NCBI RefSeq assembly: GCF_017565745.1
Contig: NZ_JAGDYM010000004.1
Span: forward strand, 124,001 to 188,000
DNA length: 64,000 bases
DNA from: Leucobacter weissii
GTDB taxonomy: Bacteria > Actinomycetota > Actinomycetes > Actinomycetales > Microbacteriaceae
Direction: 5' to 3'
The translations under genes and the position numbers were made by a program. The notes under the pieces are model-generated. The model was not told the DNA's origin, made no database searches, and saw nothing but the letters and a program-made list of their open reading frames with translations. Shown piece after piece: positions 1-64,000 of this stretch (positions within the stretch are counted from its first letter, which is position 1; every line of letters begins with the position of its first letter).

Positions 1-317
1 GCGTAGGCCGCGGCCTCGTCCCGGCTCTGGTCGCGCATCACCGAGATGTCGGCGCCGGCGACGAACGAGCGTTCGCCCGAACCGGTCAGGATCACGCCTC
101 GGATCGACCAGTCCGGAGCATCGTCGGCAGCCCCGTCGCCGCTCCGGCCGATCCGACCGCGGAGCAGGGAGAACACCTCGCGCAACTCGGCTATCACGAG
201 AGGCGAGAGCGCGTTCAGCACCTCGGGCCGGTGCACGGAGACGGTGAGCAGACCCTCGGCGACCTCCAGGCGGAGGGAATCGAGCTCGAGATCCGCGAGT
301 TGCGCCGCGGCGGTCAT
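1..317 (-). CDS. Enoyl-CoA hydratase/isomerase family protein, N-terminal part (runs off the left edge)
   Basis: This reading frame starts with ATG at 317 and stays open to the edge of the window, giving the first ~105 residues of a crotonase-fold enzyme. The crotonase signature is visible: the HRPEVLNAL segment near residues 28-36, then GVILTGSGERSFVAGADIS, whose GAD part belongs to the oxyanion-hole region that binds the acyl-CoA thioester. Family members hydrate or isomerise enoyl-CoA in fatty-acid or amino-acid breakdown. The start is 6 nt downstream of the stop of the small membrane protein at 324-569, so the two may be co-transcribed. The C-terminal half and the catalytic Glu positions lie outside the window, so the substrate cannot be judged. 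Confidence 0.85.
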   Translation of the reverse strand, partial: MTAAAQLADLELDSLRLEVAEGLLTVSVHRPEVLNALSPLVIAELREVFSLLRGRIGRSGDGAADDAPDWSIRGVILTGSGERSFVAGADISVMRDQSRDEAAAY

Positions 318-323
318 GACGGC

Positions 324-569
324 TCAGTTCTTCTCGAAGAGGTTGCCGATGAGCTGGGCGAGGATCAGCACGATCGCCAGCAGCACGATGCCGCAGATGA
401 TGATGGCGCCCACCTGCAGCGGCTCGCCGGCCGTCGAGAACTGATCGGCCGGGTTGAACTTCTCCACGCCCTCCTCCGCGGCGAGCGCCGGGCTGGTCGT
501 GAGCACTGCGGCGACGAACACCGAGACGAGCGCGGCGGCGGCGGTGGCGATGCGGGCGATGGTCTTCAC
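324..569 (-). CDS. Small exported membrane protein, 81 aa, unknown function
   Basis: I do not recognise this protein. It begins with GTG, preceded by a good ribosome binding site (GAGGAG, 6 nt upstream). Residues 1-30 look like a signal peptide with an ALA-AE cleavage site. A short polar linker follows, then one strongly hydrophobic segment at about residues 53-76, ending in a charged tail (NLFEKN). The mature product would be a small membrane-anchored peptide facing outwards. It lies between the winged-helix gene (start at 1869) and the enoyl-CoA hydratase gene and is close enough to the latter to share a transcript. The strong start region, signal peptide and TM segment support a real gene. 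Confidence 0.6.
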   Translation of the reverse strand: MKTIARIATAAAALVSVFVAAVLTTSPALAAEEGVEKFNPADQFSTAGEPLQVGAIIICGIVLLAIVLILAQLIGNLFEKN

Positions 570-696
570 GTGGTCTCCTCGCTACGGGCGGGTGCCGGCG
601 GCTCCCGGGGTGCTGACTCTATTCTGCCGTGTCCGCGGCCGTTCCCGCGAACCGGAGCCGCCGGGCTCGGGGGGATCCGCCCCTGCGTCCCCGCGC

Positions 697-1869
697 TCAG
701 GGCGCGGTCACGGCGAACGCGATGCGGTCGAGGCCCTGGAAGGCCCCCCATTCGGCCGCTCGCTCGGCGAGCCGTTCCACCCCCGCGTCCAGCGACTCGC
801 CCGGCAGCGCGGTCGCGACGATCCCCTCGCCCTGCTTCGCGCCGCGCTTCCAGGTGCCGACGACGCGCCCGTCGCGCACGACGGTGGCGAGGAACACGCC
901 GTTGCGGCCGGGCACGATGCGGGCGAAATGCCCCGGCTCGAGCTGCGCGGATCGATCCTGATAGCCGAGCAGGTGCTCGTCGAAGGCGGGGAGCAGCAGC
1001 CAGTCGGCGGCCTCGGCGCCGGATCCGGCTCCCGTGCCCGCGCCGCTCGGGCCGGGAATCCGGTCGAGCGCGCCCGGAGCCGCCCAGAGTTCCCCGGCGT
1101 CTTCCACCGGGATCGGGACGAGCCGTCCGGCGTCCGAGGCGAGCGAGACCGCTCGCCGGGACTCTCCCACGGTCATCCCCGACCACCAGGCGAGATCCTT
1201 CACGGACACCGCCCCGCGAGGCGAGGCGTAGCGGACGGCGAGTTCGGCCAGCGCCTCGTCGCCGCCGAGCCGCCGGGGAGCGGTGATCCACTCCTCTGCG
1301 GAGACCAGTCTCGGTTCGTCGCCTCCCGACACCGGGCCGAACACCGCGAGCCCGTTCTGGCAGAGCCACCAGACGAGGTGATAGCGCCAGTTGCTCTTCC
1401 ACTCGATCCCCGCCTCCGTCCACGTGGCGGCGAGCTCGTCGCGGTCGAGTGCGGCCCCGCCCCGCAGCGCGGCGACCGACACCTCCACGAGCTGTTCCAG
1501 AACCGCGTCGTCCAGTCCGAGGAACTCGCGCCGCCTGGGGGCGTCCTTGAGCACGCGGTGATTGGTGGCGGTCTGCAGCCAGCCGATGTCCTCCGCGGCG
1601 ACCACGTGCACCGTGCCCCGCATCGGCCAGGATCGGACGAGCGTGCCCGCGTCGAAGGCGGCGTGCACGTGCTCGACCTCGATGCCGGGGGTGCGCACGC
1701 CGAGGGCCCAACGCGACGAGCGCCAGTCCTGCCCCTGCAGGGCGAGCATGCGACGAGCCGTCGCGGCCGCGCGCTCGGCGCCGGATCCCTCGCCCCGAGC
1801 GTCTGCGGGGAGTCCCTGCGCAGCCAGCCGCAGCCGCCGCAGTTCGCTCGCGGTCAACGCTCGGCGCAT
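697..1869 (-). CDS. Winged-helix DNA-binding protein, AlkZ/YcaQ-like (HTH_42 family)
   Basis: 390 aa. The protein matches the HTH_42 family that contains the DNA glycosylases AlkZ and YcaQ, which excise bulky or crosslinked alkylated bases. A Gln-x-Gln triad occurs at residues 45-47 (ALQGQDW). In AlkZ a QxQ motif at the equivalent N-terminal place is catalytic, whereas YcaQ carries QxD, so the AlkZ-like form is seen here. Other landmarks are RSWPMRGTVHVVA (family core) and the late VGTWKRG segment. The start ATG is 7 nt downstream of a TAGACT hexamer, so the mRNA is probably leaderless. Many actinobacteria carry several HTH_42 paralogues without proven glycosylase activity, so enzymatic function is inferred. 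Confidence 0.75.
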   Translation of the reverse strand: MRRALTASELRRLRLAAQGLPADARGEGSGAERAAATARRMLALQGQDWRSSRWALGVRTPGIEVEHVHAAFDAGTLVRSWPMRGTVHVVAAEDIGWLQTATNHRVLKDAPRRREFLGLDDAVLEQLVEVSVAALRGGAALDRDELAATWTEAGIEWKSNWRYHLVWWLCQNGLAVFGPVSGGDEPRLVSAEEWITAPRRLGGDEALAELAVRYASPRGAVSVKDLAWWSGMTVGESRRAVSLASDAGRLVPIPVEDAGELWAAPGALDRIPGPSGAGTGAGSGAEAADWLLLPAFDEHLLGYQDRSAQLEPGHFARIVPGRNGVFLATVVRDGRVVGTWKRGAKQGEGIVATALPGESLDAGVERLAERAAEWGAFQGLDRIAFAVTAP

Positions 1870-1875
1870 GCGGCG

Positions 1876-1881
1876 AGTCTA
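1876..1881 (-). promoter_or_regulatory. -10 element of a probable leaderless promoter (winged-helix gene)
   Basis: TAGACT on the minus strand, 6 nt before the ATG at 1869, with no Shine-Dalgarno sequence between. Transcription would begin at or next to the start codon. No good -35 hexamer is obvious. Confidence 0.45.
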
Positions 1882-1936
1882 TCGTCGTTCCGTCGGTTCG
1901 TCCTTCCGCCCGAGGCTCTCCGCGCGGGAAGGCGCC

Positions 1937-3517
1937 TCAGTCGCGGTAGCCGGTCGAGTAGACCGCGCCTCCCGAGCTCTGGGCACGACGGCCGCTGCGG
2001 CGCTGGCCGCCTTCGGCACCGCGGCGCTGGCCGCCCGTGCCCTGACCCTGGGAGTTCTGGTGCTGCTGGCTCCTCTGGCCCTGCTGCCCCTGGTTCTGCG
2101 ACTGACGCGCCGGCTGGCCCTGGCGCTGCCCGGACTGGCCCGATCCCGTCCGCGGCGCCTGGGAGGAGCCCTGTCCCTGCGCGCCGGAGCCCGCCGCTCC
2201 GCGACCCCGGCCGCCGCGCGAGCGCTTGCGCTTGGCGTTGGCCCCCGTGGAGCGGCCCTCGCCCGGCGCGGAGTGGCCCGCGGCCCGCTGCTGCGCGGTC
2301 TGGGCGGCCGCCCGGCGGCGTTCGGTCTCGCGCGCGTCGACGCGGGGCGCGACCTCGCCGATCAGCTCGACGACCTCGGGGTCGCCCGTGGTCACGGGTC
2401 GCGGCGTCACCCGGATCTTCGCGGCGCGCAGCAGCTGCCGCATCTCGCCGCGCTGCTCGGGCAGCACGACGGTCACGACGTCTCCCTCGTTGCCGGCCCG
2501 CGCGGTGCGCCCGGAGCGGTGCAGATACGCCTTGTGCTCGACCGGCGGATCGACGTGCACGACCAGGTCGACGCCGTCGACGTGCACGCCGCGCGCGGCG
2601 ACGTCGGTCGCCACGAGCACCTTCGCCTCGCCGCTCACGAACTCGGCGAGGTTGCGGTCGCGTGCATTCTGCGACAGGTTGCCCTGCAGCTCCACGGCCG
2701 GGATGCCGCGCGCCGTGAGCTGCTTCGCGAGCTTCTTGGCCTGGTGCTTCATGCGCGTGAAGAGGATCCGCCGCTCGGAGCCGCTCGCGAGCGCCTCGAT
2801 CAGCGCGTTCTTCTGCTCCGTGCCCGCCACTTCGAAGACGTGGTGGGTCAGCTGCGGCACCGGCGACTCGGCGCTGTCGACCGAGTGCAGGATCGGGTCG
2901 TGCAGATACTTCTTCACGACGTTGTCGACCCCGTTGTCGAGGGTCGCGCTGAAGAGCAGCCGCTGGCCCTGCTTCGGCGTGGCGTTCAGGATGCGCGTGA
3001 CGACGGGCAGGAAGCCCATGTCGGCCATGTGATCCGCCTCGTCGAGCACGGTGATCTCGACGCCGTCGAGGCTGATGAGCCGCTGGCGCATCAGGTCGTC
3101 GAGGCGCCCGGGGGCCGCGACCACGATGTCGACGCCGCGCTCGAGCACGGCCTCCTGCCGACGCTGCGGCACGCCGCCGAAGATCGTGGTGACGCGCACG
3201 CCGACGGGATCGGCCAGCATCTTCACGGTCTCGGCGATCTGGGTGACCAGCTCGCGGGTGGGGGCGAGCACGATGCCGCGCGGGCGGTTCGGCCTGCGCT
3301 TGGCCTCGACGTCGCCGGCGAGGCGCGCGACGAGCGGGATCGCGAAGGCGATGGTCTTGCCGCTGCCGGTGCGCCCGCGGCCGAGCACGTCGCGGCCCGT
3401 GAGGGTGTCGGGGAGCGTGTCGCGCTGGATCGGGAAGGGGGAGGTCTTGCCGTTCTTCTCGAGTGCGTGCGCGAGCGGAGCGGGCACGCCGAGATCGGCG
3501 AATGAGGGAGTGGTCAC
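1937..3517 (-). CDS. DEAD-box ATP-dependent RNA helicase
   Basis: 526 aa from the GTG at 3517, preceded by AAAGG 5 nt upstream. The frame stays open further upstream, but that part is a non-homologous arginine-rich tail and the Q-motif begins right after this GTG (SFADLG). All core motifs are present in order: Q-motif, Walker A (RTGSGKT), PTRELV, APGRLDDL, DEAD (VLDEADHMADMGF), SAT (LLFSATL), VATDVAARG and HRSGRTARAG. Such helicases unwind RNA duplexes in ribosome assembly, mRNA decay or cold adaptation. After about residue 415 comes a low-complexity tail rich in Gly, Gln, Ser and Arg (GGRGRG blocks, then repeated QGQ/QSQ), probably an unstructured RNA-binding region. It is transcribed away from the GNAT-AAA gene at 3771. 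Confidence 0.93.
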   Translation of the reverse strand: MTTPSFADLGVPAPLAHALEKNGKTSPFPIQRDTLPDTLTGRDVLGRGRTGSGKTIAFAIPLVARLAGDVEAKRRPNRPRGIVLAPTRELVTQIAETVKMLADPVGVRVTTIFGGVPQRRQEAVLERGVDIVVAAPGRLDDLMRQRLISLDGVEITVLDEADHMADMGFLPVVTRILNATPKQGQRLLFSATLDNGVDNVVKKYLHDPILHSVDSAESPVPQLTHHVFEVAGTEQKNALIEALASGSERRILFTRMKHQAKKLAKQLTARGIPAVELQGNLSQNARDRNLAEFVSGEAKVLVATDVAARGVHVDGVDLVVHVDPPVEHKAYLHRSGRTARAGNEGDVVTVVLPEQRGEMRQLLRAAKIRVTPRPVTTGDPEVVELIGEVAPRVDARETERRRAAAQTAQQRAAGHSAPGEGRSTGANAKRKRSRGGRGRGAAGSGAQGQGSSQAPRTGSGQSGQRQGQPARQSQNQGQQGQRSQQHQNSQGQGTGGQRRGAEGGQRRSGRRAQSSGGAVYSTGYRD

Positions 3518-3770
3518 GGTGACCTTTCGTGGTGATGGCGGCGCAGAGCGACGGCCGGGGCCTTCGGCTCCCGGGAATCGTGCATCGCTGCCGGATCGGC
3601 GAGTGCGCGGGACCGCGCATCCGTTCGCCGCGGAGAAAACACGCGCGCCCTGGGGCTCGTGAGGAATGTCAGCGACGATGGGGCCCTCGGATCGGGCCCG
3701 TGCTCTGAAGTCTAGCGGATGTTCCGCAGAGCGGCTGTCAGAATCCGTTCCGATCTGCGAGGATGCCTCC

Positions 3771-5054
3771 ATGGGACGCGTGCACATCCGTGAGTTTCAC
3801 GATGACGACCTCGACGCGGTCGTGGGGCTCTGGTGGGAGGCCGCCTCCTCGGCCGAGCCGCCGGTCTACTCGCTCGCCGAGGTGACGGCCTCCTGCCGCG
3901 AGGACCACGCGGTCGTCGCGGTGCAGGACGACCGCGTGGTCGCCGCCGCGGTGGGGCGCGCGGCGCACGCCCAGGGGTGGATCGTGTTCTTCGGCGTGGC
4001 GGAGCACTCCCGCTCCGAGAACGTGTCGGCCGTGCTGCTCGACGCGCTCGAACGGCGGATGCTGCCGCTCGGGATCTCCACGCTCTCGGTGCTCATGCCC
4101 GAGGACGGCCGCATCGATCTGCTCACCTCCAACGGCTTCCGCCTCCGCCACCGCCTGCGCTACCTCGAACGGCGGCTGCCGGTGCAGCGGCGCGAGCTCG
4201 ATCTGCTGAAGGACGTCGGCGGGCGGATCCTCCCTCGGCATCTCTGGGATCAGGTGGCGGGCATGCACCACGAGAAGCAACTCCTCGAGGAGCGACTGGT
4301 CGCTCCGCTCGCGCAGCCGGATCTGGCCGACCGCTACGGCGTGGTTCCGCCGCGCGCCGTGATGCTCTTCGGTCCCCCCGGCACCGGCAAGACCACCTTC
4401 GCGAAGGCCGTCGCCTCGCGCCTCGACTGGCCGTTCGTCGAGGTGTTCCCCTCGCGGCTGGGCGACGGCGGCACGGGGATGGCGGCGTCGCTGCGCGGGA
4501 TCTTCGAACGGATCGATCAACTCGAGCACGCCGTGGTGTTCATCGACGAGGTCGAGGAGATCGCCTCTCAGCGCCGGGGCGATCCGCCCTCTCCGACGCA
4601 GGGCGTCACGAACGAGCTCTTGAAGATCGTCGCCGACTTCCGCGCGCGCGAGGGGCTGCTGCTCATCTGCGCGACGAACTTCGTGCGCGCCCTCGACGCG
4701 GCCTTCCTGCGGCACGGACGGTTCGACTACGTGCTGCCGATCGGTCTGCCCGACCGAGAGGCGCGGGATGCCATCTGGCGGCGCTACGTGCCTCCCGAGA
4801 TCATCTCCGCGATCGACGTCCCGATGCTCGTCGAACGCAGTGAGGGCCTCACCCCCGCCGATATCGAGTACGCGGCGCGGCGCGCTTCCCAGGAGGGACT
4901 CGCCCGGGAGCTGCGCGCCGAGACGGCGCCGGCGGCCCGGGCGGAGCTCGCGACGGTCGACTACCTCGAGGCTCTCGCCGCGACCCGGGCGACGGTGTCG
5001 GCGGCCGAGGTGGAGGCGTTCCTCCAGGACATCGAGGCGCTCGCGAGACTGTAG
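3771..5054 (+). CDS. GNAT acetyltransferase-AAA+ ATPase fusion protein
   Basis: 427 aa. I chose ATG 3771 because a GAGG site precedes it and the GNAT fold starts at once (VHIREFHDDDLDAVVGLW). Residues 1-135 look like a GNAT domain: beta strands around 47-62 and 69-76, the AEHSRSENVSAVLL segment that would hold the acetyl-CoA loop, and NGFRLRHRLRYLERRL closing the fold. Residues 150-427 are an AAA+ module of the FtsH/VPS4 type: Walker A GPPGTGKT (201-208), Walker B VVFIDE (255-260), sensor-1 ATN (301-303), Arg-finger region RHGRFD (314-319), and a C-terminal helical lid. No protease or DNA-binding domain is seen. A role as chaperone or remodelling ATPase controlled by or delivering acetylation is inference. 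It is a single-gene unit. Confidence 0.82.
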   Translation: MGRVHIREFHDDDLDAVVGLWWEAASSAEPPVYSLAEVTASCREDHAVVAVQDDRVVAAAVGRAAHAQGWIVFFGVAEHSRSENVSAVLLDALERRMLPLGISTLSVLMPEDGRIDLLTSNGFRLRHRLRYLERRLPVQRRELDLLKDVGGRILPRHLWDQVAGMHHEKQLLEERLVAPLAQPDLADRYGVVPPRAVMLFGPPGTGKTTFAKAVASRLDWPFVEVFPSRLGDGGTGMAASLRGIFERIDQLEHAVVFIDEVEEIASQRRGDPPSPTQGVTNELLKIVADFRAREGLLLICATNFVRALDAAFLRHGRFDYVLPIGLPDREARDAIWRRYVPPEIISAIDVPMLVERSEGLTPADIEYAARRASQEGLARELRAETAPAARAELATVDYLEALAATRATVSAAEVEAFLQDIEALARL

Positions 5055-5058
5055 GCCG

Positions 5059-5104
5059 CGTCTCTCGGCCCTCCGCCGGCCGCGCCGGCGCGGTGCGGGA
5101 GACG
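5059..5104 (+). terminator. GC-rich stem-loop after the GNAT-AAA gene
   Basis: CGTCTC at 5059-5064 pairs with GAGACG at 5099-5104, and an inner GCCGGC...GCCGGC pair lies at 5075-5089. It starts 5 nt after the stop codon. There is no U-tract, so it may be a weak or factor-assisted terminator. Confidence 0.35.
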
Positions 5105-5201
5105 AGGGGTCGAGCGGGCGGGGTCGCGAGCGCCCCGGATGTCGGCGGTGCACCGTAGTGTGTGAGCAGCGACCGGAACCGGCTAGGAAGGGGGATCGCT
5201 G

Positions 5202-8200
5202 ATGTTCGTGCAGCGGGAGGGCGAAGGGCTGCGCCTCGTCACGAGCGCGAGCGATCTCACTGCCGCGAGCTCCTGCGAGTTCGCCTTCCTGCGCCGGGTG
5301 GATGCGAGACTGGGGCGTGAGGTCGAGGTGCCGCCCGACGACGACCCGATGCTCGCGCGGGCCGCGCGGATGGGCGACGCCCACGAGGATCGGGTGCTCG
5401 CGGCGTATCGCGCCGAGTTCGGCGAGGGCGGGATCGGCGCCGCCGGCGGCGTGATCGAGATCGAGCGGGCCGATTCGCGCGACCCGGCCGCGCTGCTGGC
5501 GGCCCAGGAGGCGACGGTGGCCGCGCTCATGGGCGGGGCGGACATCGTGTTCCAGGCGACGTTCTTCACGCGGAATCTTCAGGTGGGGGTGCAGCGCGTT
5601 CCCGCGGATCCGGCGATCGGCTTCGTCGGCTACGCGGACTTCCTCGCCCGCACCGCGGACGGGTCCTACGAGGTTCAGGACACCAAGCTCGCCCGCCGCG
5701 CCAAGGTCACGGCGCTCATGCAGCTGGCGGCATATGCCGAGCAGTTGGAGCGGTTGGGCGTTCCCGTCTCTCCCGAGGCGGTGCTGATCCTCGGCGACGG
5801 GGCGCGCAGCCGCCATCGTCTGGACGACATCGCTCCGGTGTTCCGCGCGCGGCGGGTGCGGCTGCACGAGATCCTGCTGCGGCGCGTGCGGGCGGTCGGG
5901 GCCGATGGTCGTCGCGAGAGCGCCGCGGCCGTGAGCTGGCGCGCGGACGATGTGGTCGCCTGCGGGCGTTGCGAGGTGTGCGGCCCGGAGGTCGCGTCGG
6001 CTCGGGATCCTCTGCTCATCGCCGGCGTGCGGATGGCGCAGCGGGATCGGCTGATCGGCGCGGGGTTCGACACCATCGACGGCGTCGCGGCCGCGCTGCC
6101 CGCCATCATCTCCGGCGCGGTGAGCGTGGACGGCGTCGGGCGGGCCGTGCTGCAGCGCCTGGCCGAGCAGGCCGCGTTGCAGATCGAGGCGGTGGAGGCC
6201 GAGCCCCCGCCGTTCCGGGTCGCCGAACCGGCCGCCCTCGCTGCGCTGCCGCCTCCGAACCCCGGCGACCTGTTCTTCGACTTCGAGGGCGACCCGCTCT
6301 ACCGCGAACCGGGAGCCGGCGAGCGCGCGCGCTGGGGTCTCGACTACCTCTTCGGAACGATCGACGCGCACGAGCGATTCACCCCGCTGTGGGCGCACGA
6401 CCTCCGGGCGGAGCGCCGGGCACTCGAAGAGTTCCTGGCGCTGGTCGCCGAGCGGCGGAGACGGTACCCCGGCCTGCGCATCTACCACTACGCCTCCTAC
6501 GAGCGCACGCATCTGCTCTCGATCGCGGCCCGCCACGGCGTCGGCGAGGCCGAGGTCGACCGGTTGCTGCGCGAGCACGTGCTCGTCGACCTCTACCCGA
6601 TCGTGCGGCGCGCCCTGCGCGTCGGATCCCGCTCCTACTCGATCAAGAAACTGGAGCCCCTCTACATGGGTGACGAACTGCGCGACGAGGACGGGGTGAC
6701 CAGCGCGGGGCAGTCGATCACGGAGTACGCGGAGGCGAGCGCACTCGTGAGATCGTCGGATGCGGTCGAGCGCGCGGAGGGGCAGCGCCGGCTCGACGCG
6801 ATCGCCGACTACAACCGCTACGACTGCGTCTCGACGCTGCGCCTGCGGGACTGGCTGCTGCGCCTGGCCGCCGAGCACGATGTGCCGCCGTTCGACCCGG
6901 TCCGAGCCGAGGAGGACGGAGACGGTCCCGAACTCGAGCTGAGCTCGCTCGCCGCCGAGCTGACGCGGTACGCGGCACTGGCCGAGGATCCTGCAGACCG
7001 CCGCGCGGCGGCCCTCGCGGGCAGCGCGATCGACTACTACCAGAGGGAGCAGAAATCGTTCTGGTGGGCGCACTTCGCACGGCTCGTCGATCCGATCGAG
7101 GAGTGGGCGGACACCCGGGACGTGCTGGTCGTCGACACCGCAGCCAGCGCCGTGGAGAGCGATTGGCGAGAGCCGGAAGGCCGGCAGCGGAAGCACCGAC
7201 GGAGGCTGCGGCTGCGCGGGCAGTTCGCGCCCGGCAGCTCGCCGAAGCCCGGGAGCGAGGGATACCTGCTCTACGACTTCCCCGCGCCCTTCGCCCAGGC
7301 GGGCGGCGGTCCCGGTGCTCGTGGCGCCCGTCTCGCGAGCATCGTCGAGCGGCACCCCGACGGGGTCACGGTGGAGGAGACGCGGGCGGCGGAAGCGGTC
7401 GCCTACCGGGAGCTGCCCGTGGCGCTGACTCCGGGACCGCCGCCTCCGCCCGGCGCCCAGAAGCCGGCCATCGAGGAGTGGGGCGCGACCCTGGCCGCCT
7501 CTCTCGACAGCGGATACTTCCTCGCGGACCCGGTGGTCGATCTGATGCGGCGGGTGCCGCCGCGGTTGCGCGGGGGAGCGGCGCTCGTCGCTCCCGGCTC
7601 GCCGGAGGCCCGCAGCGCCTTCGCGGGCGACGACTCGGGCGTCACGGGCGCCGTCGTGGACAGTCTGCGGCGGCTCGACCGCTCGGCTCTCGCCGTGCAG
7701 GGCCCGCCGGGAACGGGCAAGACCTACCTCGCGGCCCGGGTGATCCGCACCCTCGTCGAGCGCGACGGCTGGCGGATCGGGGTCGTGGCTCAATCGCATC
7801 GGGTGGTCGAGAACGTGCTCGAGGGCGCCGTGCGCGCCGGTCTCGATCCGAGTCTCGTGGGCAAGGTGCCGCAGGGCGGGCGGATCGAGGAGGGCGGCCT
7901 CCGGCCTGCCTACACGGTCCTCCCGAGGAACGGGCACGACGCCTTCCTGCGAGCGGCCGCCGCGGCCGGTCGGGGTGCCGTGGTGGGCGGCACCGCCTGG
8001 GATTTCAGCAACGCGTCGCGTGTGGCTCGTCGCAGCCTCGACCTGCTGGTGATCGACGAGGCGGGGCAGTTCTCGCTCGCGCCGACGATCGCCGCCTCCG
8101 TCTCTGCCGAGCGCCTGCTGCTGCTCGGCGACCCGCAGCAGTTGCCGCAGGTTTCTCAGGGGGTGCATCCGGAACCCGTCGACACCTCCGCGCTCGGCTG

Positions 8201-8858
8201 GCTGCTGGGCGGCCGGGGGACCATACCCGAGGGATCGGGCTACTTCCTGGCCGAAACGCGCCGCATGCGGCCGGAACTCGCGGATGTGGTCTCCGACCTG
8301 GCCTACGAGGGGCGCCTGCGCGCCCACCCCGACGCAGCTCTGCGGGAAGTCAGCGGAGCCGGGCCGGCCGGTCTCGTCTGGCACCCGGTCGACCACGCGG
8401 GCAACGCCACGAGCTCGCCGGAGGAGGCCGCCGGAGCGGTGCGGATCGCCCGGGAGGTGCTGCGCGGCCGGCTGCGCGAACCCGGCCGCGCCGAGCGGTC
8501 GCTCACCCCGGCCGATCTGATCGTGGTGGCCGCCTACAACGCTCAGGTCGAGTGCGTCGCCGAGGCGTGCGCCGTCGCGGGGCTCGGCGACGTCCGCGTC
8601 GGCACCGTCGACAAGTTCCAGGGCCAGGAAGCGGCGGTCGCCATCGTCACCCTCGCGGCGTCGAGCCCCGCCGACGTACCGCGCGGGCTCGAGTTCCTCC
8701 TCCTGCGCAACCGCCTGAACGTCGCGATCAGCCGGGCCCAGTGGTCGGCGCATCTCGTCTCGTCACCGCACCTCGGCGACGGGCTGCCGGGCTCCGCCGA
8801 GGGGCTGGCCGCGCTCGCGGGTTATCTGCGCCTCCTCGAGCGCGCGGTTCGCCCCTGA
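5202..8858 (+). CDS. TM0106-family RecB-like nuclease fused to a Dna2/Upf1-type SF1 helicase
   Basis: 1218 aa; ATG 5202 has AGGGGG about 8 nt upstream. The N-terminus is a Cas4/RecB-like PD-(D/E)XK nuclease: GYADFL near residue 145 and EVQDTKLA near 160 supply the acidic residues and lysine, and CGRCEVCG near 253 gives part of a cysteine cluster that in relatives binds zinc or an Fe-S cluster. A DEDD/RNase H-like exonuclease segment follows (LFFDFEGDPLYR, ~360). The C-terminal third is an SF1 helicase: QGPPGTGKTYLA (~834), VIDEAGQ (~951), LLGDPQQLP, DKFQGQEA and the late NVAISRAQ. These proteins are predicted to act in DNA end processing or repair. It stands alone and appears intact. Confidence 0.9.
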   Translation: MFVQREGEGLRLVTSASDLTAASSCEFAFLRRVDARLGREVEVPPDDDPMLARAARMGDAHEDRVLAAYRAEFGEGGIGAAGGVIEIERADSRDPAALLAAQEATVAALMGGADIVFQATFFTRNLQVGVQRVPADPAIGFVGYADFLARTADGSYEVQDTKLARRAKVTALMQLAAYAEQLERLGVPVSPEAVLILGDGARSRHRLDDIAPVFRARRVRLHEILLRRVRAVGADGRRESAAAVSWRADDVVACGRCEVCGPEVASARDPLLIAGVRMAQRDRLIGAGFDTIDGVAAALPAIISGAVSVDGVGRAVLQRLAEQAALQIEAVEAEPPPFRVAEPAALAALPPPNPGDLFFDFEGDPLYREPGAGERARWGLDYLFGTIDAHERFTPLWAHDLRAERRALEEFLALVAERRRRYPGLRIYHYASYERTHLLSIAARHGVGEAEVDRLLREHVLVDLYPIVRRALRVGSRSYSIKKLEPLYMGDELRDEDGVTSAGQSITEYAEASALVRSSDAVERAEGQRRLDAIADYNRYDCVSTLRLRDWLLRLAAEHDVPPFDPVRAEEDGDGPELELSSLAAELTRYAALAEDPADRRAAALAGSAIDYYQREQKSFWWAHFARLVDPIEEWADTRDVLVVDTAASAVESDWREPEGRQRKHRRRLRLRGQFAPGSSPKPGSEGYLLYDFPAPFAQAGGGPGARGARLASIVERHPDGVTVEETRAAEAVAYRELPVALTPGPPPPPGAQKPAIEEWGATLAASLDSGYFLADPVVDLMRRVPPRLRGGAALVAPGSPEARSAFAGDDSGVTGAVVDSLRRLDRSALAVQGPPGTGKTYLAARVIRTLVERDGWRIGVVAQSHRVVENVLEGAVRAGLDPSLVGKVPQGGRIEEGGLRPAYTVLPRNGHDAFLRAAAAAGRGAVVGGTAWDFSNASRVARRSLDLLVIDEAGQFSLAPTIAASVSAERLLLLGDPQQLPQVSQGVHPEPVDTSALGWLLGGRGTIPEGSGYFLAETRRMRPELADVVSDLAYEGRLRAHPDAALREVSGAGPAGLVWHPVDHAGNATSSPEEAAGAVRIAREVLRGRLREPGRAERSLTPADLIVVAAYNAQVECVAEACAVAGLGDVRVGTVDKFQGQEAAVAIVTLAASSPADVPRGLEFLLLRNRLNVAISRAQWSAHLVSSPHLGDGLPGSAEGLAALAGYLRLLERAVRP

Positions 8859-8930
8859 TCGGTCGACCGCGCGATCCGGTGCGCGCCTGCGTGCCGCTTC
8901 GGGGTGCTCTGCCCCCGTGCGCGCGCCTGA

Positions 8931-9002
8931 TCTGGCTGAGATTGCAGTTCGGGCTGATCCTCCGGCAGCGAAGGCTCCTCCAGAACCGCAACCTCAGCCA
9001 GA
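8931..9002. repeat. Imperfect inverted repeat (~22-bp arms) upstream of the aminotransferase gene
   Basis: TCTGGCTGAGATTGCAGTTC starting at 8931 is almost the reverse complement of the segment ending at 9002 (about 3 mismatches in 22-23 bp). The spacer is about 26 bp and contains a smaller GATC-centred dyad. It lies between the stop at 8858 and the start at 9057. It could terminate upstream transcription, bind a regulator, or be a relic of a small mobile repeat. Confidence 0.5.
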
Positions 9003-9044
9003 AGCGCGGGGCTCCGCCCGCCGGGTGGAAATGCCAGAAGGGGG

Positions 9045-9050
9045 TAGCGT
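9045..9050 (+). promoter_or_regulatory. -10 element of a probable leaderless promoter (aminotransferase)
   Basis: TAGCGT, then six bases (AGGAGC), then ATG 9057. The AGGAG is too close to the ATG to act as a normal ribosome binding site, so a leaderless start fits better. Confidence 0.45.
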
Positions 9051-9056
9051 AGGAGC

Positions 9057-10241
9057 ATGACTCCCAGCGAACGGCAACCGCCGACCGCATCGCGGCGCTC
9101 GCGCATCCCGGCCTTCGAGGTCATGCGGATCACCGACGAGATCGCCCGCCGCCGTCTCGCCGGCCACGACGTCGTCTCGCTGTGCGCAGGGGAGCCGAGC
9201 GCGCGCCCCGCACCCGGCACGCTGAAGCCCGCGGGCTACACGGGTCCGCTCGGCACCTCGCCGCTGCGCGAGGCGATCGCCGGCCACTACCGGGACTGGT
9301 ACGGCGTCGACGTCGATCCCGCGAGGGTCGCCGTCACGACCGGGTCGTCCGGCGCGTTCCAGCTGGTGTTCCTCGCCGCCTTCGACCCCGGCGACCGGGT
9401 CGCCCTCGCCAGCCCCGGGTACCCCGCCTACCGGAACATCCTCACCGCGCTCGGCGTGCGCGTGGTCGAGATCCCCACCGGCCCGGAGACCCGATACCAG
9501 CCGACCCCGGAGCTGCTCGACGCGGCGATCACCGATCACGGGGAGTTCGCCGGACTCGTCGTCGCCTCGCCGGCGAATCCCACCGGCACCATGCTCGGCC
9601 GTGCGGAGCTGACCGCGCTCGTCGAGTGGGCGCGGACGCGGGGGGTGCGCCTGATCAGCGACGAGATCTACCACGGCATCACCTTCCCCCGGACCGACGA
9701 CCCGGACCCCCGCGGTGTGACGGCGGTCGAGCTCGGCTCCGAGTCGATCGCGATCAACTCCTTCTCGAAGTACTGGGGGATGACGGGATGGCGACTCGGC
9801 TGGACGGTGCTCCCCGAGAGCCTCGTGGCCCCGCTGGAGGCGCTGGCCTCGAACTTCGCGCTCTCGCCGCCCGCGCCCGCGCAGGAGCTCGCGCTCCGCG
9901 CCTTCACCGACGAGAGCTACGCGGAACGCGACGCCGTGGTCGCGGGCTTCGCCCGGGCCCGGGCGCTGATCCTCGACGCGGCCCCGGAACTCGACTGGGG
10001 CGCCGCGGCGCCGAGCGACGGCGCCTTCTACTACTACAGCGAACTCGGCCCGCAGCTCGCGCGCTTCGGCAGCGCGACCGCCTACGCCCGTGCCCTGCTC
10101 GAGGGCGCCGACGTCGCGGTGGTACCGGGCGTCGACTTCGACCCGCTCGCCGGCGAGCGCGCCGTCCGCCTCTCCTACGCCGCGGGGGAGCCGGCCGTCG
10201 CCGAGGCGCTCGACCGGATCCTCCGCTTCCAGGCGCGCTGA
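9057..10241 (+). CDS. Pyridoxal-phosphate-dependent aminotransferase, class I/II
   Basis: 394 aa, the normal length for fold-type I aspartate-like aminotransferases. Visible landmarks are GPLGTSPLREAIAGHY, VTTGSSGAFQLVF (cofactor phosphate loop), SPANPTGTM (Asn contacting PLP), SDEIYHGI (Asp and Tyr contacting PLP) and NSFSKYWGMTGWRLGW, whose Lys forms the Schiff base. A C-terminal Arg in ERAVRLSYA would bind the substrate carboxylate. It moves an amino group between an amino acid and a 2-oxo acid in the cytoplasm; the sequence does not fix the substrate. It is a single-gene unit followed by a palindromic repeat element. Confidence 0.9.
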   Translation: MTPSERQPPTASRRSRIPAFEVMRITDEIARRRLAGHDVVSLCAGEPSARPAPGTLKPAGYTGPLGTSPLREAIAGHYRDWYGVDVDPARVAVTTGSSGAFQLVFLAAFDPGDRVALASPGYPAYRNILTALGVRVVEIPTGPETRYQPTPELLDAAITDHGEFAGLVVASPANPTGTMLGRAELTALVEWARTRGVRLISDEIYHGITFPRTDDPDPRGVTAVELGSESIAINSFSKYWGMTGWRLGWTVLPESLVAPLEALASNFALSPPAPAQELALRAFTDESYAERDAVVAGFARARALILDAAPELDWGAAAPSDGAFYYYSELGPQLARFGSATAYARALLEGADVAVVPGVDFDPLAGERAVRLSYAAGEPAVAEALDRILRFQAR

Positions 10242-10312
10242 GGCGGCCCCGCGCGACCACAGGTCGCGGTCGCGCGGGCGCGTCGCCGCGCCGAACGAGT
10301 GAGGCCGGCTTG

Positions 10313-10376
10313 CGCGAGTGGGATCGGTTTGGGCGGTCGAATCCGGTTCCACTCGTGAAACATGAACCCACTCGCG
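10313..10376. repeat. Palindromic intergenic element, copy A
   Basis: CGCGAGTGGG (10313-10322) and its complement CCCACTCGCG (10367-10376) enclose the core GCGGTCGAATCCGG (10333-10346). The same arrangement and nearly the same core recur at 40208-40288. It fills the gap between the converging aminotransferase gene and the hypothetical gene at 10403. Confidence 0.6.
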
Positions 10377-10402
10377 AGCGACGCGGGCGCGTCGCCGCAC
10401 GA

Positions 10403-10885
10403 TCAGTCGAAGCGGATCGGTGTGCCCGCGGCGATTCCGGTGCGGGATTGGAGCGCGTGATCGACGGTGGCCGGGGGGCTTCCCGCTCTGTCGATGGAGA
10501 GATTGAGCTCCGCCAGCACGGCGCTCTCCGCGCCGTCGAGGGACAGCACGATCGCGGTGACCGCGCCGAGCAGCGGCTCCGGCAGTTCGGCGCCGGCACG
10601 AGCGATGACCGAGCGTGCGGCGGCCGCGAGCCCCGACGGGCCGGGAACCCGGAGTCGCTTCGACGCGCGAGCATAGTCCACGCCGTCACCCGACAGCGCG
10701 ACGCAGACGAGTTCGCCGCCCTCGCGGGTCACCCGCAGTTCGAGCGTGCTCGAGGTCGAGACCGGAGGCCCGCCCGAGGCGCCGACGAAGGGGAGCGGGA
10801 TGCCGGACGGAGCGCCGTCCGCGCCGCGATCCGAATGATCGTGCGGCTCGGGCGACGCCCCGCCGAAGGTGAACTTCAGGCTCAT
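10403..10885 (-). CDS. Hypothetical protein, 160 aa
   Basis: I do not recognise this protein. It starts MSLKFTFGG, has a low-complexity stretch (residues ~10-40, rich in His, Asp, Gly and Pro), then an alpha/beta segment ([43 protein letters not shown]). There is no signal peptide or TM segment, so it is probably cytosolic. ATG 10885 lies 8 nt downstream of a TACGCT hexamer, so a leaderless start is likely. The GGAGG next to the ATG leaves only a 2-nt gap. It is convergent with the aminotransferase gene and about 200 bp from ald. Confidence 0.6.
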
Positions 10886-10892
10886 GGCCTCC

Positions 10893-10898
10893 AGCGTA
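10893..10898 (-). promoter_or_regulatory. -10 element of a probable leaderless promoter (hypothetical gene)
   Basis: TACGCT on the minus strand, 7 nt before ATG 10885. Confidence 0.4.
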
Positions 10899-10970
10899 TC
10901 GCGCTGCGCGGAGGTCCGAGACGTGCTCGACCCGGACGGGTGGCCCCGAGCGAGAGGCATCCTCCGCGAC

Positions 10971-11028
10971 GAGAATGGCGTTTCGCGTCTGGTGCGGAGG
11001 GTGCTCCTCGTGGCGGAGCGCCATTCTC
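10971..11028. repeat. Inverted repeat with 10-bp perfect arms downstream of ald
   Basis: GAGAATGGCG (10971-10980) and CGCCATTCTC (11019-11028) flank a 38-bp loop. An overlapping second pair (CCTCCGC at 10961, GCGGAGG at 10994) could form an alternative hairpin. It lies just beyond the ald stop codon and could act as a terminator or 3' stability hairpin. Confidence 0.5.
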
Positions 11029-11055
11029 GCGGGTCCCGGGGGCGGGTCCCGGTCC

Positions 11056-11085
11056 GGGTCCGGGGGTTGGGGGTCGGGTTCGGGG
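11056..11085 (+). other. Potential G-quadruplex next to the ald stop codon
   Basis: Five G-runs (3, 5, 5, 3 and 4 bases at 11056, 11062, 11069, 11076 and 11082) are separated by loops of 2-3 bases. The last run ends at 11085 and the ald stop codon begins at 11086. The G-rich strand is the template strand for ald. Confidence 0.5.
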
Positions 11086-12210
11086 CTACGCCGAGGCCAG
11101 CACCTCGCCGTAGGGCGTGTAGGCGAGATCGGTGAAGGCCTCGTGCACGCCGTGGTTGGTCACCGCCCCCTCGTGAGCGTTCAGGCCCTTCGCCAGCGAC
11201 TCGTCGGCGGACAGCGCCGCGCGCCACCCCTTGTCGGCCAGCGCCACGATGTAGGGCAGCGTCGCGTTGGTGAGCGCCGCCGTCGAGGTCTCGGGCACGG
11301 CGCCCGGCATGTTGGCGACGCAGTAGTAGATCGAGTTGTGCACGGGGAACGTGGGATCGTCGTGCGTGGTCGGGCGGGAGTTCTCGAAGCAGCCGCCCTG
11401 GTCGATCGCGATGTCCACCAGCACGGAGCCGGCCTTCATCTGGGCGACCATCTCGTCGGTGACGAGCTTCGGCGCCTTCTCGCCCGGGATCAGCACCGAG
11501 CCGATCACGAGATCGGCGTCCTTCAGCGCCTCGGTGATGTTGAGCGCGTTCGAGGTGCGGGTCTGGATGCGGCCGTTGAACTCGTCCTCCAACTGCTTGA
11601 GGCGCGGGATCGCGATGTCGATCACGGTGACCTCGGCGCCCATGCCGTAGGCGATGCGCGCGGCCTGCTCGCCCGCGGCGCCGCCGCCGATCACCACGAC
11701 CTTGCCGCGCCGGGTCGCGGTGACGCCGCCGAGCAGCACGCCGCGGCCGCCGTTCGCCTTCATCAGGCTGTAGGCGCCGACCTGCACCGAGAGCCGGCCG
11801 GCCACCTCGCTCATCGGGGCGAGCAGCGGCAGCGCACGGCTCGGCAGCTGCACCGTCTCGTAGGCGATCGCGGTGGTGCCGGAGGCGAGCACGGCCTCGG
11901 TGAGGGTCTTGTCGGCGGCGAGGTGCAGATAGGTGAAGAGCACCTGGCCCTTGCGGAGCTTGTCGTACTCGGCGGCGATCGGCTCCTTGACCTTGAGGAT
12001 CAGGTCGGCGGACGCCCAGACCTCGTCTGCGGTGGGGGCGATGGTGGCGCCGGCGGCGACGTAGTCCGCATCGGTGATGGCGGAGCCGAGGCCGGCTCCC
12101 GCCTGGACGAGCACCTCGTGCCCGCGGCGCTTCAGCTCGAAGACCCCGGCCTGGGTGATGGCGACGCGGTTCTCGTTGTTCTTGATCTCGGTGGGGATAC
12201 CGACACGCAT
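11086..12210 (-). CDS. ald: Alanine dehydrogenase
   Basis: 374 aa, close to the usual ~371. It catalyses NAD-dependent reversible deamination of L-alanine to pyruvate and ammonia. The N-terminus [19 protein letters not shown] is characteristic. The substrate-binding Lys (ILKVKEPI) and catalytic His (TYLHLAAD) are present, followed by the NAD-binding Rossmann loop [14 protein letters not shown] and the conserved [12 protein letters not shown] segment with the catalytic Asp. ATG 12210 has GGGAG 7 nt upstream. The gene is divergent from an Lrp/AsnC regulator; in mycobacteria ald is controlled by the neighbouring Lrp-type AldR, so the same control is inferred here. Confidence 0.96.
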
Positions 12211-12321
12211 GATTCTGCTCCCTCGTGTTCGCTTGGCTGACTGCGAGCGGTCCGGGGTACATCCTGCGCTTCGCTGCGCGGAGCCGAACGAGCCGACCAC
12301 TCGAATACGGTTCCGATTCTG

Positions 12322-12360
12322 CACTATATTCGCCGGTAACGGTGGTGTATAGAATATTCT
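12322..12360. promoter_or_regulatory. AT-rich dyads in the ald/Lrp divergent region (candidate operator and promoter)
   Basis: The 12211-12412 gap is unusually AT-rich between 12300 and 12380. It holds a perfect palindrome AGAATATTCT (12351-12360) and an inverted pair CTATA (12324-12328)/TATAG (12348-12352). Lrp-family octamers typically bind several such AT-rich dyads. The exact -35/-10 boxes are not clear. Confidence 0.45.
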
Positions 12361-12412
12361 TCGAAGCAATCGGGGATATCTCGGTGCATTGACCGAAGGG
12401 GCTCGGGAAGAC

Positions 12413-12901
12413 ATGGAACCGTCGAAGAATCTGCGAGTCGAGCCCGTGCTCGACGAGGTCGACCGTCTGATCGTGGAGGAGCTCCAGCGGAACGGCAGGA
12501 TCACCAACGCGGAGCTCGCCGAGCGCGTCGGCATCGCCGCCTCGACCTGCGTGGCCCGGGTGCGCGGGCTGGTGGCGCGCCGGGTGATCACGGGCTTCAC
12601 CGCCCGTGTGGATCCGGGCGTCATCGGCATGAACCTCCAGGTGCTGGTGAGCGTGTCGCTCCGGGCCGGAGCGCGTCAGCGCCTCAGCGAATTCAGCGAT
12701 GAGCTGCGAGAGCTGCCCGAGGTGCTGCAGCTCTTCTTCCTGGGCGGCGTCGAGGATTTCATCATCCACCTCGCCGCGCGCGACTCGGACCACATCCGCG
12801 ATTTCGTGACGGACCACCTCTCCGCCCATCCGGCGGTGTCGTCGACGCGCACGAGCATCGTCTTCAGCCATCACCAGAACCCCGTCCATCTCAGGGGCTG
12901 A
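12413..12901 (+). CDS. Lrp/AsnC-family transcriptional regulator (probable ald regulator)
   Basis: 162 aa from ATG 12413 (GGAAG just upstream); an in-frame TTG at 12389 would add 8 residues. The N-terminal winged HTH is clear: [18 protein letters not shown], then [23 protein letters not shown], residues ~12-55. The C-terminal RAM/AsnC effector domain follows ([44 protein letters not shown]). Its position divergent from ald suggests an alanine-responsive activator like mycobacterial AldR. The effector and targets are inferred. Confidence 0.9.
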
Positions 12902-12924
12902 TCGCTCGGCGGCCGCTCGGGTGC

Positions 12925-13179
12925 GTTGAATAGGTCCGTGCGCTGGCGAGGATGTGCCCGGGGCGTGCGCTCGCAAGGCGGAGAAGCGAGGCGATGCCGG
13001 AAGGCTCGCACCGGGCGCTCGAAGCAACGCATCGCGTTGCGCGCCCACGTGCCGAGGGCCGCATGCGGCCCTCGGTGCAGGCGCCCAGGGCAGAGCAACG
13101 CTCTGCCGCGCCGTCGACTGACGACAACGCTGCGAGCGTGCGTCACGGGTGCACCGCAGCGCGTTCGGACCTATTCAAC
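12925..13179. repeat. 255-bp nested cruciform element with terminal inverted repeats
   Basis: The stretch begins GTTGAATAGGTCCG (12925-12938) and ends with its exact complement CGGACCTATTCAAC (13166-13179). The similarity between the arms continues imperfectly inwards for about 50 bp. Inside are three perfect hairpins: GCAACGC/GCGTTGC (13024-13040), a 24-bp uninterrupted palindrome (13052-13075, centre GCATGC) and GGCAGAGC/GCTCTGCC (13089-13107). No coding frame fits. It separates the Lrp gene from the convergent YczE-like gene and could act as a strong bidirectional terminator or be a non-autonomous repeat element. Confidence 0.75.
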
Positions 13180-13189
13180 GTGCCCTAGC

Positions 13190-13846
13190 TCAGTCGTCGC
13201 CCGAGCCGGTCCCGCCGTCCGGCGCGTCGCGCGCGAGCGGGATGTTGAAGATGCGCAGGAAGACCTGGCAGAGCGGTCCGATCGCGAGAGCGAACGCGAC
13301 GGTGCCGAAGCCGACGTTCCCGCCGAGCAGCCAGCCGAGCGTCACGACGGTCACCTCGAGCCCCGTCCGGGTGATCCAGATGGGCAGCCCGGTGACCCGG
13401 TGCAGCCCCGTCATGAGCCCGTCCCGCGGTCCGGGTCCGAGACGAGCCCCGATGTAGAGGCCCGTCGCCGCGCCGACCGTCACGATGCCGGCGGCGAGCG
13501 CGAGGATCCTCAGCCAGAGCGGCTCCGCCTCCGGGATCAGGAGCAGCCCGGCGTCCGCGGCCGGCCCGACCAGCACCGCGTTGCACACCGTGCCGATGCC
13601 GGGGCGCTCGCGCAGCGGGATCCAGCACAGGAGGACGACGATGCTGACGAGCACGGTGGTCGTGCCGAAGCTCAGCGGGACGTGCCCGATGATCCCGAGC
13701 GTGAGCACATCCCAGGGCGAGGCGCCGAGCGTGCCGCGCACGATGAGCGCGATGCCGATCCCGTAGAGGAACAGCCCGAGCAGCAGCTGCGCGCTGCGGC
13801 GGCCGACCCGCTCGGGCGTTCGCATTCGACTACGGTCCGCAGACAT
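13190..13846 (-). CDS. YczE/YyaS-like integral membrane protein
   Basis: 218 aa with about five TM segments (22-42, 50-70, ~80-100, 110-130, 165-190). It shows typical YczE-family motifs: an early GIGIALIVRGTLGASPWDVL, then LGPGPRDGLMTGL in the middle. Members are poorly characterised; in Bacillus YczE influences secondary metabolism and in actinobacteria it often sits beside a GntR regulator. ATG 13846 has GAGG 5-6 nt upstream. It starts 27 nt after the antiporter stop codon, so the two probably form an operon. The tail (residues ~205-218) is Gly/Asp-rich. Confidence 0.75.
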   Translation of the reverse strand: MSADRSRMRTPERVGRRSAQLLLGLFLYGIGIALIVRGTLGASPWDVLTLGIIGHVPLSFGTTTVLVSIVVLLCWIPLRERPGIGTVCNAVLVGPAADAGLLLIPEAEPLWLRILALAAGIVTVGAATGLYIGARLGPGPRDGLMTGLHRVTGLPIWITRTGLEVTVVTLGWLLGGNVGFGTVAFALAIGPLCQVFLRIFNIPLARDAPDGGTGSGDD

Positions 13847-13873
13847 CGCCGCCTCGCCGCCGGGATCCGACGC

Positions 13874-15646
13874 TCAATGCTTCGACGGCGGCGTGAGCCG
13901 CAGCTCGTGCGCGTCGAGCGCGGCCTCGGCCGCGCGCAAGGCCTCGCTGCTGTACTGCCCGACCGCTCGTTCCTCGAGCAGCGTCGCACGCTGCGCATCG
14001 AGGACGATGCGGGCGAGGCGCAGCTGCGCGCGGGCCTCGTCCTCGGCCGGCGTGCGCTCGGCGTCGGGGGACTGCGGCAGCGCGAACGCCATGGACGCCA
14101 CCGAGCCGCGCACGTTCGAGCGCGCGCGATCGATCACCGTCTCGGAGGGGACGGGGTGCGCCGGATCCGCCTCGGCCAGCTCCCGGTCGTGCTCGATCGC
14201 TGCGTCGAGGGCCGACTCGCCCGCCTCGGCGAGGTCGGAGGCGAGCGCCGTCAGCTCCTGGGAGCGATCCCCCGCCGAGGGGCCCGACGGCCGCAGTTTG
14301 CGGATCATGCCCGGGAGGGTGAGGCCGTGGAGCAGCAGCGTGGCGACGGCCACGAGGAAGGCGATGAGCACCAGTTGCGAGCGGTAGGGAACGGAGGTGG
14401 GGATCGACTGCGCCGCGGCCAGGGTGACCACGCCGCGCATGCCGCTCCAGCCGAGGATGGTCGCCCCTCGCCAGTCGAGCCCCTGATCCCTCGCGTGCGC
14501 GGCATCGGCAGCGGTGCGGCGCACCATGCGGTCGAAGCGCCGCAGTCGCATCGCCTGCGTGTCGGTCGGCGCGCTGGAGCGCGGATGGGCCTCCACCCGC
14601 TTCGCGAGCCGACGCATGCCCGCGGCCCGGGCCTCGGCGCGGGGGAGCGCCCGCGCCAGGGCCCAGGTCACCGGCCACATGAACGCCATGCGCAGCAGGA
14701 TCAGCACGACCACGACGCCGAGGGCGAGCAGCAGCGTCCGGCTCAGGTGGACGTCGCTGCGGGCGACGTCGTCGACCAGCTTGTGCAGCTCGAGCCCCAT
14801 CAGCAGGAACACGCCGTTCTCGAGCAGGAACTGCGCCGTGCGCCAGTTCAGACGCTCGTTCACGCGTGCGGTCGCGCTGAACTTGTGCGGCGCGTGGTGC
14901 CCGGAGTAGAGCCCGGTGACGACCACGGCGAGCACGCCCGAGGCGCCGAGGTACTCGGTCGGCACGAAGGCGATGAAGGGCACGGTGAACGAGACGACGG
15001 TGTCGTGGATCGGGTTGCTGAGCTTCGATCGCACCCACACGGTGATCGCGCCGACGAGGAGGCCGATGATGATGGCGACGACCACGGCGAAGGCGAAGGT
15101 CGCCGCCGCCTCCCAGAACACGAAGCCCCCGGCCACGGCCGCGATCGCGGTGCGCAGGAGCACGAGGGACGTGGCGTCGTTCACCAGGCTCTCGCCCTCG
15201 AGAATGGTGACGAGGCGCGGCGGCATGCCGACCCGCTTGCCGATCGAGGTCGCGGCGACGGCGTCGGTGGGGGCGACGACGGCTCCGAGCGCCACGGCCG
15301 CGGCGAAGGGGATGGCGGGCACGACCAGGTGGAGCAGAGCGCCGATCGCGATGGCCGAGATGATGACGAGCACCACCGAGAGCGCGGAGATGGGTCCGAG
15401 GTCGCGCCGCAGATCGAGCACGGGCACGTTCACCGCGGCCGCGTAGAGCAGCGGCGGCAGCACCCCGAGCAGGATGATCTCGGGATCGATCGAGATCAGC
15501 GGGACGCCGGGGATGTAGCCGATGCCGATGCCGAGCACGACGAGGATCAGGGGCGCGGCGACGTTGATGCGGCTGGCGAGCATCGCGACCGCGACGACCG
15601 CGATCAGCGCGGCGATGCCGATCAGCGACAGCTCTTCGATGTCCAT
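13874..15646 (-). CDS. Na+/H+ antiporter, CPA1 (NhaP/NHE) family
   Basis: 590 aa. Residues 1-~395 form a CPA1 transporter with 11-13 TM segments. The motifs for ion exchange are clear: VVAPTDAVAATS (Asp in TM5) and ILEGESLVNDATSLVL (Asn-Asp motif of TM6). The second domain resumes with WRGATILGWSGMRGVVTLAAAQSIP, another CPA1 signature. The C-terminal ~150 residues are soluble, rich in Glu/Asp/Arg and helical, like regulatory tails of the family. It exchanges Na+ or K+ for H+ across the cytoplasmic membrane in pH and salt homeostasis. ATG 15646 is 7 nt from a TACCCT hexamer, so the mRNA is probably leaderless. Confidence 0.92.
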   Translation of the reverse strand: MDIEELSLIGIAALIAVVAVAMLASRINVAAPLILVVLGIGIGYIPGVPLISIDPEIILLGVLPPLLYAAAVNVPVLDLRRDLGPISALSVVLVIISAIAIGALLHLVVPAIPFAAAVALGAVVAPTDAVAATSIGKRVGMPPRLVTILEGESLVNDATSLVLLRTAIAAVAGGFVFWEAAATFAFAVVVAIIIGLLVGAITVWVRSKLSNPIHDTVVSFTVPFIAFVPTEYLGASGVLAVVVTGLYSGHHAPHKFSATARVNERLNWRTAQFLLENGVFLLMGLELHKLVDDVARSDVHLSRTLLLALGVVVVLILLRMAFMWPVTWALARALPRAEARAAGMRRLAKRVEAHPRSSAPTDTQAMRLRRFDRMVRRTAADAAHARDQGLDWRGATILGWSGMRGVVTLAAAQSIPTSVPYRSQLVLIAFLVAVATLLLHGLTLPGMIRKLRPSGPSAGDRSQELTALASDLAEAGESALDAAIEHDRELAEADPAHPVPSETVIDRARSNVRGSVASMAFALPQSPDAERTPAEDEARAQLRLARIVLDAQRATLLEERAVGQYSSEALRAAEAALDAHELRLTPPSKH

Positions 15647-15652
15647 GTGTCC

Positions 15653-15658
15653 AGGGTA
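15653..15658 (-). promoter_or_regulatory. -10 element of a probable leaderless promoter (antiporter)
   Basis: TACCCT on the minus strand, 6 nt before ATG 15646, without a Shine-Dalgarno sequence. Confidence 0.4.
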
Positions 15659-15802
15659 GCGGCGGGCGGCGAGACGGTGCTCTCCGAGCTCGGATCCTCG
15701 AGCGGCGCGTGGGCGGATGCACCACCGTGACGGGGGCGCGGGGGATTCGTGCTCACGCGTCGGGCGCAGCGGCGCGTGCGCGAGGAGGAAGCGGGGCCGG
15801 GC

Positions 15803-16897
15803 TCAGAAGCGGGCTCGGGCGTACTGCGGCGGCACGAGTGAAGCCGCGTTCTCTGCCCGCAGCCGGTGCGCCCAGGCGATCGGCAGGTGCGGGTCGGCGA
15901 GCAGCGGACGCGCCAGCGAGATCACGTCGGCCTGCCCGGAGGCGAGGATCCCCTCGGCCTGCTCCGGCTGAGTGATCAGCCCGACGGCGCCGACCGGCAG
16001 CCCGGCCTCGCGGACCCGCGCCGCGATCGGCACCTGGTACGAGGGGCCGACCGGGATGGGCGCGCGCCCGGTGTTGCCGGCGGACGAGCAGTCGATCAGA
16101 TCGGCGCCGTCCTCGGCCAGCCAGCCCGTCAGCTGCACCGCGGCGTCCCGGTCGAACCCTCCCTCGACCCACTCGTCGCCGGAGATGCGCACGATGATCG
16201 GCAGCTCGGGATGCGCCGCGCGGATCCCGCGCACCACCTCGCGGGTGAGACGCGCCCGGTTCTCGGGGGTGCCACCGTACCCGTCCGTGCGCCGGTTGCT
16301 CAGGGGCGAGAGGAACTCGTGCAGCAGGTAGCCGTGCGCGGCGTGCACCTCGACCGCGTCGAAGCCGATCCGCACCGCGCGCTCGGCCGCGGCGACGAAG
16401 GCCTCGACCACGCCCTCGATCCCGGCGACGGAGAGCTCGCGCGGGGTCGCGAGGCCGTCGAACGGCTCGGCGGAGGGCGCCACCGTCTGCCAGCCGCCCG
16501 CTCCCTCCGGCACCGAGCCCTCGGGCTCGCCCGGCAGTGAGCGGTAGGTCGACGCCTTCCGGCCCGCGTGCGCCAACTGGATCCCGATCCGAGCCCCGTG
16601 CGCCCGCACGAGCGGCACGATCCGCGCGAAGGCGGCTTCCTGCTCGTCGCTGTAGAGTCCGAGGCAGCCCGGGCTGATCCGGCCCTCGGGCACCACCGCG
16701 GTCGCCTCGACCATCACCAGCCCGGCCCCGCCCCGACCGAGCCCGCCGAGATGCTGCACGTGCCAGTCCCCGGGCACGCCTTCCCCGGGGCCGCTCTCGG
16801 CGACGGCCGAGTACTGGCACATCGGCGCCGCCCAGAGGCGGTTGCGGATCTCGAGCCCGCGGAGGCGGTACGGCTGGAAGAGGAGGGGGTTCGCCAT
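15803..16897 (-). CDS. NADH:flavin oxidoreductase, old yellow enzyme (YqjM-like)
   Basis: 364 aa TIM-barrel flavoenzyme. YqjM-type features: PMCQYSA near residue 25 with the conserved Cys that tunes FMN, QLAHAGRKAS, FDAVEVHAAHGYLLHEFLSP (catalytic His and its partner) and NRRTDGYGG. The C-terminal strand ISLARPLLADP binds the FMN phosphate. It reduces activated C=C bonds using NAD(P)H. ATG 16897 follows TAGAAT by 7 nt and lacks an RBS, so it is likely leaderless; an open extension upstream (to 17020) is not homologous. It faces away from the DUF6891 gene. Confidence 0.93.
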   Translation of the reverse strand: MANPLLFQPYRLRGLEIRNRLWAAPMCQYSAVAESGPGEGVPGDWHVQHLGGLGRGGAGLVMVEATAVVPEGRISPGCLGLYSDEQEAAFARIVPLVRAHGARIGIQLAHAGRKASTYRSLPGEPEGSVPEGAGGWQTVAPSAEPFDGLATPRELSVAGIEGVVEAFVAAAERAVRIGFDAVEVHAAHGYLLHEFLSPLSNRRTDGYGGTPENRARLTREVVRGIRAAHPELPIIVRISGDEWVEGGFDRDAAVQLTGWLAEDGADLIDCSSAGNTGRAPIPVGPSYQVPIAARVREAGLPVGAVGLITQPEQAEGILASGQADVISLARPLLADPHLPIAWAHRLRAENAASLVPPQYARARF

Positions 16898-16904
16898 ACG
16901 GCAG

Positions 16905-16910
16905 ATTCTA
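16905..16910 (-). promoter_or_regulatory. -10 element of a probable leaderless promoter (old yellow enzyme)
   Basis: TAGAAT on the minus strand with 7 nt to ATG 16897. It is the closest match to consensus among the leaderless promoters here. Confidence 0.5.
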
Positions 16911-16971
16911 CCGCCGACGGCCGGGCGCGCCGTGCTTGCCCGGGGACTCGCCCGGATGGGAGCATTGGGGC

Positions 16972-17640
16972 ATGAGCACAGACTGGTACGCCGCGCCGGA
17001 GAGCTACGAGATCCCCGCATCGTGGGGCCTGGAGGACGAGGACCGGGAGATCCTCCGCGATTCCGCCTGGTCGCTGATCCTGAAGGGCGAGAACGACCCG
17101 GCCGAGTTCGTCGCCCTCTTCGAGGACGAGCTGGCCGAGGCCGGGGTGGCCGAGGAGCGCGCGCTCGCGTTCTTCGCCTCCGCGATCGAGTTGCGCCGAC
17201 GGCAGCAGGACGAGCTGGGCGGACCGCCGGAGTCGCGCCTCTCCCGTGCCTTCGCCGAACTCGCGGAGATCGGCGTGCTCGGGCGCGAGGACTTCACCTG
17301 CTGCGGCACCTGCGGCTCCGCGGAGATCTGGGACGAGCGGGACGACTCGCGGGTCTGGCGGGGCTACCTCTACTACCACACCCAGGACGCCGAGCGGATC
17401 CCGGAGGATCGCAGCACCTACGTCGGCTACGGGGCCTTCCTCGACGCGCATCTCCCGGAGGACGAGTGGAACGCGCTGAACGAGGAGCAGCAGGACGAGC
17501 GCTACGAGCGGATCGTCACGGGGCTGATGGTCGACGAGGTGTTCCCCGTGCTCGAACGGCACGGCATCGAGGTGAGCTGGAACCGCGATCTCGGCACGCG
17601 GATCCTGCTGTCGAACGTCGATCTCTTCGTCGCCGTGTAG
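16972..17640 (+). CDS. DUF6891-like protein, 222 aa
   Basis: A cytosolic, acidic protein with no signal peptide or TM segment. The central FTCCGTCGSAEIWDE motif (two adjacent Cys, then CGTCG) resembles the DUF6891 group, which has no known function. It is followed by GYLYYHTQDAERI and a C-terminal segment (GIEVSWNRDLGTRILL) that could be a ligand-binding fold. The Cys cluster might bind metal, but that is only a guess. ATG 16972 was chosen because the homologous acidic region starts soon after; an in-frame ATG at 16936 would give a longer, unlikely N-terminus. Confidence 0.75.
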   Translation: MSTDWYAAPESYEIPASWGLEDEDREILRDSAWSLILKGENDPAEFVALFEDELAEAGVAEERALAFFASAIELRRRQQDELGGPPESRLSRAFAELAEIGVLGREDFTCCGTCGSAEIWDERDDSRVWRGYLYYHTQDAERIPEDRSTYVGYGAFLDAHLPEDEWNALNEEQQDERYERIVTGLMVDEVFPVLERHGIEVSWNRDLGTRILLSNVDLFVAV

Positions 17641-17727
17641 CGATCCGGTCGCGCCTCCAGTGCTGGCCCCCGCCCCCTGGGCTTGTCGAGGGGGACGGCA
17701 CTCGGGCGTCACGGGGCTGCTCGCGGG

Positions 17728-17733
17728 TAGGCT
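17728..17733 (+). promoter_or_regulatory. -10 element of a probable leaderless promoter (Ski2-like helicase)
   Basis: TAGGCT with exactly six bases to ATG 17740. Confidence 0.45.
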
Positions 17734-17739
17734 GGGGGT

Positions 17740-20487
17740 ATGAGCCTGGCGCACGTACTCGACGCGGCGGGCGCTGCCGGCGGATCCTCCGAGCCCGATG
17801 AGCTCTTCGCGCGCTTCGAGCAGTGGGCCGCGGAGGATCGCGGGCTCAGCCTCTACCCGGCGCAGGAGGAGGCCCTGCTCGGCCTCGCCCTCGGCTCGAA
17901 CGTGATCCTCGCCACGCCCACGGGATCCGGGAAGTCGCTCGTGGCGCTGGGCGCGCACTTCTTCGCGCTCGCCGAAGGAAGGCGGACCGTCTACACCGCG
18001 CCCATCAAGGCGCTGGTCAGCGAGAAGTTCTTCGAGCTGGTCGCGGCGTTCGGTGCGGAGCGGGTCGGCATGATCACGGGCGACTCCTCGATCAACTCCG
18101 ACGCGCCGATCATCTGCTGCACGGCCGAGATCCTCGCCAATCTCGCGCTGCGCGACGCCGCGGCGGGCGGCATCACCCAGGTGGTGATGGACGAGTTCCA
18201 CTTCTACGCCGAGCCGGACCGGGGCTGGGCGTGGCAGGTGCCCCTGCTGCTCATGCCGGACGCGCAGTTCCTGCTCATGTCGGCGACGCTCGGCGACGTG
18301 AGCGAGCTCGCGGCCGACCTCTCGCGCCGCACCGGCCGGGGCACGGAGCTGGTGACCGGCGCGCAGCGCCCCGTGCCGCTGCATTTCGCCTACGAGGTGC
18401 GCGCCGTGCACGAGGTCGTGGAGCTGCTGCTGGCCGAGGGCGGCACCCCCGCCTACCTGGTGCACTTCAACCAGTCGCACGCCGTCGAGCAGGCGCAGGC
18501 GCTCGCGAGCATCAAGCTGGTGGATCGCGCCCGGCGCGACGAGATCGCGGAGGCGATCGGCGCGTTCCGCTTCAGCACCGGCTTCGGCACGACCCTGTCG
18601 CGGCTCGTCCGCTCGGGGATCGGCGTGCACCACGCCGGCATGCTGCCCCGCTACCGGCTGCTCGTCGAGCAGCTCGCGCAGCGCGGGCTGCTGCGCGCGA
18701 TCTGCGGCACCGACACGCTGGGCGTGGGCATCAACGTGCCGATCCGCACCGTCGTGATCACCGCCCTCGCCAAGTTCGACGGGGAGCGGATGCGGCGGCT
18801 GTCGGCCCGCGAGTTCCACCAGATCGCGGGTCGGGCGGGGCGCGCCGGCTACGACACCGAGGGCGACGTGATCGCGCTGGCGCCCGAGCACGAGGTGGAG
18901 AACGCGCGCGCGGCCGCGAAGGCGGCGGCGCGAGCGGAGTCGGGGCGCGCCGGTGGCAAGAAGGCCAAGCCGGTCAGGAAGAAGGCTCCGCCGCAGGGCT
19001 TCGTCGGCTGGAACGAGCAGACGCTCGAGCGGCTCACCGTCGCCGAGCCCGAGCCGCTCGTGAGCCGCATGCGCATCACCCACGCGATGGTCCTGGGAGT
19101 GATCGGGCGCTCGTCTCCCGATCCGACGGGCGTCGCCGGGCGGAGCGCCGCGGCCGGCCAGCGGGCGAGCGAGGTGCTGCGGGTCATGCGCGCGCTGATC
19201 TTCGACAGCCATGAGCCGCCGGCGGCCCAGTTCGCCCACGCCCGCACGGCGCTCGCGATCTTCCGCACGCTGCGCGACGGCGGCGTCGTCGAGATCGTCG
19301 ATCCCGACCGCAGCGAGGACGACTGGGGCGGGGGTCGCTGGTCAGGGGGCGTGTGGAGCGACGACGGCGTGATCGTCGACGATGGCGAGGGCGGCGCGGC
19401 GAGCCCCGATCCCATTCTGCGCCTCACGGTCGAGCTGCAGCATGACTTCGCCCTCAACCAGCCGCTCTCGCCCTTCGCGCTCGCCGCGATCGAGCTCTTC
19501 GACCCGGAATCCGAGAGCTACGCCCTCGACGTGATCTCGGTGATCGAGGCGACGCTCGAGGATCCGCGCTCCCTCCTGCGGGCGCAGGAGCACCGGGCGC
19601 GCGGCGAGGCGATCGCCGCCATGAAGGCGGAGGGCATCGAGTACGACGAGCGCATGGAACTGCTCGAGGAGGTCACGCACCCGCAGCCCCTCGCCGAGCT
19701 GCTGGGCGAGGCGTTCGAGGCCTACCTGCGCGAGGTGCCGTGGGCGCGGGACTTCGAGCTGAGGCCGAAGTCGGTGGTGCGCGACATGGTGGAGCGCGCC
19801 TTCGGCTTCCGCGACCTGGTGTCGTTCTATCAGCTCGGTCGCGCCGAGGGGACGGTGCTGCGCTATCTCAGCGACGCCTATCGCGCGATCTCGCGCACCG
19901 TGCCGGAGCAGGCGAAGACCCCGGAACTCGAAGAGCTGATCGAGTGGCTCGGAGAGCTCGTGCGCCAGGTCGATTCGAGCCTCCTCGACGAGTGGGCGGC
20001 GCTCGCGCATCCGGAGCGGCTGATCGTCGACGCTGACGATGCCGCGCCCTCGGATCCCGGTGCCGATCTCGCGCCGCCGACCCGTTCGGTGCTCGTCAAC
20101 GAGCGGGCCTTCACCGTGATGGTCCGCAACGCCGTGTTCCGGCGGGTGCGGGCGGCGGCGTTCGAGCACCTCGACGAGCTCGCCGAGCTCGACGGCGCGC
20201 ACGGCTTCGGAGCGGAGCGCTGGCGCGAGGCGCTGGACGCCTACTTCGCCGAGTACGACGCGATCGGCACGGGGCCCGAGGCCCGCTCTGCGGCGCTGCT
20301 CGAGATCGACCGTTCCGCGGCGGGCTCGGGAGCCGGTGCGGCGGAGTGGCGCTTCCGCCAGGTGCTGGACGATCCGGAGGGGGACCGGGACTGGGCCATC
20401 GAGGGAGCCGTCGAGCTGGCGGCCTCCGAGGCGTCGGGGGAGCCGGTGGTGCGCGTCGAGCGGGTCGGGCCGTTCGGGCGGGAGTGA
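17740..20487 (+). CDS. Ski2-like DExH-box RNA helicase with DUF3516 domain
   Basis: 915 aa. The SF2 core occupies residues ~30-400: Walker A ATPTGSGKSLVALG (~60-73), APIKALVSEKF, DEFH box (VVMDEFHFYAEPDRGW), MSATLGD, and motifs V-VI in TDTLGVGINVPIRTV and FHQIAGRAGRAGYDT. A Lys-rich linker follows (residues ~405-420: KKAKPVRKKAPPQG), then the actinobacterial DUF3516 C-terminal region. It probably unwinds RNA in turnover or ribosome biogenesis. The start is leaderless-like. The epimerase gene begins 9 nt downstream, so they share a transcript even though the functions are not obviously linked. Confidence 0.92.
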   Translation: MSLAHVLDAAGAAGGSSEPDELFARFEQWAAEDRGLSLYPAQEEALLGLALGSNVILATPTGSGKSLVALGAHFFALAEGRRTVYTAPIKALVSEKFFELVAAFGAERVGMITGDSSINSDAPIICCTAEILANLALRDAAAGGITQVVMDEFHFYAEPDRGWAWQVPLLLMPDAQFLLMSATLGDVSELAADLSRRTGRGTELVTGAQRPVPLHFAYEVRAVHEVVELLLAEGGTPAYLVHFNQSHAVEQAQALASIKLVDRARRDEIAEAIGAFRFSTGFGTTLSRLVRSGIGVHHAGMLPRYRLLVEQLAQRGLLRAICGTDTLGVGINVPIRTVVITALAKFDGERMRRLSAREFHQIAGRAGRAGYDTEGDVIALAPEHEVENARAAAKAAARAESGRAGGKKAKPVRKKAPPQGFVGWNEQTLERLTVAEPEPLVSRMRITHAMVLGVIGRSSPDPTGVAGRSAAAGQRASEVLRVMRALIFDSHEPPAAQFAHARTALAIFRTLRDGGVVEIVDPDRSEDDWGGGRWSGGVWSDDGVIVDDGEGGAASPDPILRLTVELQHDFALNQPLSPFALAAIELFDPESESYALDVISVIEATLEDPRSLLRAQEHRARGEAIAAMKAEGIEYDERMELLEEVTHPQPLAELLGEAFEAYLREVPWARDFELRPKSVVRDMVERAFGFRDLVSFYQLGRAEGTVLRYLSDAYRAISRTVPEQAKTPELEELIEWLGELVRQVDSSLLDEWAALAHPERLIVDADDAAPSDPGADLAPPTRSVLVNERAFTVMVRNAVFRRVRAAAFEHLDELAELDGAHGFGAERWREALDAYFAEYDAIGTGPEARSAALLEIDRSAAGSGAGAAEWRFRQVLDDPEGDRDWAIEGAVELAASEASGEPVVRVERVGPFGRE

Positions 20488-20496
20488 GGGATCGAG

Positions 20497-21828
20497 ATGA
20501 CGCAGCAGAACACGGGAACACCTCGGGCCGAGCGCGCCGTCGGGAGCGCCGAGCGCGAGGAGCCGCGCCGCGTGCTCGTGGTCATCGGCACCCGCCCCGA
20601 GGCGATCAAGATGATCCCCGTGATCCGCGCACTCCAGGAGTCCGGCAGATTCCGCCCGGTCGTCGTCAGCACGGGGCAGCACGCGGCGATGCTCGAACAG
20701 CTCATCCAGCGCTCGCACCTGCGGCTCGACGCGAACCTGCGGGCGGGCGAGCACCGCGACGGCCTCGCCCCCTCGCTGAACGAGATGGTGGCGCGCGTCA
20801 TCACCGGCATCGACCGGATCTGGCGGGAGAACGCGGTGCCCGCCGACCTCAGCGCCGACGGGACGCGGCGGCCGAAGGGCGCCCTCGCCTGCCTCGTGCA
20901 CGGCGACACCAGCTCCGCAGCGGCCGCGGCGCTCGCCGCCTTCAATCTGCAGATCCCGGTCGTGCACGTCGAGGCCGGGCTGCGCACCTCCAACCTCCTC
21001 GAGCCGTTCCCCGAGGAGGGGAACCGGCAGCTGATCTCGCGCGTCGCCGCCCTGCACTTCGCGCCGACGACGAGGAACAAGACGAATCTCGTGCGGGAGG
21101 GCATCGACTTCGACCGGATCGTGGTGACGGGCAACACGGCCATCGACATGCTGCACTGGGCGATCGGGCAGCCGTCGGGCTACGGGGAGGGGCTCGAATG
21201 CCTCGAGGGCTTCGAACCCGGCCCGGGACGGCGCATCGTGCTCGTCACCGCCCACCGGAGGGAGAACTGGGGCGCGGGGATCGACGGCATCGCCGAGGCG
21301 GTGCGGCGGCTGAGCGAGCGCTACCCGGAATCGCAGTTCGTCGTGCCGCTGCACCCCAATCCCGTCGCGAGGCGCCCGATGCGGGCGGCGCTCACGGGGC
21401 AGGGCAACGTGCGGCTGGTGGAGCCGCGGGACTACTTCGAGTTCGTGCACCTCATCGCCGCCTCGGCCCTGATCATCACCGACTCCGGCGGCCTGCAGGA
21501 GGAGGCGCCGGCGGTCGGGGTGCCGGTGCTCGTCACCCGTGAGACCACCGAGCGGCAGGAGGGGGTGCTCGCCGGATCCCTCACCCTCGTCGGGACCGAT
21601 CCCGGCCGGATCGTGTCCGAGGCGGTCCGGATCCTCGACCGCGCGCCCGGGGCGCCCGAGGATGCGCCGCGCAACCCCTACGGCGACGGGCGCGCCGCCG
21701 AGCGGATCGTGCGCTCGCTCGATCACGTGCTGCTCGACGGCGCGGCACCGGAGCAGTACGACGGCGATCAGCTGCGCTCCGCGGTGCGGAGATTCATGGG
21801 GGACCGCGGGTTCGAGGAGCGCGGCTGA
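20497..21828 (+). CDS. wecB: UDP-N-acetylglucosamine 2-epimerase (non-hydrolysing)
   Basis: 443 aa GT-B-like fold. Conserved segments: VIGTRPEAIKMIPVI (residues ~27-41), CLVHGDTSSA, VHVEAGLRTSN, FPEEGNRQL, VLVTAHRRENWG and TDSGGLQEEAPAVGVPVL, which bind the UDP-sugar and include the family's catalytic acidic residues. It interconverts UDP-GlcNAc and UDP-ManNAc, supplying ManNAc for surface polysaccharide. The start has GAGGG 5 nt upstream. It is 1 nt from the following GT2 gene, so epimerase and glycosyltransferase are likely made together. Length is somewhat greater than the ~380 aa norm because of the N-terminal leader (~25 aa) and a late tail. Confidence 0.93.
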   Translation: MTQQNTGTPRAERAVGSAEREEPRRVLVVIGTRPEAIKMIPVIRALQESGRFRPVVVSTGQHAAMLEQLIQRSHLRLDANLRAGEHRDGLAPSLNEMVARVITGIDRIWRENAVPADLSADGTRRPKGALACLVHGDTSSAAAAALAAFNLQIPVVHVEAGLRTSNLLEPFPEEGNRQLISRVAALHFAPTTRNKTNLVREGIDFDRIVVTGNTAIDMLHWAIGQPSGYGEGLECLEGFEPGPGRRIVLVTAHRRENWGAGIDGIAEAVRRLSERYPESQFVVPLHPNPVARRPMRAALTGQGNVRLVEPRDYFEFVHLIAASALIITDSGGLQEEAPAVGVPVLVTRETTERQEGVLAGSLTLVGTDPGRIVSEAVRILDRAPGAPEDAPRNPYGDGRAAERIVRSLDHVLLDGAAPEQYDGDQLRSAVRRFMGDRGFEERG

Positions 21829-21829
21829 C

Positions 21830-23281
21830 ATGCCCGCCCTGCTGATCGGACTGATCGGACTGATCGGATTCGCCGGTCGTCCCGGGGCGCTCGGCACGAG
21901 CGGCGGGTTCGCGCAGTGGTGGCGCGAGACGGGGGACTTCCTGTTCGACCTCTACGGCGGACTGCCGTGGTGGGCGGTTCCGCTGTTCTGGGTCGCGCTC
22001 GTCATCATCCTGGTCTCGACGGTCTCGCTGCTCGCCCTGACGGTCTCGGCGCAGCTGCAGCTCGCGCGTACCGCCCGCGCCCGCAGGCGGTACGGCGACC
22101 CGGCCGAGAGCGAGGCGGACTATCTTTGGGTGTTCATGGTGCCGGCGCTCAACGAGGAGGTGACGATCGCCGACTCGGTGGGGCGCCTGAGCGAGGTGCG
22201 GGCGACGCACAAGCGGATCCTCGTCGTGAACGACGGCTCCGACGATCGGACGGGGCAGATCCTCGCGTCGCTCGACGTGCCGGAGCTGACGGTGCTCACG
22301 CGGACGGCCCCCGAGGCCAGGCAGGGGAAGTCGGAGGCGCTCAACGACGCCTGGCGCTACCTGCACCGGGAGGTGCTCGGCGCGGGGGTCTACGGCGGCT
22401 GGGATCCGCGGCGGGTGATCGTGACGATCGTCGACGCCGACGGCCGTCTCGACGCGCGTGCGGCCCGCGTCTCGCGGCTCTTCGACGATCCACGGGTGGG
22501 CGGGGTGCAGGCGCTCGTCCGGATCTACAACCGCCGCTCCTTCCTCACCTGGGCGCAGGACATCGAGTTCGGGGTCTTCGGCCACCTCTTCCAGATGGGA
22601 CGCATGAGCTGGGGCACCGCGAACATGGGCGGCAACGGGCAGTTCAACCGCCTCGCCGCGCTCGACGAGGTCGCGGTCGAGAACCGGCGAGGGCAGCGGG
22701 GTCCCTGGCGCGAGGGCCGGCTCACCGAGGATCAGGACATCGGCCTCAGGATGATCGAGCGCGGCTGGCGCGGCGCCCAGTCGACCACGGTGACCGTGCA
22801 TCAGCAGGGGCTCAACTCGTTGCGCGCGCTCTACCGGCAGCGCACCCGGTGGTCGCAGGGCGGCTGGCAGATGCTCGATCTGAGCTGGCGGATGCTGAGG
22901 AACCCCTCCGTCGGGATCGCGGGGCGCTGGGATCAGTTCTGGTACCTGCTGAACCCGCTCGTGCAGGCCTGGATGGGGCTGACCGTGCTGCTCACGGTGG
23001 TGTTCGTCGCGACGCAGACCACCCGGGTGCAGCCGAGCGTGCTCTTCCTGCTCGTGCTGTACCTCTTCGCCGTGTTCCCCGTCGTCTGGTCGGTCGTCTT
23101 CGCCCGTCGCCGCTTCACGCCGCTGAAGCTGATCGCCGATGTGCTGCTCGCGCACCTCTACGTCTTCTACTCGTGGCTGATCTATCCGGTCGTCTACCGC
23201 GCGCTGCTGCGGCAGCTGATGGGATTGCAGCGCTGGGCCAAGACGGAGCGCGAGGCGATCGAGGGCGATCCGCCGGACTGA
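21830..23281 (+). CDS. Membrane glycosyltransferase family 2 (processive, BcsA/hyaluronan-synthase-like)
   Basis: 483 aa from ATG 21830 (GAGGAG ~10 nt upstream, inside wecB). An N-terminal TM segment is followed by TM 2 (~45-75). The GT-A domain then shows VPALNEEVTIADSV, VVNDGSDDRTG, the DxD motif (IVDADGRLD), TEDQDIG (catalytic base region) and QRTRWSQGG (QxxRW acceptor motif), the signature of processive polymer synthases. Three or four TM segments follow residue ~355. It probably polymerises a UDP-sugar made by the upstream epimerase and exports the chain. The first codons contain a 9-bp tandem repeat that encodes LIGLIGLIG. Confidence 0.9.
   Translation: MPALLIGLIGLIGFAGRPGALGTSGGFAQWWRETGDFLFDLYGGLPWWAVPLFWVALVIILVSTVSLLALTVSAQLQLARTARARRRYGDPAESEADYLWVFMVPALNEEVTIADSVGRLSEVRATHKRILVVNDGSDDRTGQILASLDVPELTVLTRTAPEARQGKSEALNDAWRYLHREVLGAGVYGGWDPRRVIVTIVDADGRLDARAARVSRLFDDPRVGGVQALVRIYNRRSFLTWAQDIEFGVFGHLFQMGRMSWGTANMGGNGQFNRLAALDEVAVENRRGQRGPWREGRLTEDQDIGLRMIERGWRGAQSTTVTVHQQGLNSLRALYRQRTRWSQGGWQMLDLSWRMLRNPSVGIAGRWDQFWYLLNPLVQAWMGLTVLLTVVFVATQTTRVQPSVLFLLVLYLFAVFPVVWSVVFARRRFTPLKLIADVLLAHLYVFYSWLIYPVVYRALLRQLMGLQRWAKTEREAIEGDPPD
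21842..21868 (+). repeat. Three tandem 9-bp repeats in the GT2 gene start
   Basis: CTGATCGGA occurs three times in a row, encoding Leu-Ile-Gly repeats in the first membrane segment. Copy-number change would keep the frame. Confidence 0.7.
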
Positions 23282-23284
23282 ACC

Positions 23285-23716
23285 TCAGCCGCGCCCCGGG
23301 CGGGCCGCCACGGCCTCGGTGAGCAGCCGGATCGCCTCGTCGCGATCGACGCCGAGCTCGGCCAGCGCCGCCGCGGTCTCCAGGGCGATCCGCCGCGCCT
23401 CCGCCGCCACGGGATCGTCTCCCAGACTCACGAACGTGCCGGCCCGTCCCCGTCCCTCGATCACCCCGGCCCGCTCCAGAGCACGGTAGGCTCCGGCGAC
23501 GGTGTTGGCCGCGATGCCGAGCCGAGCTGCGAGCCCGCGGACGGTGGGCAGGCGCTGCCCCGGGGTCAGCGTTCCGTCGCCCACCCCGGCGAGCACCGCG
23601 TCGCGCAGCTGGGCGGAGGGCGGAACGGCGCTCTCGCGATCCACGGCGAAGGCGAGGCCGTCCGAGTGCGGGGCGCCGTCGGTCCGCTCGGTGTCTCTCA
23701 TCTCGCCGTCGCTCAT
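23285..23716 (-). CDS. GntR-family transcriptional regulator, short YtrA-like type
   Basis: 143 aa. The winged HTH is at residues ~33-97 (VPPSAQLRDAVLAGVGDGTL; LPTVRGLAARLGIAANTVAGAYRALERAGVIEGRGRAGTFV). Only ~40 helical residues follow, with no FCD/UTRA effector domain, matching the YtrA subfamily that usually regulates neighbouring transporter genes. No transporter is adjacent here: it converges on the GT2 gene and is divergent from Ppx/GppA, so the target is not evident. Confidence 0.88.
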   Translation of the reverse strand: MSDGEMRDTERTDGAPHSDGLAFAVDRESAVPPSAQLRDAVLAGVGDGTLTPGQRLPTVRGLAARLGIAANTVAGAYRALERAGVIEGRGRAGTFVSLGDDPVAAEARRIALETAAALAELGVDRDEAIRLLTEAVAARPGRG

Positions 23717-23786
23717 CCCCTCAGCCTACTGCCGCGTCCGGTCGCGGCGGTCGCTGAACGGTCGCCGCGCTCGCAGGGGAGCACCG

Positions 23787-23792
23787 TAGAAT
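23787..23792 (+). promoter_or_regulatory. -10 element of a probable leaderless promoter (Ppx/GppA gene)
   Basis: TAGAAT with 7 nt to ATG 23800. Confidence 0.5.
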
Positions 23793-23799
23793 CTGAGGC

Positions 23800-24876
23800 A
23801 TGCGCCTCGGAGTGATCGACGTCGGGTCCAACACCGTCCACCTGCTGGTGGTCGACGCGCACCCCGGGGCGAGCCCGGTGCCCTATCACTCGCAGCGCTC
23901 GGTGCTGCGGCTCATGCGCTACCTCGACGACGACGGCGCGATCGTCGAGGAGGGGCAGCGGCGCATCGTCGAAGCCATCCGGGAGGCGCTGAGCACCGTC
24001 GCCGAGATCGGCGTGGACGATCTGATCGCCACCGCCACCTCGGCCATCCGCGAGGCCGCCAACGGCGAGGCCGTGCTGGCCCGCATCGCGCGCGAGACCG
24101 GCACCGAGCTGCAGGTGCTCTCGGGCGAGGACGAGGCGAGGATCACGATGCTCGCCGTGCGGCGCTGGCTCGGATGGTCGGCCGGCGAGATCCTGCTCTT
24201 CGACATCGGCGGCGGCTCCTTCGAGATCGCGCAGGGCGCCGACGAGTACCCCGACGTGTCGCTGTCGCTGCCGCTCGGCGCGGGGCGCACGACGATGCGC
24301 TTCCTGCGGGAGGATCCGCCGCCGCGGGGCGCCGTCTCTGCGCTGCGCGCGCACGCGCGGGAGGCCTTCACCGAGGCCCGCGACGCGTTCTTCTCGGATC
24401 GGCCGCGGCCCACGCGGGTGGTCGGCACGTCGAAGACCATCCGCTCCCTGGGGCGGCTCGTCGGCGGCCCCTCGGATCCGGTGACCGGCGAACTCGCCCC
24501 CCTGCACTACACGGGCCTGCGGGAGTGGGAGCCGACGCTGCGCGAGATGCCGGGCACCGTCCGCGAATACCTGCCGGGCATCACGCCCGAGCGCGGCTAT
24601 CAGATCCTCGCCGGGGCGATCGTGCTCCGCACGGCGATGAAGGTGTTCGGCGTCGAGACGCTGACGGTCTCGCCCTGGGCGCTGCGGGAGGGGATCGTGC
24701 TGCGCTACATCGACGCGCTCGACGGCTCGGGGGCGGATCCGACCGCGCCGGTGCCGCCGCAGCTGGCGAGCCAGCAGGTGCCGGGCCGGGTCGCGCCGGA
24801 GGAGGCCTCGGAATCCGCCGCGCCCGAGCCGCGCGGCAAGCGGAAGCGCGAGCGCGCGAGGGCGTCGGCGCGATGA
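23800..24876 (+). CDS. Ppx/GppA-family exopolyphosphatase/pppGpp phosphatase
   Basis: 358 aa actin-like ATPase fold. Phosphate 1 motif: RLGVIDVGSNTVHLLVVD (residues 2-19). ATSAIREAANGEAVL gives the conserved central segment, and LLFDIGGGSFEIAQG is the phosphate 2 motif. VVGTSKTIRSLGRLV and LREGIVLRY close the family pattern. Actinobacterial Ppx proteins hydrolyse short polyphosphate and/or pppGpp in stringent-response control. The C-terminal ~40 residues are disordered (KRKRERARASAR). The stop overlaps the ATG of the TPM protein (ATGA), so the two are translationally coupled. Confidence 0.92.
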   Translation: MRLGVIDVGSNTVHLLVVDAHPGASPVPYHSQRSVLRLMRYLDDDGAIVEEGQRRIVEAIREALSTVAEIGVDDLIATATSAIREAANGEAVLARIARETGTELQVLSGEDEARITMLAVRRWLGWSAGEILLFDIGGGSFEIAQGADEYPDVSLSLPLGAGRTTMRFLREDPPPRGAVSALRAHAREAFTEARDAFFSDRPRPTRVVGTSKTIRSLGRLVGGPSDPVTGELAPLHYTGLREWEPTLREMPGTVREYLPGITPERGYQILAGAIVLRTAMKVFGVETLTVSPWALREGIVLRYIDALDGSGADPTAPVPPQLASQQVPGRVAPEEASESAAPEPRGKRKRERARASAR

Positions 24877-26945
24877 GCGGAGCGGAAGGCGGGCGGAGGA
24901 TGAGCGCAGGAGCGCGCGCGAGGGGCGCTGTGGGGAGGATCGCCCTGGCCATCGGGCTCGCCGCCGGTGTGTTCGGGGGAGGCCTCCTCGGGGTCGGCGC
25001 CGCGTCCGCGACGCCGCCCGTGCCGCTCGACTCCGGAGCGGTGACCGACTTCGCCGGGGTGCTCACCGAGGCCGAGCTCGAGCGCGCCGACGAGCGCCTC
25101 GACGAGACCTACCGCGAGACCGGGGTCGACCTGTTCGTCGTCTTCGTCGACGAGTTCACCGACCCCTCGGACAGCAACGACTGGACGAATGACACGGCCG
25201 ACCTGAACGGCCTGGGCGCCTCGCAGTATCTGCTCGGCGTCTCCACCGAGGGGCGCCAGTACTACATCTCCGGGCTCGACGGCGGCGACCTCTCCGACGA
25301 CTTCCTCGGGCAGATCGAGGAGGAGATCCGTCCCGAGCTGCGCGGCGAGGACTGGATCGGCGCCATCGAGACCGCCGCGGCCCTGATCGAGGAGGGCGAG
25401 TCCGGCGGCGGCTCGGAGTCCGGCGAGGGCTCCTTCGCGGCGGACGCGATGACGGGCATCGGCGTGTTCCTGCTGATCGCGCTCGGGATCGCGGCCGTGA
25501 TCGTGCTCATCGTCGTGATCGTGAAGCGGCGCAAGCGGGGAGCCGAGCGCCGCTTGCGGGAGCAGAGCCTCGCCGAGCTCGAACGCGACGCGGGCGTGGC
25601 CCTCGTACGCGCGGACGACGCGCTCAAGACCAGCGCCGAGGAGCTGGAGTTCGCCCGGGCGCAGTTCGGCGACGAGTCGGTGACGGAGTTCGCCGAGACC
25701 ATCGCCGCGGCCGGGGCCGGCCTGGAGCAGGCCTTCGCGCTCAAGCAGCAGCTCGACGACGAGATCCCCGACACCGAGGAGCAGCGGCGGGAGTGGAATC
25801 TGCAGATCGCCGAGCTGTGCGCTCAGGCCGAGGCTCGGCTCGACGAGAAGGCCGCGGCCTTCGACGAGCTGCGCAAGCTGGAGCAGAACGCGCCCGCGGC
25901 GCTCGCCGCGCTCGAGTCCGCGCGAGCGCGCGCGGGGGGTGCCGAGGCGCTCGCCCAGAAGCTGCACTCGCTGCGAGCCGGGTACGCGGAGGAGGCGCTG
26001 GCGACGGTGGCAGAGACCCCGGCCCTCGTCGCCGCGCGGCTCGCCTTCACCGACCAGGAGATCGCGCGGGCGCGCCAGTCCGTCGACGCGGGCGCCTCCG
26101 CTGCGGCGGCGGTGAGCATCCGGGCCGCCGAGCAGTCGCTCGCCCAGGCGGAGGCGCTGGCGCAGGCGCTCACCGCCCACGAGGCCGAGCTGCAGGCGGC
26201 CGGCGAGCGGGCCAACGCCCTGATCGCCGAACTGCGGAACGACATCGCCACCGCTCGGGGGCTGCCGGATCCGCAGGGGGCTGTGGCGGCGGCCGTCCAG
26301 GCCACCGAGCGGCGGATCGGCGAGGCCCGAGGCGATCTGGAGGGCGATCGGCGCCACCCGGAGCGCGCCGAGCGAGCCCTGGAGGACGCCAACGCGCACA
26401 TCGACGGCGTGGTCGAGCAGGCGAGCGGGCTGGCCCGGGCTCAGCAACTGCTCGACGCCCAGCTCGCCCAGGCGCGGGATCGGATCCTGCAGACCGACAA
26501 CTACATCGCCTCGCGGCGCGGCGCGATCGGCGCCACCGCGCGCACCAGGATCGCCGAGGCGCAGCAGGCGCTGGCGCGGGCGGAGGCGGCGCGCGCGCAG
26601 CAGGACGTGACGACGGCGCAGGGCGAGGTGCAGCGGGCGGTGCAGCTCGCGGCGGCCGCGCTGCAGGCGGCGGAGAACGACGTGAACGGCTTCTCTCCGC
26701 CCCAGGGCGGGTACCCCCGCGGTGCGGCGGGCGGCTCCGGGTCGTCGGGCGGGGGAGACGTCCTCGCCGCGGTGCTCGGAGGGATCCTGCTCGGCGGGAT
26801 GGGCGGCGGCGGTGGCTCGCGCGGTTCGCGATCCTCCCGCGGCGGATTCGGTGGCGGTGGCGGCGGGCGTCGCTCCGGCGGCTTCTCCGCGGGCAGCTTC
26901 GGCGGATCCGGCACTCGCAGCCGTCGCGGCGGAGGCCGATTCTGA
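24873..26945 (+). CDS. TPM-domain membrane protein with coiled coil and Gly/Ser-rich tail
   Basis: 690 aa from ATG 24873 (ATGA overlap with the Ppx/GppA gene); ATG 24900 is an alternative. An N-terminal signal or anchor (residues ~20-50) is followed by a TPM/Psb32 domain (~55-175: VTDFAGVLTEAELERADERL; GVDLFVVFVDEF) facing outside, a TM helix at ~195-215 and a long Ala/Glu-rich coiled coil (~225-610). The tail (residues ~620-690) is Gly/Ser/Arg-rich, ending GTRSRRGGGRF, like other actinobacterial TPM proteins. The next gene encodes PspA, and TPM-PspA pairs recur in envelope-stress loci, suggesting a membrane platform for PspA. Confidence 0.85.
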   Translation: MSGAEGGRRMSAGARARGAVGRIALAIGLAAGVFGGGLLGVGAASATPPVPLDSGAVTDFAGVLTEAELERADERLDETYRETGVDLFVVFVDEFTDPSDSNDWTNDTADLNGLGASQYLLGVSTEGRQYYISGLDGGDLSDDFLGQIEEEIRPELRGEDWIGAIETAAALIEEGESGGGSESGEGSFAADAMTGIGVFLLIALGIAAVIVLIVVIVKRRKRGAERRLREQSLAELERDAGVALVRADDALKTSAEELEFARAQFGDESVTEFAETIAAAGAGLEQAFALKQQLDDEIPDTEEQRREWNLQIAELCAQAEARLDEKAAAFDELRKLEQNAPAALAALESARARAGGAEALAQKLHSLRAGYAEEALATVAETPALVAARLAFTDQEIARARQSVDAGASAAAAVSIRAAEQSLAQAEALAQALTAHEAELQAAGERANALIAELRNDIATARGLPDPQGAVAAAVQATERRIGEARGDLEGDRRHPERAERALEDANAHIDGVVEQASGLARAQQLLDAQLAQARDRILQTDNYIASRRGAIGATARTRIAEAQQALARAEAARAQQDVTTAQGEVQRAVQLAAAALQAAENDVNGFSPPQGGYPRGAAGGSGSSGGGDVLAAVLGGILLGGMGGGGGSRGSRSSRGGFGGGGGGRRSGGFSAGSFGGSGTRSRRGGGRF

Positions 26946-27039
26946 TGCCGTCTCTGCTCATGAGATGCTCCCGCCCCGCGGTGCGCCGGGCCCCATCTGT
27001 GACCTGCTCGTTCTCACCCACCTCCTGAAAGGAACCCCC

Positions 27040-27777
27040 ATGTCCAAGCAATCAATCTTCGGGCGCATCTCGAGCCTCGTCCGGGCGAACATCAACTCGC
27101 TGCTCGACTCCGCCGAGGATCCCGAGAAGATGATCGATCAGCTCGTGCGCGACTACACGAACAGCATCGTCGACGCCGAGGCGGCCATCGCCGAGACCGT
27201 CGGCAACCTGCGACTGCTCGAACGCGACCATGCCGAGGACGTGCGGGCGGCCGGCGAGTGGGGCGCCAAGGCGCTCGCAGCGAGCAACAAGGCCGAGGAG
27301 TACCGCGCGGCGGGCAACGCCGCGGAGGCCGACAAGTTCGACAACCTCGCCAAGGTCGCGCTGCAGCGGCAGATCTCCGCCGAGAACGAGGCCAAGCAGG
27401 CCGAGCCGACCATCGCCTCGCAGAACGAGGTCGTCGAGAAGCTGAAGTCCGGCCTGAACGGCATGAAGACGAAGCTCGACCAGTTGAAGGCGAAGCGCGC
27501 CGAGCTGGTGGCCCGCGCGAAGACCGCGGAGGCGCAGAACCGCGTGGCGGACGCGGTGAAGTCGATCGACGTGCTCGATCCGACCAGCGACCTCGGACGC
27601 TTCGAGGACAAGATCCGCCGCCAGGAGGCGCTGGCGCAGGGCAAGGAGGAGCTCGCAGCCTCGTCGCTCGACGCCCAGTTCAACGAACTCGAGGATCTCG
27701 GCGAGCTGACCGAGGTCGAGCTGCGCCTCGCGGCGCTGAAGAGCGGTTCGGGAACGGCCCCCGCGATCGAGCAGTAG
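27040..27777 (+). CDS. pspA: PspA/IM30 (ESCRT-III-like) phage shock protein
   Basis: 245 aa from ATG 27040 with AAAGGA ~7 nt upstream. It is almost entirely helical. The N-terminus (IFGRISSLVRANINSLLDSAEDPEKMIDQLVRD, split here only for naming) carries the amphipathic helix and the hallmark AEDPEKMIDQ motif, then heptad-rich helices to ~residue 215 (SDLGRFEDKIRRQEALAQG). PspA polymerises on damaged inner membrane to preserve the proton-motive force. It lies 94 nt after the TPM gene on the same strand. No PspBC or ClgR partner is seen nearby. Confidence 0.93.
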   Translation: MSKQSIFGRISSLVRANINSLLDSAEDPEKMIDQLVRDYTNSIVDAEAAIAETVGNLRLLERDHAEDVRAAGEWGAKALAASNKAEEYRAAGNAAEADKFDNLAKVALQRQISAENEAKQAEPTIASQNEVVEKLKSGLNGMKTKLDQLKAKRAELVARAKTAEAQNRVADAVKSIDVLDPTSDLGRFEDKIRRQEALAQGKEELAASSLDAQFNELEDLGELTEVELRLAALKSGSGTAPAIEQ

Positions 27778-27850
27778 TCGCCGTCCGGCGCCGTCGACCC
27801 GTGACGTCGGCGGCGCCGAGGCGCGATCCTCCGGGACCCGTGAATACGCC

Positions 27851-27876
27851 GGCCCGGCGCCTCCTGGTGCCGGGCC
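27851..27876. terminator. Bidirectional hairpin between converging pspA and tetR genes
   Basis: GGCCCGGCGCC (27851-27861) pairs with GGTGCCGGGCC (27866-27876), an 11-bp stem with one G-T pair and a TCCT loop. It sits 74 nt after the pspA stop and 5 nt before the tetR stop codon, so it could end both transcripts. The U-tract is poor. Confidence 0.6.
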
Positions 27877-27881
27877 GTTGC

Positions 27882-28448
27882 TCATGCGCCGAGCGTCACC
27901 CACTCGGGGACGCTGAGGAAGAGCGCGGCCGCGAGCCGGTCGGGGTCGCGCCCGGGTTCGAGCAGCCAGGCCTCGAGCGCACCCACGATGCCGTGGCCGA
28001 TGAAGCGCGCCACCAGGGGAGCCTCTCCGCGATGCCTGCCCGAGCGTCTCAGGACGAGTGTCACGCCGCGCTCGAAGTGATCGCTCAGCAGGCGCTCCAG
28101 GGCGGGGGACATGTGATCCGAGGGGGTGCGGATCCCCGCGCCGTAGATCTCCGCGCGCCGGAGCAGATGGGCGGCGAGCTCGTGGTCGCCCTGCAGCCAG
28201 CTCTCCCGGAGATCCCGGCCCTGCTCCAGTCGTCTCTCGAAGGCGTTCGCCACGGTCTCGAGTTCCGAGCCCAGCAGTGCGGTGACGAGTGCGGCCGGGT
28301 CTCGGTAGTGATTGTAGAACGTGCGGCGCGTGACGCCCGCCGCGTCTGCGAGCTCGCTCACGCCGATCTGCTCGACCGGTCGTTCGGCGGCGAGCCGCAG
28401 CGCCGTCTCCCGGAGGGAGTCGGCCGTGCGCGTGAAGCGAGGATCCAT
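27882..28448 (-). CDS. TetR/AcrR-family regulator
   Basis: 188 aa. HTH at residues ~8-52: TADSLRETALRLAAERPVEQ, then VSELADAAGVTRRTFYNHYRDPAALV. The remaining helical ligand domain is not recognisable by class. It is divergent from an SDR dehydrogenase gene starting at 28581, and the gap holds a palindrome, so it probably represses that gene and itself. Confidence 0.88.
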   Translation of the reverse strand: MDPRFTRTADSLRETALRLAAERPVEQIGVSELADAAGVTRRTFYNHYRDPAALVTALLGSELETVANAFERRLEQGRDLRESWLQGDHELAAHLLRRAEIYGAGIRTPSDHMSPALERLLSDHFERGVTLVLRRSGRHRGEAPLVARFIGHGIVGALEAWLLEPGRDPDRLAAALFLSVPEWVTLGA

Positions 28449-28490
28449 CCAGGCATCGTATCCGTGCGCGCCGACGGGCGCTCGCGTCTA

Positions 28491-28506
28491 TTTCTCGCAT
28501 GTGAAA
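28491..28506. promoter_or_regulatory. Candidate TetR operator between tetR and the SDR gene
   Basis: TTTCTC-GCAT-GTGAAA, a 16-bp palindrome with one mismatched pair, in a locally AT-rich part of the 132-bp divergent gap. Position and symmetry fit a TetR dimer site. Confidence 0.5.
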
Positions 28507-28580
28507 CAATTGCGGTGCGGCCCGAGGCCACATCCCGGCGCCGGGGCGCGGATCCATCCCTACGAGGAAAGAAGGAAACG

Positions 28581-29351
28581 ATGACATTCCCGGTTCTGGC
28601 AGACAAGGTGGCGATCGTCACCGGTGCCGCGATGGGCATGGGCTATGAGACGGCGAAGCTGTTCGCCGAGGCCGGCGCGAAGGTGGTCGTGGCGGACTTC
28701 AACGACGAGCTCGGCGAGAAGGTCGCGCAGGAGATCCGCGAGGCCGGCGGCGAAGCGCGCTTCGTGCATGTCGACGTGTCGGACGGCGAGCAGGTGCAGG
28801 CGCTCGTCGCCGCCGCGGTCGAGACCTACGGGCGACTCGACGTGGCCGTGAACAATGCCGCGCTGAAGCCCGACAACGCACCCGTCGCCGAGTTCGACGA
28901 GGCCTACTGGGACCGGCTGCTCGCGGTGGACCTCAAGGGCACCGCGCTGTGCCTGAAGTACGAGATCCGGCAGCTGCTCGCTCAGGGCGGCGGGGGATCC
29001 ATCATCAACATCTCCTCCGTCAGCGGATTCCGCCCGCAGCCCAACAACATCGCCTACGTCGCGGCGAAGCACGGCGTCGTCGGCATGACCAAGGTGGCGG
29101 CGCTCGAATACGGGGCGCAGAACATCCGGGTCAACTCGGTCGCGCCCGGCGCGATCGACACGCCCATGCTGCGCGAGGCGCTCGAGGAGACCGGGATCGA
29201 CCCGGAGGCATTCGCGCCCCAGCTGAGCCTGCTGAACCGCTTCGGGCAGGGGCGCGAGATCGCGCAGGCGAGCCTGTGGCTCGCGAGCGATCAGTCGTCG
29301 TACCTCACCGGCACCACGATCCATGCCGACGCGGGGTACACCGCCCGCTGA
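28581..29351 (+). CDS. Short-chain dehydrogenase/reductase (SDR), classical type
   Basis: 256 aa. ATG 28581 has AAGGA 5 nt upstream. Classical SDR features: TGAAMGMG cofactor loop (~12-19), acidic DFND after beta-2 (favouring NAD), VNNAALKP, catalytic ISSVSG Ser, and YVAAK (Tyr/Lys), then PGAIDTPM. It oxidises or reduces an alcohol/ketone; the substrate is unknown. Regulation by the divergent TetR protein is likely. A GC-rich hairpin follows the stop. Confidence 0.93.
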   Translation: MTFPVLADKVAIVTGAAMGMGYETAKLFAEAGAKVVVADFNDELGEKVAQEIREAGGEARFVHVDVSDGEQVQALVAAAVETYGRLDVAVNNAALKPDNAPVAEFDEAYWDRLLAVDLKGTALCLKYEIRQLLAQGGGGSIINISSVSGFRPQPNNIAYVAAKHGVVGMTKVAALEYGAQNIRVNSVAPGAIDTPMLREALEETGIDPEAFAPQLSLLNRFGQGREIAQASLWLASDQSSYLTGTTIHADAGYTAR

Positions 29352-29370
29352 TCGCGGTCGCGGGCGTACC

Positions 29371-29406
29371 GAGGGGCGGGGACCGGGCGCGGCGATCCCG
29401 CCCCTC
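29371..29406 (+). terminator. Strong GC hairpin after the SDR gene
   Basis: GAGGGGCGGG (29371-29380) and CCCGCCCCTC (29397-29406) form a perfect 10-bp stem 20 nt after the stop. No U-tract follows. Confidence 0.5.
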
Positions 29407-29498
29407 ACCGTTCGGCCCTCCTCGCCGACGCCTTCGACTTGTCCACAGATCGATGCTTCCGGGGCAGCCCCGAGGCGCGTTCCGGCCATTCTGGGTGA

Positions 29499-29948
29499 AT
29501 GAACTCACCGCACCCCGCCCAGGACCGAGCGCGAACCCTGGCACACGATGCCGAGCTGCGCGAGCAACTCGCGCTGCTGCTCGGCCAGGCCGATCGGCGT
29601 CAGATCTGGACCCTCTACCTGAGCCGGGAGCACCGGATCCTCGACCCGGTCATGCCGATGGGCGATCATCCGCCGGTGCCCCAGCACCTGTGCCGCACCG
29701 CCGATCTGGGCATCGTGCCGTTCTCGTGCGTGCTCGTCGAGCGGGTCGATAGGGTCCGCGAGGCGGTGGGCGCGAGCTCGCTCGTGTTCGTCTGGGAGCG
29801 GCCGGGGCCGCCGAAGCCGAGCGGCACGGACCTGAGCTGGGCTCGGGAGGTCGTGGCGGAGGGGGAGCGCCGTGAGCTGCGGATCCGGGCGCAGTTCCTG
29901 CTGCACAGCGGAGGCGTGCGGCAGCTCCTGCCCGCGGAGTGGTCCTAG
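29499..29948 (+). CDS. Hypothetical protein, 149 aa
   Basis: I do not recognise this protein. It is soluble, without Cys, signal peptide or TM segment. Residues ~35-125 look like an alpha/beta fold (QIWTLYLSREHRILDPVMPM; SSLVFVWERPGPP; ELRIRAQFLLHSGGVR). CATTCT lies 6 nt before ATG 29499, which would fit a leaderless start. The downstream gene is the tRNA. Confidence 0.6.
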   Translation: MNSPHPAQDRARTLAHDAELREQLALLLGQADRRQIWTLYLSREHRILDPVMPMGDHPPVPQHLCRTADLGIVPFSCVLVERVDRVREAVGASSLVFVWERPGPPKPSGTDLSWAREVVAEGERRELRIRAQFLLHSGGVRQLLPAEWS

Positions 29949-30056
29949 CCGCAGTTCCTCGACGCGCCGCTCGTGCCGCTGACGCGCGATCCGATGCTCA
30001 CGGGAGTGCCGGGTCTCGCAACCCGGTGATGAGCCGCTCCCGGCATGTCCCTCGTT

Positions 30057-30085
30057 TTGGGGTGCCCGTCGACATAGGGTAGACT
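30057..30085 (+). promoter_or_regulatory. tRNA-Gln promoter
   Basis: TTGGGG (30057-30062) and TAGACT (30080-30085) are spaced by exactly 17 bp, upstream of the tRNA at 30131. Confidence 0.65.
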
Positions 30086-30130
30086 CGTCGCTTGGTACTC
30101 CGACCGGTTCGCCGGGAACGGGGCCATCTT

Positions 30131-30205
30131 TGGGATATGGTGTAATTGGCAACACTACGGTTTCTGGTACCGTCATTCTAGGTTCGAGTCCTGGTATCCC
30201 AGCCA
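30131..30205 (+). tRNA. tRNA-Gln (anticodon CUG)
   Basis: TGGGATA (30131-30137) pairs with TATCCCA (30195-30201) as the acceptor stem. The anticodon arm ACGGT-TTCTGGT-ACCGT carries CTG, and the T arm contains GGTTCGAGTCC. The discriminator is G (30202) and CCA is encoded at 30203-30205. A U1-A72 first pair is typical of tRNA-Gln. Confidence 0.96.
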
Positions 30206-30315
30206 TCCGATCGTCACGCGAAACCGCCTCCGCGAGGGGCGTCGTGAACCGGGCTGCGCACCCCGGGAACGGCTCGTGCGGTGACGGTATCGGGTCTGGG
30301 CGGCGCCCGGTATCG

Positions 30316-30816
30316 TCAGCCTCGAAGCCAGGCCCGAATCCTCTTCCGTGCGTTCGCGTACGGCGATGAGGTGTTGAAAGAGATCATCCTCCCCAGCGTC
30401 CACTTCCCGTACCATGCCGCACCGTACAGTTCCTCGTCGCTGGAGCCTTCTATCAGGGCGACGATGCGCTCCTTCACGTCGACCAGTCGACGGCGGAGGT
30501 CTTCCCAGGAGGCATCGGCTCGGTCGGCGTAATAGCGTCGAGCGAGCTTCCCGAGTTCGTTCCACGTGACGCCTTCAGCCGGGAACTCGTCCTCGAGACC
30601 GTTCCTGCGGCGCTCGTGCCAGATGAGCACCTGCTCATTCCAGCCGATGAGGTAGGCCACCAGATCGGCTGGGCTCATCAGCGTGTCCTTCGCGTGCCCC
30701 GGAAGCACCGTATCGCGCGCCATCTGCGGCGGTACGCGATCCAGGTCCTGGTCGAGCCGGTCGAAACTCGTCCGTATCGCCGAGAGGAGTTCGTCCTTGG
30801 AGGCGGGAACGGCCAT
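30316..30816 (-). CDS. ClbS/DfsB-family (DUF1706) four-helix bundle protein
   Basis: 166 aa. Typical segments: PASKDELLSAIRTSFDRLDQ, then SPADLVAYLIGWNEQVLIWH, AEGVTWNELGKLARRYYADR and WYGKWTLGRMISFNTSSPYANARKRIR. The family includes ClbS, a cyclopropane hydrolase protecting colibactin producers, but most homologues are uncharacterised. The start has GGAG ~8 nt upstream. It is a single gene downstream of the tRNA and antiparallel to it. Protection against a reactive small molecule is only inferred. Confidence 0.85.
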   Translation of the reverse strand: MAVPASKDELLSAIRTSFDRLDQDLDRVPPQMARDTVLPGHAKDTLMSPADLVAYLIGWNEQVLIWHERRRNGLEDEFPAEGVTWNELGKLARRYYADRADASWEDLRRRLVDVKERIVALIEGSSDEELYGAAWYGKWTLGRMISFNTSSPYANARKRIRAWLRG

Positions 30817-30941
30817 AGGATGATCTCCCCCGCCCGAGAGGCGCTTCGGTTGTTCGCTGTTCTCATTCTCTCACGGGCGGAGGTGTTCGCGAACCCCTCA
30901 GCTCCGCCGCCGCGATCCCGGCGCGCGCTCGAGGCTCGGCG

Positions 30942-31766
30942 TCACCAGTGGACGCCGAGCAGGTCGGCGCTGCGCTGCCAGTGCTCGCGCACGATGTGAG
31001 GATCGTAGGCCTGCCGGTTGGTGCGCCCGATCCGTCGCGGCGCCACGTAGTAGTCCCCCGATCGCCACGCATCTCCCGGTTCGCCGTCGATGAAGTACCG
31101 GAGCCGTCGGCCGCCCCGTTCGGGCGAGATGAGGAAGCGTTTCAGCGCGCCGTGATAGATCCGCCGGAAGCAGCTGTCGGTGTCGGATGCGAAGTTGGTG
31201 GCCACATTGCCCGGGTGCAGCGCGACCGACGAGAGTCCGCGCGCGTGGAAGCGATCGTGCAGACCCCTGGTGAACAGGATGTTCGCCAGCTTCGCGTCGC
31301 CGTAGGCCTTGGTGGGGGTGAAGCCCCGCCAGTTGTTGAGGTCGTCGAGATCGATGTCGCCGAACAGCCGAGCTCCGATGCTGGCGGTGTTCACGACCGC
31401 CGCCCGGCTGTCGAGCAGCTTGTCGAGCAGCAGATTCGTGAGCAGATACGGCGCGAGGTGGTTGACCTGGAACGTCTGCTCGAAGCCGTCCCCGGTCGCC
31501 GTCGGCCCCGAGAACATGCCGCCCGCGTTGTTGGCCAGCACGTCGATCCGGTCGCAACTCTCGTCGAGTGCCGCTGCGAGGCGCCGTACGTCATCGAGTC
31601 TCGTGAAATCGGCCAGGTGGTGCTCCGAGTCGGTGGCTTCGGCCACCGCTCGCGTCTTCTCGGGGGAGCGTCCGACGAGGATCAGCCGAGCGCCGGTGTC
31701 GGCGAGTTGCCGCGCGGCCGCCGCGCCGATCCCGTCACTCGCCCCCGTGATGACGATGGTGCGCAT
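30942..31766 (-). CDS. SDR-family oxidoreductase (retinol-dehydrogenase-like)
   Basis: 274 aa from ATG 31766 with AAAGGAG 7 nt upstream. SDR landmarks: VITGASDGIG (~4-13), LVGRSPEKT (Arg after beta-2, favouring NADPH), ADFTRLDDV, LANNAGGMF, NTASIGARLF (Ser) and YGDAKLAN (Tyr/Lys). It overlaps the upstream SDR gene by 32 bp and belongs to a TetR-SDR-SDR operon. Confidence 0.9.
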   Translation of the reverse strand: MRTIVITGASDGIGAAAARQLADTGARLILVGRSPEKTRAVAEATDSEHHLADFTRLDDVRRLAAALDESCDRIDVLANNAGGMFSGPTATGDGFEQTFQVNHLAPYLLTNLLLDKLLDSRAAVVNTASIGARLFGDIDLDDLNNWRGFTPTKAYGDAKLANILFTRGLHDRFHARGLSSVALHPGNVATNFASDTDSCFRRIYHGALKRFLISPERGGRRLRYFIDGEPGDAWRSGDYYVAPRRIGRTNRQAYDPHIVREHWQRSADLLGVHW

Positions 31767-32727
31767 CGATATCTCCTTTCGCGGTCTTCGGGAGGAAGTC
31801 TGCGGTGAGCGCTTCAACGGCTTCCCAGGTCTCACGTTCGCGCTGAGGATCGTATGACGCCGTCGAGGAGGGCGCGATCCTGCTGCGGTCGATGTATCCG
31901 CCCCTCGGCGCTTCCAGCGCCCCGAGTGCCGCGTCAGCGAGGAATCGCCCGGCATCGCCCACCGACGCGGCCAACGGTGTCACCGTCAGCAGCGGCATGA
32001 CCCGGCGCATCGCGAATCGGGAGCAGGCATCGGCGTCACGGGCCAGAGCGGTGCCCGGCACGAATCCGGGGTTGTAACCGGCGATCCTCCACGTCGCCGG
32101 GAGGCGGCGCGCATACTCGTGGACGAGGTAGATCGCCGCGAGTTTGCTGGTCGAGTACGCGATGCGCCCCGCCGTCGTGCCCGCGGGTTTGGGAAATGCG
32201 CCGACGCGCGCGAGCGTTCCGACGGGCTGCCACCTCGGGCCGGGCACCATGCCGAGGTTGTGCCGAAGATCTCCGAAGTGGGTATCGCTGACGGTGATCA
32301 CCAGACTCGCGTGCGCGTGCAGATGATCCTGGAGTCTTCGCACCAGCACATGATTGGCGAGAACGTTCACCGCGAACGTCGATTCGAAGCCGTCGATCGT
32401 CTCAGTGAGCGCATTCGTGTGCTGCACCCCGGCGTTGCACACCAGCGTGTGAATCGGAGGCAGGTCGCCGGAGCGTGCACGGGCGACCACTTCATCCGTC
32501 GCGTCGGCCACGCTCTGCAATGAGGACAGTTCGGTATGGATCGTCGAGACGGTGCCGTCGATTGCCGCGAACTCCTCCAGGAGCTCGTGCGGGGCGGTAC
32601 GGCTCAACAGGACGAGGTGGGATCGAGGCTGCTCGGTGAGTATGCGCCTGGCCGCGACGCGACCGATACCTCGACTCGCCCCGGTCATCACGATGGTGCG
32701 CTCCGCGCCGCTCGCGGCTCTGCTCAC
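31735..32727 (-). CDS. SDR-family oxidoreductase with C-terminal extension
   Basis: 330 aa. MTGASRGIGRVAAR is the dinucleotide loop. VCNAGVQH replaces the usual NNAG, and VSDTHFG (Ser) and YSTSKLAAIYL (Tyr/Lys) follow. It resembles protochlorophyllide-reductase/WW-domain-oxidoreductase-like SDRs by length and the GYNPGFVPGT segment. It overlaps the tetR stop by 4 bp (ATGA) and the next SDR start by 32 bp, so all three genes are translationally coupled. Confidence 0.88.
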   Translation of the reverse strand: MSRAASGAERTIVMTGASRGIGRVAARRILTEQPRSHLVLLSRTAPHELLEEFAAIDGTVSTIHTELSSLQSVADATDEVVARARSGDLPPIHTLVCNAGVQHTNALTETIDGFESTFAVNVLANHVLVRRLQDHLHAHASLVITVSDTHFGDLRHNLGMVPGPRWQPVGTLARVGAFPKPAGTTAGRIAYSTSKLAAIYLVHEYARRLPATWRIAGYNPGFVPGTALARDADACSRFAMRRVMPLLTVTPLAASVGDAGRFLADAALGALEAPRGGYIDRSRIAPSSTASYDPQRERETWEAVEALTADFLPKTAKGDIDAHHRHHGGE

Positions 32728-33353
32728 CGATCTGCTCCGTCGCGCTGCCGGGCCGCGGAGCCGGCGACGGCCCGCACGAGCAGCGCCACATCGCCCTCGG
32801 TGAGGATCTCGCCGTCACGGTCGGATCCTGCGAAGGCCACTCGGGTGAGCACCGAACCGACCACGATATGCGCGGCGGAGGCGGCGTCCGCCTCGACGCG
32901 CTCGCCCCGCGCCCGCGCACGTTCGAGGATCGCGGCCAGATGCTCACGCGTCGGATCGAAGATGCTCGTGCGCACGATCGACGCCAGTTCGGGATCGTGC
33001 GCGGACTCTCCGAGCAGGGCGAGCAGGGTCGCTCCGATCCGGCCCGAGAGCACGCGTCGCTTGTGCGCGAACAGTTCCCGCAGATCCTCTTCGGTCGCCC
33101 CGGTGTCGATGTCCGCCGTCTCCGACTCGGCGATCTGCTCCGCCGCAGCGAGCAGAAGATCGCGTTTCGACGGCCATCGCCGGTACAGCGTCGCGGTCGA
33201 AACCCGGGCACGCCTGGCAACCGCGGCAGTGGTCAGGCGGGCGTATCCCTCATCGGCGAGCAGGGAGAGCACCGCCTCCATGATCGCGGGGGTCAGCCCG
33301 GTATCGAGCGGTCGACCGCGTGACCCGGGGCTCGTCCTTTCGCTCGGACCCAC
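32724..33353 (-). CDS. TetR/AcrR-family regulator of the SDR operon
   Basis: 209 aa from GTG 33353 (GGGAGG 5 nt upstream). HTH at residues ~22-67 (ILMEAVLSLL-type helix, then TTAAVARRARVSTATLYRRWPSKRDLL). The ligand domain (TetR_C_11-like) contains FDPTREHLAAILERARARGE. It is first in its operon and probably autoregulates it. Confidence 0.9.
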   Translation of the reverse strand: MGPSERTSPGSRGRPLDTGLTPAIMEAVLSLLADEGYARLTTAAVARRARVSTATLYRRWPSKRDLLLAAAEQIAESETADIDTGATEEDLRELFAHKRRVLSGRIGATLLALLGESAHDPELASIVRTSIFDPTREHLAAILERARARGERVEADAASAAHIVVGSVLTRVAFAGSDRDGEILTEGDVALLVRAVAGSAARQRDGADR

Positions 33354-33379
33354 AACCGCCTCCCGGCCTCAGTAAATAC

Positions 33380-33390
33380 GAAACGATTTC
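33380..33390. promoter_or_regulatory. Candidate TetR operator upstream of the TetR-SDR-SDR operon
   Basis: GAAA-CGA-TTTC is a perfect dyad inside an AT-rich stretch (33371-33408) just upstream of GTG 33353. The stretch is the likely promoter. Confidence 0.45.
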
Positions 33391-33472
33391 ATTTCCTAAT
33401 TTAGTATCGAGCTGAGTGTTGCGCAAGGGCTGGCAGCCGGGCATTCCTGCGAGCCCATGCGCCGATACCGGC

Positions 33473-33503
33473 TTGACTCTGACGCGACGTCAGCGTTTTT
33501 ACT
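33473..33503 (+). promoter_or_regulatory. MerR-type promoter of the MFS-merR operon
   Basis: A TTGACT -35 (33473-33478) is followed by a perfect dyad CTGACG-CGA-CGTCAG (33479-33493) filling the spacer, then TTTACT (33498-33503). The spacer is 19 bp, the over-long spacing that MerR activators correct by twisting the DNA. The ATG of the MFS gene is 7 nt after the -10, so the mRNA would be leaderless. Confidence 0.85.
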
Positions 33504-33509
33504 GGCCGT

Positions 33510-34721
33510 ATGGCACGCATCGCACTCTTCTACCTCGCCTCATTCGGAACCTCGCTGCTGGGCAACTCGATCACCGCGATCGCTCTGCCGCTGCTGGTGC
33601 TGTTCACCACCGGCAGCCCGCTCGGAGCCTCGGCGGTGGCCATCGCCGCAGCGGTCCCCTCCGCCGTGGCCGGGCTGCTGATGGGCTCGCTGATGGACCG
33701 GATCAATCGCCGCACGGTGGCGATCCTCTCGGATGTCATCTCGGCCGTCGCGCTGCTCATCCTGCCGATCGTCGACCTCACCGTCGGCTTGAATCTCGGC
33801 TGGTTCATCGCCGTTGCCGTGCTGAACTCCTTCGGAGACGTGCCCGGGATCACCGCCCGCGAGGCGATGCTGCCGGCCGTCGCCAGATCGGCGGGCATGG
33901 ACCCGTCGAGGCTGATCGGGCTCAGAGAATCGCTGGCCGGCGTATCCCTGCTGGCCGGCCCCGCCGTCGCCGGGATCCTCGTGGCCGCACTGGAGCCGGT
34001 GACGGTGCTGTGGATCACCTCGGGAACGGCGGCGCTGGCCGCGGTGCTCACGCTCGGCGTGCCGCCGCGTGCCTCGGCGCTCCCCGATGAGCCGGCGAGG
34101 GAACGCAGCTCAGGATCGTCCGGGTCCGTGTTCCACGGCCTGGTGATCATCTTCCGCTCGCCGCTGCTGAGACTGATGGTGCTCCTGGGGCTGGCCCTGG
34201 CGCTCGTGCTCGCCGCGACGCAGGGCATGGTGATCCCCGTCCACTTCGCGTTCCGGGGAGAGGCCGGGTTCGTCGGCTTCGTTCTCAGCTCGCTCGCCGC
34301 GGGGCTCCTGCTCGGCGGCGGGCTCTTCGCCGCGCTGGGCGGCAGGATCCCGCGCCGCACCTGGTTCTTCGTCGGCGTCATCGTCGTCGCGTCGGGGTTC
34401 GTCGTCATCGCCGTGCTGGGTCCGCTGTGGACGGTCTTCGCCGGCGCCGCGATCGTGGGCCTCGGCGGCGGCTGCATGAACGCCGTGGTCGGATTGACCT
34501 TCGTCGAGAACGTCGACGACTCCGAGCGAGGCAGGGTGCTGGGCGCGCAGAACGCCCTGCTGACGCTGGTGCCCGCGGCGGGCATCGGCGGCGCGGCGCT
34601 GCTGATCGAGCTGGGCAGTCTACGGCTGGCGATGGTCGGCGTCACGGTACTGTGGGTCGCAGCGGCCGCGGCGGCGCTGCTCAGTCCGCGAATCCGACGA
34701 CTCGGGCGGGAGGGATCCTGA
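33510..34721 (+). CDS. MFS transporter (probable drug exporter)
   Basis: 403 aa with about 12 TM helices and the loop motif MGSLMDRINRRTVAI between TM2 and TM3. The sequence resembles the MefA/enterobactin-exporter-like MFS group. It would use the proton gradient to expel a small molecule. The promoter is MerR-type and the next gene, whose start overlaps the stop by 1 nt (TGATG), encodes the MerR regulator, so induction by the exported drug is likely. Confidence 0.9.
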   Translation: MARIALFYLASFGTSLLGNSITAIALPLLVLFTTGSPLGASAVAIAAAVPSAVAGLLMGSLMDRINRRTVAILSDVISAVALLILPIVDLTVGLNLGWFIAVAVLNSFGDVPGITAREAMLPAVARSAGMDPSRLIGLRESLAGVSLLAGPAVAGILVAALEPVTVLWITSGTAALAAVLTLGVPPRASALPDEPARERSSGSSGSVFHGLVIIFRSPLLRLMVLLGLALALVLAATQGMVIPVHFAFRGEAGFVGFVLSSLAAGLLLGGGLFAALGGRIPRRTWFFVGVIVVASGFVVIAVLGPLWTVFAGAAIVGLGGGCMNAVVGLTFVENVDDSERGRVLGAQNALLTLVPAAGIGGAALLIELGSLRLAMVGVTVLWVAAAAAALLSPRIRRLGREGS

Positions 34722-35410
34722 TGCGCATCGCAGAACTCGCCGAGCTGGCCGGTGTGACGGTTCGGACGATCCGCTATTACCATCAGGTCGGGGCGCTCCC
34801 CGAACCGCCGCGGCGCTCCAACGGGTATCGGGACTACAACGCGGATCACCTGGTGACTCTGCTGAGAATCGCCCAGCTCACCGGGTCGGGCCTGTCCCTG
34901 GCGCACGCCGGGGCGCTGGCCGCCGAATCGAGCGGATCGAGCGACGAGGTGCTCGACGAGATCGATCGCGCCCTGGAGACGCGGATCGCCGCGCTGACCG
35001 AACAGCGCACGCGACTGGCGCAGGCTCGAGCCGGTGGTCATCTGGGGCTCTCGCGGGTCGCCGCAGCGCTCAGCTTCAGCGCCTCGGACCTCCCCGTCGC
35101 GGTGCTGTTCGCCCACCTCTACCGCGACCAGCCGACGGTGGAGGCGTTCGCCGACGCGCTGCTCGAGCCGGAGTCGCGCGCCGCTCTGGCCTCGATCCAG
35201 CGGCGCTTCGAGGCGGTCGACGAGACCACGCCGGACGGCGAGCTCGAGGGCCTCGCGGCCGAGATGCGATCGATCGTGTCGGAGCTCGGAGGGGGTGCCT
35301 TGGCCGCCGAGTTGCCGCCGTTGGCGCCCGAGCGATCGCAGCTGCTGCTCGCGCTCGCCGAACGCGAGCTCAACGACCGGCAGAAGGAGTTCCTGCGCCG
35401 TCGGCTCTGA
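34721..35410 (+). CDS. MerR-family transcriptional regulator
   Basis: 229 aa. HTH: MRIAELAELAGVTVRTIRYY, then HQVGALPEPPRRSNGYRDYN; residues 1-70. A helical dimerisation segment and a ~120-aa C-terminal effector region follow (unlike heavy-metal MerR proteins, no Cys metal site). It should bind the dyad at 33479-33493 and activate its own operon in response to a ligand. Confidence 0.92.
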   Translation: MRIAELAELAGVTVRTIRYYHQVGALPEPPRRSNGYRDYNADHLVTLLRIAQLTGSGLSLAHAGALAAESSGSSDEVLDEIDRALETRIAALTEQRTRLAQARAGGHLGLSRVAAALSFSASDLPVAVLFAHLYRDQPTVEAFADALLEPESRAALASIQRRFEAVDETTPDGELEGLAAEMRSIVSELGGGALAAELPPLAPERSQLLLALAERELNDRQKEFLRRRL

Positions 35411-35482
35411 GAGCGGCACGTCGTTCCTCTAGCGCCTCCACCACCGGATCGGCAAGCCCGATGCGAGACGCCTGATCCTGGA

Positions 35483-35488
35483 TAGGGT
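35483..35488 (+). promoter_or_regulatory. -10 element of a probable leaderless promoter (BrkB-family gene)
   Basis: TAGGGT, six bases, then ATG 35495. Confidence 0.4.
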
Positions 35489-35494
35489 GAGATC

Positions 35495-36637
35495 ATGAGC
35501 GGTGCAGAAGCGGGCGAGACCGAGTTCGGCGCGGATGAGGATCCTGGCCGGGCGCGGGAGCCGGGGAACGCGGGCACAGGCGAACCGGGACAGCCGGGCG
35601 GGATCGCCGGTCTCGTGCGCTCGGTCGTGGCCTTCGCGCTGCGACGGCGGCTGGTGCGCGCCTACCTGCTCTACTCGGAGCATCGCGGGCCCGGACTGGC
35701 CGACAGCATCACCTACCGCGCCCTCTTCAGCGTCTTCGCGGCGCTGCTGCTCGGCTTCTCGCTCGCGGCCCTCTGGCTCGGCGGCAACCCTGAGGCCATG
35801 CGCACCCTCACCGAGACGCTCGACCGGGTCATCCCCGGCCTCACGGAGATCGTCGACCCGAGCCGCATCGACGCCCCCGCGAGCTTCACCGTCGTCGGCG
35901 CCATCTCGCTGATCGGCCTGCTCGGCGCCGCCATCAGCGCGATCGCCAGCCTCCGCATCGCCATCCGGGTCCTCGCCGACGAACTCCACGACGACGGCTT
36001 CTTCCTCTGGGTGCTGCTGCGCAATCTGCTGGTCGCCATCGGCTTCGGCGGACTCCTCGCGGTCGCGGCGGTGCTCAGCGTGCTCGGCTCCCAGGGCCTC
36101 GGCACCGTCGCCTCGTGGACCGGCGCGTCGCTGTCCGGCGGAGTGCTGGAGGTGCTCACCCGGATCGTCGGGGTGCTCATCGTGTTCGCGGTCGACACGA
36201 TCGCCCTCGCGATGGTGTTCCGGCTGCTCTCCGGGGTCTCGGCCCCCGCCCGAGCGCTCTGGGGCGGCGCGGCACTCGGCGGCGTCGGGCTGACGGTGCT
36301 CCAGGAGCTCTCGGGGCTGTTCGTGCGCGGAGCGGCCTCGAATCCGCTGCTCGCGTCCTTCGCCGCGCTCATCGCCCTGCTGCTGTGGTTCAACCTCTCG
36401 GCCCAGGTGATCCTGCTGGCGAGCAGTTACACCATCGTGGCGACCGCGGAATCCCACGATCGGGTGCGCGAGCGCTACGGCGCCAGCACCCTCGCCCAGC
36501 ATCGGCGGCGGCGTGCGGAGGATCTCGTCCACGCCGCCACGCGCGAGCTGCGGGCCGCCCAGGAGGCGGAACGGGCCGAGCGCGAGGCCGCGGACACGGG
36601 ACGTTCCGAGGCGAGCGACTCACGGCGCTCGCAGTGA
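35495..36637 (+). CDS. YihY/BrkB-family integral membrane protein
   Basis: 380 aa. An acidic, probably disordered start (1-40) precedes the family signature RGPGLADSITYRALFSVFAA and six predicted TM segments to residue ~320 (ending LIALLLWFNLSAQVILLASS, the conserved family C-motif). The tail from 325 is charged. Function is not established despite the old RNase BN label. The stop overlaps the GTG of the acyltransferase (GTGA). Confidence 0.9.
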   Translation: MSGAEAGETEFGADEDPGRAREPGNAGTGEPGQPGGIAGLVRSVVAFALRRRLVRAYLLYSEHRGPGLADSITYRALFSVFAALLLGFSLAALWLGGNPEAMRTLTETLDRVIPGLTEIVDPSRIDAPASFTVVGAISLIGLLGAAISAIASLRIAIRVLADELHDDGFFLWVLLRNLLVAIGFGGLLAVAAVLSVLGSQGLGTVASWTGASLSGGVLEVLTRIVGVLIVFAVDTIALAMVFRLLSGVSAPARALWGGAALGGVGLTVLQELSGLFVRGAASNPLLASFAALIALLLWFNLSAQVILLASSYTIVATAESHDRVRERYGASTLAQHRRRRAEDLVHAATRELRAAQEAERAEREAADTGRSEASDSRRSQ

Positions 36638-37896
36638 ATGCAACGCGCGCCGGCGAGCGTCTCAGCGGCGCCGACGAGGTCAACCTGCTGCTCGACCGCG
36701 GCGACAGCGTCTACGTGGTGACGGTTGCGGGAGCCCTGGGCCGTGGCGGCTTCGTCGGCCACGGAGCGACCGGCCGGGACGGCATCGACCTCGACGGACT
36801 CCGCGCGGGACTGGCGGCGCGCGTCGCCGCCGTGCCGCGCCTCAGCGCGACGGTGCGGGGGTCGTGGGGGCGGCACCGCTTCGAGCCCGGCGCCGTGGAC
36901 CTCGCCGAGCACGTGCGCCTCGCGGAGCCCGTCGACGGGCGCGCCGGCTTCGAGCGCCTCTGCGCGCGGCTCGCGACGACGCGTCTGCGGGCGGATGGTC
37001 CCCTGTGGGAGCTGCTCCTCGTGCCCGGCCTGCGGTCGGAGGGCCCGGTCGGCTGGGTGTTCCGCATTCACCACACCCTCGCCGACGGCACGAACGTCGC
37101 ACGGATCCTCGACGGGCTGTTCGACCCGGTGCCTCCGGGGGAGGATCCTCCGCAGCGGCCGCGCCGCACGGGATCCACGCCGGCCGGCTACTGGTCCGGT
37201 CTGCTCCGCGCCCTCGGGGAACGGATGCCGCGCACCGTCCTGCTCGGGCGCCTCGGCCTCGGGCGTGGGATCCGGGTGTTCTCGGTCGACCTGGCGGCCG
37301 TCGCCGAGCGCGCTCGATCCCGGGGCGCCACCGTCAACGACCTCGTGCTCGCCGCAGCCGGGGCGGGTGCCCGGAGCGCGTTCCTCGCGGCGGGCGAGGA
37401 CGTGCCGGAAGCGCTGCCGGTGTCGGTGCCCGTCGTGCTGCCGGCGAACGCGTCGGTCGCGAATCAGGTGTCGGCGGTCGTCGTGCGGATCCCGCTGCGC
37501 GAGGCGCCGTTGGACGAACTCCTGCCCGCCGTGGCGGGGATCTCGCGCGAGGCGGTCGCCCGCACGCGGGCCCAGGGCCTGCCGTGGTTCGCCGGCACGC
37601 GGCTGGGCGGCCTGGTGATGCGCTGGTTCGTCGCGCGCCAGAGGATGACCGCCCTGCTGACGACCAACGTCCGCGGCCCGGCGCGGACGCGGACGCTCTG
37701 CGGCGCACCCGTGGAGGCGGTCTGGGCGCTTCCCGTGCTCGGCGGGAACGTGCGGACGGGCGTCGCCGTCGTGTCCTACGCGGGGACGCTGACGTGCTGC
37801 GTGCTCTGGAGCGATCGGCTGGGCGACGCCGGCGCGGCGTTCGCCGCGGGGATGCGGGCGGCGCTGCTCACCGCAGAGGATCGCCGCCGGAGCTGA
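36634..37896 (+). CDS. WS/DGAT-family acyltransferase
   Basis: 420 aa from GTG 36634, which overlaps the BrkB-family stop codon by 4 nt. The catalytic HHxxxDG motif is intact (HHTLADG, residues 146-152). VNDLVLAAAGAGARS and the late NVRGPARTRTLCG segment fit the family. Wax-ester/diacylglycerol acyltransferases esterify long-chain alcohols or diacylglycerol with acyl-CoA; in actinobacteria they make storage lipid or modify envelope lipids. The 3' end overlaps the opposite-strand DUF4031-HD gene by 29 bp. Confidence 0.87.
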   Translation: MNATRAGERLSGADEVNLLLDRGDSVYVVTVAGALGRGGFVGHGATGRDGIDLDGLRAGLAARVAAVPRLSATVRGSWGRHRFEPGAVDLAEHVRLAEPVDGRAGFERLCARLATTRLRADGPLWELLLVPGLRSEGPVGWVFRIHHTLADGTNVARILDGLFDPVPPGEDPPQRPRRTGSTPAGYWSGLLRALGERMPRTVLLGRLGLGRGIRVFSVDLAAVAERARSRGATVNDLVLAAAGAGARSAFLAAGEDVPEALPVSVPVVLPANASVANQVSAVVVRIPLREAPLDELLPAVAGISREAVARTRAQGLPWFAGTRLGGLVMRWFVARQRMTALLTTNVRGPARTRTLCGAPVEAVWALPVLGGNVRTGVAVVSYAGTLTCCVLWSDRLGDAGAAFAAGMRAALLTAEDRRRS

Positions 37897-38908
37897 GCAG
37901 CTCCGCGACCTCGCGCTCGACGTTCGCGCGGGCGCGTTCCTCCCAGAGCCGCTGCGCCGCGTCGCTGCGGTAGATCATCGGCCGCTCCAGGTAGCCGCGG
38001 AGGATGCCCGCGCGCCCGGCGGCGAAATCCGCGGCCGGGACGTGCGCGTACTCTGCGCGCACCGCCCTCGCGTACTGGTCGTAGCGGGGCGCGGGCGACG
38101 CGAAGATCGCGAGATCCGCGTCGAGCAGGTGGGCGAGCGCCGGGTCGGGATCCGCGATCGACCGGGCCGGCGTCGTCTCGACGATCAGCGAGCCCACCAG
38201 CCTGATCGTGCCCGGTTCGAGGTCGAAAGCGCTGAGCGCGCCGGTCGCGATCCGCGCCGATTCGACCTCGTCGGTGTCAGCCGCCAGGCGGGCCTGCGGC
38301 CCGGCGGAGTCGGTTGCCGAGCGGCCCTCCGGCCCGGTGCCGCCGCGGCCCGCGTACACGGCGTCGTGGAACCAGGCCGCGAGCAGCGTCGCGGGGGAGA
38401 GGCGCTCGCCGCGGATCGCGAGGTGGTCGAGTGCGAGCAGCACGTCCTCAAGGTGCCGCTCGTCGTGGTAGCGGCGGTGCGGCTCGTTCCAGCGCGCGAG
38501 CAGATCGTCGCCGAGGCGCTGCCAGTCGTCGGCCTGCCGCCGCCGGTGGCGGTCGCGGTGCGCTGCGCCACCGACGCCGATCAGTGCGCCGAGGCCCGTC
38601 CACTCGGCGCGCAGATACTGCCGGCGCCGCACCGGCCGCACCGCGTCGCGCTCCTTCTGCCGCACGCGCAGACCGGCGTCGCGCAGGCGGTGCACGATGT
38701 CCTTCGGCCCCACCGGGCGGGCGCCGAGCGCGACGGCGCGCTCGTACAGTCGCGCCGGCACGTCGTAGTGGTCGAGATCGAAGCTGCGCCGGGGCAGCGG
38801 CAGGCGCCCGGCGAAGACGTGCAGCTCGTCGTAGTCGCGGTCCGAGACGAGGTGGCTCCAGAGGGTGCCGCCGGTGGGCCAGCCGGGCGGGTCGATGAGG
38901 ATCGCCAT
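37868..38908 (-). CDS. DUF4031-HD domain fusion protein
   Basis: 346 aa. Residues 1-~85 are a DUF4031 domain (MAILIDPPGWPTGGTLWSHL; SDRDYDELHVFAG; RSFDLDHYDVP). Residues ~130-330 resemble the predicted metal-dependent HD phosphohydrolases: RRYHDERHLEDVLLALDHL, then LAAWFHDAVYAG (the HD pair) and a later Asp-rich DADLAIFASP. An Arg-rich linker joins them. The HD part probably hydrolyses a phosphate ester or nucleotide; DUF4031 has no known role. ATG 38908 is 7 nt after TACGCT. It overlaps the WS/DGAT gene tail to tail. Confidence 0.85.
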   Translation of the reverse strand: MAILIDPPGWPTGGTLWSHLVSDRDYDELHVFAGRLPLPRRSFDLDHYDVPARLYERAVALGARPVGPKDIVHRLRDAGLRVRQKERDAVRPVRRRQYLRAEWTGLGALIGVGGAAHRDRHRRRQADDWQRLGDDLLARWNEPHRRYHDERHLEDVLLALDHLAIRGERLSPATLLAAWFHDAVYAGRGGTGPEGRSATDSAGPQARLAADTDEVESARIATGALSAFDLEPGTIRLVGSLIVETTPARSIADPDPALAHLLDADLAIFASPAPRYDQYARAVRAEYAHVPAADFAAGRAGILRGYLERPMIYRSDAAQRLWEERARANVEREVAELLSSGGDPLR

Positions 38909-38914
38909 CGCATC

Positions 38915-38920
38915 AGCGTA
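38915..38920 (-). promoter_or_regulatory. -10 element of a probable leaderless promoter (DUF4031-HD gene)
   Basis: TACGCT on the minus strand, six bases before ATG 38908. Confidence 0.4.
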
Positions 38921-39155
38921 GCGCGGCGCTCGCTTCGGCCCGGGATTCGATCCGGCACTCGTGACGTCTTTCCGGCCCGAGAACACCCCACTACTGCCGG
39001 ATCAACGGTCAAGGCACGAGGCACGGTCAGTGCGGACCCGAGCAGAGCCGGGCGATTAGCATGATGGTGGAACCCATCGCCGCACACTCTTCGCAGAAAC
39101 GAGTCACCGTGACCCCTCAGGATCCTCCGCTCGGCTCGTCGCCCGGTGCCGGCCG

Positions 39156-40163
39156 GTGCTCACCCGGGTGCTCGCCGACCTGCAGATCGGGACGGAGCGC
39201 GCGGTGCGGCGCAGGATCCTGCTGATCGTCTCGCTGCTGGTCGGCATCCCGTTCGCGGTGCTGCCGCACCTGGACCTGGTCGTCGTCGGCGTGATCCAGT
39301 CGCTGCAGGCGCTCGTGCCGGTCGCCTCGATCGTCGTCCTCGCCTGCGCGCTCGTCATGCTGGTGCTGCGGGCGTGGGGCGCCGCGGCGGTGCTCGCGGC
39401 GGCGGCGGTGGCCGGGGTGCTGCCGACCCTCACGCCGACGGGCGCCTTCGCCCAGGCGGACGGCGTCGCATGCGGTGCCGAGGCCGCCGCGTTTCGGGTG
39501 GTGTCGTTCAACGCCCAGTTCGGGGAGGCGGATCCCGGCCGGCTCGCCGCGCAGATCCGGGACGAGGATCCCGATGCCGTGATCCTCGTGGAGGCGACGG
39601 AGCCGCTGATCCGCGCGCTGCTCGTCGACGAGGGGCTCGCCGAGGCACTCCCCGAGCGCAGCGGCGAGGTGTCGACTGGTGGCGCGAGCGGCAGCGTGAT
39701 CCTCTCGGCGCATCCGCTGCGCGACGAGGATCGGGCGCCGGGCAGCGCCTTCGACCAGCCGACGGCCGTGGCCGCGGTGCCGGGCTTCGGCGATGTGCGG
39801 CTCGTCGCCGTGCACCCGCATCCGCCGATCCCGGGTGCGCGGCTCTGGCGCGACGGACTCGGGATGCTGGATCGCTGGCTGGAGGCCGCCCCGGACGAGA
39901 CGCTGATCGTGGCGGGGGATTTCAACGCGTCGTACGCGCATCCCGCGTTCCGGGAGCTGGCCGGCGGTTTCGTCAACGCCTCGGCCGCGGCGGGGCCGAT
40001 CCCGTGGCCCACCTGGCCCGAATCGGATCGGCCGATCCCCGCGTTCACGGCGATCGACCACGTGCTGGTGCGCGGGGGAGCGCCCGCGGAGTGGCGCAGC
40101 TTCGCGGTCGAGGGCAGCGACCACCGCGGCGTCGCGGCCGGGCTGCGCCTCTGCGGGGCGTGA
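39156..40163 (+). CDS. Membrane-anchored endonuclease/exonuclease/phosphatase (EEP) family protein
   Basis: 335 aa from GTG 39156. Three TM helices fill residues ~22-95, then a signal-like AFAQADG boundary. The EEP domain (residues ~105-335) faces outside: VVSFNAQFG, DAVILVEAT (metal-binding Glu), VAVHPHPPIPG, VAGDFNASY (catalytic Asp/Asn) and SDHRGVAAGL (catalytic His). The substrate may be a phosphodiester or phospholipid. The start is uncertain: no good RBS precedes 39156, and a second open frame at 39061-39150 would need a frameshift to join. Confidence 0.85.
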   Translation: MLTRVLADLQIGTERAVRRRILLIVSLLVGIPFAVLPHLDLVVVGVIQSLQALVPVASIVVLACALVMLVLRAWGAAAVLAAAAVAGVLPTLTPTGAFAQADGVACGAEAAAFRVVSFNAQFGEADPGRLAAQIRDEDPDAVILVEATEPLIRALLVDEGLAEALPERSGEVSTGGASGSVILSAHPLRDEDRAPGSAFDQPTAVAAVPGFGDVRLVAVHPHPPIPGARLWRDGLGMLDRWLEAAPDETLIVAGDFNASYAHPAFRELAGGFVNASAAAGPIPWPTWPESDRPIPAFTAIDHVLVRGGAPAEWRSFAVEGSDHRGVAAGLRLCGA

Positions 40164-40207
40164 GCGCCGCCCGGCCTTCCGCGAGCGCCGGGGCCGCCCG
40201 GCGTTCC

Positions 40208-40288
40208 GCGAGTGGGACGTTGTTTCGCGAGAGTGCCCCCGTTGCGCGGTCGAAACCGGGTACTCTCGCGCAATCGGGTCCCATTCGC
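40208..40288. repeat. Palindromic intergenic element, copy B
   Basis: Outer arms GCGAGTGGGAC (40208-40218) and GTCCCATTCGC (40278-40288) have one mismatch. Inner arms CGCGAGAGT (40226-40234) and ACTCTCGCG (40262-40270) are perfect. The centre GCGGTCGAAACCGG (40246-40259) matches copy A at 10333-10346 in 13 of 14 bases. Confidence 0.65.
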
Positions 40289-40314
40289 GAGGCTGACCCC
40301 CGTTGCGCCCGGCG

Positions 40315-40731
40315 TCAGCCCTCGGCGGCGAGCAGGCGGTCGATCGCGTCGGCCGCCTGCTCGGCGAAGTCGGGCGGGGTGCTGCCCAGCATCCAGGTGA
40401 TCGACGGGAACGGGTCGTCCCCCGTCCACGACAGTTTCGCCGTGAATCCGTAGTCCGTGCGTTCGCCGCCGTAGGGTTCGTCGACATCGAGGATCAGCTC
40501 GATCGAGCGATCCCTGCCCAGGTGCAGCTGTGCGGGGAGCGGATCCGTGCGCAGTTCGTCCCGCAACTCCTCCAGATAGGTGTCCGACATCATCCCGCAG
40601 AGCGTCCCCTCGAACGGCCACGCCCGCACCCGGAACGTCAGGTTGTACGCCCACGGAACCTTGTCATCCGCCTCCGCCTCCACCACGAGACTGCTGCTCG
40701 ATTCTCCGAGGATCAAAATGGTTTCCGCCAT
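40315..40731 (-). CDS. Hypothetical protein, 138 aa
   Basis: I do not recognise this protein with certainty. It is acidic and predicted soluble, rich in beta strands (ETILILGESSSSLVVEAEAD; YNLTFRVRAWPFEGTL; IELILDVDEPYGG; YGFTAKLSW), ending in a helix. It could belong to small immunity-like or DUF6228-like proteins, but I cannot confirm this. The start has AAAGGA upstream. It lies 36 nt after the UGT stop, on the same strand. Confidence 0.7.
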   Translation of the reverse strand: MAETILILGESSSSLVVEAEADDKVPWAYNLTFRVRAWPFEGTLCGMMSDTYLEELRDELRTDPLPAQLHLGRDRSIELILDVDEPYGGERTDYGFTAKLSWTGDDPFPSITWMLGSTPPDFAEQAADAIDRLLAAEG

Positions 40732-40767
40732 GGTGTCCGTCCTTTCGCTGCGCGTCGATCGGATCGC

Positions 40768-42063
40768 TCAGCGCAATCGGCGATCGAGTCGACGACTGCG
40801 GTACGCGATCTCCGGCCCCGGCTCCGCCGGATGCGACGGCTCGGCCCGGCCCCGTTCGAGCGCGGATCCGATCGCCTGCGCGAGGTCGGCCGGGCTCGCC
40901 TCGTTGGGCGCCAGCGCGATCCCGAGCCCCGTGCGCTCCAGCGCCTCGGCGCCGGCGAACTGATCGGTGGAGAACGGCAGGACCACCAGCGGCACTCCGC
41001 AGGCGAGGGCCTCGGTCACACTGTTGTTGCCGCCGTGCGTCACCGCCGCCGCTGCGCGTTCCAGCAGCGTCAACTGGGGGAGGAAGCCGCGCACCAGCCA
41101 GTTCTCGGGCAGCGGGCCCAGCTCCTCGGGCGACGAGGATCCGTGGGCGATCGCCGCCCGCAGCCCGCGCTCGCGCAGGGCCGCGGCGACTCGGGCGAGC
41201 ACGTCGCCGCGCACGGAGAGGAAGCTGCCGAAGCTGACGTAGACGAAGGGCTCGTCGCTCTGCTCGAGCCAGGCCGCCACCTCGTCGTCGTGCCGCTCGG
41301 GCCGCAGCAGGGAGCCGACGAAGGTGTGCGGGGGCAGGAGCTCCCGGCGCTGCGGCGAGACCAGCGACTCCGGGTAGTTGAAGACGAGGAAGTCGCCGTG
41401 AGCGGCGAAGGCGTTCGCCGCGGGAGGCCGCTCGGGTGCCAGCTCGGCCAGCACCGCATTCCACTCGCGCGTGAACCGCTCGCTCACCTCGTCGCAGAGC
41501 TCGCGCAGCTCGTGCAGTTCGGCGGCGGCGGGCGCGAACGCCTCGGGCCAGGCGGGCGGAAAGCCGTAGACCTCGCCGGCCGCGGGCAGCGGCAGCGCCG
41601 TCGGATGCCCCAGCACGACGTCGATGTAGGGGATCTGCGCGGCTTCCACGGCGAGCCGGGCGCTGTACGCCAGGTGGTCGATGATGATCTCGTCCGGCGC
41701 GACCTCGTCGATGATCGACCGCACGGCCCGGGCCGAGCTCACCGGCTGCCACATCAGGTCGTGCAGCCGCGCGCGCGCCTGATAGGCGAGTGTCGGGATC
41801 ATGCCGTCGCGGGTCGCCTCGAAGAAGCCCCGCAGCACCTCGTCCTCGCCCTTCGGCTGATCCTCGGCCCGGATCGTGCCGGGATTCGATCCCTGGCTCA
41901 GCTGCAGCGGTGCGTGAGCGAAGCCGAACGACCTGACGATCTCGGCGGTCGCGGCGCCGGTGGCGACCACGACCCGGTGGCCGCGATCCTGCCAGGCCCG
42001 CCCCATCGACGCCAGGGGATAGAGGTGAGACGCGTAATCGGGGCTGATGATCAGCAGGGTCAC
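40768..42063 (-). CDS. UGT/MGT-type glycosyltransferase (GT1, GT-B fold)
   Basis: 431 aa from GTG 42063, which overlaps the stop of the preceding glycosyltransferase by 4 nt (GTGA). The N-terminal acceptor domain starts LIISPDYASHLYPLASMG. The C-terminal donor domain has VYVSFGSFLSV and the plant-secondary-product-like motif THGGNNSVTEALACGVPLVV, then PFSTDQFAGAEAL. It transfers an activated sugar to a small or lipid acceptor, as in macrolide or sterol glycosylation. Partnership with the HEAT-GT4 protein is implied by coupling. Confidence 0.92.
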   Translation of the reverse strand: MTLLIISPDYASHLYPLASMGRAWQDRGHRVVVATGAATAEIVRSFGFAHAPLQLSQGSNPGTIRAEDQPKGEDEVLRGFFEATRDGMIPTLAYQARARLHDLMWQPVSSARAVRSIIDEVAPDEIIIDHLAYSARLAVEAAQIPYIDVVLGHPTALPLPAAGEVYGFPPAWPEAFAPAAAELHELRELCDEVSERFTREWNAVLAELAPERPPAANAFAAHGDFLVFNYPESLVSPQRRELLPPHTFVGSLLRPERHDDEVAAWLEQSDEPFVYVSFGSFLSVRGDVLARVAAALRERGLRAAIAHGSSSPEELGPLPENWLVRGFLPQLTLLERAAAAVTHGGNNSVTEALACGVPLVVLPFSTDQFAGAEALERTGLGIALAPNEASPADLAQAIGSALERGRAEPSHPAEPGPEIAYRSRRLDRRLR

Positions 42064-44387
42064 GCCGCGGCCTCCTCTGCCGTTCCGGCTCGCGACGCGG
42101 CGTGCGTGCGGGCCACCGAGGCATAGATGCGCGTCAGATGCTCGGCCATGCTGCGGATCGAGAACCGCTCGGCGACCACGCTGCGGGCCCGCGCCATGCG
42201 CGCCTCTGGCCCGGGCTGCTCGGCGGCATCCAACGCCGTGGCGAGCGTCGCGCGCAGCGTCTCCACGTTCGAGGTGTCCGTCAGGAATCCGGTGTCGCCG
42301 TGATCGAGGTAGGTCGCCGGGCCGCCGCGCTCCGGTGCCACGACCAGCAGGCCGGTCGCCATGGCCTCCAGGATCGCCAGTCCGAACTCCTCTTTCAAAC
42401 TCGCGCAGGCGTAGACGCCGCGGGGTCTGACCCAGTCGGCCAGCCCGGATTGGGCAGCCGCGAGCCAGCGGACCGCGACCGAGTTGGGCTGATGCCCGGC
42501 CAGCAGCAGACCCTCCCGGGCGCGCTGCGCGGGGTCGATCAGTCGGTCGATCCGACGCAGCTGCTCGGCCTCGTCGGCGGACGGCCGTCGCAGGTCGCCG
42601 CCCACGATGAGGAGGTTGCAGCGCTCTCGGATCGTCGATCCGGCCCACGCCTCGACCAGCGAGGCCATCCCCTTCGCAGGGTGCAGCCGTCCCACGGTGA
42701 TCAGCAGCGGCAGCCCGCGTCGGCTCACCGGCAGCGGGGCCAGCACCTCGCGCAGCGCGCGGAGCGCCGCCGAGGGCTCGGCGCCGGCGTCGCCCGCCTC
42801 GCCGAGCCGGGCCTCTGCGACGGCAGCGTCGGCCACGGTCACGTCGATCCCCTCGGCGACCGCGCTGAAGCGCGTCGGATCCGCGCCGATGTCGATGCCG
42901 ACCAGGCGCCGGAAGTCGTCTCGCAGGTGTTCGCGCGGCATCAGCACCGTGTGCTGTGCGGAGTCGGCGAGCTCCCGCACCAGCCAGCTGCGGAACCAGA
43001 AGCGTTCCGCCTCATCCCACACCCCGAAGTTCTCCCGCGTCAGCTTGCCCGAGTGCTGCAACGACTCGATCAGCACGTGAGGATCGGGCGCGGCGGTGAA
43101 GACGACGGGGATCCGCAGATCCTGGGCCACCTGCCAGGCGGCGAAGGATCCGACGTCGGCCATTCGCAGATGGACCACATCGATCGGGCCGTGACGCCCG
43201 AGCTCCCGTGCGATGCCTCGCCGCGCAGCCACCAGATTGGACCAGGAGTCCTCGGTTCGCCTCACGGGCAGCGGCAGCGGCACGCCCGCATAGACGTGCC
43301 GGTGGGCCGCCCCTGCGGCGTGACGGGCTCCGGCATCGGTGCGATCGGATCTGGCATCGGCGTCGGCGTCGGAATCGGTGTGGTCGCCGGTGGGCGACGG
43401 GGCGGTGGTTGCTGTGCCGAGACCCCGCGACAGCGTGAGCACCCGGGCGACCCCGGGCAACGGCGGAGTCTCAGCGTCCGACCCAGCGCCCGATGCCGGG
43501 CCGTCGACGAGAGCGTTGCCCAGGCGCACGAGCAGGGTGGCGATGCCGCCGTTGTTGCCGCTGCCGACGCGGCGCAGCTCGGGATCGATGTCTGCGCCGA
43601 GAAACAGCTGCGCGATCCGCAGAGATCCGGCGCCGCGCGGGGCGTCGGCCGTGGTCGCGCCGGGCTGATCGGCCAGGTCCTCCAGGGCGAGCGCGGCGGT
43701 GTCGGAGAGGTCATCGCCGCGGGCACGGAGCTCCTCGAGTGCCGCCGTGATCCGTGCGGCGGCCGGCCGGCTGCCGAGCGCGGCGACGGCGGCGTGCCGC
43801 ACGGGTGCCTGCTCTTCCGCATCGCGGGCGATCCGGAGCAGGGGATCGGCCGATCCCGCGTGATGCAGCAGGCCGAGTGTCTCGATCAGGAGGCGGCGGG
43901 CGAGGGCGTCCTCATGCTGCACCAGAGTCGACCGCAGCCGGGCGGCGATCGCCGTTGACGCCGCCGCCGCGGCCCCCCAGAGCTGCAGCGTGCGCTGCGC
44001 CAGCATCCCGCCGAGGCCGCCGATGGTCAGCAGCTCGATCAGCGCGGCGAGCGACGCTTCACGGAAGGGCTGCTCTCCGGAGGCCCAGGCCGCGTGCTCC
44101 CGGATGAAGGTGCGCGGGTCCTCGAGCGCCGCATGCAGCGCGTCCTCGGCAACGGGGGAGTCGATCCGTGCCGCCGCGTGCACCGCAGCGATCGCCATGA
44201 CCTGGTCGCGGCCCGCGATCGCGGCGATCAGCGCGTCCACCGATGCTCGGTCGGCGGTGCGATCGGCCTCGGCGATCAGCTCCTGCGCCTGCGACAGGGC
44301 CCGGACGATGCTGCGCTCCTCACGCATTGCGGCCAACCGCTCCACCACTGCCATACGCGCCCCCGTCATCAGCAGAACCCGTCTCAT
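42060..44387 (-). CDS. HEAT-repeat/GT4 glycosyltransferase fusion
   Basis: 775 aa from the first ATG; ATG 44354 (12th residue, MAVVERLAAMREE) is an equally good start. Residues ~20-235 are Ala/Leu-rich helical pairs of the HEAT or PBS-lyase type (e.g. DALHAALEDPRTFIREHAAW; PVRHAAVAALGSRPAA). An Asp-rich linker lies at ~335-358. Residues ~250-750 form a GT-B transferase: SGNNGGIATLLVRLGNAL, VVHLRMADVGSFAAW, ITVGRLHPAKGM, SLKEEFGLAILEAMATGL and APERGGPATY. The E-x7-E donor site (EEFGLAILE) is intact. HEAT repeats probably dock a partner or scaffold. It is the first gene of a pair with the UGT. Confidence 0.88.
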   Translation of the reverse strand: MRRVLLMTGARMAVVERLAAMREERSIVRALSQAQELIAEADRTADRASVDALIAAIAGRDQVMAIAAVHAAARIDSPVAEDALHAALEDPRTFIREHAAWASGEQPFREASLAALIELLTIGGLGGMLAQRTLQLWGAAAAASTAIAARLRSTLVQHEDALARRLLIETLGLLHHAGSADPLLRIARDAEEQAPVRHAAVAALGSRPAAARITAALEELRARGDDLSDTAALALEDLADQPGATTADAPRGAGSLRIAQLFLGADIDPELRRVGSGNNGGIATLLVRLGNALVDGPASGAGSDAETPPLPGVARVLTLSRGLGTATTAPSPTGDHTDSDADADARSDRTDAGARHAAGAAHRHVYAGVPLPLPVRRTEDSWSNLVAARRGIARELGRHGPIDVVHLRMADVGSFAAWQVAQDLRIPVVFTAAPDPHVLIESLQHSGKLTRENFGVWDEAERFWFRSWLVRELADSAQHTVLMPREHLRDDFRRLVGIDIGADPTRFSAVAEGIDVTVADAAVAEARLGEAGDAGAEPSAALRALREVLAPLPVSRRGLPLLITVGRLHPAKGMASLVEAWAGSTIRERCNLLIVGGDLRRPSADEAEQLRRIDRLIDPAQRAREGLLLAGHQPNSVAVRWLAAAQSGLADWVRPRGVYACASLKEEFGLAILEAMATGLLVVAPERGGPATYLDHGDTGFLTDTSNVETLRATLATALDAAEQPGPEARMARARSVVAERFSIRSMAEHLTRIYASVARTHAASRAGTAEEAAA

Positions 44388-44555
44388 CAGCGATGAGACC
44401 CTGGGATGCCGATTTCAAGGTAGCAGCTATTCTCGCGGGGCTGATCCGCGCTTTCTTCGGCGCTCACCTTGTGGTATCGCGGCGGCTTTGTCAACGGTCT
44501 TGGCCGGCCGATCCGAAGCGGTCAGACTGATCCGGATGAACAGAGCGACCGCGAG

Positions 44556-45992
44556 ATGAGCCGAGCGACCACTCGGGATCCTCGACCCGAAGACGAGCGC
44601 CTCCCGTGGGGCAAGAACCTTGCCTATGGCCTGCAGCACGTGCTCAGCATGTACGGGGGCATGATCGCGCCGGCGCTGATCATCGGAGGTGCCGCCGGGC
44701 TGACGCAGACCGAGATCGGGGTCCTCATCGCGAGCTGCCTGTTCGTCGGCGGGATCGCGACGCTGCTGCAGTCGCTCGGGCTGCCGTTCTTCGGCAGTCA
44801 GCTGCCGCTGGTCCAGGGCACCTCCTTCGCATCGGTCGCCACGCTGACCGCGATCCTCGACGGCGGAGGCGGCATCCAGAGCGTGTTCGGCGCCGTGCTG
44901 GTGGCGGCGGTGGCGGGGTTCCTCATCGCCCCCTTCTTCGCGAAGATCGTCAGGTTCTTCCCGACCGTGGTGTCGGGCGTGGTCATCACCATGATCGGGA
45001 TCTCGCTCATGCCGGTCGCCGCGAGGTGGGCGATGGGCGGGAACGCGAGTGCGCCCGACTACGGCAGCGTCGCCAACATCGGCATGGCGGCCGCCACCCT
45101 GGCGATCGCGCTCGTGCTCTCCCGCGTGCCGGTCGCGGGGATCTCGCGCGCGGCGATCCTGCTCGCGCTCGTGCTCGGCACGGTGATCGCGTGGCCGCTC
45201 GGCATGACCGACTTCTCGTCGGTGGCGGACGGGCCGATCTTCGCGCTTCCGCAGCCCTTCGCCTTCGGGTTGCCGACGTTCGAGATCGGCGGCATCATCT
45301 CCATGTTCGTCGTGGTGCTGGTCATCCTGACCGAGACGACCGCCGACATGGTGGCGGTCGGTCAGATCACCGGCGCCAAGGTCGACTCGCGACGCATCGC
45401 CGATGGGCTCCGCGCCGACATGCTCTCGAGCATCCTCGCCCCGGTGTTCAACACCTTCACGCAGAGCGCCTTCGCGCAGAACGTCGGCCTGGTCGCCATC
45501 ACGGGCGTGAAGAGCCGCTTCGTCGTCGCCGCCGGAGGGGGCATCCTGGTGGTCCTCGGGCTGCTGCCGGTCCTCGGGCGGGTGGTCGCCACGCTGCCGA
45601 CGACGGTGCTCGGGGGCGTGGGGATCCTGCTGTTCGGAACCGTGGCGGCCTCGGGCATCCGCATCCTGAGCCGGGTGCGGTACGAGGGCACCTTCAACAC
45701 CCTGATCGTGGCGGTGTCGCTGGGGATCGGCTGCCTCCCGATCGCGCAACCCGATTTCTTCGCACAGTTCCCGTCGTGGTTCAGCACGGTGTTCCACTCC
45801 GGGATCAGCGCTTCCGCGATCACCGCCGTGGTGCTGAACCTGGTGTTCAACGAGCTCGTGTCCGCGCAGTCTGAGGCGGCGCGGTCCGCTGCGGCGCACG
45901 ACGAGCGTTCGGGTGCGGCGGCCGACGAACGTGCCGGCGCGACGCGCGGCGAGGGCTCGGTCGCGGCGCGGGACGCCGAGCCGGATCGGTAG
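44556..45992 (+). CDS. NCS2-family nucleobase (uracil/xanthine/purine) permease
   Basis: 478 aa from ATG 44556; longer in-frame extensions upstream are not homologous. About 12-14 TM segments: LAYGLQHVLSMYGGMIAPAL at the start, VQGTSFASVATL (conserved QGTS of TM3), LTETTADMVAVGQITG (NCS2 motif with the substrate-binding Glu) and NTFTQSAFAQNVGLVAITG in TM10. It imports a nucleobase with H+. The ~35-residue tail is Ala/Glu/Arg-rich and poorly conserved. It is divergent from the HEAT-GT4 gene. Confidence 0.92.
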   Translation: MSRATTRDPRPEDERLPWGKNLAYGLQHVLSMYGGMIAPALIIGGAAGLTQTEIGVLIASCLFVGGIATLLQSLGLPFFGSQLPLVQGTSFASVATLTAILDGGGGIQSVFGAVLVAAVAGFLIAPFFAKIVRFFPTVVSGVVITMIGISLMPVAARWAMGGNASAPDYGSVANIGMAAATLAIALVLSRVPVAGISRAAILLALVLGTVIAWPLGMTDFSSVADGPIFALPQPFAFGLPTFEIGGIISMFVVVLVILTETTADMVAVGQITGAKVDSRRIADGLRADMLSSILAPVFNTFTQSAFAQNVGLVAITGVKSRFVVAAGGGILVVLGLLPVLGRVVATLPTTVLGGVGILLFGTVAASGIRILSRVRYEGTFNTLIVAVSLGIGCLPIAQPDFFAQFPSWFSTVFHSGISASAITAVVLNLVFNELVSAQSEAARSAAAHDERSGAAADERAGATRGEGSVAARDAEPDR

Positions 45993-46107
45993 GGGCGGGC
46001 AGGCCTGGCGCTCGTGGCCGCGGCTGGTCCCGGCGGTTGTGCTCTCCTTTTCGGCCGTCGCGTCGCTCGAGGGGTTTCCCGGCGGGTCCGAGTGGGATCC
46101 TGCCTGT

Positions 46108-46113
46108 TACACT
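46108..46113 (+). promoter_or_regulatory. -10 element upstream of the ABC-F leader
   Basis: TACACT with six bases to the ATG at 46120, so transcription would start at the leader peptide. The -35 is weak. Confidence 0.4.
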
Positions 46114-46119
46114 GGCCGC

Positions 46120-46137
46120 ATGCGGACACTCAGCTGA
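46120..46137 (+). CDS. Possible leader peptide (MRTLS) of the ABC-F gene
   Basis: A five-codon frame, ATG CGG ACA CTC AGC TGA, with a leaderless start position, 54 nt before the ABC-F start. Short leaders of this kind sense stalled ribosomes upstream of antibiotic-resistance ABC-F genes in other bacteria; here the function is inferred. Confidence 0.3.
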   Translation: MRTLS

Positions 46138-46142
46138 TCCAG

Positions 46143-46169
46143 CCTGCGCCCGAGGATCCTCCCGGCAGG
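46143..46169 (+). terminator. Candidate attenuator hairpin between leader and ABC-F gene
   Basis: CCTGC (46143-46147) and GCAGG (46165-46169) enclose the palindrome GAGGATCCTC (46152-46161). It could fold as an attenuator or hide downstream sequence; no long U-tract is present. Confidence 0.35.
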
Positions 46170-46191
46170 CGTCGCCGCTGCTGAAGGATCA

Positions 46192-47979
46192 GTGTTTCCC
46201 GTGTCTCCCGCATCATCTCTGCCGTCTGCGCCGTTCGGCGGCTCGCCTGCCGGCTGCGCCGCCGCCCAGGCCGTCGTCGTCCGCGACCTGAGCGTCGCCT
46301 ACGCCGGCCGCACGGTGCTCGACGGGGTCGGCTTCACCGCTCCGCCGGGGCGCCGCGTCGCGCTGGTCGGCGAGAACGGGGCGGGCAAGTCCACGCTGCT
46401 GCGCGCCATCGCCGGGCGGCTGCCGCCGAACGCGGAGCGCGGCGGGGATATCGCCCGGCCCGCCGATCTCATCTGGCTGGATCAGGAGCCGTCGTTCGGC
46501 GAGGCGCGCACCGTGGCCGAGGCGCTCGCGGGGGCGCTCGCGCCGCTGCGGGAGGCGGTGCGCGAGCTGGAGCGATTGGCGTCGCGGCTGGGGGATCCCG
46601 CCGCCGCGGTGAGTCATGCCGAGCGCTACGCCGAACTGCTGGAGTGGGCCGAGGCGCACGACGCCTGGGATGCGGACCGGCGGGCGCTGCTGCTGGCGGA
46701 GGAGTTCGGGATCGCCGGGATCGATCCGCTGCGCCCCGTGGCCGAGCTGTCGGGCGGGCAGCGGAGCCGGCTGGCGTTCGCCACCGCGCTGACCCGTCGC
46801 CCGGACGCGCTGCTGCTGGACGAGCCGACGAACCACCTCGACGACGCCGCGCTCGAGCTGCTGGCCCGGCGCCTGGGGGAGCTCGGCGGGGTCGTGCTCT
46901 TCGCGAGCCACGACCGGGTGTTCCTCGACGAGGCGGCGACGGAGCTGATCGACCTGGATCCCGGGGTGGTCGGAGCGGAGGGGGTTGTCGGTCCCGAGTC
47001 GGACGGTGCCGGGACCGGGGTGCCGGGCTCCGGCGCTGGTTCCGGCGCAGGATCCGGTTTCGTCGTCAGCGGGGTGCGCCGCTTCGGCGGCGGCTGGAGC
47101 GCCTACGAGGGGGAGCGATCCGCGGCGCGGGAGCGGTGGGAGCAGCGGTACGCTGCGGAGCAGGAGGAGCTGAAGCGCTTGCGGGCCGCCGCGTCGATCG
47201 GCTCGGGCAGCATCGCCCACAATCGGGGGCCGCGCGACAACGACAAGTTCATCTACCGCTTCAAGGGCGCGAACGTGGATCGCGCGCTGGCGCGGCGGAA
47301 GAAGGACGCCGAGCGCCGGCTGGCCGAGGCCGAGGAGAAGCAGGTGCGAAAGCCGCCGCCGCTGCTGAGTCTGAGCGCGTCGCTGCTGCAGGGTCCGGGT
47401 GCGCGGGCCGCGCGATCCTCTCCCGGACCGGTGATCGAGGCCCGGGATCTTCGCGTAGCGGGCCGACTGGCGCTGCCCGAGCTCTCGGTCTCCTCGGGCG
47501 AGCACGTGCTCGTCACCGGGCCGAACGGCGCGGGCAAGTCGACGCTGCTCGGTGCGATCGCGGGGCGGATCCCGCTGGATGCGGGCGAGTTGCGGGTGTC
47601 GGCGCGGCGGGTCGGCGAGCTGACGCAGGATCCGCGCTTCGAGCACCCGGAGCGGAGCCCGCAGCAGCTCTACGAGCCCTTCGAGCGGCGGGGTGCCCCG
47701 CCGCTCGCGCACCTCGGCCTGCTCCGCTCGCGCGACGCCGCGCGGCCCTTGCACGAACTGTCAGTGGGTCAAAGACGCCGCTTCGCGCTCGCGCTGCTGG
47801 TCGCCTCCGAGCCGGAGTTGCTGCTGCTCGACGAGCCGACCAACCACATCTCGCTCGCGCTGGCCGGCGAACTCGAGGCGGCGATCGCCGCGTCCCCGGG
47901 CACGATCCTCGTCGCCTCCCACGACCGCTGGTTGCGGAGGCGGTGGGCGGGGCGGGAGGTGCGGCTCGGTGCGGAGTAA
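46192..47979 (+). CDS. ABC-F family ATPase (ribosome-acting, possible antibiotic resistance protein)
   Basis: 595 aa from GTG 46192 (AAGGA 3-4 nt upstream); GTG 46201 is an alternative. Two ABC domains without TM segments: Walker A VGENGAGKSTLL (~60) and TGPNGAGKSTLL (~442), signatures LSGGQRSRLAF and LSVGQRRRFAL, and Walker B LLLDEPTNH in both halves. The interdomain linker (~residues 300-400) is charged and helical (ERSAARERWEQRYAAEQEEL; KKDAERRLAEAEEKQ) with an inserted Gly/Ala/Ser stretch before it. Such proteins dislodge drugs from, or otherwise act on, the ribosome. It is the last gene before the island. Confidence 0.92.
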   Translation: MFPVSPASSLPSAPFGGSPAGCAAAQAVVVRDLSVAYAGRTVLDGVGFTAPPGRRVALVGENGAGKSTLLRAIAGRLPPNAERGGDIARPADLIWLDQEPSFGEARTVAEALAGALAPLREAVRELERLASRLGDPAAAVSHAERYAELLEWAEAHDAWDADRRALLLAEEFGIAGIDPLRPVAELSGGQRSRLAFATALTRRPDALLLDEPTNHLDDAALELLARRLGELGGVVLFASHDRVFLDEAATELIDLDPGVVGAEGVVGPESDGAGTGVPGSGAGSGAGSGFVVSGVRRFGGGWSAYEGERSAARERWEQRYAAEQEELKRLRAAASIGSGSIAHNRGPRDNDKFIYRFKGANVDRALARRKKDAERRLAEAEEKQVRKPPPLLSLSASLLQGPGARAARSSPGPVIEARDLRVAGRLALPELSVSSGEHVLVTGPNGAGKSTLLGAIAGRIPLDAGELRVSARRVGELTQDPRFEHPERSPQQLYEPFERRGAPPLAHLGLLRSRDAARPLHELSVGQRRRFALALLVASEPELLLLDEPTNHISLALAGELEAAIAASPGTILVASHDRWLRRRWAGREVRLGAE

Positions 47980-48129
47980 ATCAAGGACATCCCATCGAAC
48001 AGACCAAGCGCGAACCTGGCGCAGTGGTGCCGCGTAGTCCGGTTACACCACACTACGAAGCACTACTAAGTGATGAACCGCGTCTAAGAACGGGCCGTCG
48101 AACTGTGGGCTGCGCTACTCGTGGTTCTC

Positions 48130-48159
48130 TTGAGTTGAATTGGCGGCTCGGCGTACGAT
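48130..48159 (+). promoter_or_regulatory. Promoter of the 79-aa gene
   Basis: TTGAGT (48130-48135), 18-bp spacer, TACGAT (48154-48159). It gives a ~34-nt leader with an AAGGA site before ATG 48200. The 47980-48129 stretch upstream has no gene and lower GC than its surroundings. Confidence 0.55.
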
Positions 48160-48199
48160 GGACTCTTGCCTTCGTGGCGGGTACCGAGAAGGAACTCAG

Positions 48200-48439
48200 A
48201 TGAGCCGCAGCACAAAACGAAACTTCCACCAGGCGTTCAGGTCCATGTGGGCGCAGCATGGCGGGCGTGTGCCAGTCATCCGCAAGGATCGCGACAAGAA
48301 CGTTTCCCACGCGAAGCCCTGCTATATGTGTATTAAGGGCACCGCTCCGAAACGCTTGCTGCAGGTGAAACCGCGGCGCCGCAAGGAAAAGCGCCAGCTG
48401 CGAAAGACGGTGCGCGAGAGCCTGTGCGCACAGTTCTGA
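48200..48439 (+). CDS. Small basic Cys-containing protein, 79 aa, unknown function
   Basis: I do not recognise this protein. It is strongly basic (many Lys/Arg, e.g. APKRLLQVKPRRRKEKRQLR) with one CxxC motif (PCYMCIKG, ~residues 42-49) and a helical start (STKRNFHQAFRSMWAQHGG). Such composition suggests nucleic-acid or ribosome binding. ATG 48200 has AAGGA 7 nt upstream and a recognisable promoter lies before it, supporting expression. Codon use is less GC-biased than in flanking core genes. It sits at the edge of the island, just before an integrase fragment. Confidence 0.55.
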   Translation: MSRSTKRNFHQAFRSMWAQHGGRVPVIRKDRDKNVSHAKPCYMCIKGTAPKRLLQVKPRRRKEKRQLRKTVRESLCAQF

Positions 48440-48484
48440 GTTTGAATCGAAATCAGTAGCTACGAGCGCTGCTGCGTTCCTTCA

Positions 48485-48718
48485 TTGACGACAACCGTGA
48501 AGCGCTCGAAGACCTCTGCGTGGAGGTGGGACGAGTATTCGACGTACATCTACCGCCGCACCGTCTCCACCCTCATCGAACGGGTGGCAGGTCTCACGCC
48601 AGCTTCCCGGTTGCTGGGGCATGCAAGTGAGCAGATCACGAGAACCAGTTACGTCGTCAGTGCCGAGGAGGTCGACCCGATCACCGTCGACGTGCTCGAT
48701 AAGATCCTGGGGAGTTGA
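48485..48718 (+). pseudogene. Tyrosine recombinase (integrase), C-terminal fragment
   Basis: Only ~77 residues remain. They contain the C-terminal catalytic boxes: YRRTVSTLIERVAG (Arg of box II), SRLLGHASEQITRTSYV (LGH His and the Tyr nucleophile). The N-terminal core-binding domain and the first catalytic Arg are absent, so it cannot act as an integrase. It marks the island as once integrative. The following gene starts within 60 bp. Confidence 0.75.
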
Positions 48719-48759
48719 CCACGCGAAGGAACTCTCCTGCCGAGTCAGTATTTTCGTTA

Positions 48760-48765
48760 TACATT
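48760..48765 (+). promoter_or_regulatory. -10 element of a probable leaderless promoter (RHH antitoxin)
   Basis: TACATT in an AT-rich stretch, six bases before GTG 48772. Confidence 0.45.
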
Positions 48766-48771
48766 AATGGC

Positions 48772-49035
48772 GTGAACGAGCGCGAGACGATCGACGGGGT
48801 TCCCGTCACCGAGGAGCGGATCGCTGCCTGGGCCGCCGAAGCCGAGGCTGGCTATGACGTTGCGGCTTTGAAGAAGCGCGGTCGCGGACGCCCTGGTCGC
48901 GGTGCAGAACCATCTCAAGTAGTGGCGCTCCGGCTTACCGTTGAAGAGATCGCCGCGATCGACGAGCGCGCTGAGCGCGAGGGCAAGTCGCGTTCAGAAG
49001 TCATCCGCGAGGCCCTTCATTTTTTAGCCTTGTGA
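48772..49035 (+). CDS. Ribbon-helix-helix (CopG-type) antitoxin-like regulator
   Basis: 87 aa from GTG 48772. The C-terminal RHH fold is clear (VVALRLTVEEIAAIDERAER, then EGKSRSEVIREALHFL). Residues 1-35 (ERETIDGVPVTEERIAAWAA; EAEAGYDVAAL) look like the toxin-binding arm of actinobacterial RHH antitoxins. The start is leaderless-like. The last codon overlaps a second short frame (GTGA), the usual antitoxin-toxin order, but that frame is truncated. Confidence 0.78.
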   Translation: MNERETIDGVPVTEERIAAWAAEAEAGYDVAALKKRGRGRPGRGAEPSQVVALRLTVEEIAAIDERAEREGKSRSEVIREALHFLAL

Positions 49036-49157
49036 AAGTTGACGACTCGGAACCGAAGCACGGCGTTCTCGTCGAGGATGCGGTTCTATTTCCTTCGGCG
49101 GCTCCGTCGCGGCATCCGGGCGTGTTCGCCTTCAGTCCTTCCCAGCACGCGACTTGA
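49032..49157 (+). pseudogene. Truncated toxin partner of the RHH antitoxin
   Basis: GTG 49032 overlaps the antitoxin stop by 4 nt. The 41-codon product begins VKVDDSEPKHGVLVEDAV. As I recall, the KHGVxxEDA start resembles toxins that follow this kind of antitoxin, which are usually about twice as long. Here the frame ends by running into the 3' end of the oppositely oriented DUF2075 gene. It is probably a broken toxin; I cannot check the family alignment. Confidence 0.45.
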
Positions 49158-50889
49158 TCGGTGCTGCCGCGGGGAAGTGGGGGCGCAAGTGCTCCCGCAG
49201 TGCCGGGTCGACGACGTGGATATATGTTCCGAGGATGCCGCGGGTGAGGAGCACGGAATAGATGTTCTTCACCAACTTCTCGATATCGTCATGCGCAAGC
49301 TGGATATTGCGGAGTCTGTTGTTCCGCTGCTTGCCGCGAGGGTCGAAATAGTTCGAAGAATCCAGTCGGATCCGGCCCTCCCGGTATACGAGATCTGGGC
49401 CGATGATCACTCCCGCGGTGTTCAGGTCGTAGCCTTGAATCGTGTAAATTGAACCGGCCTCGTCGATCGAGGTCCCCGAGTTCACCCAGTCGATGAGCTT
49501 CCGGTTCCATTGCACGCTGAAATCCCCGATGGTGATATCTCGTACGCTTTCGTATCCGGACTTCTTGCTGACGTGAGGCCATGCGAACCCCGCCAGCAAG
49601 CGGGCCAGCCCGGTGCGCTCATTCTGCTCGCGAATGGAAGCATGCATGTCTGCCGGGTCGTCGTAAAAGCGCAGATCATAGCTGTCGAACGTGCGGGGAT
49701 CCACGCGTTCGCCGCTCAGCAGTCGCCGAATGTGATCCACATAGTCGCCCCCGGCCTGCACACGCAGTTGAGACTCGAGCAGATATCGTCGACCGCTCCG
49801 CGCAGCCTCGTCCGTGAGCTGAGCGATCGTTTCCGCGGGAAGATCCGCCGGAATCACTGCCTGTCCCTCATCGACGATGAGCACCTGATGGTCGCTCTGC
49901 GCGCGAATCCAATCGAGTTGCGTGATGTCGGGGTCCATCTCGCCGAAGAGCCGTGTCGTGATGGTCCGGAAGTCGGCGACGAGCCCACCGAACGACTGCG
50001 CCGCATACTGGCTGAGGCGGTGCGCCTCATCGACGATCAGCAGATCCCACCGAGTGTCCGACTTGCCCACGTTCCAAGGCGTAAGGATCTCGATCTCCCG
50101 GAGTGCTGCGCTGCGGCGGAATACCCGCGTCAGTGTCTCGCGCAGTGCTTGCTGCGGGACCACGAGGCCGATCCGGCGTCCGACGAGTGCTTCCCGGTAG
50201 CCGGAGAGGAAGAAGTCGCCGTAAGGACCGTCGATGTCCTCCTCAAGGATATCCTCGCCCTCGGCCACCGTCTGAATATCGCGCAGCAGCTTCAGCAGCG
50301 TGATCACGACGACCGTCTTGCCCGTGCCGGGGCCGCCCTCGATCACTGAGAGCGAGGGGCGATCGTCTCCGAGATCCTCGAGCAACCCTTCGGTGATGTT
50401 CGACACTGCGGCGGTCTGCACGTCGGTGAGCTGTTTGAAGGGGGAGAACTTGAAGAGGTCGGAGTTCTCGATGTCACGGATCGATCCGTCGAAGAGTCCC
50501 TCCGCTTTGAGCGCCTCGAAGATCTGCTCGTGCGCGGATTGGTAGATATCGCGGTTGAAATAGTTGTAGCTGGTCTGCCCAGCGTTCTTATTGAGGAGGG
50601 TGAACCGTTGGTCTCCGTCGACGTACTTGATGAGAAAGGACTCGAGATCGTGGCAGGCCGACTTGTTGAACGTCTCGTCGATGATCACCCGTGCGACACG
50701 GAGATTCTTCCTGCGCTCGGTAATCTGAAGGTGCTGAGCCATGCGGCTGACCGCCGCGTGGGTTTCTCCGATGTAGGCGTGACGCTCGCCGGTCAGTACA
50801 TACACCACCGGCCAGTTCAGGAGTTCGGCCGGTTCCTGCGGGAGCCCTCCCGTCGCGAATGGGAAACTCAGGATTTCAAAGCCGGTCAT
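49132..50889 (-). CDS. GIY-YIG nuclease-DUF2075 helicase fusion
   Basis: 585 aa. Residues ~25-95 resemble a GIY-YIG nuclease: VVYVLTG (29-35), AYIGET (38-43), the following Arg49 and Glu83 in DLESFLIKYV, matching the Tyr/Tyr/Arg/Glu catalytic set. Residues ~150-570 are a DUF2075 SF1-like ATPase: GGPGTGKTVV (185-194), LLIVDEAHRL (283-292), then VDEGQAVIP and GSIYTIQGYDLNTAGVIIGPDL (motif V-like). It probably acts on DNA or RNA in the cytoplasm. The start overlaps the MazG-like gene by 14 bp, so both are translated together. The pair sits in an island, and related DUF2075/MazG pairings in defence islands are my recollection. Confidence 0.85.
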   Translation of the reverse strand: MTGFEILSFPFATGGLPQEPAELLNWPVVYVLTGERHAYIGETHAAVSRMAQHLQITERRKNLRVARVIIDETFNKSACHDLESFLIKYVDGDQRFTLLNKNAGQTSYNYFNRDIYQSAHEQIFEALKAEGLFDGSIRDIENSDLFKFSPFKQLTDVQTAAVSNITEGLLEDLGDDRPSLSVIEGGPGTGKTVVVITLLKLLRDIQTVAEGEDILEEDIDGPYGDFFLSGYREALVGRRIGLVVPQQALRETLTRVFRRSAALREIEILTPWNVGKSDTRWDLLIVDEAHRLSQYAAQSFGGLVADFRTITTRLFGEMDPDITQLDWIRAQSDHQVLIVDEGQAVIPADLPAETIAQLTDEAARSGRRYLLESQLRVQAGGDYVDHIRRLLSGERVDPRTFDSYDLRFYDDPADMHASIREQNERTGLARLLAGFAWPHVSKKSGYESVRDITIGDFSVQWNRKLIDWVNSGTSIDEAGSIYTIQGYDLNTAGVIIGPDLVYREGRIRLDSSNYFDPRGKQRNNRLRNIQLAHDDIEKLVKNIYSVLLTRGILGTYIHVVDPALREHLRPHFPAAAPIKSRAGKD

Positions 50890-51247
50890 ACTTGTCGCTT
50901 CGTCCGCGGGCCTTCTCGACTGGATATTTCTCTTTCGTCTGCGTCAGTTTCTCCGCGATGATGGTGTCTGGGTCCAGGCCGAGCCGGTCGGCCAACAACA
51001 TGCAGTAGGTGAGCACGTCAGCGAGTTCGTACTTGGCAGAGGCGAGATCAGCGTCGCCCCATTGGAAGCACTCGAGGAGCTCGCCTGCTTCGATGCTGAT
51101 GCTCTTGGCCAGGTTCTCTGGTGTGTGGAACTGCTGCCAATCGCGCTCGGCGACGAAGTCGTGCAGCGCGTCGCGAAGAGATTTCTGATGCACATCTTCA
51201 AAGCTATCAATGAAGGGTCCGCTGCGCGGATAGGTGACATCGAACAT
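50876..51247 (-). CDS. MazG-like nucleotide pyrophosphohydrolase
   Basis: 123 aa. All-alpha NTP pyrophosphatase: DFVAERDWQQFHTPENLAKS, then SIEAGELLECFQW (metal-binding Glu cluster) and KYELADVLTYCMLLADRLGLD (ExxD). It hydrolyses (d)NTPs or a modified nucleotide to NMP and PPi. ATG 51247 gives ~20 residues before the conserved core; the true start and promoter may have been changed by the IS3 element that begins right upstream (~51256). The stop overlaps the start of the GIY-YIG-DUF2075 gene. Confidence 0.88.
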   Translation of the reverse strand: MFDVTYPRSGPFIDSFEDVHQKSLRDALHDFVAERDWQQFHTPENLAKSISIEAGELLECFQWGDADLASAKYELADVLTYCMLLADRLGLDPDTIIAEKLTQTKEKYPVEKARGRSDKYDRL

Positions 51248-51283
51248 GGCTAGCCGTGTGTGCTGGCCTAGAAGTATGGCGTT

Positions 51284-51577
51284 ATGCCCAAACCGTTTCT
51301 CAAGGAGTTCCGAGACGATGTGATCCGGGTCGCGGAGAACCGTGATCCGGAGGTCACGCTTGCGCAGATCGCGAAGGAATTCGGTGTCCATGTCTGCACT
51401 CCCGATAAGTGGATGCGGCAAGCCCGCATCGAGGCGGGTGAGCAGCCGGGTGAGACGAAGTCCGAGTCTGTCGAGTTGCGCGAACTCCGTGAGCGCAACC
51501 GTCTCCTTGAGCAGGAGAATGAGGTGCTGCGTCGCGCGGCGGCGTATCTGCCGCAGGCGCATCTGCCTGCGAAATGA
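51284..51577 (+). CDS. IS3-family transposase OrfA
   Basis: 97 aa. HTH region FLKEFRDDVIRVAENRDP, then LAQIAKEFGVHVCTPDKWMRQA; leucine-zipper-like helix ELRELRERNRLLEQENEVLR at the end. It appears intact and overlaps orfB by 4 nt (ATGA), rather than by the slippery frameshift used in many IS3 members. Confidence 0.88.
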   Translation: MPKPFLKEFRDDVIRVAENRDPEVTLAQIAKEFGVHVCTPDKWMRQARIEAGEQPGETKSESVELRELRERNRLLEQENEVLRRAAAYLPQAHLPAK

Positions 51578-52318
51578 TGTACCCGCTCGTGAGCGAGTTC
51601 GCCGTCGATGGGATTCCCGTCGCGGTGTCGTGCCGGGTATTGAAGCTCTCACGGCAGCTCTACTATCGCTGGTTGTGCAACCCGGTCACCCGGCGGGAGG
51701 TGGACACGGCGTATCGCGCGAACGCGCTGTTCGACGCGCATCGTGATGACCCGGAGTTCGGGTATCGGCTTCTCGCCGATGAGTCCCGTGATGAAGACGG
51801 TGAGGCGATGGCGGATCGCACGGCGTGGAGGGCCGCATCGGAGAATGGCTGGTGGAGCGGAGGGCAAGCTCTACCTCTGCGCCGTCAAGGACGCCTTCAG
51901 CGGTCGGGTCGTGGGCTACTCGATCGACCCGAGGATGAAGGCATCGCTTGCGGTCCGCGCCGTCCGCAACGCCGCCCGGATGCGAAGCAACGTTACGGGC
52001 TGCATCGTCCATTCGGATCGAGGATCGCAGTTTCGAAGCAGGAAACTACGGCGCGAACTCGCGGCGCATAACCTCGTCGGATCGATGAGCAGGGTCGCGT
52101 CCTGCGGCGACAATACCGCGATGGAATCGTTCTTCAGCTTGTTGCAGAAGAACGTCCTGAACCGGCGCTCCTGGGCCACGCGTGAGAAACTACGCATCAC
52201 GATCGTGACCTGGATCGAGCGGACCTACCACAGGCGACGCCGACAACGAGTCCTCGGCAAGTTGACGCCGGTTGAGTTCGAAGCAATTATGACCACACAG
52301 GTCGCGTTCTCGGCCTAA
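51574..52318 (+). pseudogene. IS3-family transposase OrfB, internally deleted
   Basis: The frame starting at 51574 reads normally to SENGWWS (~51857), then shifts frame; the rest continues in another frame from GAEGKLYLCAVKDAFS. Compared with intact OrfB, roughly 40 codons are missing, including the segment that carries the first Asp of the DDE triad. The second Asp (HSDRGSQF) and the Glu (NTAMESFF) remain. Not functional. Confidence 0.85.
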
Positions 52319-52362
52319 CAAAAAGAGACACCAAGACCCTCAGCAGTCCCAAACGGCCCTGC

Positions 52363-52512
52363 GACAGTATTGCTTCAATGCTCGTGGCGTATGCGTCCGA
52401 CTTTGTGGATCTCGGCTACGCAGTCACCGCTCACAGGGCGCAAGGTGTCACCACCGACACCGTCCACACTGTTGCGACGGCGACGGCGACGGCGACGGCG
52501 ACGAGGGAGAAC
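52363..52512 (+). pseudogene. MobF/TraA-type relaxase-helicase fragment
   Basis: About 45 codons read YASDFVDLGYAVTAHRAQGV, then TTDTVHTV, resembling the helicase motif V-VI region (GYAVTAHRAQG) of TraA/MobF relaxases. The fragment then enters a GCGACG repeat and loses similarity. It is a relic of a conjugative element. Confidence 0.6.
52474..52504 (+). repeat. GCGACG microsatellite, about five copies
   Basis: GCGACG is repeated about five times in a row at the end of the relaxase fragment, encoding alternating Ala/Thr in that frame. Such repeats can expand by slippage. Confidence 0.8.
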
Positions 52513-53187
52513 TCAAGCTTCCAGATCAGCCAGGTTCGTTGCCCATTCCTCGGTAACGGCCTGTATCGGGGCGAGTCTGTCAGAGAAGTCGTTGTGCCGA
52601 TTCATGGTGGCTGTCGCGCCGAAGCGGAACTCCCATCGTCCGGTGGGCGAGAACAAGCAGGCTGCGACGACATCGAAGCCATCGATGGGATAGAACCTGG
52701 ACGCGGGGTCGTTCTGGGAGGCGCGGGTCTTCTGCACCTCGACCTTGACGTCGCCGTTGGCGTAGGTCTTTGGGCTGGCGTTCTTGCACTCGACCCGAAG
52801 CATCCGCCCGTCGTCGAGTGTGACGTTGAAGTCGTGCTGAGCGTCGAGGTCGAAACGCTCGACGGATGCGACACCGGTAGCCTGCTGGAGTTGGAGTTCG
52901 AGGTGGTATTCGGCTACGCCACCTCGAACGGTGACCGCCAAACGGTTACGACCGCCGATGATGTCAAGGATCTGCTGACTGGTGAGCGCGAACTGCTCTT
53001 CGAGTACATGACGGCGCGGCACCTCATCAGACGCGTCGCGGGCGGCCATCGCCAAGGCAGCGGATTAGCGCAGCGGCGGATCCAGACGCAGCGAGGTCGC
53101 CCGGCGTTCCAAGCGGGCATAGTCGATCAGCCGGTCGGGGGTGAAGGCGACTACGGTTTCCAGGATCGTTGGGGAGCGTGCCTCGGA
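52513..53187 (-). pseudogene. PD-(D/E)XK-like endonuclease gene split by an in-frame stop
   Basis: The 3' open part (52513-53055, ~180 codons) contains HDFNVTLDDGRMLRVECKN, where Asp and Glu-x-Lys fit a PD-(D/E)XK active site, followed by a beta-rich C-terminus (GRWEFRFGAT). Upstream the same frame continues through a TAA at 53065-53067 to a stop at 53188, and that extra segment (ETVVAFTPDRLIDYARLERR) reads like coding sequence joined to it. A TTG 53055 or ATG 53049 restart would give a protein lacking its first ~40 residues. No start codon is seen for the upstream part, so decay is more likely than a short gene. Confidence 0.55.
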
Positions 53188-53296
53188 TCAGTTGTTCTTG
53201 GTTCGAGTCTGCCTATCAGAGGCATGGATCGAGACGGCATCCTTTGACCGGAGTATTTCTGCGACGCCCACGATCGCCACTGAATAGCTTACACTC

Positions 53297-53626
53297 TCAG
53301 GCCTCATCGAGCCGCTCCAATAGCTCCACCGCGGCGCGGGCGTAGTCGCTGATCCAGCGGTCGTGGATCCGCTTGATCGGGAGCGGCGCGAGGGAGAGGT
53401 GCCGCTCGCGGCCGACGCGGCGGCCGGTCACCAGCTCGGCGCTCTCGAGGACGCGCAGATGCTGCAGCACGGTGGTCCGGTCGAGCTCCGGCAGCAGCGC
53501 GCACAGCGAACCCGTCGTGTGCGGCGACGCCTTCAGCGCGTCGAGCATCCGGCGGCGCACCGGCGAGGCGAGGGCCTTGAACACCCGGTCGTCGTCACCG
53601 GAGCCCTGGTCAATCGATCCAGACAT
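53297..53626 (-). CDS. ArsR-family transcriptional regulator
   Basis: 109 aa. Winged HTH: VFKALASPVRRRMLDALKAS, then TTGSLCALLPELDRTTVLQHLRVLESAELV and RVGRERHLSLA. No metal-binding Cys cluster, as usual for ArsR proteins paired with SRPBCC genes. It is divergent from the SRPBCC gene with only 16 bp between start codons; the palindrome there spans both starts. Probably leaderless. Confidence 0.92.
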   Translation of the reverse strand: MSGSIDQGSGDDDRVFKALASPVRRRMLDALKASPHTTGSLCALLPELDRTTVLQHLRVLESAELVTGRRVGRERHLSLAPLPIKRIHDRWISDYARAAVELLERLDEA

Positions 53627-53645
53627 GTGGTAAATTTACAACATG
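53624..53645. promoter_or_regulatory. 22-bp palindrome spanning both start codons of the ArsR/SRPBCC divergon
   Basis: CATGT-G-GTAAATTTAC-A-ACATG: 10 of 11 base pairs are symmetrical. Each outer CAT/ATG is the start codon of one gene. TAAATT on each strand lies exactly six bases before each ATG, so both genes can be leaderless with overlapping mirrored -10 boxes. An ArsR dimer bound here would block both. Confidence 0.75.
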
Positions 53646-54119
53646 AATGACACTGAGCCGCTCGACACGCTGTCCTTCACCGTCTCCGGGCGCATCGCGC
53701 GATCCTGCGCCGAGGTCTATGAGGCCGTCGCCGATCCCGAGCAGCTCTCGAAGTACTTCACGACCGGCGGCGCCCGCGGGCGCCTGGAGCCCGGCGCCGA
53801 CGTGACCTGGGACTTCCGCGACTTCCCCGGTGCCTTCCCGGTCGCCGTGGTGGAGGCCGACCCGCCCCGGCGGATCGTCATCGAATGGGACGGCGAGGCG
53901 ACGACGGGGGAGCGCGGCACGACGCGCACCGTCTTCGAGTTCGAACCCCTCGACGGCGACACCAGAACCCTCGTCACCATCACGGAATCCTCCTGGCTGC
54001 CCACCCCCGAAGGCGCCCGGAACGCCTTCGGCAACTGCGTCGGCTGGACCGGCATGCTCGCCGCAATGAAGGCCTGGGTGGAGCACGGCATCAACCTCCG
54101 CGAGGGGTTCTACCGCTAA
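53643..54119 (+). CDS. SRPBCC-domain protein (AHSA1-like)
   Basis: 158 aa. The SRPBCC/AHSA1 fold starts SFTVSGRIARSCAEVYEAVA, then DPEQLSKYFTTGGARGRLEPG, VTWDFRDFPGAF and RIVIEWDGE, and ends with a long helix (WTGMLAAMKAWVEHG). These domains form a hydrophobic pocket. ArsR-SRPBCC divergons are common in actinobacteria; the ligand is unknown. The 3' region leads into the DUF1016 remnant. Confidence 0.92.
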   Translation: MNDTEPLDTLSFTVSGRIARSCAEVYEAVADPEQLSKYFTTGGARGRLEPGADVTWDFRDFPGAFPVAVVEADPPRRIVIEWDGEATTGERGTTRTVFEFEPLDGDTRTLVTITESSWLPTPEGARNAFGNCVGWTGMLAAMKAWVEHGINLREGFYR

Positions 54120-54238
54120 CGTCGGAGGTCATCGTTACTCTGAGGGCACGGCAGAAAGCCTGCCGACCTGGTGATGGGCTCTGAGCCGGCTTGGCGCTCG
54201 CACCTGTCGCATCTGCCGAATCGGAGAAAGGGAGAGAT

Positions 54239-54383
54239 ATGACAGCGCTCACATGATCGGCCAGACGCGCTGACCGACCCGCCGGAAGGGTTGGGCGAGT
54301 GGCTCGCCGACCTCACGCAGCGCGTCTACGCCGCGCGGCAGCGTGCCGCCCTCGCGGTCGACGCCAAGATGCTGCGCGTGTAG
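54239..54383 (+). pseudogene. DUF1016 (YhcG-like) PD-(D/E)XK nuclease, N-terminal remnant
   Basis: ATG 54239 follows an AAAGGGAGAG site but its frame stops after five codons (MTALT). A +1 shifted frame then reads LTDPPEGLGEWLADLTQRVY, then AARQRAALAVDAKML before TAG 54381-54383. This resembles the start of YhcG/DUF1016 proteins (N-terminal helix with QRAALAVNxE). It is a short frameshifted relic. The rest of the 54120-54435 gap shows no gene. Confidence 0.5.
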
Positions 54384-54435
54384 CGGAGTTCCGCTTGGCG
54401 TATGCGGAGTCGGCTATCGAGCTCGGCGCTTCGCC

Positions 54436-55710
54436 TCAGCGCGCCTTCCCGAACTTCACGGTCTTCGACTTCGACGTGTATCCGGTCTTCGAGACCGTCA
54501 CCTTCACCGTGATCTTCTTGTTCCGCAGTTTCTTGGCGATGCGCAACTTCTGCTTGGTCGCTCCCTTGATCGTCTTGCCGCTGGCGTACCACCGGTACGA
54601 AACTCTGAGCCCCGCCTTCTTGCCGGCCTTCGACAATGTCGGTTTGCCGACCTTGACGACCTTGCCGACCTTGGGGGTGGACGATTTCTTGGGCCACTTG
54701 GCGATCCACCCGCTGGGGATCGTCTTGCGCTTGGGCGTCGCGCCATTCTTCGACGTGGCGAGCTGCGTGGCCCCGATCGAGGGGAAGCTGCCGGTCTTGG
54801 AGATCAGCACGGGCTTCACGAGGGTGCAGGAGGTCGCCGGGGACGCGGGGGTGCGCGCGGCGAGCAGGCCCCGACTGTCGACCCAGGAGATCCAGGAGCC
54901 GTCCGGGGACAGGCTGAAGTCGGTGACGCCGCCCGCGGTCGGCACCAGGCACTCCGCGGTGATCGCTCCGCCGAGACCGGCCGTCTTGATGAAGCCCAGT
55001 TCCTTCGTGTCGCCGGAGGAGCCCGTCTCGAACGACACCGCGACCGTTCTACCGTCGGCGGAAACGTCGACATCGTACAGGCCGGGCAGGCTGAACCACG
55101 GCGCGAAGTCGGGGCTGAACACACCCGCGGGATCCTGAACCAGGGCGTCGTCGCTGTTGGCATCGACCCCGAAGAGGCGCGAACCCATGACCGAGGTGCC
55201 CAGCAGATTGCTGATGTTGATCGGGGTGAGCGACGAGTTGGCGGTGTTCGTGACCCAGGTTCCCTGGTAGAGATTCGAAACGGGGTAGGCGTATTGGAGA
55301 TAGGAGTAGGTGTACGCGACCTGTCTGCCGCCCGTGGTCAGGGCAAGGTCCACTGGCACGGCAGCGGAGGCCATACTGGGGTCGTAGCCGAGTGACGACC
55401 GCACGGCAACGGCGCCGTTCGGCTTCCACAGCCTGGTCGGGGCTCCGGCCCCGAACGACGCGGGCTTCCTCGCCACGCCGAAGATCCATCCGTCGTCCGA
55501 CTGCGTCTGCTCCGTCCACTTGCGACCGGTCGGCGCCGCCCCCGAGATGGCGCGCTTATGCTTGCCGTCCAAGGTCGACACCCAGATCTTGCCGCCGTCG
55601 ATATAGGACACCTGCGGGGGTGCGGCCGCCGCAGATGCCGCCGCCGGTGCGGCAGTCAGCACCCCCACGGCAAGGCAGGCCACCAGAGATTTCGCGATGA
55701 GAGAGCGCAT
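54436..55710 (-). CDS. Secreted beta-propeller-like protein with C-terminal Ig-like domain
   Basis: 424 aa from ATG 55710 (GGAG ~9 nt upstream). A Sec signal peptide covers residues 1-~30 (ending ASAAAAPP). Residues ~33-300 contain TolB/WD40-like repeats with SPDGSWISW and SADGRTVAVSF motifs. Residues ~345-424 are very basic (KKSSTPKVGKVVKVGKPTLS; RVSYRWYASGKTIKGAT; ITVKVTVSKTGYTSKSKTV), an Ig-like module common at the ends of secreted actinobacterial proteins. It is probably displayed at the cell surface. No catalytic motif is apparent. Confidence 0.8.
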   Translation of the reverse strand: MRSLIAKSLVACLAVGVLTAAPAAASAAAAPPQVSYIDGGKIWVSTLDGKHKRAISGAAPTGRKWTEQTQSDDGWIFGVARKPASFGAGAPTRLWKPNGAVAVRSSLGYDPSMASAAVPVDLALTTGGRQVAYTYSYLQYAYPVSNLYQGTWVTNTANSSLTPINISNLLGTSVMGSRLFGVDANSDDALVQDPAGVFSPDFAPWFSLPGLYDVDVSADGRTVAVSFETGSSGDTKELGFIKTAGLGGAITAECLVPTAGGVTDFSLSPDGSWISWVDSRGLLAARTPASPATSCTLVKPVLISKTGSFPSIGATQLATSKNGATPKRKTIPSGWIAKWPKKSSTPKVGKVVKVGKPTLSKAGKKAGLRVSYRWYASGKTIKGATKQKLRIAKKLRNKKITVKVTVSKTGYTSKSKTVKFGKAR

Positions 55711-55773
55711 CTCCAAATTCTCCGCCGGTCCGGTGCGAATCCGCGTCAGGGGGCACCCTGATCTTTTCGACCG

Positions 55774-56571
55774 TCACACCGTGCGGATCGTGCGGCGGCG
55801 CACGGTCAGGATCCCGACCGTGGCGAGCAGGATCGCACCGCCCGCCAGCACCGCGATGCCCGCGCCGTCGAAGCCGTTCTCGAGCGGCCGCTCGGCGAGC
55901 GCCCAGTGCCAGGGCGAGACCACCGCAACAGGCTCCAGCGCCGCGATCGTCGGAACGAGCGCCGAGATCAGATACCCGAGCACGAGCCCCCCGAACGACC
56001 CGGCCAGGACGACCCCGGCGCGCAGGCCGATCCCGGCGAGCGCCAGCGCGAGAGCGGCATGGAAGACCGCGAGCAGGAAGACGCCCAGCGTCGCGGCGGC
56101 GACCCCCTCGGCGCGGAGCTTCATGTCGAGCGCCGCGCCGCCGAAGCCCACGGTCGCGCCGACCAGCAGCGCCACGGCCGCCAGCACCAGCGCCACCGCG
56201 ACGAAGCGGCTGAGATAGACGCCCACCCGGCTGACGGGCAGCGCGAGCAGCAGCTCGAGCCGACCGGCGTCCTCGTCCCCGGCCGTCAGCGCGCTCATGT
56301 GCATGATGCCGAGGGCCGCGACCAGCAGCGGCAGCAGCAGCGCAAAGAGGTTGCCGTTGAGGAACCCGGCCGGCGACGCCAGCGCCTCGAGCCCGAGCGC
56401 CGAGACGACCTCCGGCGACATGCCGGCCACGAGCGAGTCGAGCGACCCCGACTCGCTCATCGACGGCCAGACCGCCAGCACCGAGGCGACGAGGGCGAGC
56501 AGCGCTGCAGCCCATACGAGTGCGCCGCGCCGCTGCGCACCGAGACCGCGAGCGAGCAGTTCCGCGTTCAT
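55774..56571 (-). CDS. ABC-2-type transporter permease
   Basis: 265 aa with six predicted TM segments (20-37, 75-95, 120-140, 150-175, 180-200, 235-255) and the ABC-2 signature GDEDAGRLELLLALPVSR. It pairs with the ATPase at 56568-57557, whose stop overlaps its ATG by 4 nt. With it, the TetR protein and the ATPase form a three-gene export operon. The substrate is unknown. Confidence 0.88.
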   Translation of the reverse strand: MNAELLARGLGAQRRGALVWAAALLALVASVLAVWPSMSESGSLDSLVAGMSPEVVSALGLEALASPAGFLNGNLFALLLPLLVAALGIMHMSALTAGDEDAGRLELLLALPVSRVGVYLSRFVAVALVLAAVALLVGATVGFGGAALDMKLRAEGVAAATLGVFLLAVFHAALALALAGIGLRAGVVLAGSFGGLVLGYLISALVPTIAALEPVAVVSPWHWALAERPLENGFDGAGIAVLAGGAILLATVGILTVRRRTIRTV

Positions 56572-57557
56572 CGCGCGCCCCCGTCCGTCGAGTCCGCACC
56601 CGCACTCGCCGCAGAGGCCCCGCCCGCGCCGCCGTCCCCGCCGCCGCGGTAGTACGACAGGAACGCCGTCTCCAGATCCGGCTCGGGCGCGGTGAGTGAG
56701 ACGATCTCGGTGCCGGCGAGCCGCCGCAGCAGCGGACCGGGCGGTCCGGACCACCGGATCCGCAGTTCCCCGGACCGCGCCCCACCGGACCGCGAAGACT
56801 CGACCGACACGGCGCCCGGCAGCGCCGCGAACGCCGCGATGTCGGCCGCATCCGGCCCCGCGCCCGCGAACACGACGCGGAACTCCTGCGCGGCGCCGTG
56901 CCGCAGTTCGTCGGTGGGCCCGTCGGCCACCGCGACGCCGGCGCGGATCACGACCACCCGGTTCGCGATCTGCTCGACCTCGCTGAGGACGTGGGACGAC
57001 AGCAGCACGCTCGTGCCCGACGCCGTCACCTCCTCCAGGATCGCCATGAACTCGTTCTGCACGAGCGGATCGAGTCCGTTCGTCGGCTCGTCGAGGATCA
57101 GCAGCTCGGGGCGCGACATCAGTGCGCCGACCAGCGCGAGCTTGCGGCGGTTGCCCGTCGACAGCCCCCGCACGTGCCGGTCGACCTGCACGCCGAGGCG
57201 CGCCACGAGCCGATCCCGGAACGCCTCGTCCACCCCGCCGCGCAGCCGGGCCCAGCTCCGCAGCGTCGCGGCCACGGTCAGCCGGTCGTCGAGTCGCAGC
57301 TCGCCGGGGGAGTAGCCGACCCGGGCGCGCACGCGCCGCTGCCGCAGCGGATCCTCGCCGAACAGGCGCACGGTGCCCGCGCTGGGCGCCGAGAGCCCGA
57401 GCATCATGCGGATCGCCGTGCTCTTGCCCGCGCCGTTCGGCCCGAGGAAGCCGAGGACCGCGCCCGGTTCGAGCTCGAGGTCGAGATCCCGCACGGCGGT
57501 GAAGCCGCCGAAGCGCTTCGTCAGCTTCGCGCATCGGAGGATCGGGGCGGCGCTCAT
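56568..57557 (-). CDS. ABC transporter ATP-binding protein
   Basis: 329 aa. Walker A GPNGAGKSTAIRMM (~residue 42), signature variant LSTGNRRKLALVGAL, Walker B LLILDEPTNGLDP and H-loop SSHVLSEVEQ. The ~75-residue C-terminal extension and Gly/Ala-rich tail are typical of CcmA/NatA-like subunits. It drives the permease encoded next. Starts and stops overlap on both sides (ATGA). Confidence 0.93.
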   Translation of the reverse strand: MSAAPILRCAKLTKRFGGFTAVRDLDLELEPGAVLGFLGPNGAGKSTAIRMMLGLSAPSAGTVRLFGEDPLRQRRVRARVGYSPGELRLDDRLTVAATLRSWARLRGGVDEAFRDRLVARLGVQVDRHVRGLSTGNRRKLALVGALMSRPELLILDEPTNGLDPLVQNEFMAILEEVTASGTSVLLSSHVLSEVEQIANRVVVIRAGVAVADGPTDELRHGAAQEFRVVFAGAGPDAADIAAFAALPGAVSVESSRSGGARSGELRIRWSGPPGPLLRRLAGTEIVSLTAPEPDLETAFLSYYRGGGDGGAGGASAASAGADSTDGGAR

Positions 57558-58228
57558 GCCTCTTCCTCCCGACTCCGCTGCCCCTGCTCCTGCTGTTCGA
57601 CCGCGGCCTCGGCGGCACGCAGGATCGCGTCGTCGCGATAGAAGCCGTGGGTGAAGAGCTCGAGCATCGGCACGGTCAGGCGCCCGAGCGCCGCCGGCGT
57701 GAGCTCCGCCTCCCCGAGGGCGCGCGCGAAGTGGCGGCGCAGCACGAGCGGGGCCAGGCCGAACACGGTCAGCAGCAGCGCGGTGATCCTGGGATCGCTC
57801 TGGGGCAGGATCACGCCCGCGGCCTCCTGCTCCTGAACACCGCGGAGCGCGCCCCCGAGGATGCCGTCGAAGAGCTCGTCGGCGGACTCCGAATCGTCGT
57901 CGGAGAGCATGCGGGCGAGGTAGTCGAGCGCGGGGCCGTAGGCGTCGAGGTCGTGCAGCGCGGCCTGGATCGAGTCGATGGTCGGGGAGGAGCCTCCGAC
58001 GCCCTCTCGATCGACCGTGAACATCTCGGCGACGTGGGCGCTGCACGCCGCGCGGAGCCCGGACTTGTCCCCGAAGTGGTGCACGACGAGCGCCGCGCTC
58101 ACGCCCGCCGCCTCGGCGATCATGCGCAGGCTCGCGCGCTCGAAGCCGCGGGAGCCGAACAGTTCGATCGCCGCATTGCGGATGCGCGCGCGGGTGGTGA
58201 GGTCATCCGGAATCGAGGTTGAACGCAT
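57554..58228 (-). CDS. TetR/AcrR-family regulator of the ABC operon
   Basis: 224 aa from ATG 58228. HTH at residues ~14-58: RIRNAAIELFGSRGFERASL, then RMIAEAAGVSAALVVHHFGDKSG. The ligand domain is of a common drug-binding type. It precedes the ABC genes with ATGA overlap and its upstream region has an operator-like dyad, so it likely represses its own operon. Confidence 0.9.
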   Translation of the reverse strand: MRSTSIPDDLTTRARIRNAAIELFGSRGFERASLRMIAEAAGVSAALVVHHFGDKSGLRAACSAHVAEMFTVDREGVGGSSPTIDSIQAALHDLDAYGPALDYLARMLSDDDSESADELFDGILGGALRGVQEQEAAGVILPQSDPRITALLLTVFGLAPLVLRRHFARALGEAELTPAALGRLTVPMLELFTHGFYRDDAILRAAEAAVEQQEQGQRSREEEA

Positions 58229-58232
58229 GTTC

Positions 58233-58253
58233 ATTATACTAAACAATCGTTCA
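58233..58253 (-). promoter_or_regulatory. Promoter and TetR operator of the ABC operon
   Basis: TAAAC-AATC-GTTCA (58240-58253) is an imperfect dyad of the TetR type. On the minus strand TATAAT (58238-58233) or TAGTAT (58241-58236) is the -10; the latter would give a leaderless ATG 58228. The operator overlaps the promoter. Confidence 0.6.
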
Positions 58254-58281
58254 GCTTCGCGCAAGCGCGCGAGGCTCGCCG

Positions 58282-58974
58282 TCAGCGACGCCGGTTCACG
58301 GCGAGCAGCCGGAACCTGCCCGGCCGTTCCACGCGCCAATCGGGCGGCAGCCGAGCACGCAACTCCGCGGGAGCGTAGCTGCGCCGGATGCTGCGCAGGC
58401 CGTCGACGAGCAAAAACGATCCCGGCGCGATCGGCGGCACCGCCACCGAGAACAGCGCATAGGCGCCGTCGCTGCGCGCGATGTCGGAGTGCAGGCAGAG
58501 CCCGGTCGCCAGAGCCTCGGAGTCCGCGATCAGCTGTTCGAGCGACCCGTCGTCGAGATGGTGCAGCAGGTGGTTCGAGATGACGAGGTCGAATCGCTCG
58601 CCCCGCTCGACGAGCGCGCGGCTGCGGGCCTGCTCGTAGGAGACGCCCGGCATCGTCTTCGCGGCGCGTGCCACCTCGAGCGCGCGGGGATCGGGATCGA
58701 TGCCGAGCGCCTCGACGCCGAAGCCGTCGCTGCGCGCGAGTCGCACCAGGCGGCGCACGACGTCGCCCCCGCCGCAGCCGATGTCGAGGAGGCGCGCGGG
58801 GCGATCGAGGCGCCTCAGCAGCGGCCGCAACCGGGCGCGGTAGACGGCGCCCCAGCACGACACGGCACGGTTGACGAGGGCGAAGCGCTCGAGCGTGCGG
58901 CGCAGGCGCACGGGATCGCAGGCCGGGTCGTCCATCAACTCCCTCAGCCGCGTCTCGCGCTCGGAGAGCCTCAT
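58282..58974 (-). CDS. Class I SAM-dependent methyltransferase
   Basis: 230 aa. Motif I LLDIGCGGGDVVRRL (~residues 62-76), motif II GIDPDPRALEVAR, motif IV FDLVISNHLLHHL. ATG 58974 overlaps the polyketide synthase stop (ATGA), so it probably methylates the polyketide product. The exact acceptor (hydroxyl or carbon) is not deducible. Confidence 0.88.
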   Translation of the reverse strand: MRLSERETRLRELMDDPACDPVRLRRTLERFALVNRAVSCWGAVYRARLRPLLRRLDRPARLLDIGCGGGDVVRRLVRLARSDGFGVEALGIDPDPRALEVARAAKTMPGVSYEQARSRALVERGERFDLVISNHLLHHLDDGSLEQLIADSEALATGLCLHSDIARSDGAYALFSVAVPPIAPGSFLLVDGLRSIRRSYAPAELRARLPPDWRVERPGRFRLLAVNRRR

Positions 58975-60131
58975 GCCGAGGCCTCGCCCGCAGACCGCGA
59001 ACCCGGGCCGCTGGAGCGACGGGTGAACCGGGCCGTCTCCACCGTGAGCCCCGGCCCGAAGCAGAGCCCCGCCAGCTGCGCGCCGTCTCCGAGGGACTCG
59101 TCGGCCAGCATTCGCCGCAGGATGAACAGGATCGTCGCGCTCGACATGTTGCCGTAGTCGCGCAGCACCGCGCGAGAGTGGCCCATCAGCTCGTCGGGCA
59201 GGCCCAGCCCGGCCTGCACCCGATCGAGCACGCTGCGCCCGCCGGGGTGCACGGCCCAGCCGTCGATGCGCTCGACCGCCTCCGTGCCGTCGCCATCGGC
59301 CCCGCCCGATCCCGAACCCAGCATCCGATCGACCACCCCGACGATCTCGCGCCCGATGATGCGCGGCACCTCCGCCGTGAGCCGCATCTCGAACCCGTGG
59401 TCGCCGATCGTCCAGTCCATGTCCTGCTCGCCCTCGTGCGTGACGGCCGTGGTGAAGCCGCCGACCTCGAGCAGCGCATCGTCCGTTCTCGGCGTCGCGG
59501 ACGACACGATCGCGGCCGCAGCACCGTCGCCGAAGACCGCTGAGGCGACGATCTGCTCGGGGTCGCTCGAGGTGCGGAGGTGGAGCGAGCAGAGTTCGGT
59601 GCACACCACGAGCGCTACCGATCCCGGCTGCGCATCGCAGATGCGGGTCGCCGCGCGGAGCGCCGGGAAGGCTGCGGCGCAGCCCATGAACCCGATGTGA
59701 TACCGCTCGACGGTGCGCGGGATGCCGAGATCCCTCACCAGGAGGAAATCGGGCCCCGGCGCGAAGAAACCCGTGCACGAGGCCGTCACGACGTGCGTGA
59801 TCTCGGCGGCCTCGTGCCCGGAGCGCAGGATCGCATCGCCCGCGGCGGCGGCGCTCAGCGGCGGGGCCTCGCGCCGGTAGATCGCATTGCGCTCGCCGGT
59901 CGTCGGCGCGAGCAGCCGGTCTCCGTCGCCCGCGAATGCGGGGGAGAGCCCGTCGGCCCCGCCGATGACGGCGTACCTGGTCTCGATGCCTGAGCGATCG
60001 AAGGCCGCGGCGATGAGACGTCCGGTCAGCCGGTCGACACCGGGCTGCGAGGCGAAGAGATCCCGGATCCCGGACTGTCGCAGCCGCGCGTCGGGAACGG
60101 CGGTGCCGACCGAGAGCAGACGGGTGACCAT
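58971..60131 (-). CDS. Type III polyketide synthase (chalcone-synthase-like)
   Basis: 386 aa thiolase fold. The catalytic triad is intact: Cys151 in GFMGCAAAFPALRA, His295 in AVHPGGRSVLD and Asn328 in DYGNMSSATILF. A second Cys119 (TASCTGFFAPGPD) lies where other family members have a substrate-pocket residue. It condenses malonyl-CoA with an acyl-CoA starter to a pyrone or phenolic. Only a methyltransferase accompanies it on the same strand, so the product is likely a methylated alkylpyrone or alkylresorcinol. Confidence 0.92.
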   Translation of the reverse strand: MVTRLLSVGTAVPDARLRQSGIRDLFASQPGVDRLTGRLIAAAFDRSGIETRYAVIGGADGLSPAFAGDGDRLLAPTTGERNAIYRREAPPLSAAAAGDAILRSGHEAAEITHVVTASCTGFFAPGPDFLLVRDLGIPRTVERYHIGFMGCAAAFPALRAATRICDAQPGSVALVVCTELCSLHLRTSSDPEQIVASAVFGDGAAAAIVSSATPRTDDALLEVGGFTTAVTHEGEQDMDWTIGDHGFEMRLTAEVPRIIGREIVGVVDRMLGSGSGGADGDGTEAVERIDGWAVHPGGRSVLDRVQAGLGLPDELMGHSRAVLRDYGNMSSATILFILRRMLADESLGDGAQLAGLCFGPGLTVETARFTRRSSGPGSRSAGEASA

Positions 60132-60197
60132 GCCTCCATGAAAGCGGGTCGGGGGCGACAGCGGAAGGGGTTGACAAGGGCCGCAGGGGGCGCGGGC

Positions 60198-60226
60198 TTG
60201 TGCGCGGGGCGGCTGCGCGACATGAT
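60198..60226 (+). promoter_or_regulatory. Promoter of the 60.2-62.1 kb operon
   Basis: TTGTGC (60198-60203), 17-bp spacer, CATGAT (60221-60226). GTG 60233 lies six bases downstream. A perfect TTGACA at 60171 has no matching -10. Confidence 0.4.
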
Positions 60227-60232
60227 CGGAGT

Positions 60233-60298
60233 GTGAGCTCGCCGTCGATGGGTAACGAGATGAGAGGCGGGACGAGAAACGGGCGAGGATCTCGGTGA
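60233..60298 (+). CDS. Possible 21-aa leader peptide
   Basis: GTG 60233 begins at the predicted leaderless position. The 21-codon product (MGNEMRGGTRNGRGS-type, Arg/Gly-rich) ends with TGA overlapping ATG 60298 (TGATG), which would couple translation to the membrane protein gene. Confidence 0.3.
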   Translation: MSSPSMGNEMRGGTRNGRGSR

Positions 60299-60633
60299 TG
60301 GGGCTCGTCGCGGAAGCGGCGGTGCTGCTGGCCGTCCTCAGTTATCTCGTCACCGTTACGCTCGGGCTGCTCAGCCAGCGCGGCCATCGGGTGAGGCGCG
60401 CGTGGCACAGCCGCCTGTTCGTCCTGACCTTCGCACTCACCGCCCTGGCTGCGGCGCTCTCGCTCCCCGCTCAGTGGATGCGCGGCCTGTTGCTCGCCCT
60501 CGCCCTCGTGCCGCTCTCCCTGCTCCCCTTCCTCGGCGTTCCCGTCGCGAGGCGCCCGAGGCGCCACGCGCTGATGGGACTCAGCGCGGCTCCCCCCTAT
60601 CTCGCCGCCCTCGTACTCTGGGCGGCGCGATGA
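60298..60633 (+). CDS. Small integral membrane protein, 111 aa
   Basis: Four hydrophobic segments (5-25, 40-58, 65-82, 90-108) separated by Arg-rich loops. I do not recognise the family. ATG 60298 (GAGG ~9 nt upstream) overlaps a short upstream frame. It opens an operon divergent from the type III PKS, so it may move or anchor the product. Confidence 0.6.
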   Translation: MGLVAEAAVLLAVLSYLVTVTLGLLSQRGHRVRRAWHSRLFVLTFALTALAAALSLPAQWMRGLLLALALVPLSLLPFLGVPVARRPRRHALMGLSAAPPYLAALVLWAAR

Positions 60634-60689
60634 GACCCCTCGAAGCCGTGCGAAGCCGCCCGGCGGAACCCCCGACTCAGGAGTAAGCG

Positions 60690-61484
60690 ATGGAGTTCTT
60701 CGACGTCCTCTTCGACCGCCGCACCACCAACGGCCCGTTCCTCTCCGAACCGGTCTCGGAGGAGCACCAGAGACTGCTCATCAGGGCGGCCGCATCCGCG
60801 CCGTCGCAGTTCAACAGTCAGCCGTGGCGCTTCCTCGTGATCGAGGATCCCACCACGATCGCGACCATTGCTCGGATCAGCGGCGAGTCCATGACGGCCG
60901 TGATCTCCGAGGGGTCCTTCTTCGAGAGGTACAAACGCCACTTCCGCTTCAGCGCCGAGGAGATGGCCGAGCACCGATCCGGGATGTACTTCGACCGGCT
61001 GCCGTCGCCATTGCGGCCCTTCACCCGGACGGTCTTCACCCGGGCCGGTGTGCGGGCGATGAGGATGCTGCGGGTTCCCCGGACCCTGGGTGAGGAGAAT
61101 CGGCGGCTCGTCGCGGGATCGCCGCTGATCCTGGGCGTCATGCTCGACCGGCAGGAGCGGGGCGCGCACCCGCTCGCGGACTTCTACTGCCAGTTCAGCA
61201 TGGGCGCCGCTGTGGAGAACCTCTGGCTGACCACGGTCGAACTGGGCATGGGCATCCAGTTCATCTCGTTCCCGATGGAGCAGCCGGATCAGTGGGAGCG
61301 GATCATCGATCTCCTGGAGGTGCCCGACGATCTGGAGCTCATGGCACTCTACCGGCTCGGCTACGTTCCCGCGCAGGCGCGGCGGCCGGCGATCGACTGG
61401 TCGAGCCGGGAGCGCAGGCCGCCCTCGCAGTTCGTCTTCCGCGAGACCTGCTCCGTGCCGCAGGAGGGGTGGGACGAAGGCTGA
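60690..61484 (+). CDS. Nitroreductase-family flavoprotein
   Basis: 264 aa. [42 protein letters not shown] (FMN-binding), [19 protein letters not shown] and [12 protein letters not shown] are family landmarks. It reduces nitro, quinone or similar substrates with FMN and NAD(P)H. A ~60-residue insertion (100-160) is longer than in simple nitroreductases. It is one nt from the phosphoesterase gene. Confidence 0.88.
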
Positions 61485-61485
61485 G

Positions 61486-62106
61486 ATGGCACGCTACTGG
61501 ATCGCCGATCTGCACCTCGGCCACGACAGCGTCGCGCGGCGGAGGGGGTTCGAGACGACCGAGGAGCACGATGACACCGTGCTCGGGCAGCTCGGGCGAC
61601 TGCGCCGCGATGACGTCGTCTGGGTGCTCGGCGACCTCACGAGCGGACGGCCGGAGGAGGAGCAGCGGGCTCTCGAACTCCTGCGCGGCGTCGACGCCGA
61701 GCTGCACCTCATCGCGGGCAACCACGACGGCGTCTCCTCGATCCACCGCCGCGGCTACCGGCACCAGCGCGAGTGGCTCGAGGTCTTCGGATCGGTGCAG
61801 CAGTTCGGCTGGGTGCGGCTCGGCGGCCGCGAGGTGCTGATGTCGCACTACCCCTACGAATCGCTCGGCGAGGGGCCGGGCCGCGGCGCGACGCGCTACC
61901 CGGAGTTCCGCCTCCCCGACCGCGGGTTCCCGCTCATCCACGGCCACACGCACCAGAGCACGCCCCAGGCGCCGCACCCGCAGACCGGCGGGATCCTCAC
62001 CAGCATGTACTGCGTGTCGTGGGAGGTGCATCGCGATCTCGTGGGGGAACGGCTGCTGGAATCCTGGATCGCGAACGAGCACGGCGGCGGCGCACCCCCG
62101 ACGTGA
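61486..62106 (+). CDS. Metallophosphoesterase (calcineurin-like)
   Basis: 206 aa. Metal-binding set: IADLHLGHD (Asp/His), VLGDLTSG (Asp), IAGNHD (Asn-His-Asp), LMSHYPYES and LIHGHTHQS (His residues). It resembles the small phage-like/YfcE-like phosphoesterases. It probably hydrolyses a phosphodiester or nucleotide; its link to the adjacent nitroreductase is only operon position (start right after TGAG). Confidence 0.92.
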   Translation: MARYWIADLHLGHDSVARRRGFETTEEHDDTVLGQLGRLRRDDVVWVLGDLTSGRPEEEQRALELLRGVDAELHLIAGNHDGVSSIHRRGYRHQREWLEVFGSVQQFGWVRLGGREVLMSHYPYESLGEGPGRGATRYPEFRLPDRGFPLIHGHTHQSTPQAPHPQTGGILTSMYCVSWEVHRDLVGERLLESWIANEHGGGAPPT

Positions 62107-62205
62107 GCCGACCGGATCCCGCCCCGACCGCGTCGCATCACCCCGGCCAGCCGCCCCCCCGCCGCACCCGGACCGGCCACGGCCGATCGAGGCCGCCGCC
62201 CGGGG

Positions 62206-62211
62206 TACGCT
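62206..62211 (+). promoter_or_regulatory. -10 element of a probable leaderless promoter (DUF1622 gene)
   Basis: TACGCT, six bases, then ATG 62218. Confidence 0.45.
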
Positions 62212-62217
62212 GGGCGC

Positions 62218-62640
62218 ATGCGGATCGCCGACGTGTTCGAGACCATCACCATCAGCTTCGAGGTGCTCGGAGTCATCGCCATGGTCGTCGGGTTCGGGAT
62301 CGCCGTCGTCCTCGCCCTCCGCACGCTCGGCCGCCGCGAGGGCGGACGCGCGGCCTACCTCGTGCTGCGCTCCACGATCGGCGCCTCGATCCTGCTCGGG
62401 CTCGAAGTCCTCGTCGCCGCCGACCTGATCCGCACGATCTCCTCGGTCCCCTCCCTCGAAGAGGTGGCGGTGCTCGCCGTCATCGTGCTGATCCGCACCG
62501 TGCTGAGCATGTCGCTGCAGATCGAGATCGACGGCGTCGTGCCCTGGAAGCGCGCCCTCCTCACGAGCGGCGGTCAGCTGCTCGCCGGATCGGTCTCCCG
62601 CGAGACCCGCGCGACGCGAGCCGCTCAGTCCACGCCGTAG
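62218..62640 (+). CDS. DUF1622-family membrane protein
   Basis: 140 aa with TM segments at ~12-35, 50-70 and 78-100 and the conserved late LRSTIGASILLGLEVLVAAD and IVLIRTVLSMSLQIEIDG. The family has no known function. The 3' end overlaps the gene on the other strand by 16 bp. Confidence 0.88.
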   Translation: MRIADVFETITISFEVLGVIAMVVGFGIAVVLALRTLGRREGGRAAYLVLRSTIGASILLGLEVLVAADLIRTISSVPSLEEVAVLAVIVLIRTVLSMSLQIEIDGVVPWKRALLTSGGQLLAGSVSRETRATRAAQSTP

Positions 62641-62993
62641 CGCGCGGCCTCCTCCTCGGCGAGTTCGAGCTCCCACCCGTTGTCGCCGAGCCAGCAGTGG
62701 GCCCGCCGCCCCGGCGGAGGGTCGTCGCGCCTCACGAGCGTGTAGGTCGCGCCATCGACGATCTTCACGGGGGGAGGATCCTCATTCCCCGGGTCGGAAG
62801 CGGCCCGTGCGCTTCGCCTCCGCGCGTCGTAGGAGAGCCCGAACACGAGCCCGAGCGCGATTCCGATGGCCATCCAGGTGCCCAGCTGGTCGGTGGCGAC
62901 GCCGAGTGCCACTCCGACCCCGACGCCCAGGGCGAGACCCAGGGCGAGCCCGGTCTGGTCCGAGGCCTTCTCGGGTTTCTCTGTTCCGGTCAT
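62625..62993 (-). CDS. Small membrane protein, 122 aa
   Basis: I do not recognise this protein. Residues ~15-52 contain two glycine-rich TM helices (TGLALGLALGVGVGVALG; MAIGIALGLVFGLSY) around a short polar loop, a glycine-zipper-like pattern. The soluble C-terminus (65-122) is acidic with conserved-looking WLGDNGWELELAEEEA. It could be a small pore-like or scaffolding protein. Convergent with the DUF1622 gene. Confidence 0.6.
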   Translation of the reverse strand: MTGTEKPEKASDQTGLALGLALGVGVGVALGVATDQLGTWMAIGIALGLVFGLSYDARRRSARAASDPGNEDPPPVKIVDGATYTLVRRDDPPPGRRAHCWLGDNGWELELAEEEAARYGVD

Positions 62994-63219
62994 ACCTCCA
63001 GCGTAGGAAGCCCGAGCGTCCGACGCCTCCGCCGCGAGACGGATATCCGAGGCCGTCGCAAGGACGAGTGCGCGCCGGATCGGCGAGCGTATATCCGCAT
63101 CGCGGTGTCTTCGGCGCACGCGGGTCGGAAGAAGGGGCGCCAGCGGGTGGGACGGGGAGCGGACGTGCGATCCGGGGCGGCACTACCGCCCCGGCGGCGA
63201 CCCTGTCACACTGAACTGC

Positions 63220-63741
63220 ATGACTCCATCGCGCACCCCCGCCGCAGTCGTCACCGGCGTCGCTCTGATCGTCCTGCCGCTCGCCGCGCTCGTCCTCAAG
63301 GGCTTCTCCACCGGGTGGCTGATGCTCGTGATCATCCTCGGCCCGATCCTCGTCCTGATCGCGGGCTACGCGCTGCAGATCGTGATCGCGGCGCAGGGCT
63401 TCCTCTCGTCGCGCGCGCTCTTCGCCTCGGCCGCCGCGCGGTCCCGCGCCACCGTCGCGGCCTGGCTGACGCTCGTCGGCGTGGTCCTGCTCGGCGTCTT
63501 CCTGACCGACGGCGGCGACGTCGGCTACGGATCGACCTTCCAGGTGTGGCTCGGCGCCTACGGCCCCGACGCCGACGCCGTCCACGCGGCGACCGATGCG
63601 CTCAATGACACCGTCGCCCTCGTCGCGGCGGTCGCCTGGGTCGGTGGCTTCGTGTGGCTCGTCGCGGAGTGGGCGAGGGCTCTGGCGCAGCGCTCCCGGG
63701 CGCGCCGCGCCGCCGCGCAGTCGCCCGGTGAGGAGGGCTGA
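63220..63741 (+). CDS. Hypothetical membrane protein, 173 aa
   Basis: Four TM segments (8-28, 34-56, 78-98, 130-152), Ala/Val-rich, with a basic C-terminal tail (RSRARRAAAQ). I do not recognise the family. The gap from 62994 to 63219 holds no clear feature. It is convergent with the MFS gene. Confidence 0.65.
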   Translation: MTPSRTPAAVVTGVALIVLPLAALVLKGFSTGWLMLVIILGPILVLIAGYALQIVIAAQGFLSSRALFASAAARSRATVAAWLTLVGVVLLGVFLTDGGDVGYGSTFQVWLGAYGPDADAVHAATDALNDTVALVAAVAWVGGFVWLVAEWARALAQRSRARRAAAQSPGEEG

Positions 63742-63753
63742 AGAGGGAGGCTC

Positions 63754-64000
63754 CTACTCCGCGGTGACCGGATCCGGAACCGGGTCCGCGGTGCTGAAGA
63801 GCGCGAGCGCGGCCGTCCCGGTCGCGGTCGAGAGCGCCGCGACGAGCAGCAGCTGAGTCTGCCCCCAGGCGATGACGACGGCGCCCAGCGCTGCGCCGAC
63901 CGCGACGCCGAGATTGAGGACGGTGACGATGATGCCGCCGGCCGTCCCGCGGAAGGACGGCGCGGCCAGGCGGAGCACGCACGCCTGCAGGAGCGGCGGG
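63754..64000 (-). CDS. MFS transporter, C-terminal part (runs off the right edge)
   Basis: About 82 residues remain, from PPLLQACVLRLAAPSFRGTA to the stop at 63754. The Arg-Gly loop and two TM helices (GGIIVTVLNLGVAVGAALG; LLLVAALSTATGTAAL) fit TM10-12 of an MFS exporter of the DHA1 type. The substrate cannot be told. Confidence 0.8.
   Translation of the reverse strand, partial: PPLLQACVLRLAAPSFRGTAGGIIVTVLNLGVAVGAALGAVVIAWGQTQLLLVAALSTATGTAALALFSTADPVPDPVTAE

Follow-up and report, generated by a model that had tools for sequence, protein, structure and literature searches.

A candidate two-gene module, which we consider well supported, was found in Leucobacter weissii; it consists of a GIY-YIG nuclease fused to a SLFN-g3 (DUF2075) SF1 helicase and, overlapping it, a MazG-like (RS21-C6/DCTPP1-like) pyrophosphohydrolase. 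The same combination is found in many bacteria and in some archaea. Our preferred reading, to which we assign a probability of roughly 0.45, is that the two proteins would act jointly as an immune module, the nuclease-helicase cutting DNA and the MazG-like enzyme hydrolysing dCTP and/or C5-modified dCTP. The locus lies in a window of 64,000 nucleotides (the whole stretch analysed, from contig NZ_JAGDYM010000004.1), whose numbering is used throughout.

Both genes are on the reverse strand. The nuclease-helicase is encoded by an open ORF of 585 aa at 49132–50889 (PF09848), and the MazG-like ORF ends at 50876, its stop overlapping the helicase start by 14 bp (50876–50889), as the original prediction had described. 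The start that had been given for the MazG gene, 51247, falls within the end of an IS3 element and had to be abandoned. Because the MazG genes of the family mostly encode 105–106 aa, the ORF probably starts at the GTG at 51193, which gives a gene of 105 aa at 50876–51193 with matches to PF12643 and to PDB chains. The left end of the IS3 (51215–51247) places an in-frame ATG and roughly 11 codons ahead of the MazG gene, so that automatic annotation would call a spurious longer protein. Both genes had also been claimed to be intact, and this agrees with their open reading frames, with the catalytic positions that are invariant in the alignments and with the differences from the nearest relative, which are concentrated at third codon positions; by these features of the sequence, both look functional.

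The decayed IS3 element extends over 51215–52343 on the forward strand. Its left end was placed by homology to five other copies, four of which align with the window from 51212–51215 onwards and one from 51243; its right end is a guess. The element lies on the upstream side of the likely MazG start, about 22 bp away, and has probably displaced the native promoter. The surroundings had been described as almost all broken, which holds for a C-terminal integrase fragment at 48485–48718 (forward strand, 77 aa; PF00589, E 0.15), for the IS3 copy, whose second frame is interrupted, and for a TraA relaxase-helicase remnant at 52378–52500 (forward strand), a TraA-like piece of 41 aa (NF010464, 1.5e-5). 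It does not clearly hold for the ‘endonuclease’ ORF at 52513–53055 (reverse strand), an open frame of 180 aa with a weak match to PDDEXK_5 (E 0.07). The GC content is 60–64% at 48–54 kb versus 66–75% in the rest of the window.

The helicase region of the larger protein (approximately residues 150–570; 49180–50442, reverse strand) was defined by its conserved residues and by PF09848 (DUF2075, “Schlafen group 3”), which matched residues 180–561 at 7.6e-63. This family was present in all of the 71 aligned relatives, as were K191, D287, E288, R376, and Q485, and R550 was found in 70 of the 71, with one gap. The model predicted for the 585-aa protein had a pLDDT of 91.4, and the fold search matched it to SLFN11, UvrD, and FBH1; the matches listed barely covered residues 1–100, and no GIY-YIG structure was among them. 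The N-terminal nuclease region (approximately residues 1–130; 50500–50889, reverse strand) was assigned from conserved residues and from the relatives. In the window protein, PF01541 reached only E 0.12, and it was found at E ≤ 1e-3 in 36 of the 71 aligned sequences (window included). The GIY-YIG motif consists of the GIY/YIG tyrosines followed by an Arg and a Glu; the corresponding Y30, Y39, G41, R49, and E83, together with H53, are present in 71/71.

This invariance bears on an explanation in which the pair would cause abortive infection by depletion, with the MazG-like enzyme as the main effector, the helicase as a sensor of phage replication that switches this enzyme on, and a collapse of the dCTP pool as the outcome. 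Defence by dNTP depletion has a precedent, being established for dCTP deaminase and dGTPase. In addition, the available part of one source lists PF09848 among the ‘Abi’ (abortive infection) Pfams (PMC10121019). Against this, the GIY-YIG set is invariant and cutting therefore seems to be needed too; we regard depletion as the main mode of action as unlikely.

The window MazG matched PF12643 at 7.6e-19, and its closest PDB chains were those of dCTP pyrophosphatase (dCTP pyrophosphatase 1), at about 1e-16 over residues 23–121. The alignment with DCTPP1 contains the motifs ERDWxQFH, ExxE, and ExxD. We take ExxE and ExxD to be the metal motifs, and the Trp residues to be those that stack on the base, in the DCTPP1/RS21-C6 all-alpha NTP pyrophosphatases. 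All of them were found in the MazG-like protein: E53, E56, E74, D77, and W37 (numbered from 51247) are present in 77/77 aligned sequences and W63 in 76/77. Since the human enzyme DCTPP1 acts on dCTP and, in vitro, also on dCTP modified at C5 (PMC7162842), dCTP or modified forms of dCTP are our best guess for what the partner removes.

In the bacterial family of the window, the helicase query matched 57 of 199 genomes and the MazG query 52. Counting as full or strong those helicase matches with E ≤ 1e-100 (51 of the 199 genomes), MazG adjoined 49 of the 51, including one case (G093) with about 1.1 kb between the genes; the two strong helicases without an adjoining MazG were those of G070 and G018. 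Seen from the other gene, 51 of the 52 genomes with a MazG match had a helicase match next to it, two of these 51 loci being broken or remnants, and the remaining match (G090) was partial and near a contig end. In the 50 family loci that were fetched, the 14-bp overlap was exact in 43, MazG was missing in two, and five differed. When the neighbours of 54 loci were clustered, the MazG cluster appeared in 46 and the next commonest in 14. In one locus (L057, from G153, approximately 9113–17124), a full pair is followed by two more helicase fragments whose small neighbours are repeated, which suggests that the module has been duplicated and has decayed.

A reading outside defence, in which this would be a DNA-repair or maintenance pair carried on mobile elements, with the MazG-like enzyme cleaning damaged nucleotides near stalled forks, fits poorly with two features of these data: the patchy distribution, the pair being found in about a quarter of the 199 family genomes, and the fact that MazG is the sole constant neighbour.

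Beyond the family, 34 of the 396 genomes of the phylum scan matched the helicase, and in 28 new loci, covered with flanks of at most about 1.5 kb, a MazG-like frame was found in 16, 15 on the helicase strand and one on the opposite strand. Among plasmid records, 35 had a helicase match and 26 a MazG match, and seven stretches carrying both were examined. The genes are adjacent in Priestia (L113) and in a haloarchaeon, Halalkalicoccus (L114). They are separated by about 0.5 kb in Halomonas (L119) and in Marivirga (L118, with a split helicase frame) and by 3.6–10 kb in Nocardiopsis, Hymenobacter, and Paenibacillus. An overlapping pair is also present on a putative phage scaffold (L120). Species genomes were then scanned with the helicase alignment A1, and the best 80 of 204 relatives were chosen by the helicase alone. 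Among these, 57 loci had a same-strand MazG gene, upstream or downstream, at a gap of less than 1.5 kb; in the other 23, one MazG was on the opposite strand and 22 loci had none. The helicase can thus exist without MazG, which also counts against depletion as the main mode of action. The concern that homologues of the two proteins might rarely be adjacent was not borne out, either in the family or in this wider set.

The same 80 loci (the best of the 204 relatives) carried two types of nuclease head, which were assigned with two profiles constructed for this analysis, one from 15 and one from 8 sequences: 53 were GIY-YIG, 24 PD-(D/E)xK-like, and three neither. The PD-(D/E)xK label of the second type is a provisional one, given on the basis of an IELKQW-type motif. 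Same-strand adjacent MazG genes were found with 44 of the 53 GIY-YIG, 13 of the 24 PD-(D/E)xK-like, and none of the three headless helicases in this best-80 set. A helicase tree was made by a quick method, leaving out L150 and L176 because of their short length and adding the window; 26 of its 77 inner branches were unsupported, and where MazG was on the opposite strand, in one locus, it was scored as absent. In this tree, a branch with an SH-aLRT of 98 separates the PD-(D/E)xK rows from the others. Nuclease type requires at least one change (the three headless rows set aside), the position of MazG on one or the other side of the helicase at least six, and the presence of MazG at least 18. The distances of MazG and helicase were correlated at a Spearman coefficient of 0.19 overall and 0.28–0.59 within clades; given the weak overall value, strict co-inheritance of the two over the whole range is unsupported. 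In two PD-(D/E)xK systems (L184 and L198), the MazG is nearest to that of GIY systems in related bacteria, and MazG partners look to have been exchanged between nuclease types. The partnership has thus been rearranged and has probably come together anew on several occasions, and we take this as an argument for a functional coupling.

Other arrangements of the same genes were also seen. A Corynebacterium MAG (L132:4477–8357) has two tandem PF09848 genes and no MazG match in the 14 kb covered, and a Hymenobacter plasmid (L117:1752–12327) has two tandem DUF2075 genes, with MazG about 6 kb downstream beside a TPR gene and SIR2 further on. In a Nocardiopsis plasmid (L116:3381–10385), the MazG-like gene overlaps an HNH endonuclease gene by 4 bp, and GIY-YIG and DUF2075 are encoded nearby by two separate genes, as if the module had been unbundled.

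The defence context of the pair is good but uneven. Enrichment of defence genes, as originally predicted, was seen for m5C methylases (10 of 29 loci, from 9 genomes, within 20 kb of the pair versus 0.37 expected), several of which seem to belong to other systems, and for GmrSD_N (5 of 29 loci, from 4 genomes, within 20 kb versus 0.38 expected); it did not extend to N6-methylases (0/23 loci) or to AIPR (1/5). The PADLOC tally gave a modest difference, 134 families near the pair against 97 at 5–10 kb for 147 proteins each (of 286 near and 224 far proteins, the far genes still lying within about 10 kb), once three MazG genes in the near set and a single protein in the far set had been excluded manually. 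With regard to phages, the scan of a viral library with the helicase alignment A1 gave one locus, and in a phage contig (L201) the pair lies between an endolysin and an integrase, near a superinfection-exclusion gene. Jumbo phages carry MazG-like genes, as noted in the available part of PMC7824862. Together with the two types of fused nuclease and the GmrSD and m5C genes nearby, the position of the L201 copy further weakens the repair or maintenance reading, which we consider improbable.

Some neighbours point instead to self-protection, in which the MazG-like enzyme would be an antidote and not an effector, clearing modified (e.g., C5-methylated) dCTP and so sparing the chromosome from a nuclease-helicase triggered by modified cytosine. 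DUF3578, described in the accessible text of PMC11090510 as the methylcytosine-binding ADAM domain of McrB, adjoins MazG on the Priestia plasmid and the helicase on another plasmid (L115), and a housecleaning role has been proposed for DCTPP1 in the part of PMC7162842 available. In the Pfam tally of close neighbours (122 of 126 proteins, from longest-ORF gene calls with some spurious frames, and without a control set), MrcB_N was found in 2/122 and GmrSD_C in 3/122 co-directional neighbours among the 25 commonest of 125 families. However, at 2/122 in this tally of the 25 commonest families, reader domains are rare neighbours, and the m5C methylases near the pair would place m5C in the host DNA, which would be odd if m5C were the trigger; we therefore find self-protection quite unlikely. 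On the Priestia plasmid (L113:7346–11252), MutT, DUF3578, MazG, and the PD-(D/E)xK-like helicase are in a row, followed by a restriction locus, and two nucleotide hydrolases thus adjoin a possible methylcytosine reader.

Among known systems, the closest likeness is to Nhi/AbiO, which, as in the window protein with its PF09848 and GIY-YIG regions, have nuclease and helicase in one polypeptide. The PADLOC models AbiO and Nhi matched the helicase part of relatives, at best at 2.2e-15 and 4.8e-14 (10 scanned), and the window protein at 1.9e-6 and 4e-6 over residues ~149–204 only; in the window protein and the matching relatives these were partial and weak, and no full-length match was found. Unlike Nhi/AbiO, the window system has a GIY-YIG as its N-terminal nuclease, and it has a conserved, coupled MazG-like gene, while Nhi is described as a single-gene system and is believed to be switched on when it detects phage SSB (PMC12904381, in the text available). 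Because of the lack of a full-length match and the conserved partner, the pair was not assigned to Nhi/AbiO, and the dCTPase-like partner is the new element relative to Nhi-type effectors. Partial matches were also obtained for PDC-S14 with the GIY-YIG part (3.2e-8 in the window, 5e-11 in L087) and for PDC-S41 with the PD-(D/E)xK-like relatives (4.5e-20 in L117), both of them entries without description in the PADLOC library.

To our knowledge, neither Hachiman nor Gabija has a nucleotide pyrophosphohydrolase partner. In both, a nuclease and a helicase act jointly against phage, as set out in the available portions of PMC12278908 and PMC12904381, and in Hachiman (HamAB) the nuclease and the sensor helicase are two subunits, unlike the fused window protein. 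McrBC-type restriction has a modified-base reader in the operon, whereas the window operon is the pair alone, and a scan of 10 window proteins found no such reader domain. The PF09848 helicase is shared with human group III Schlafens (SLFN11, SLFN14), but the window protein has a GIY-YIG domain in place of their core; the Schlafen core RNase (AlbA_2, PF04326) was absent from the 13 families that the window protein matched at E ≤ 1 and from the 18 matched by the 71 relatives at E ≤ 1e-3. DCTPP1/RS21-C6 is similar in sequence to the window MazG, which differs in being bacterial and gene-coupled to a nuclease-helicase. As the original prediction supposed, the pair was not found under an existing name: PADLOC 2.0 gave no strong match to it and no model matching MazG, the available part of PMC12839542 makes no mention of MazG, GIY-YIG, or DUF2075, and no description was found in the open-access papers that were searched; preprints and most subscription papers lay outside this search. 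The pair looks like an undescribed variant among nuclease-helicase defence systems.

For the preferred reading, a joint immune module, we infer anti-phage activity, DNA and not RNA as the target, a dCTP-type substrate, and joint action of the pair. The GIY-YIG-helicase would be the effector: its SF1 motor would load on DNA that is foreign and probably being replicated, and the nuclease fused to it would cut this DNA, much as proposed for Nhi. In the same act, the co-translated MazG-like enzyme would hydrolyse dCTP and/or C5-modified dCTP, and the attacked replicon could then be neither resynthesised nor shielded by modified cytosine. The probability given at the outset is a joint figure for starving resynthesis and for stripping the phage of its cytosine modification, each together with the nuclease. 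A narrower version directed against evasion, in which MazG would destroy C5-modified dCTP and the nuclease-helicase, with either a GIY-YIG or a PD-(D/E)xK head, would destroy the naked replicating phage DNA, seems rather unlikely when taken by itself; if true, it would team a prokaryotic relative of the Schlafen helicase with the policing of the nucleotide pool in Bacteria and Archaea.

The repeated rearrangement of one partnership makes the role of the MazG-like protein directly testable with active-site mutants. If the preferred reading is true, the pair would be a widespread two-gene immune module of Bacteria and Archaea in which the destruction of DNA is linked to control over the pool of dCTP, and the Schlafen-type helicase would gain a place in prokaryotic defence, combined with different nucleases.
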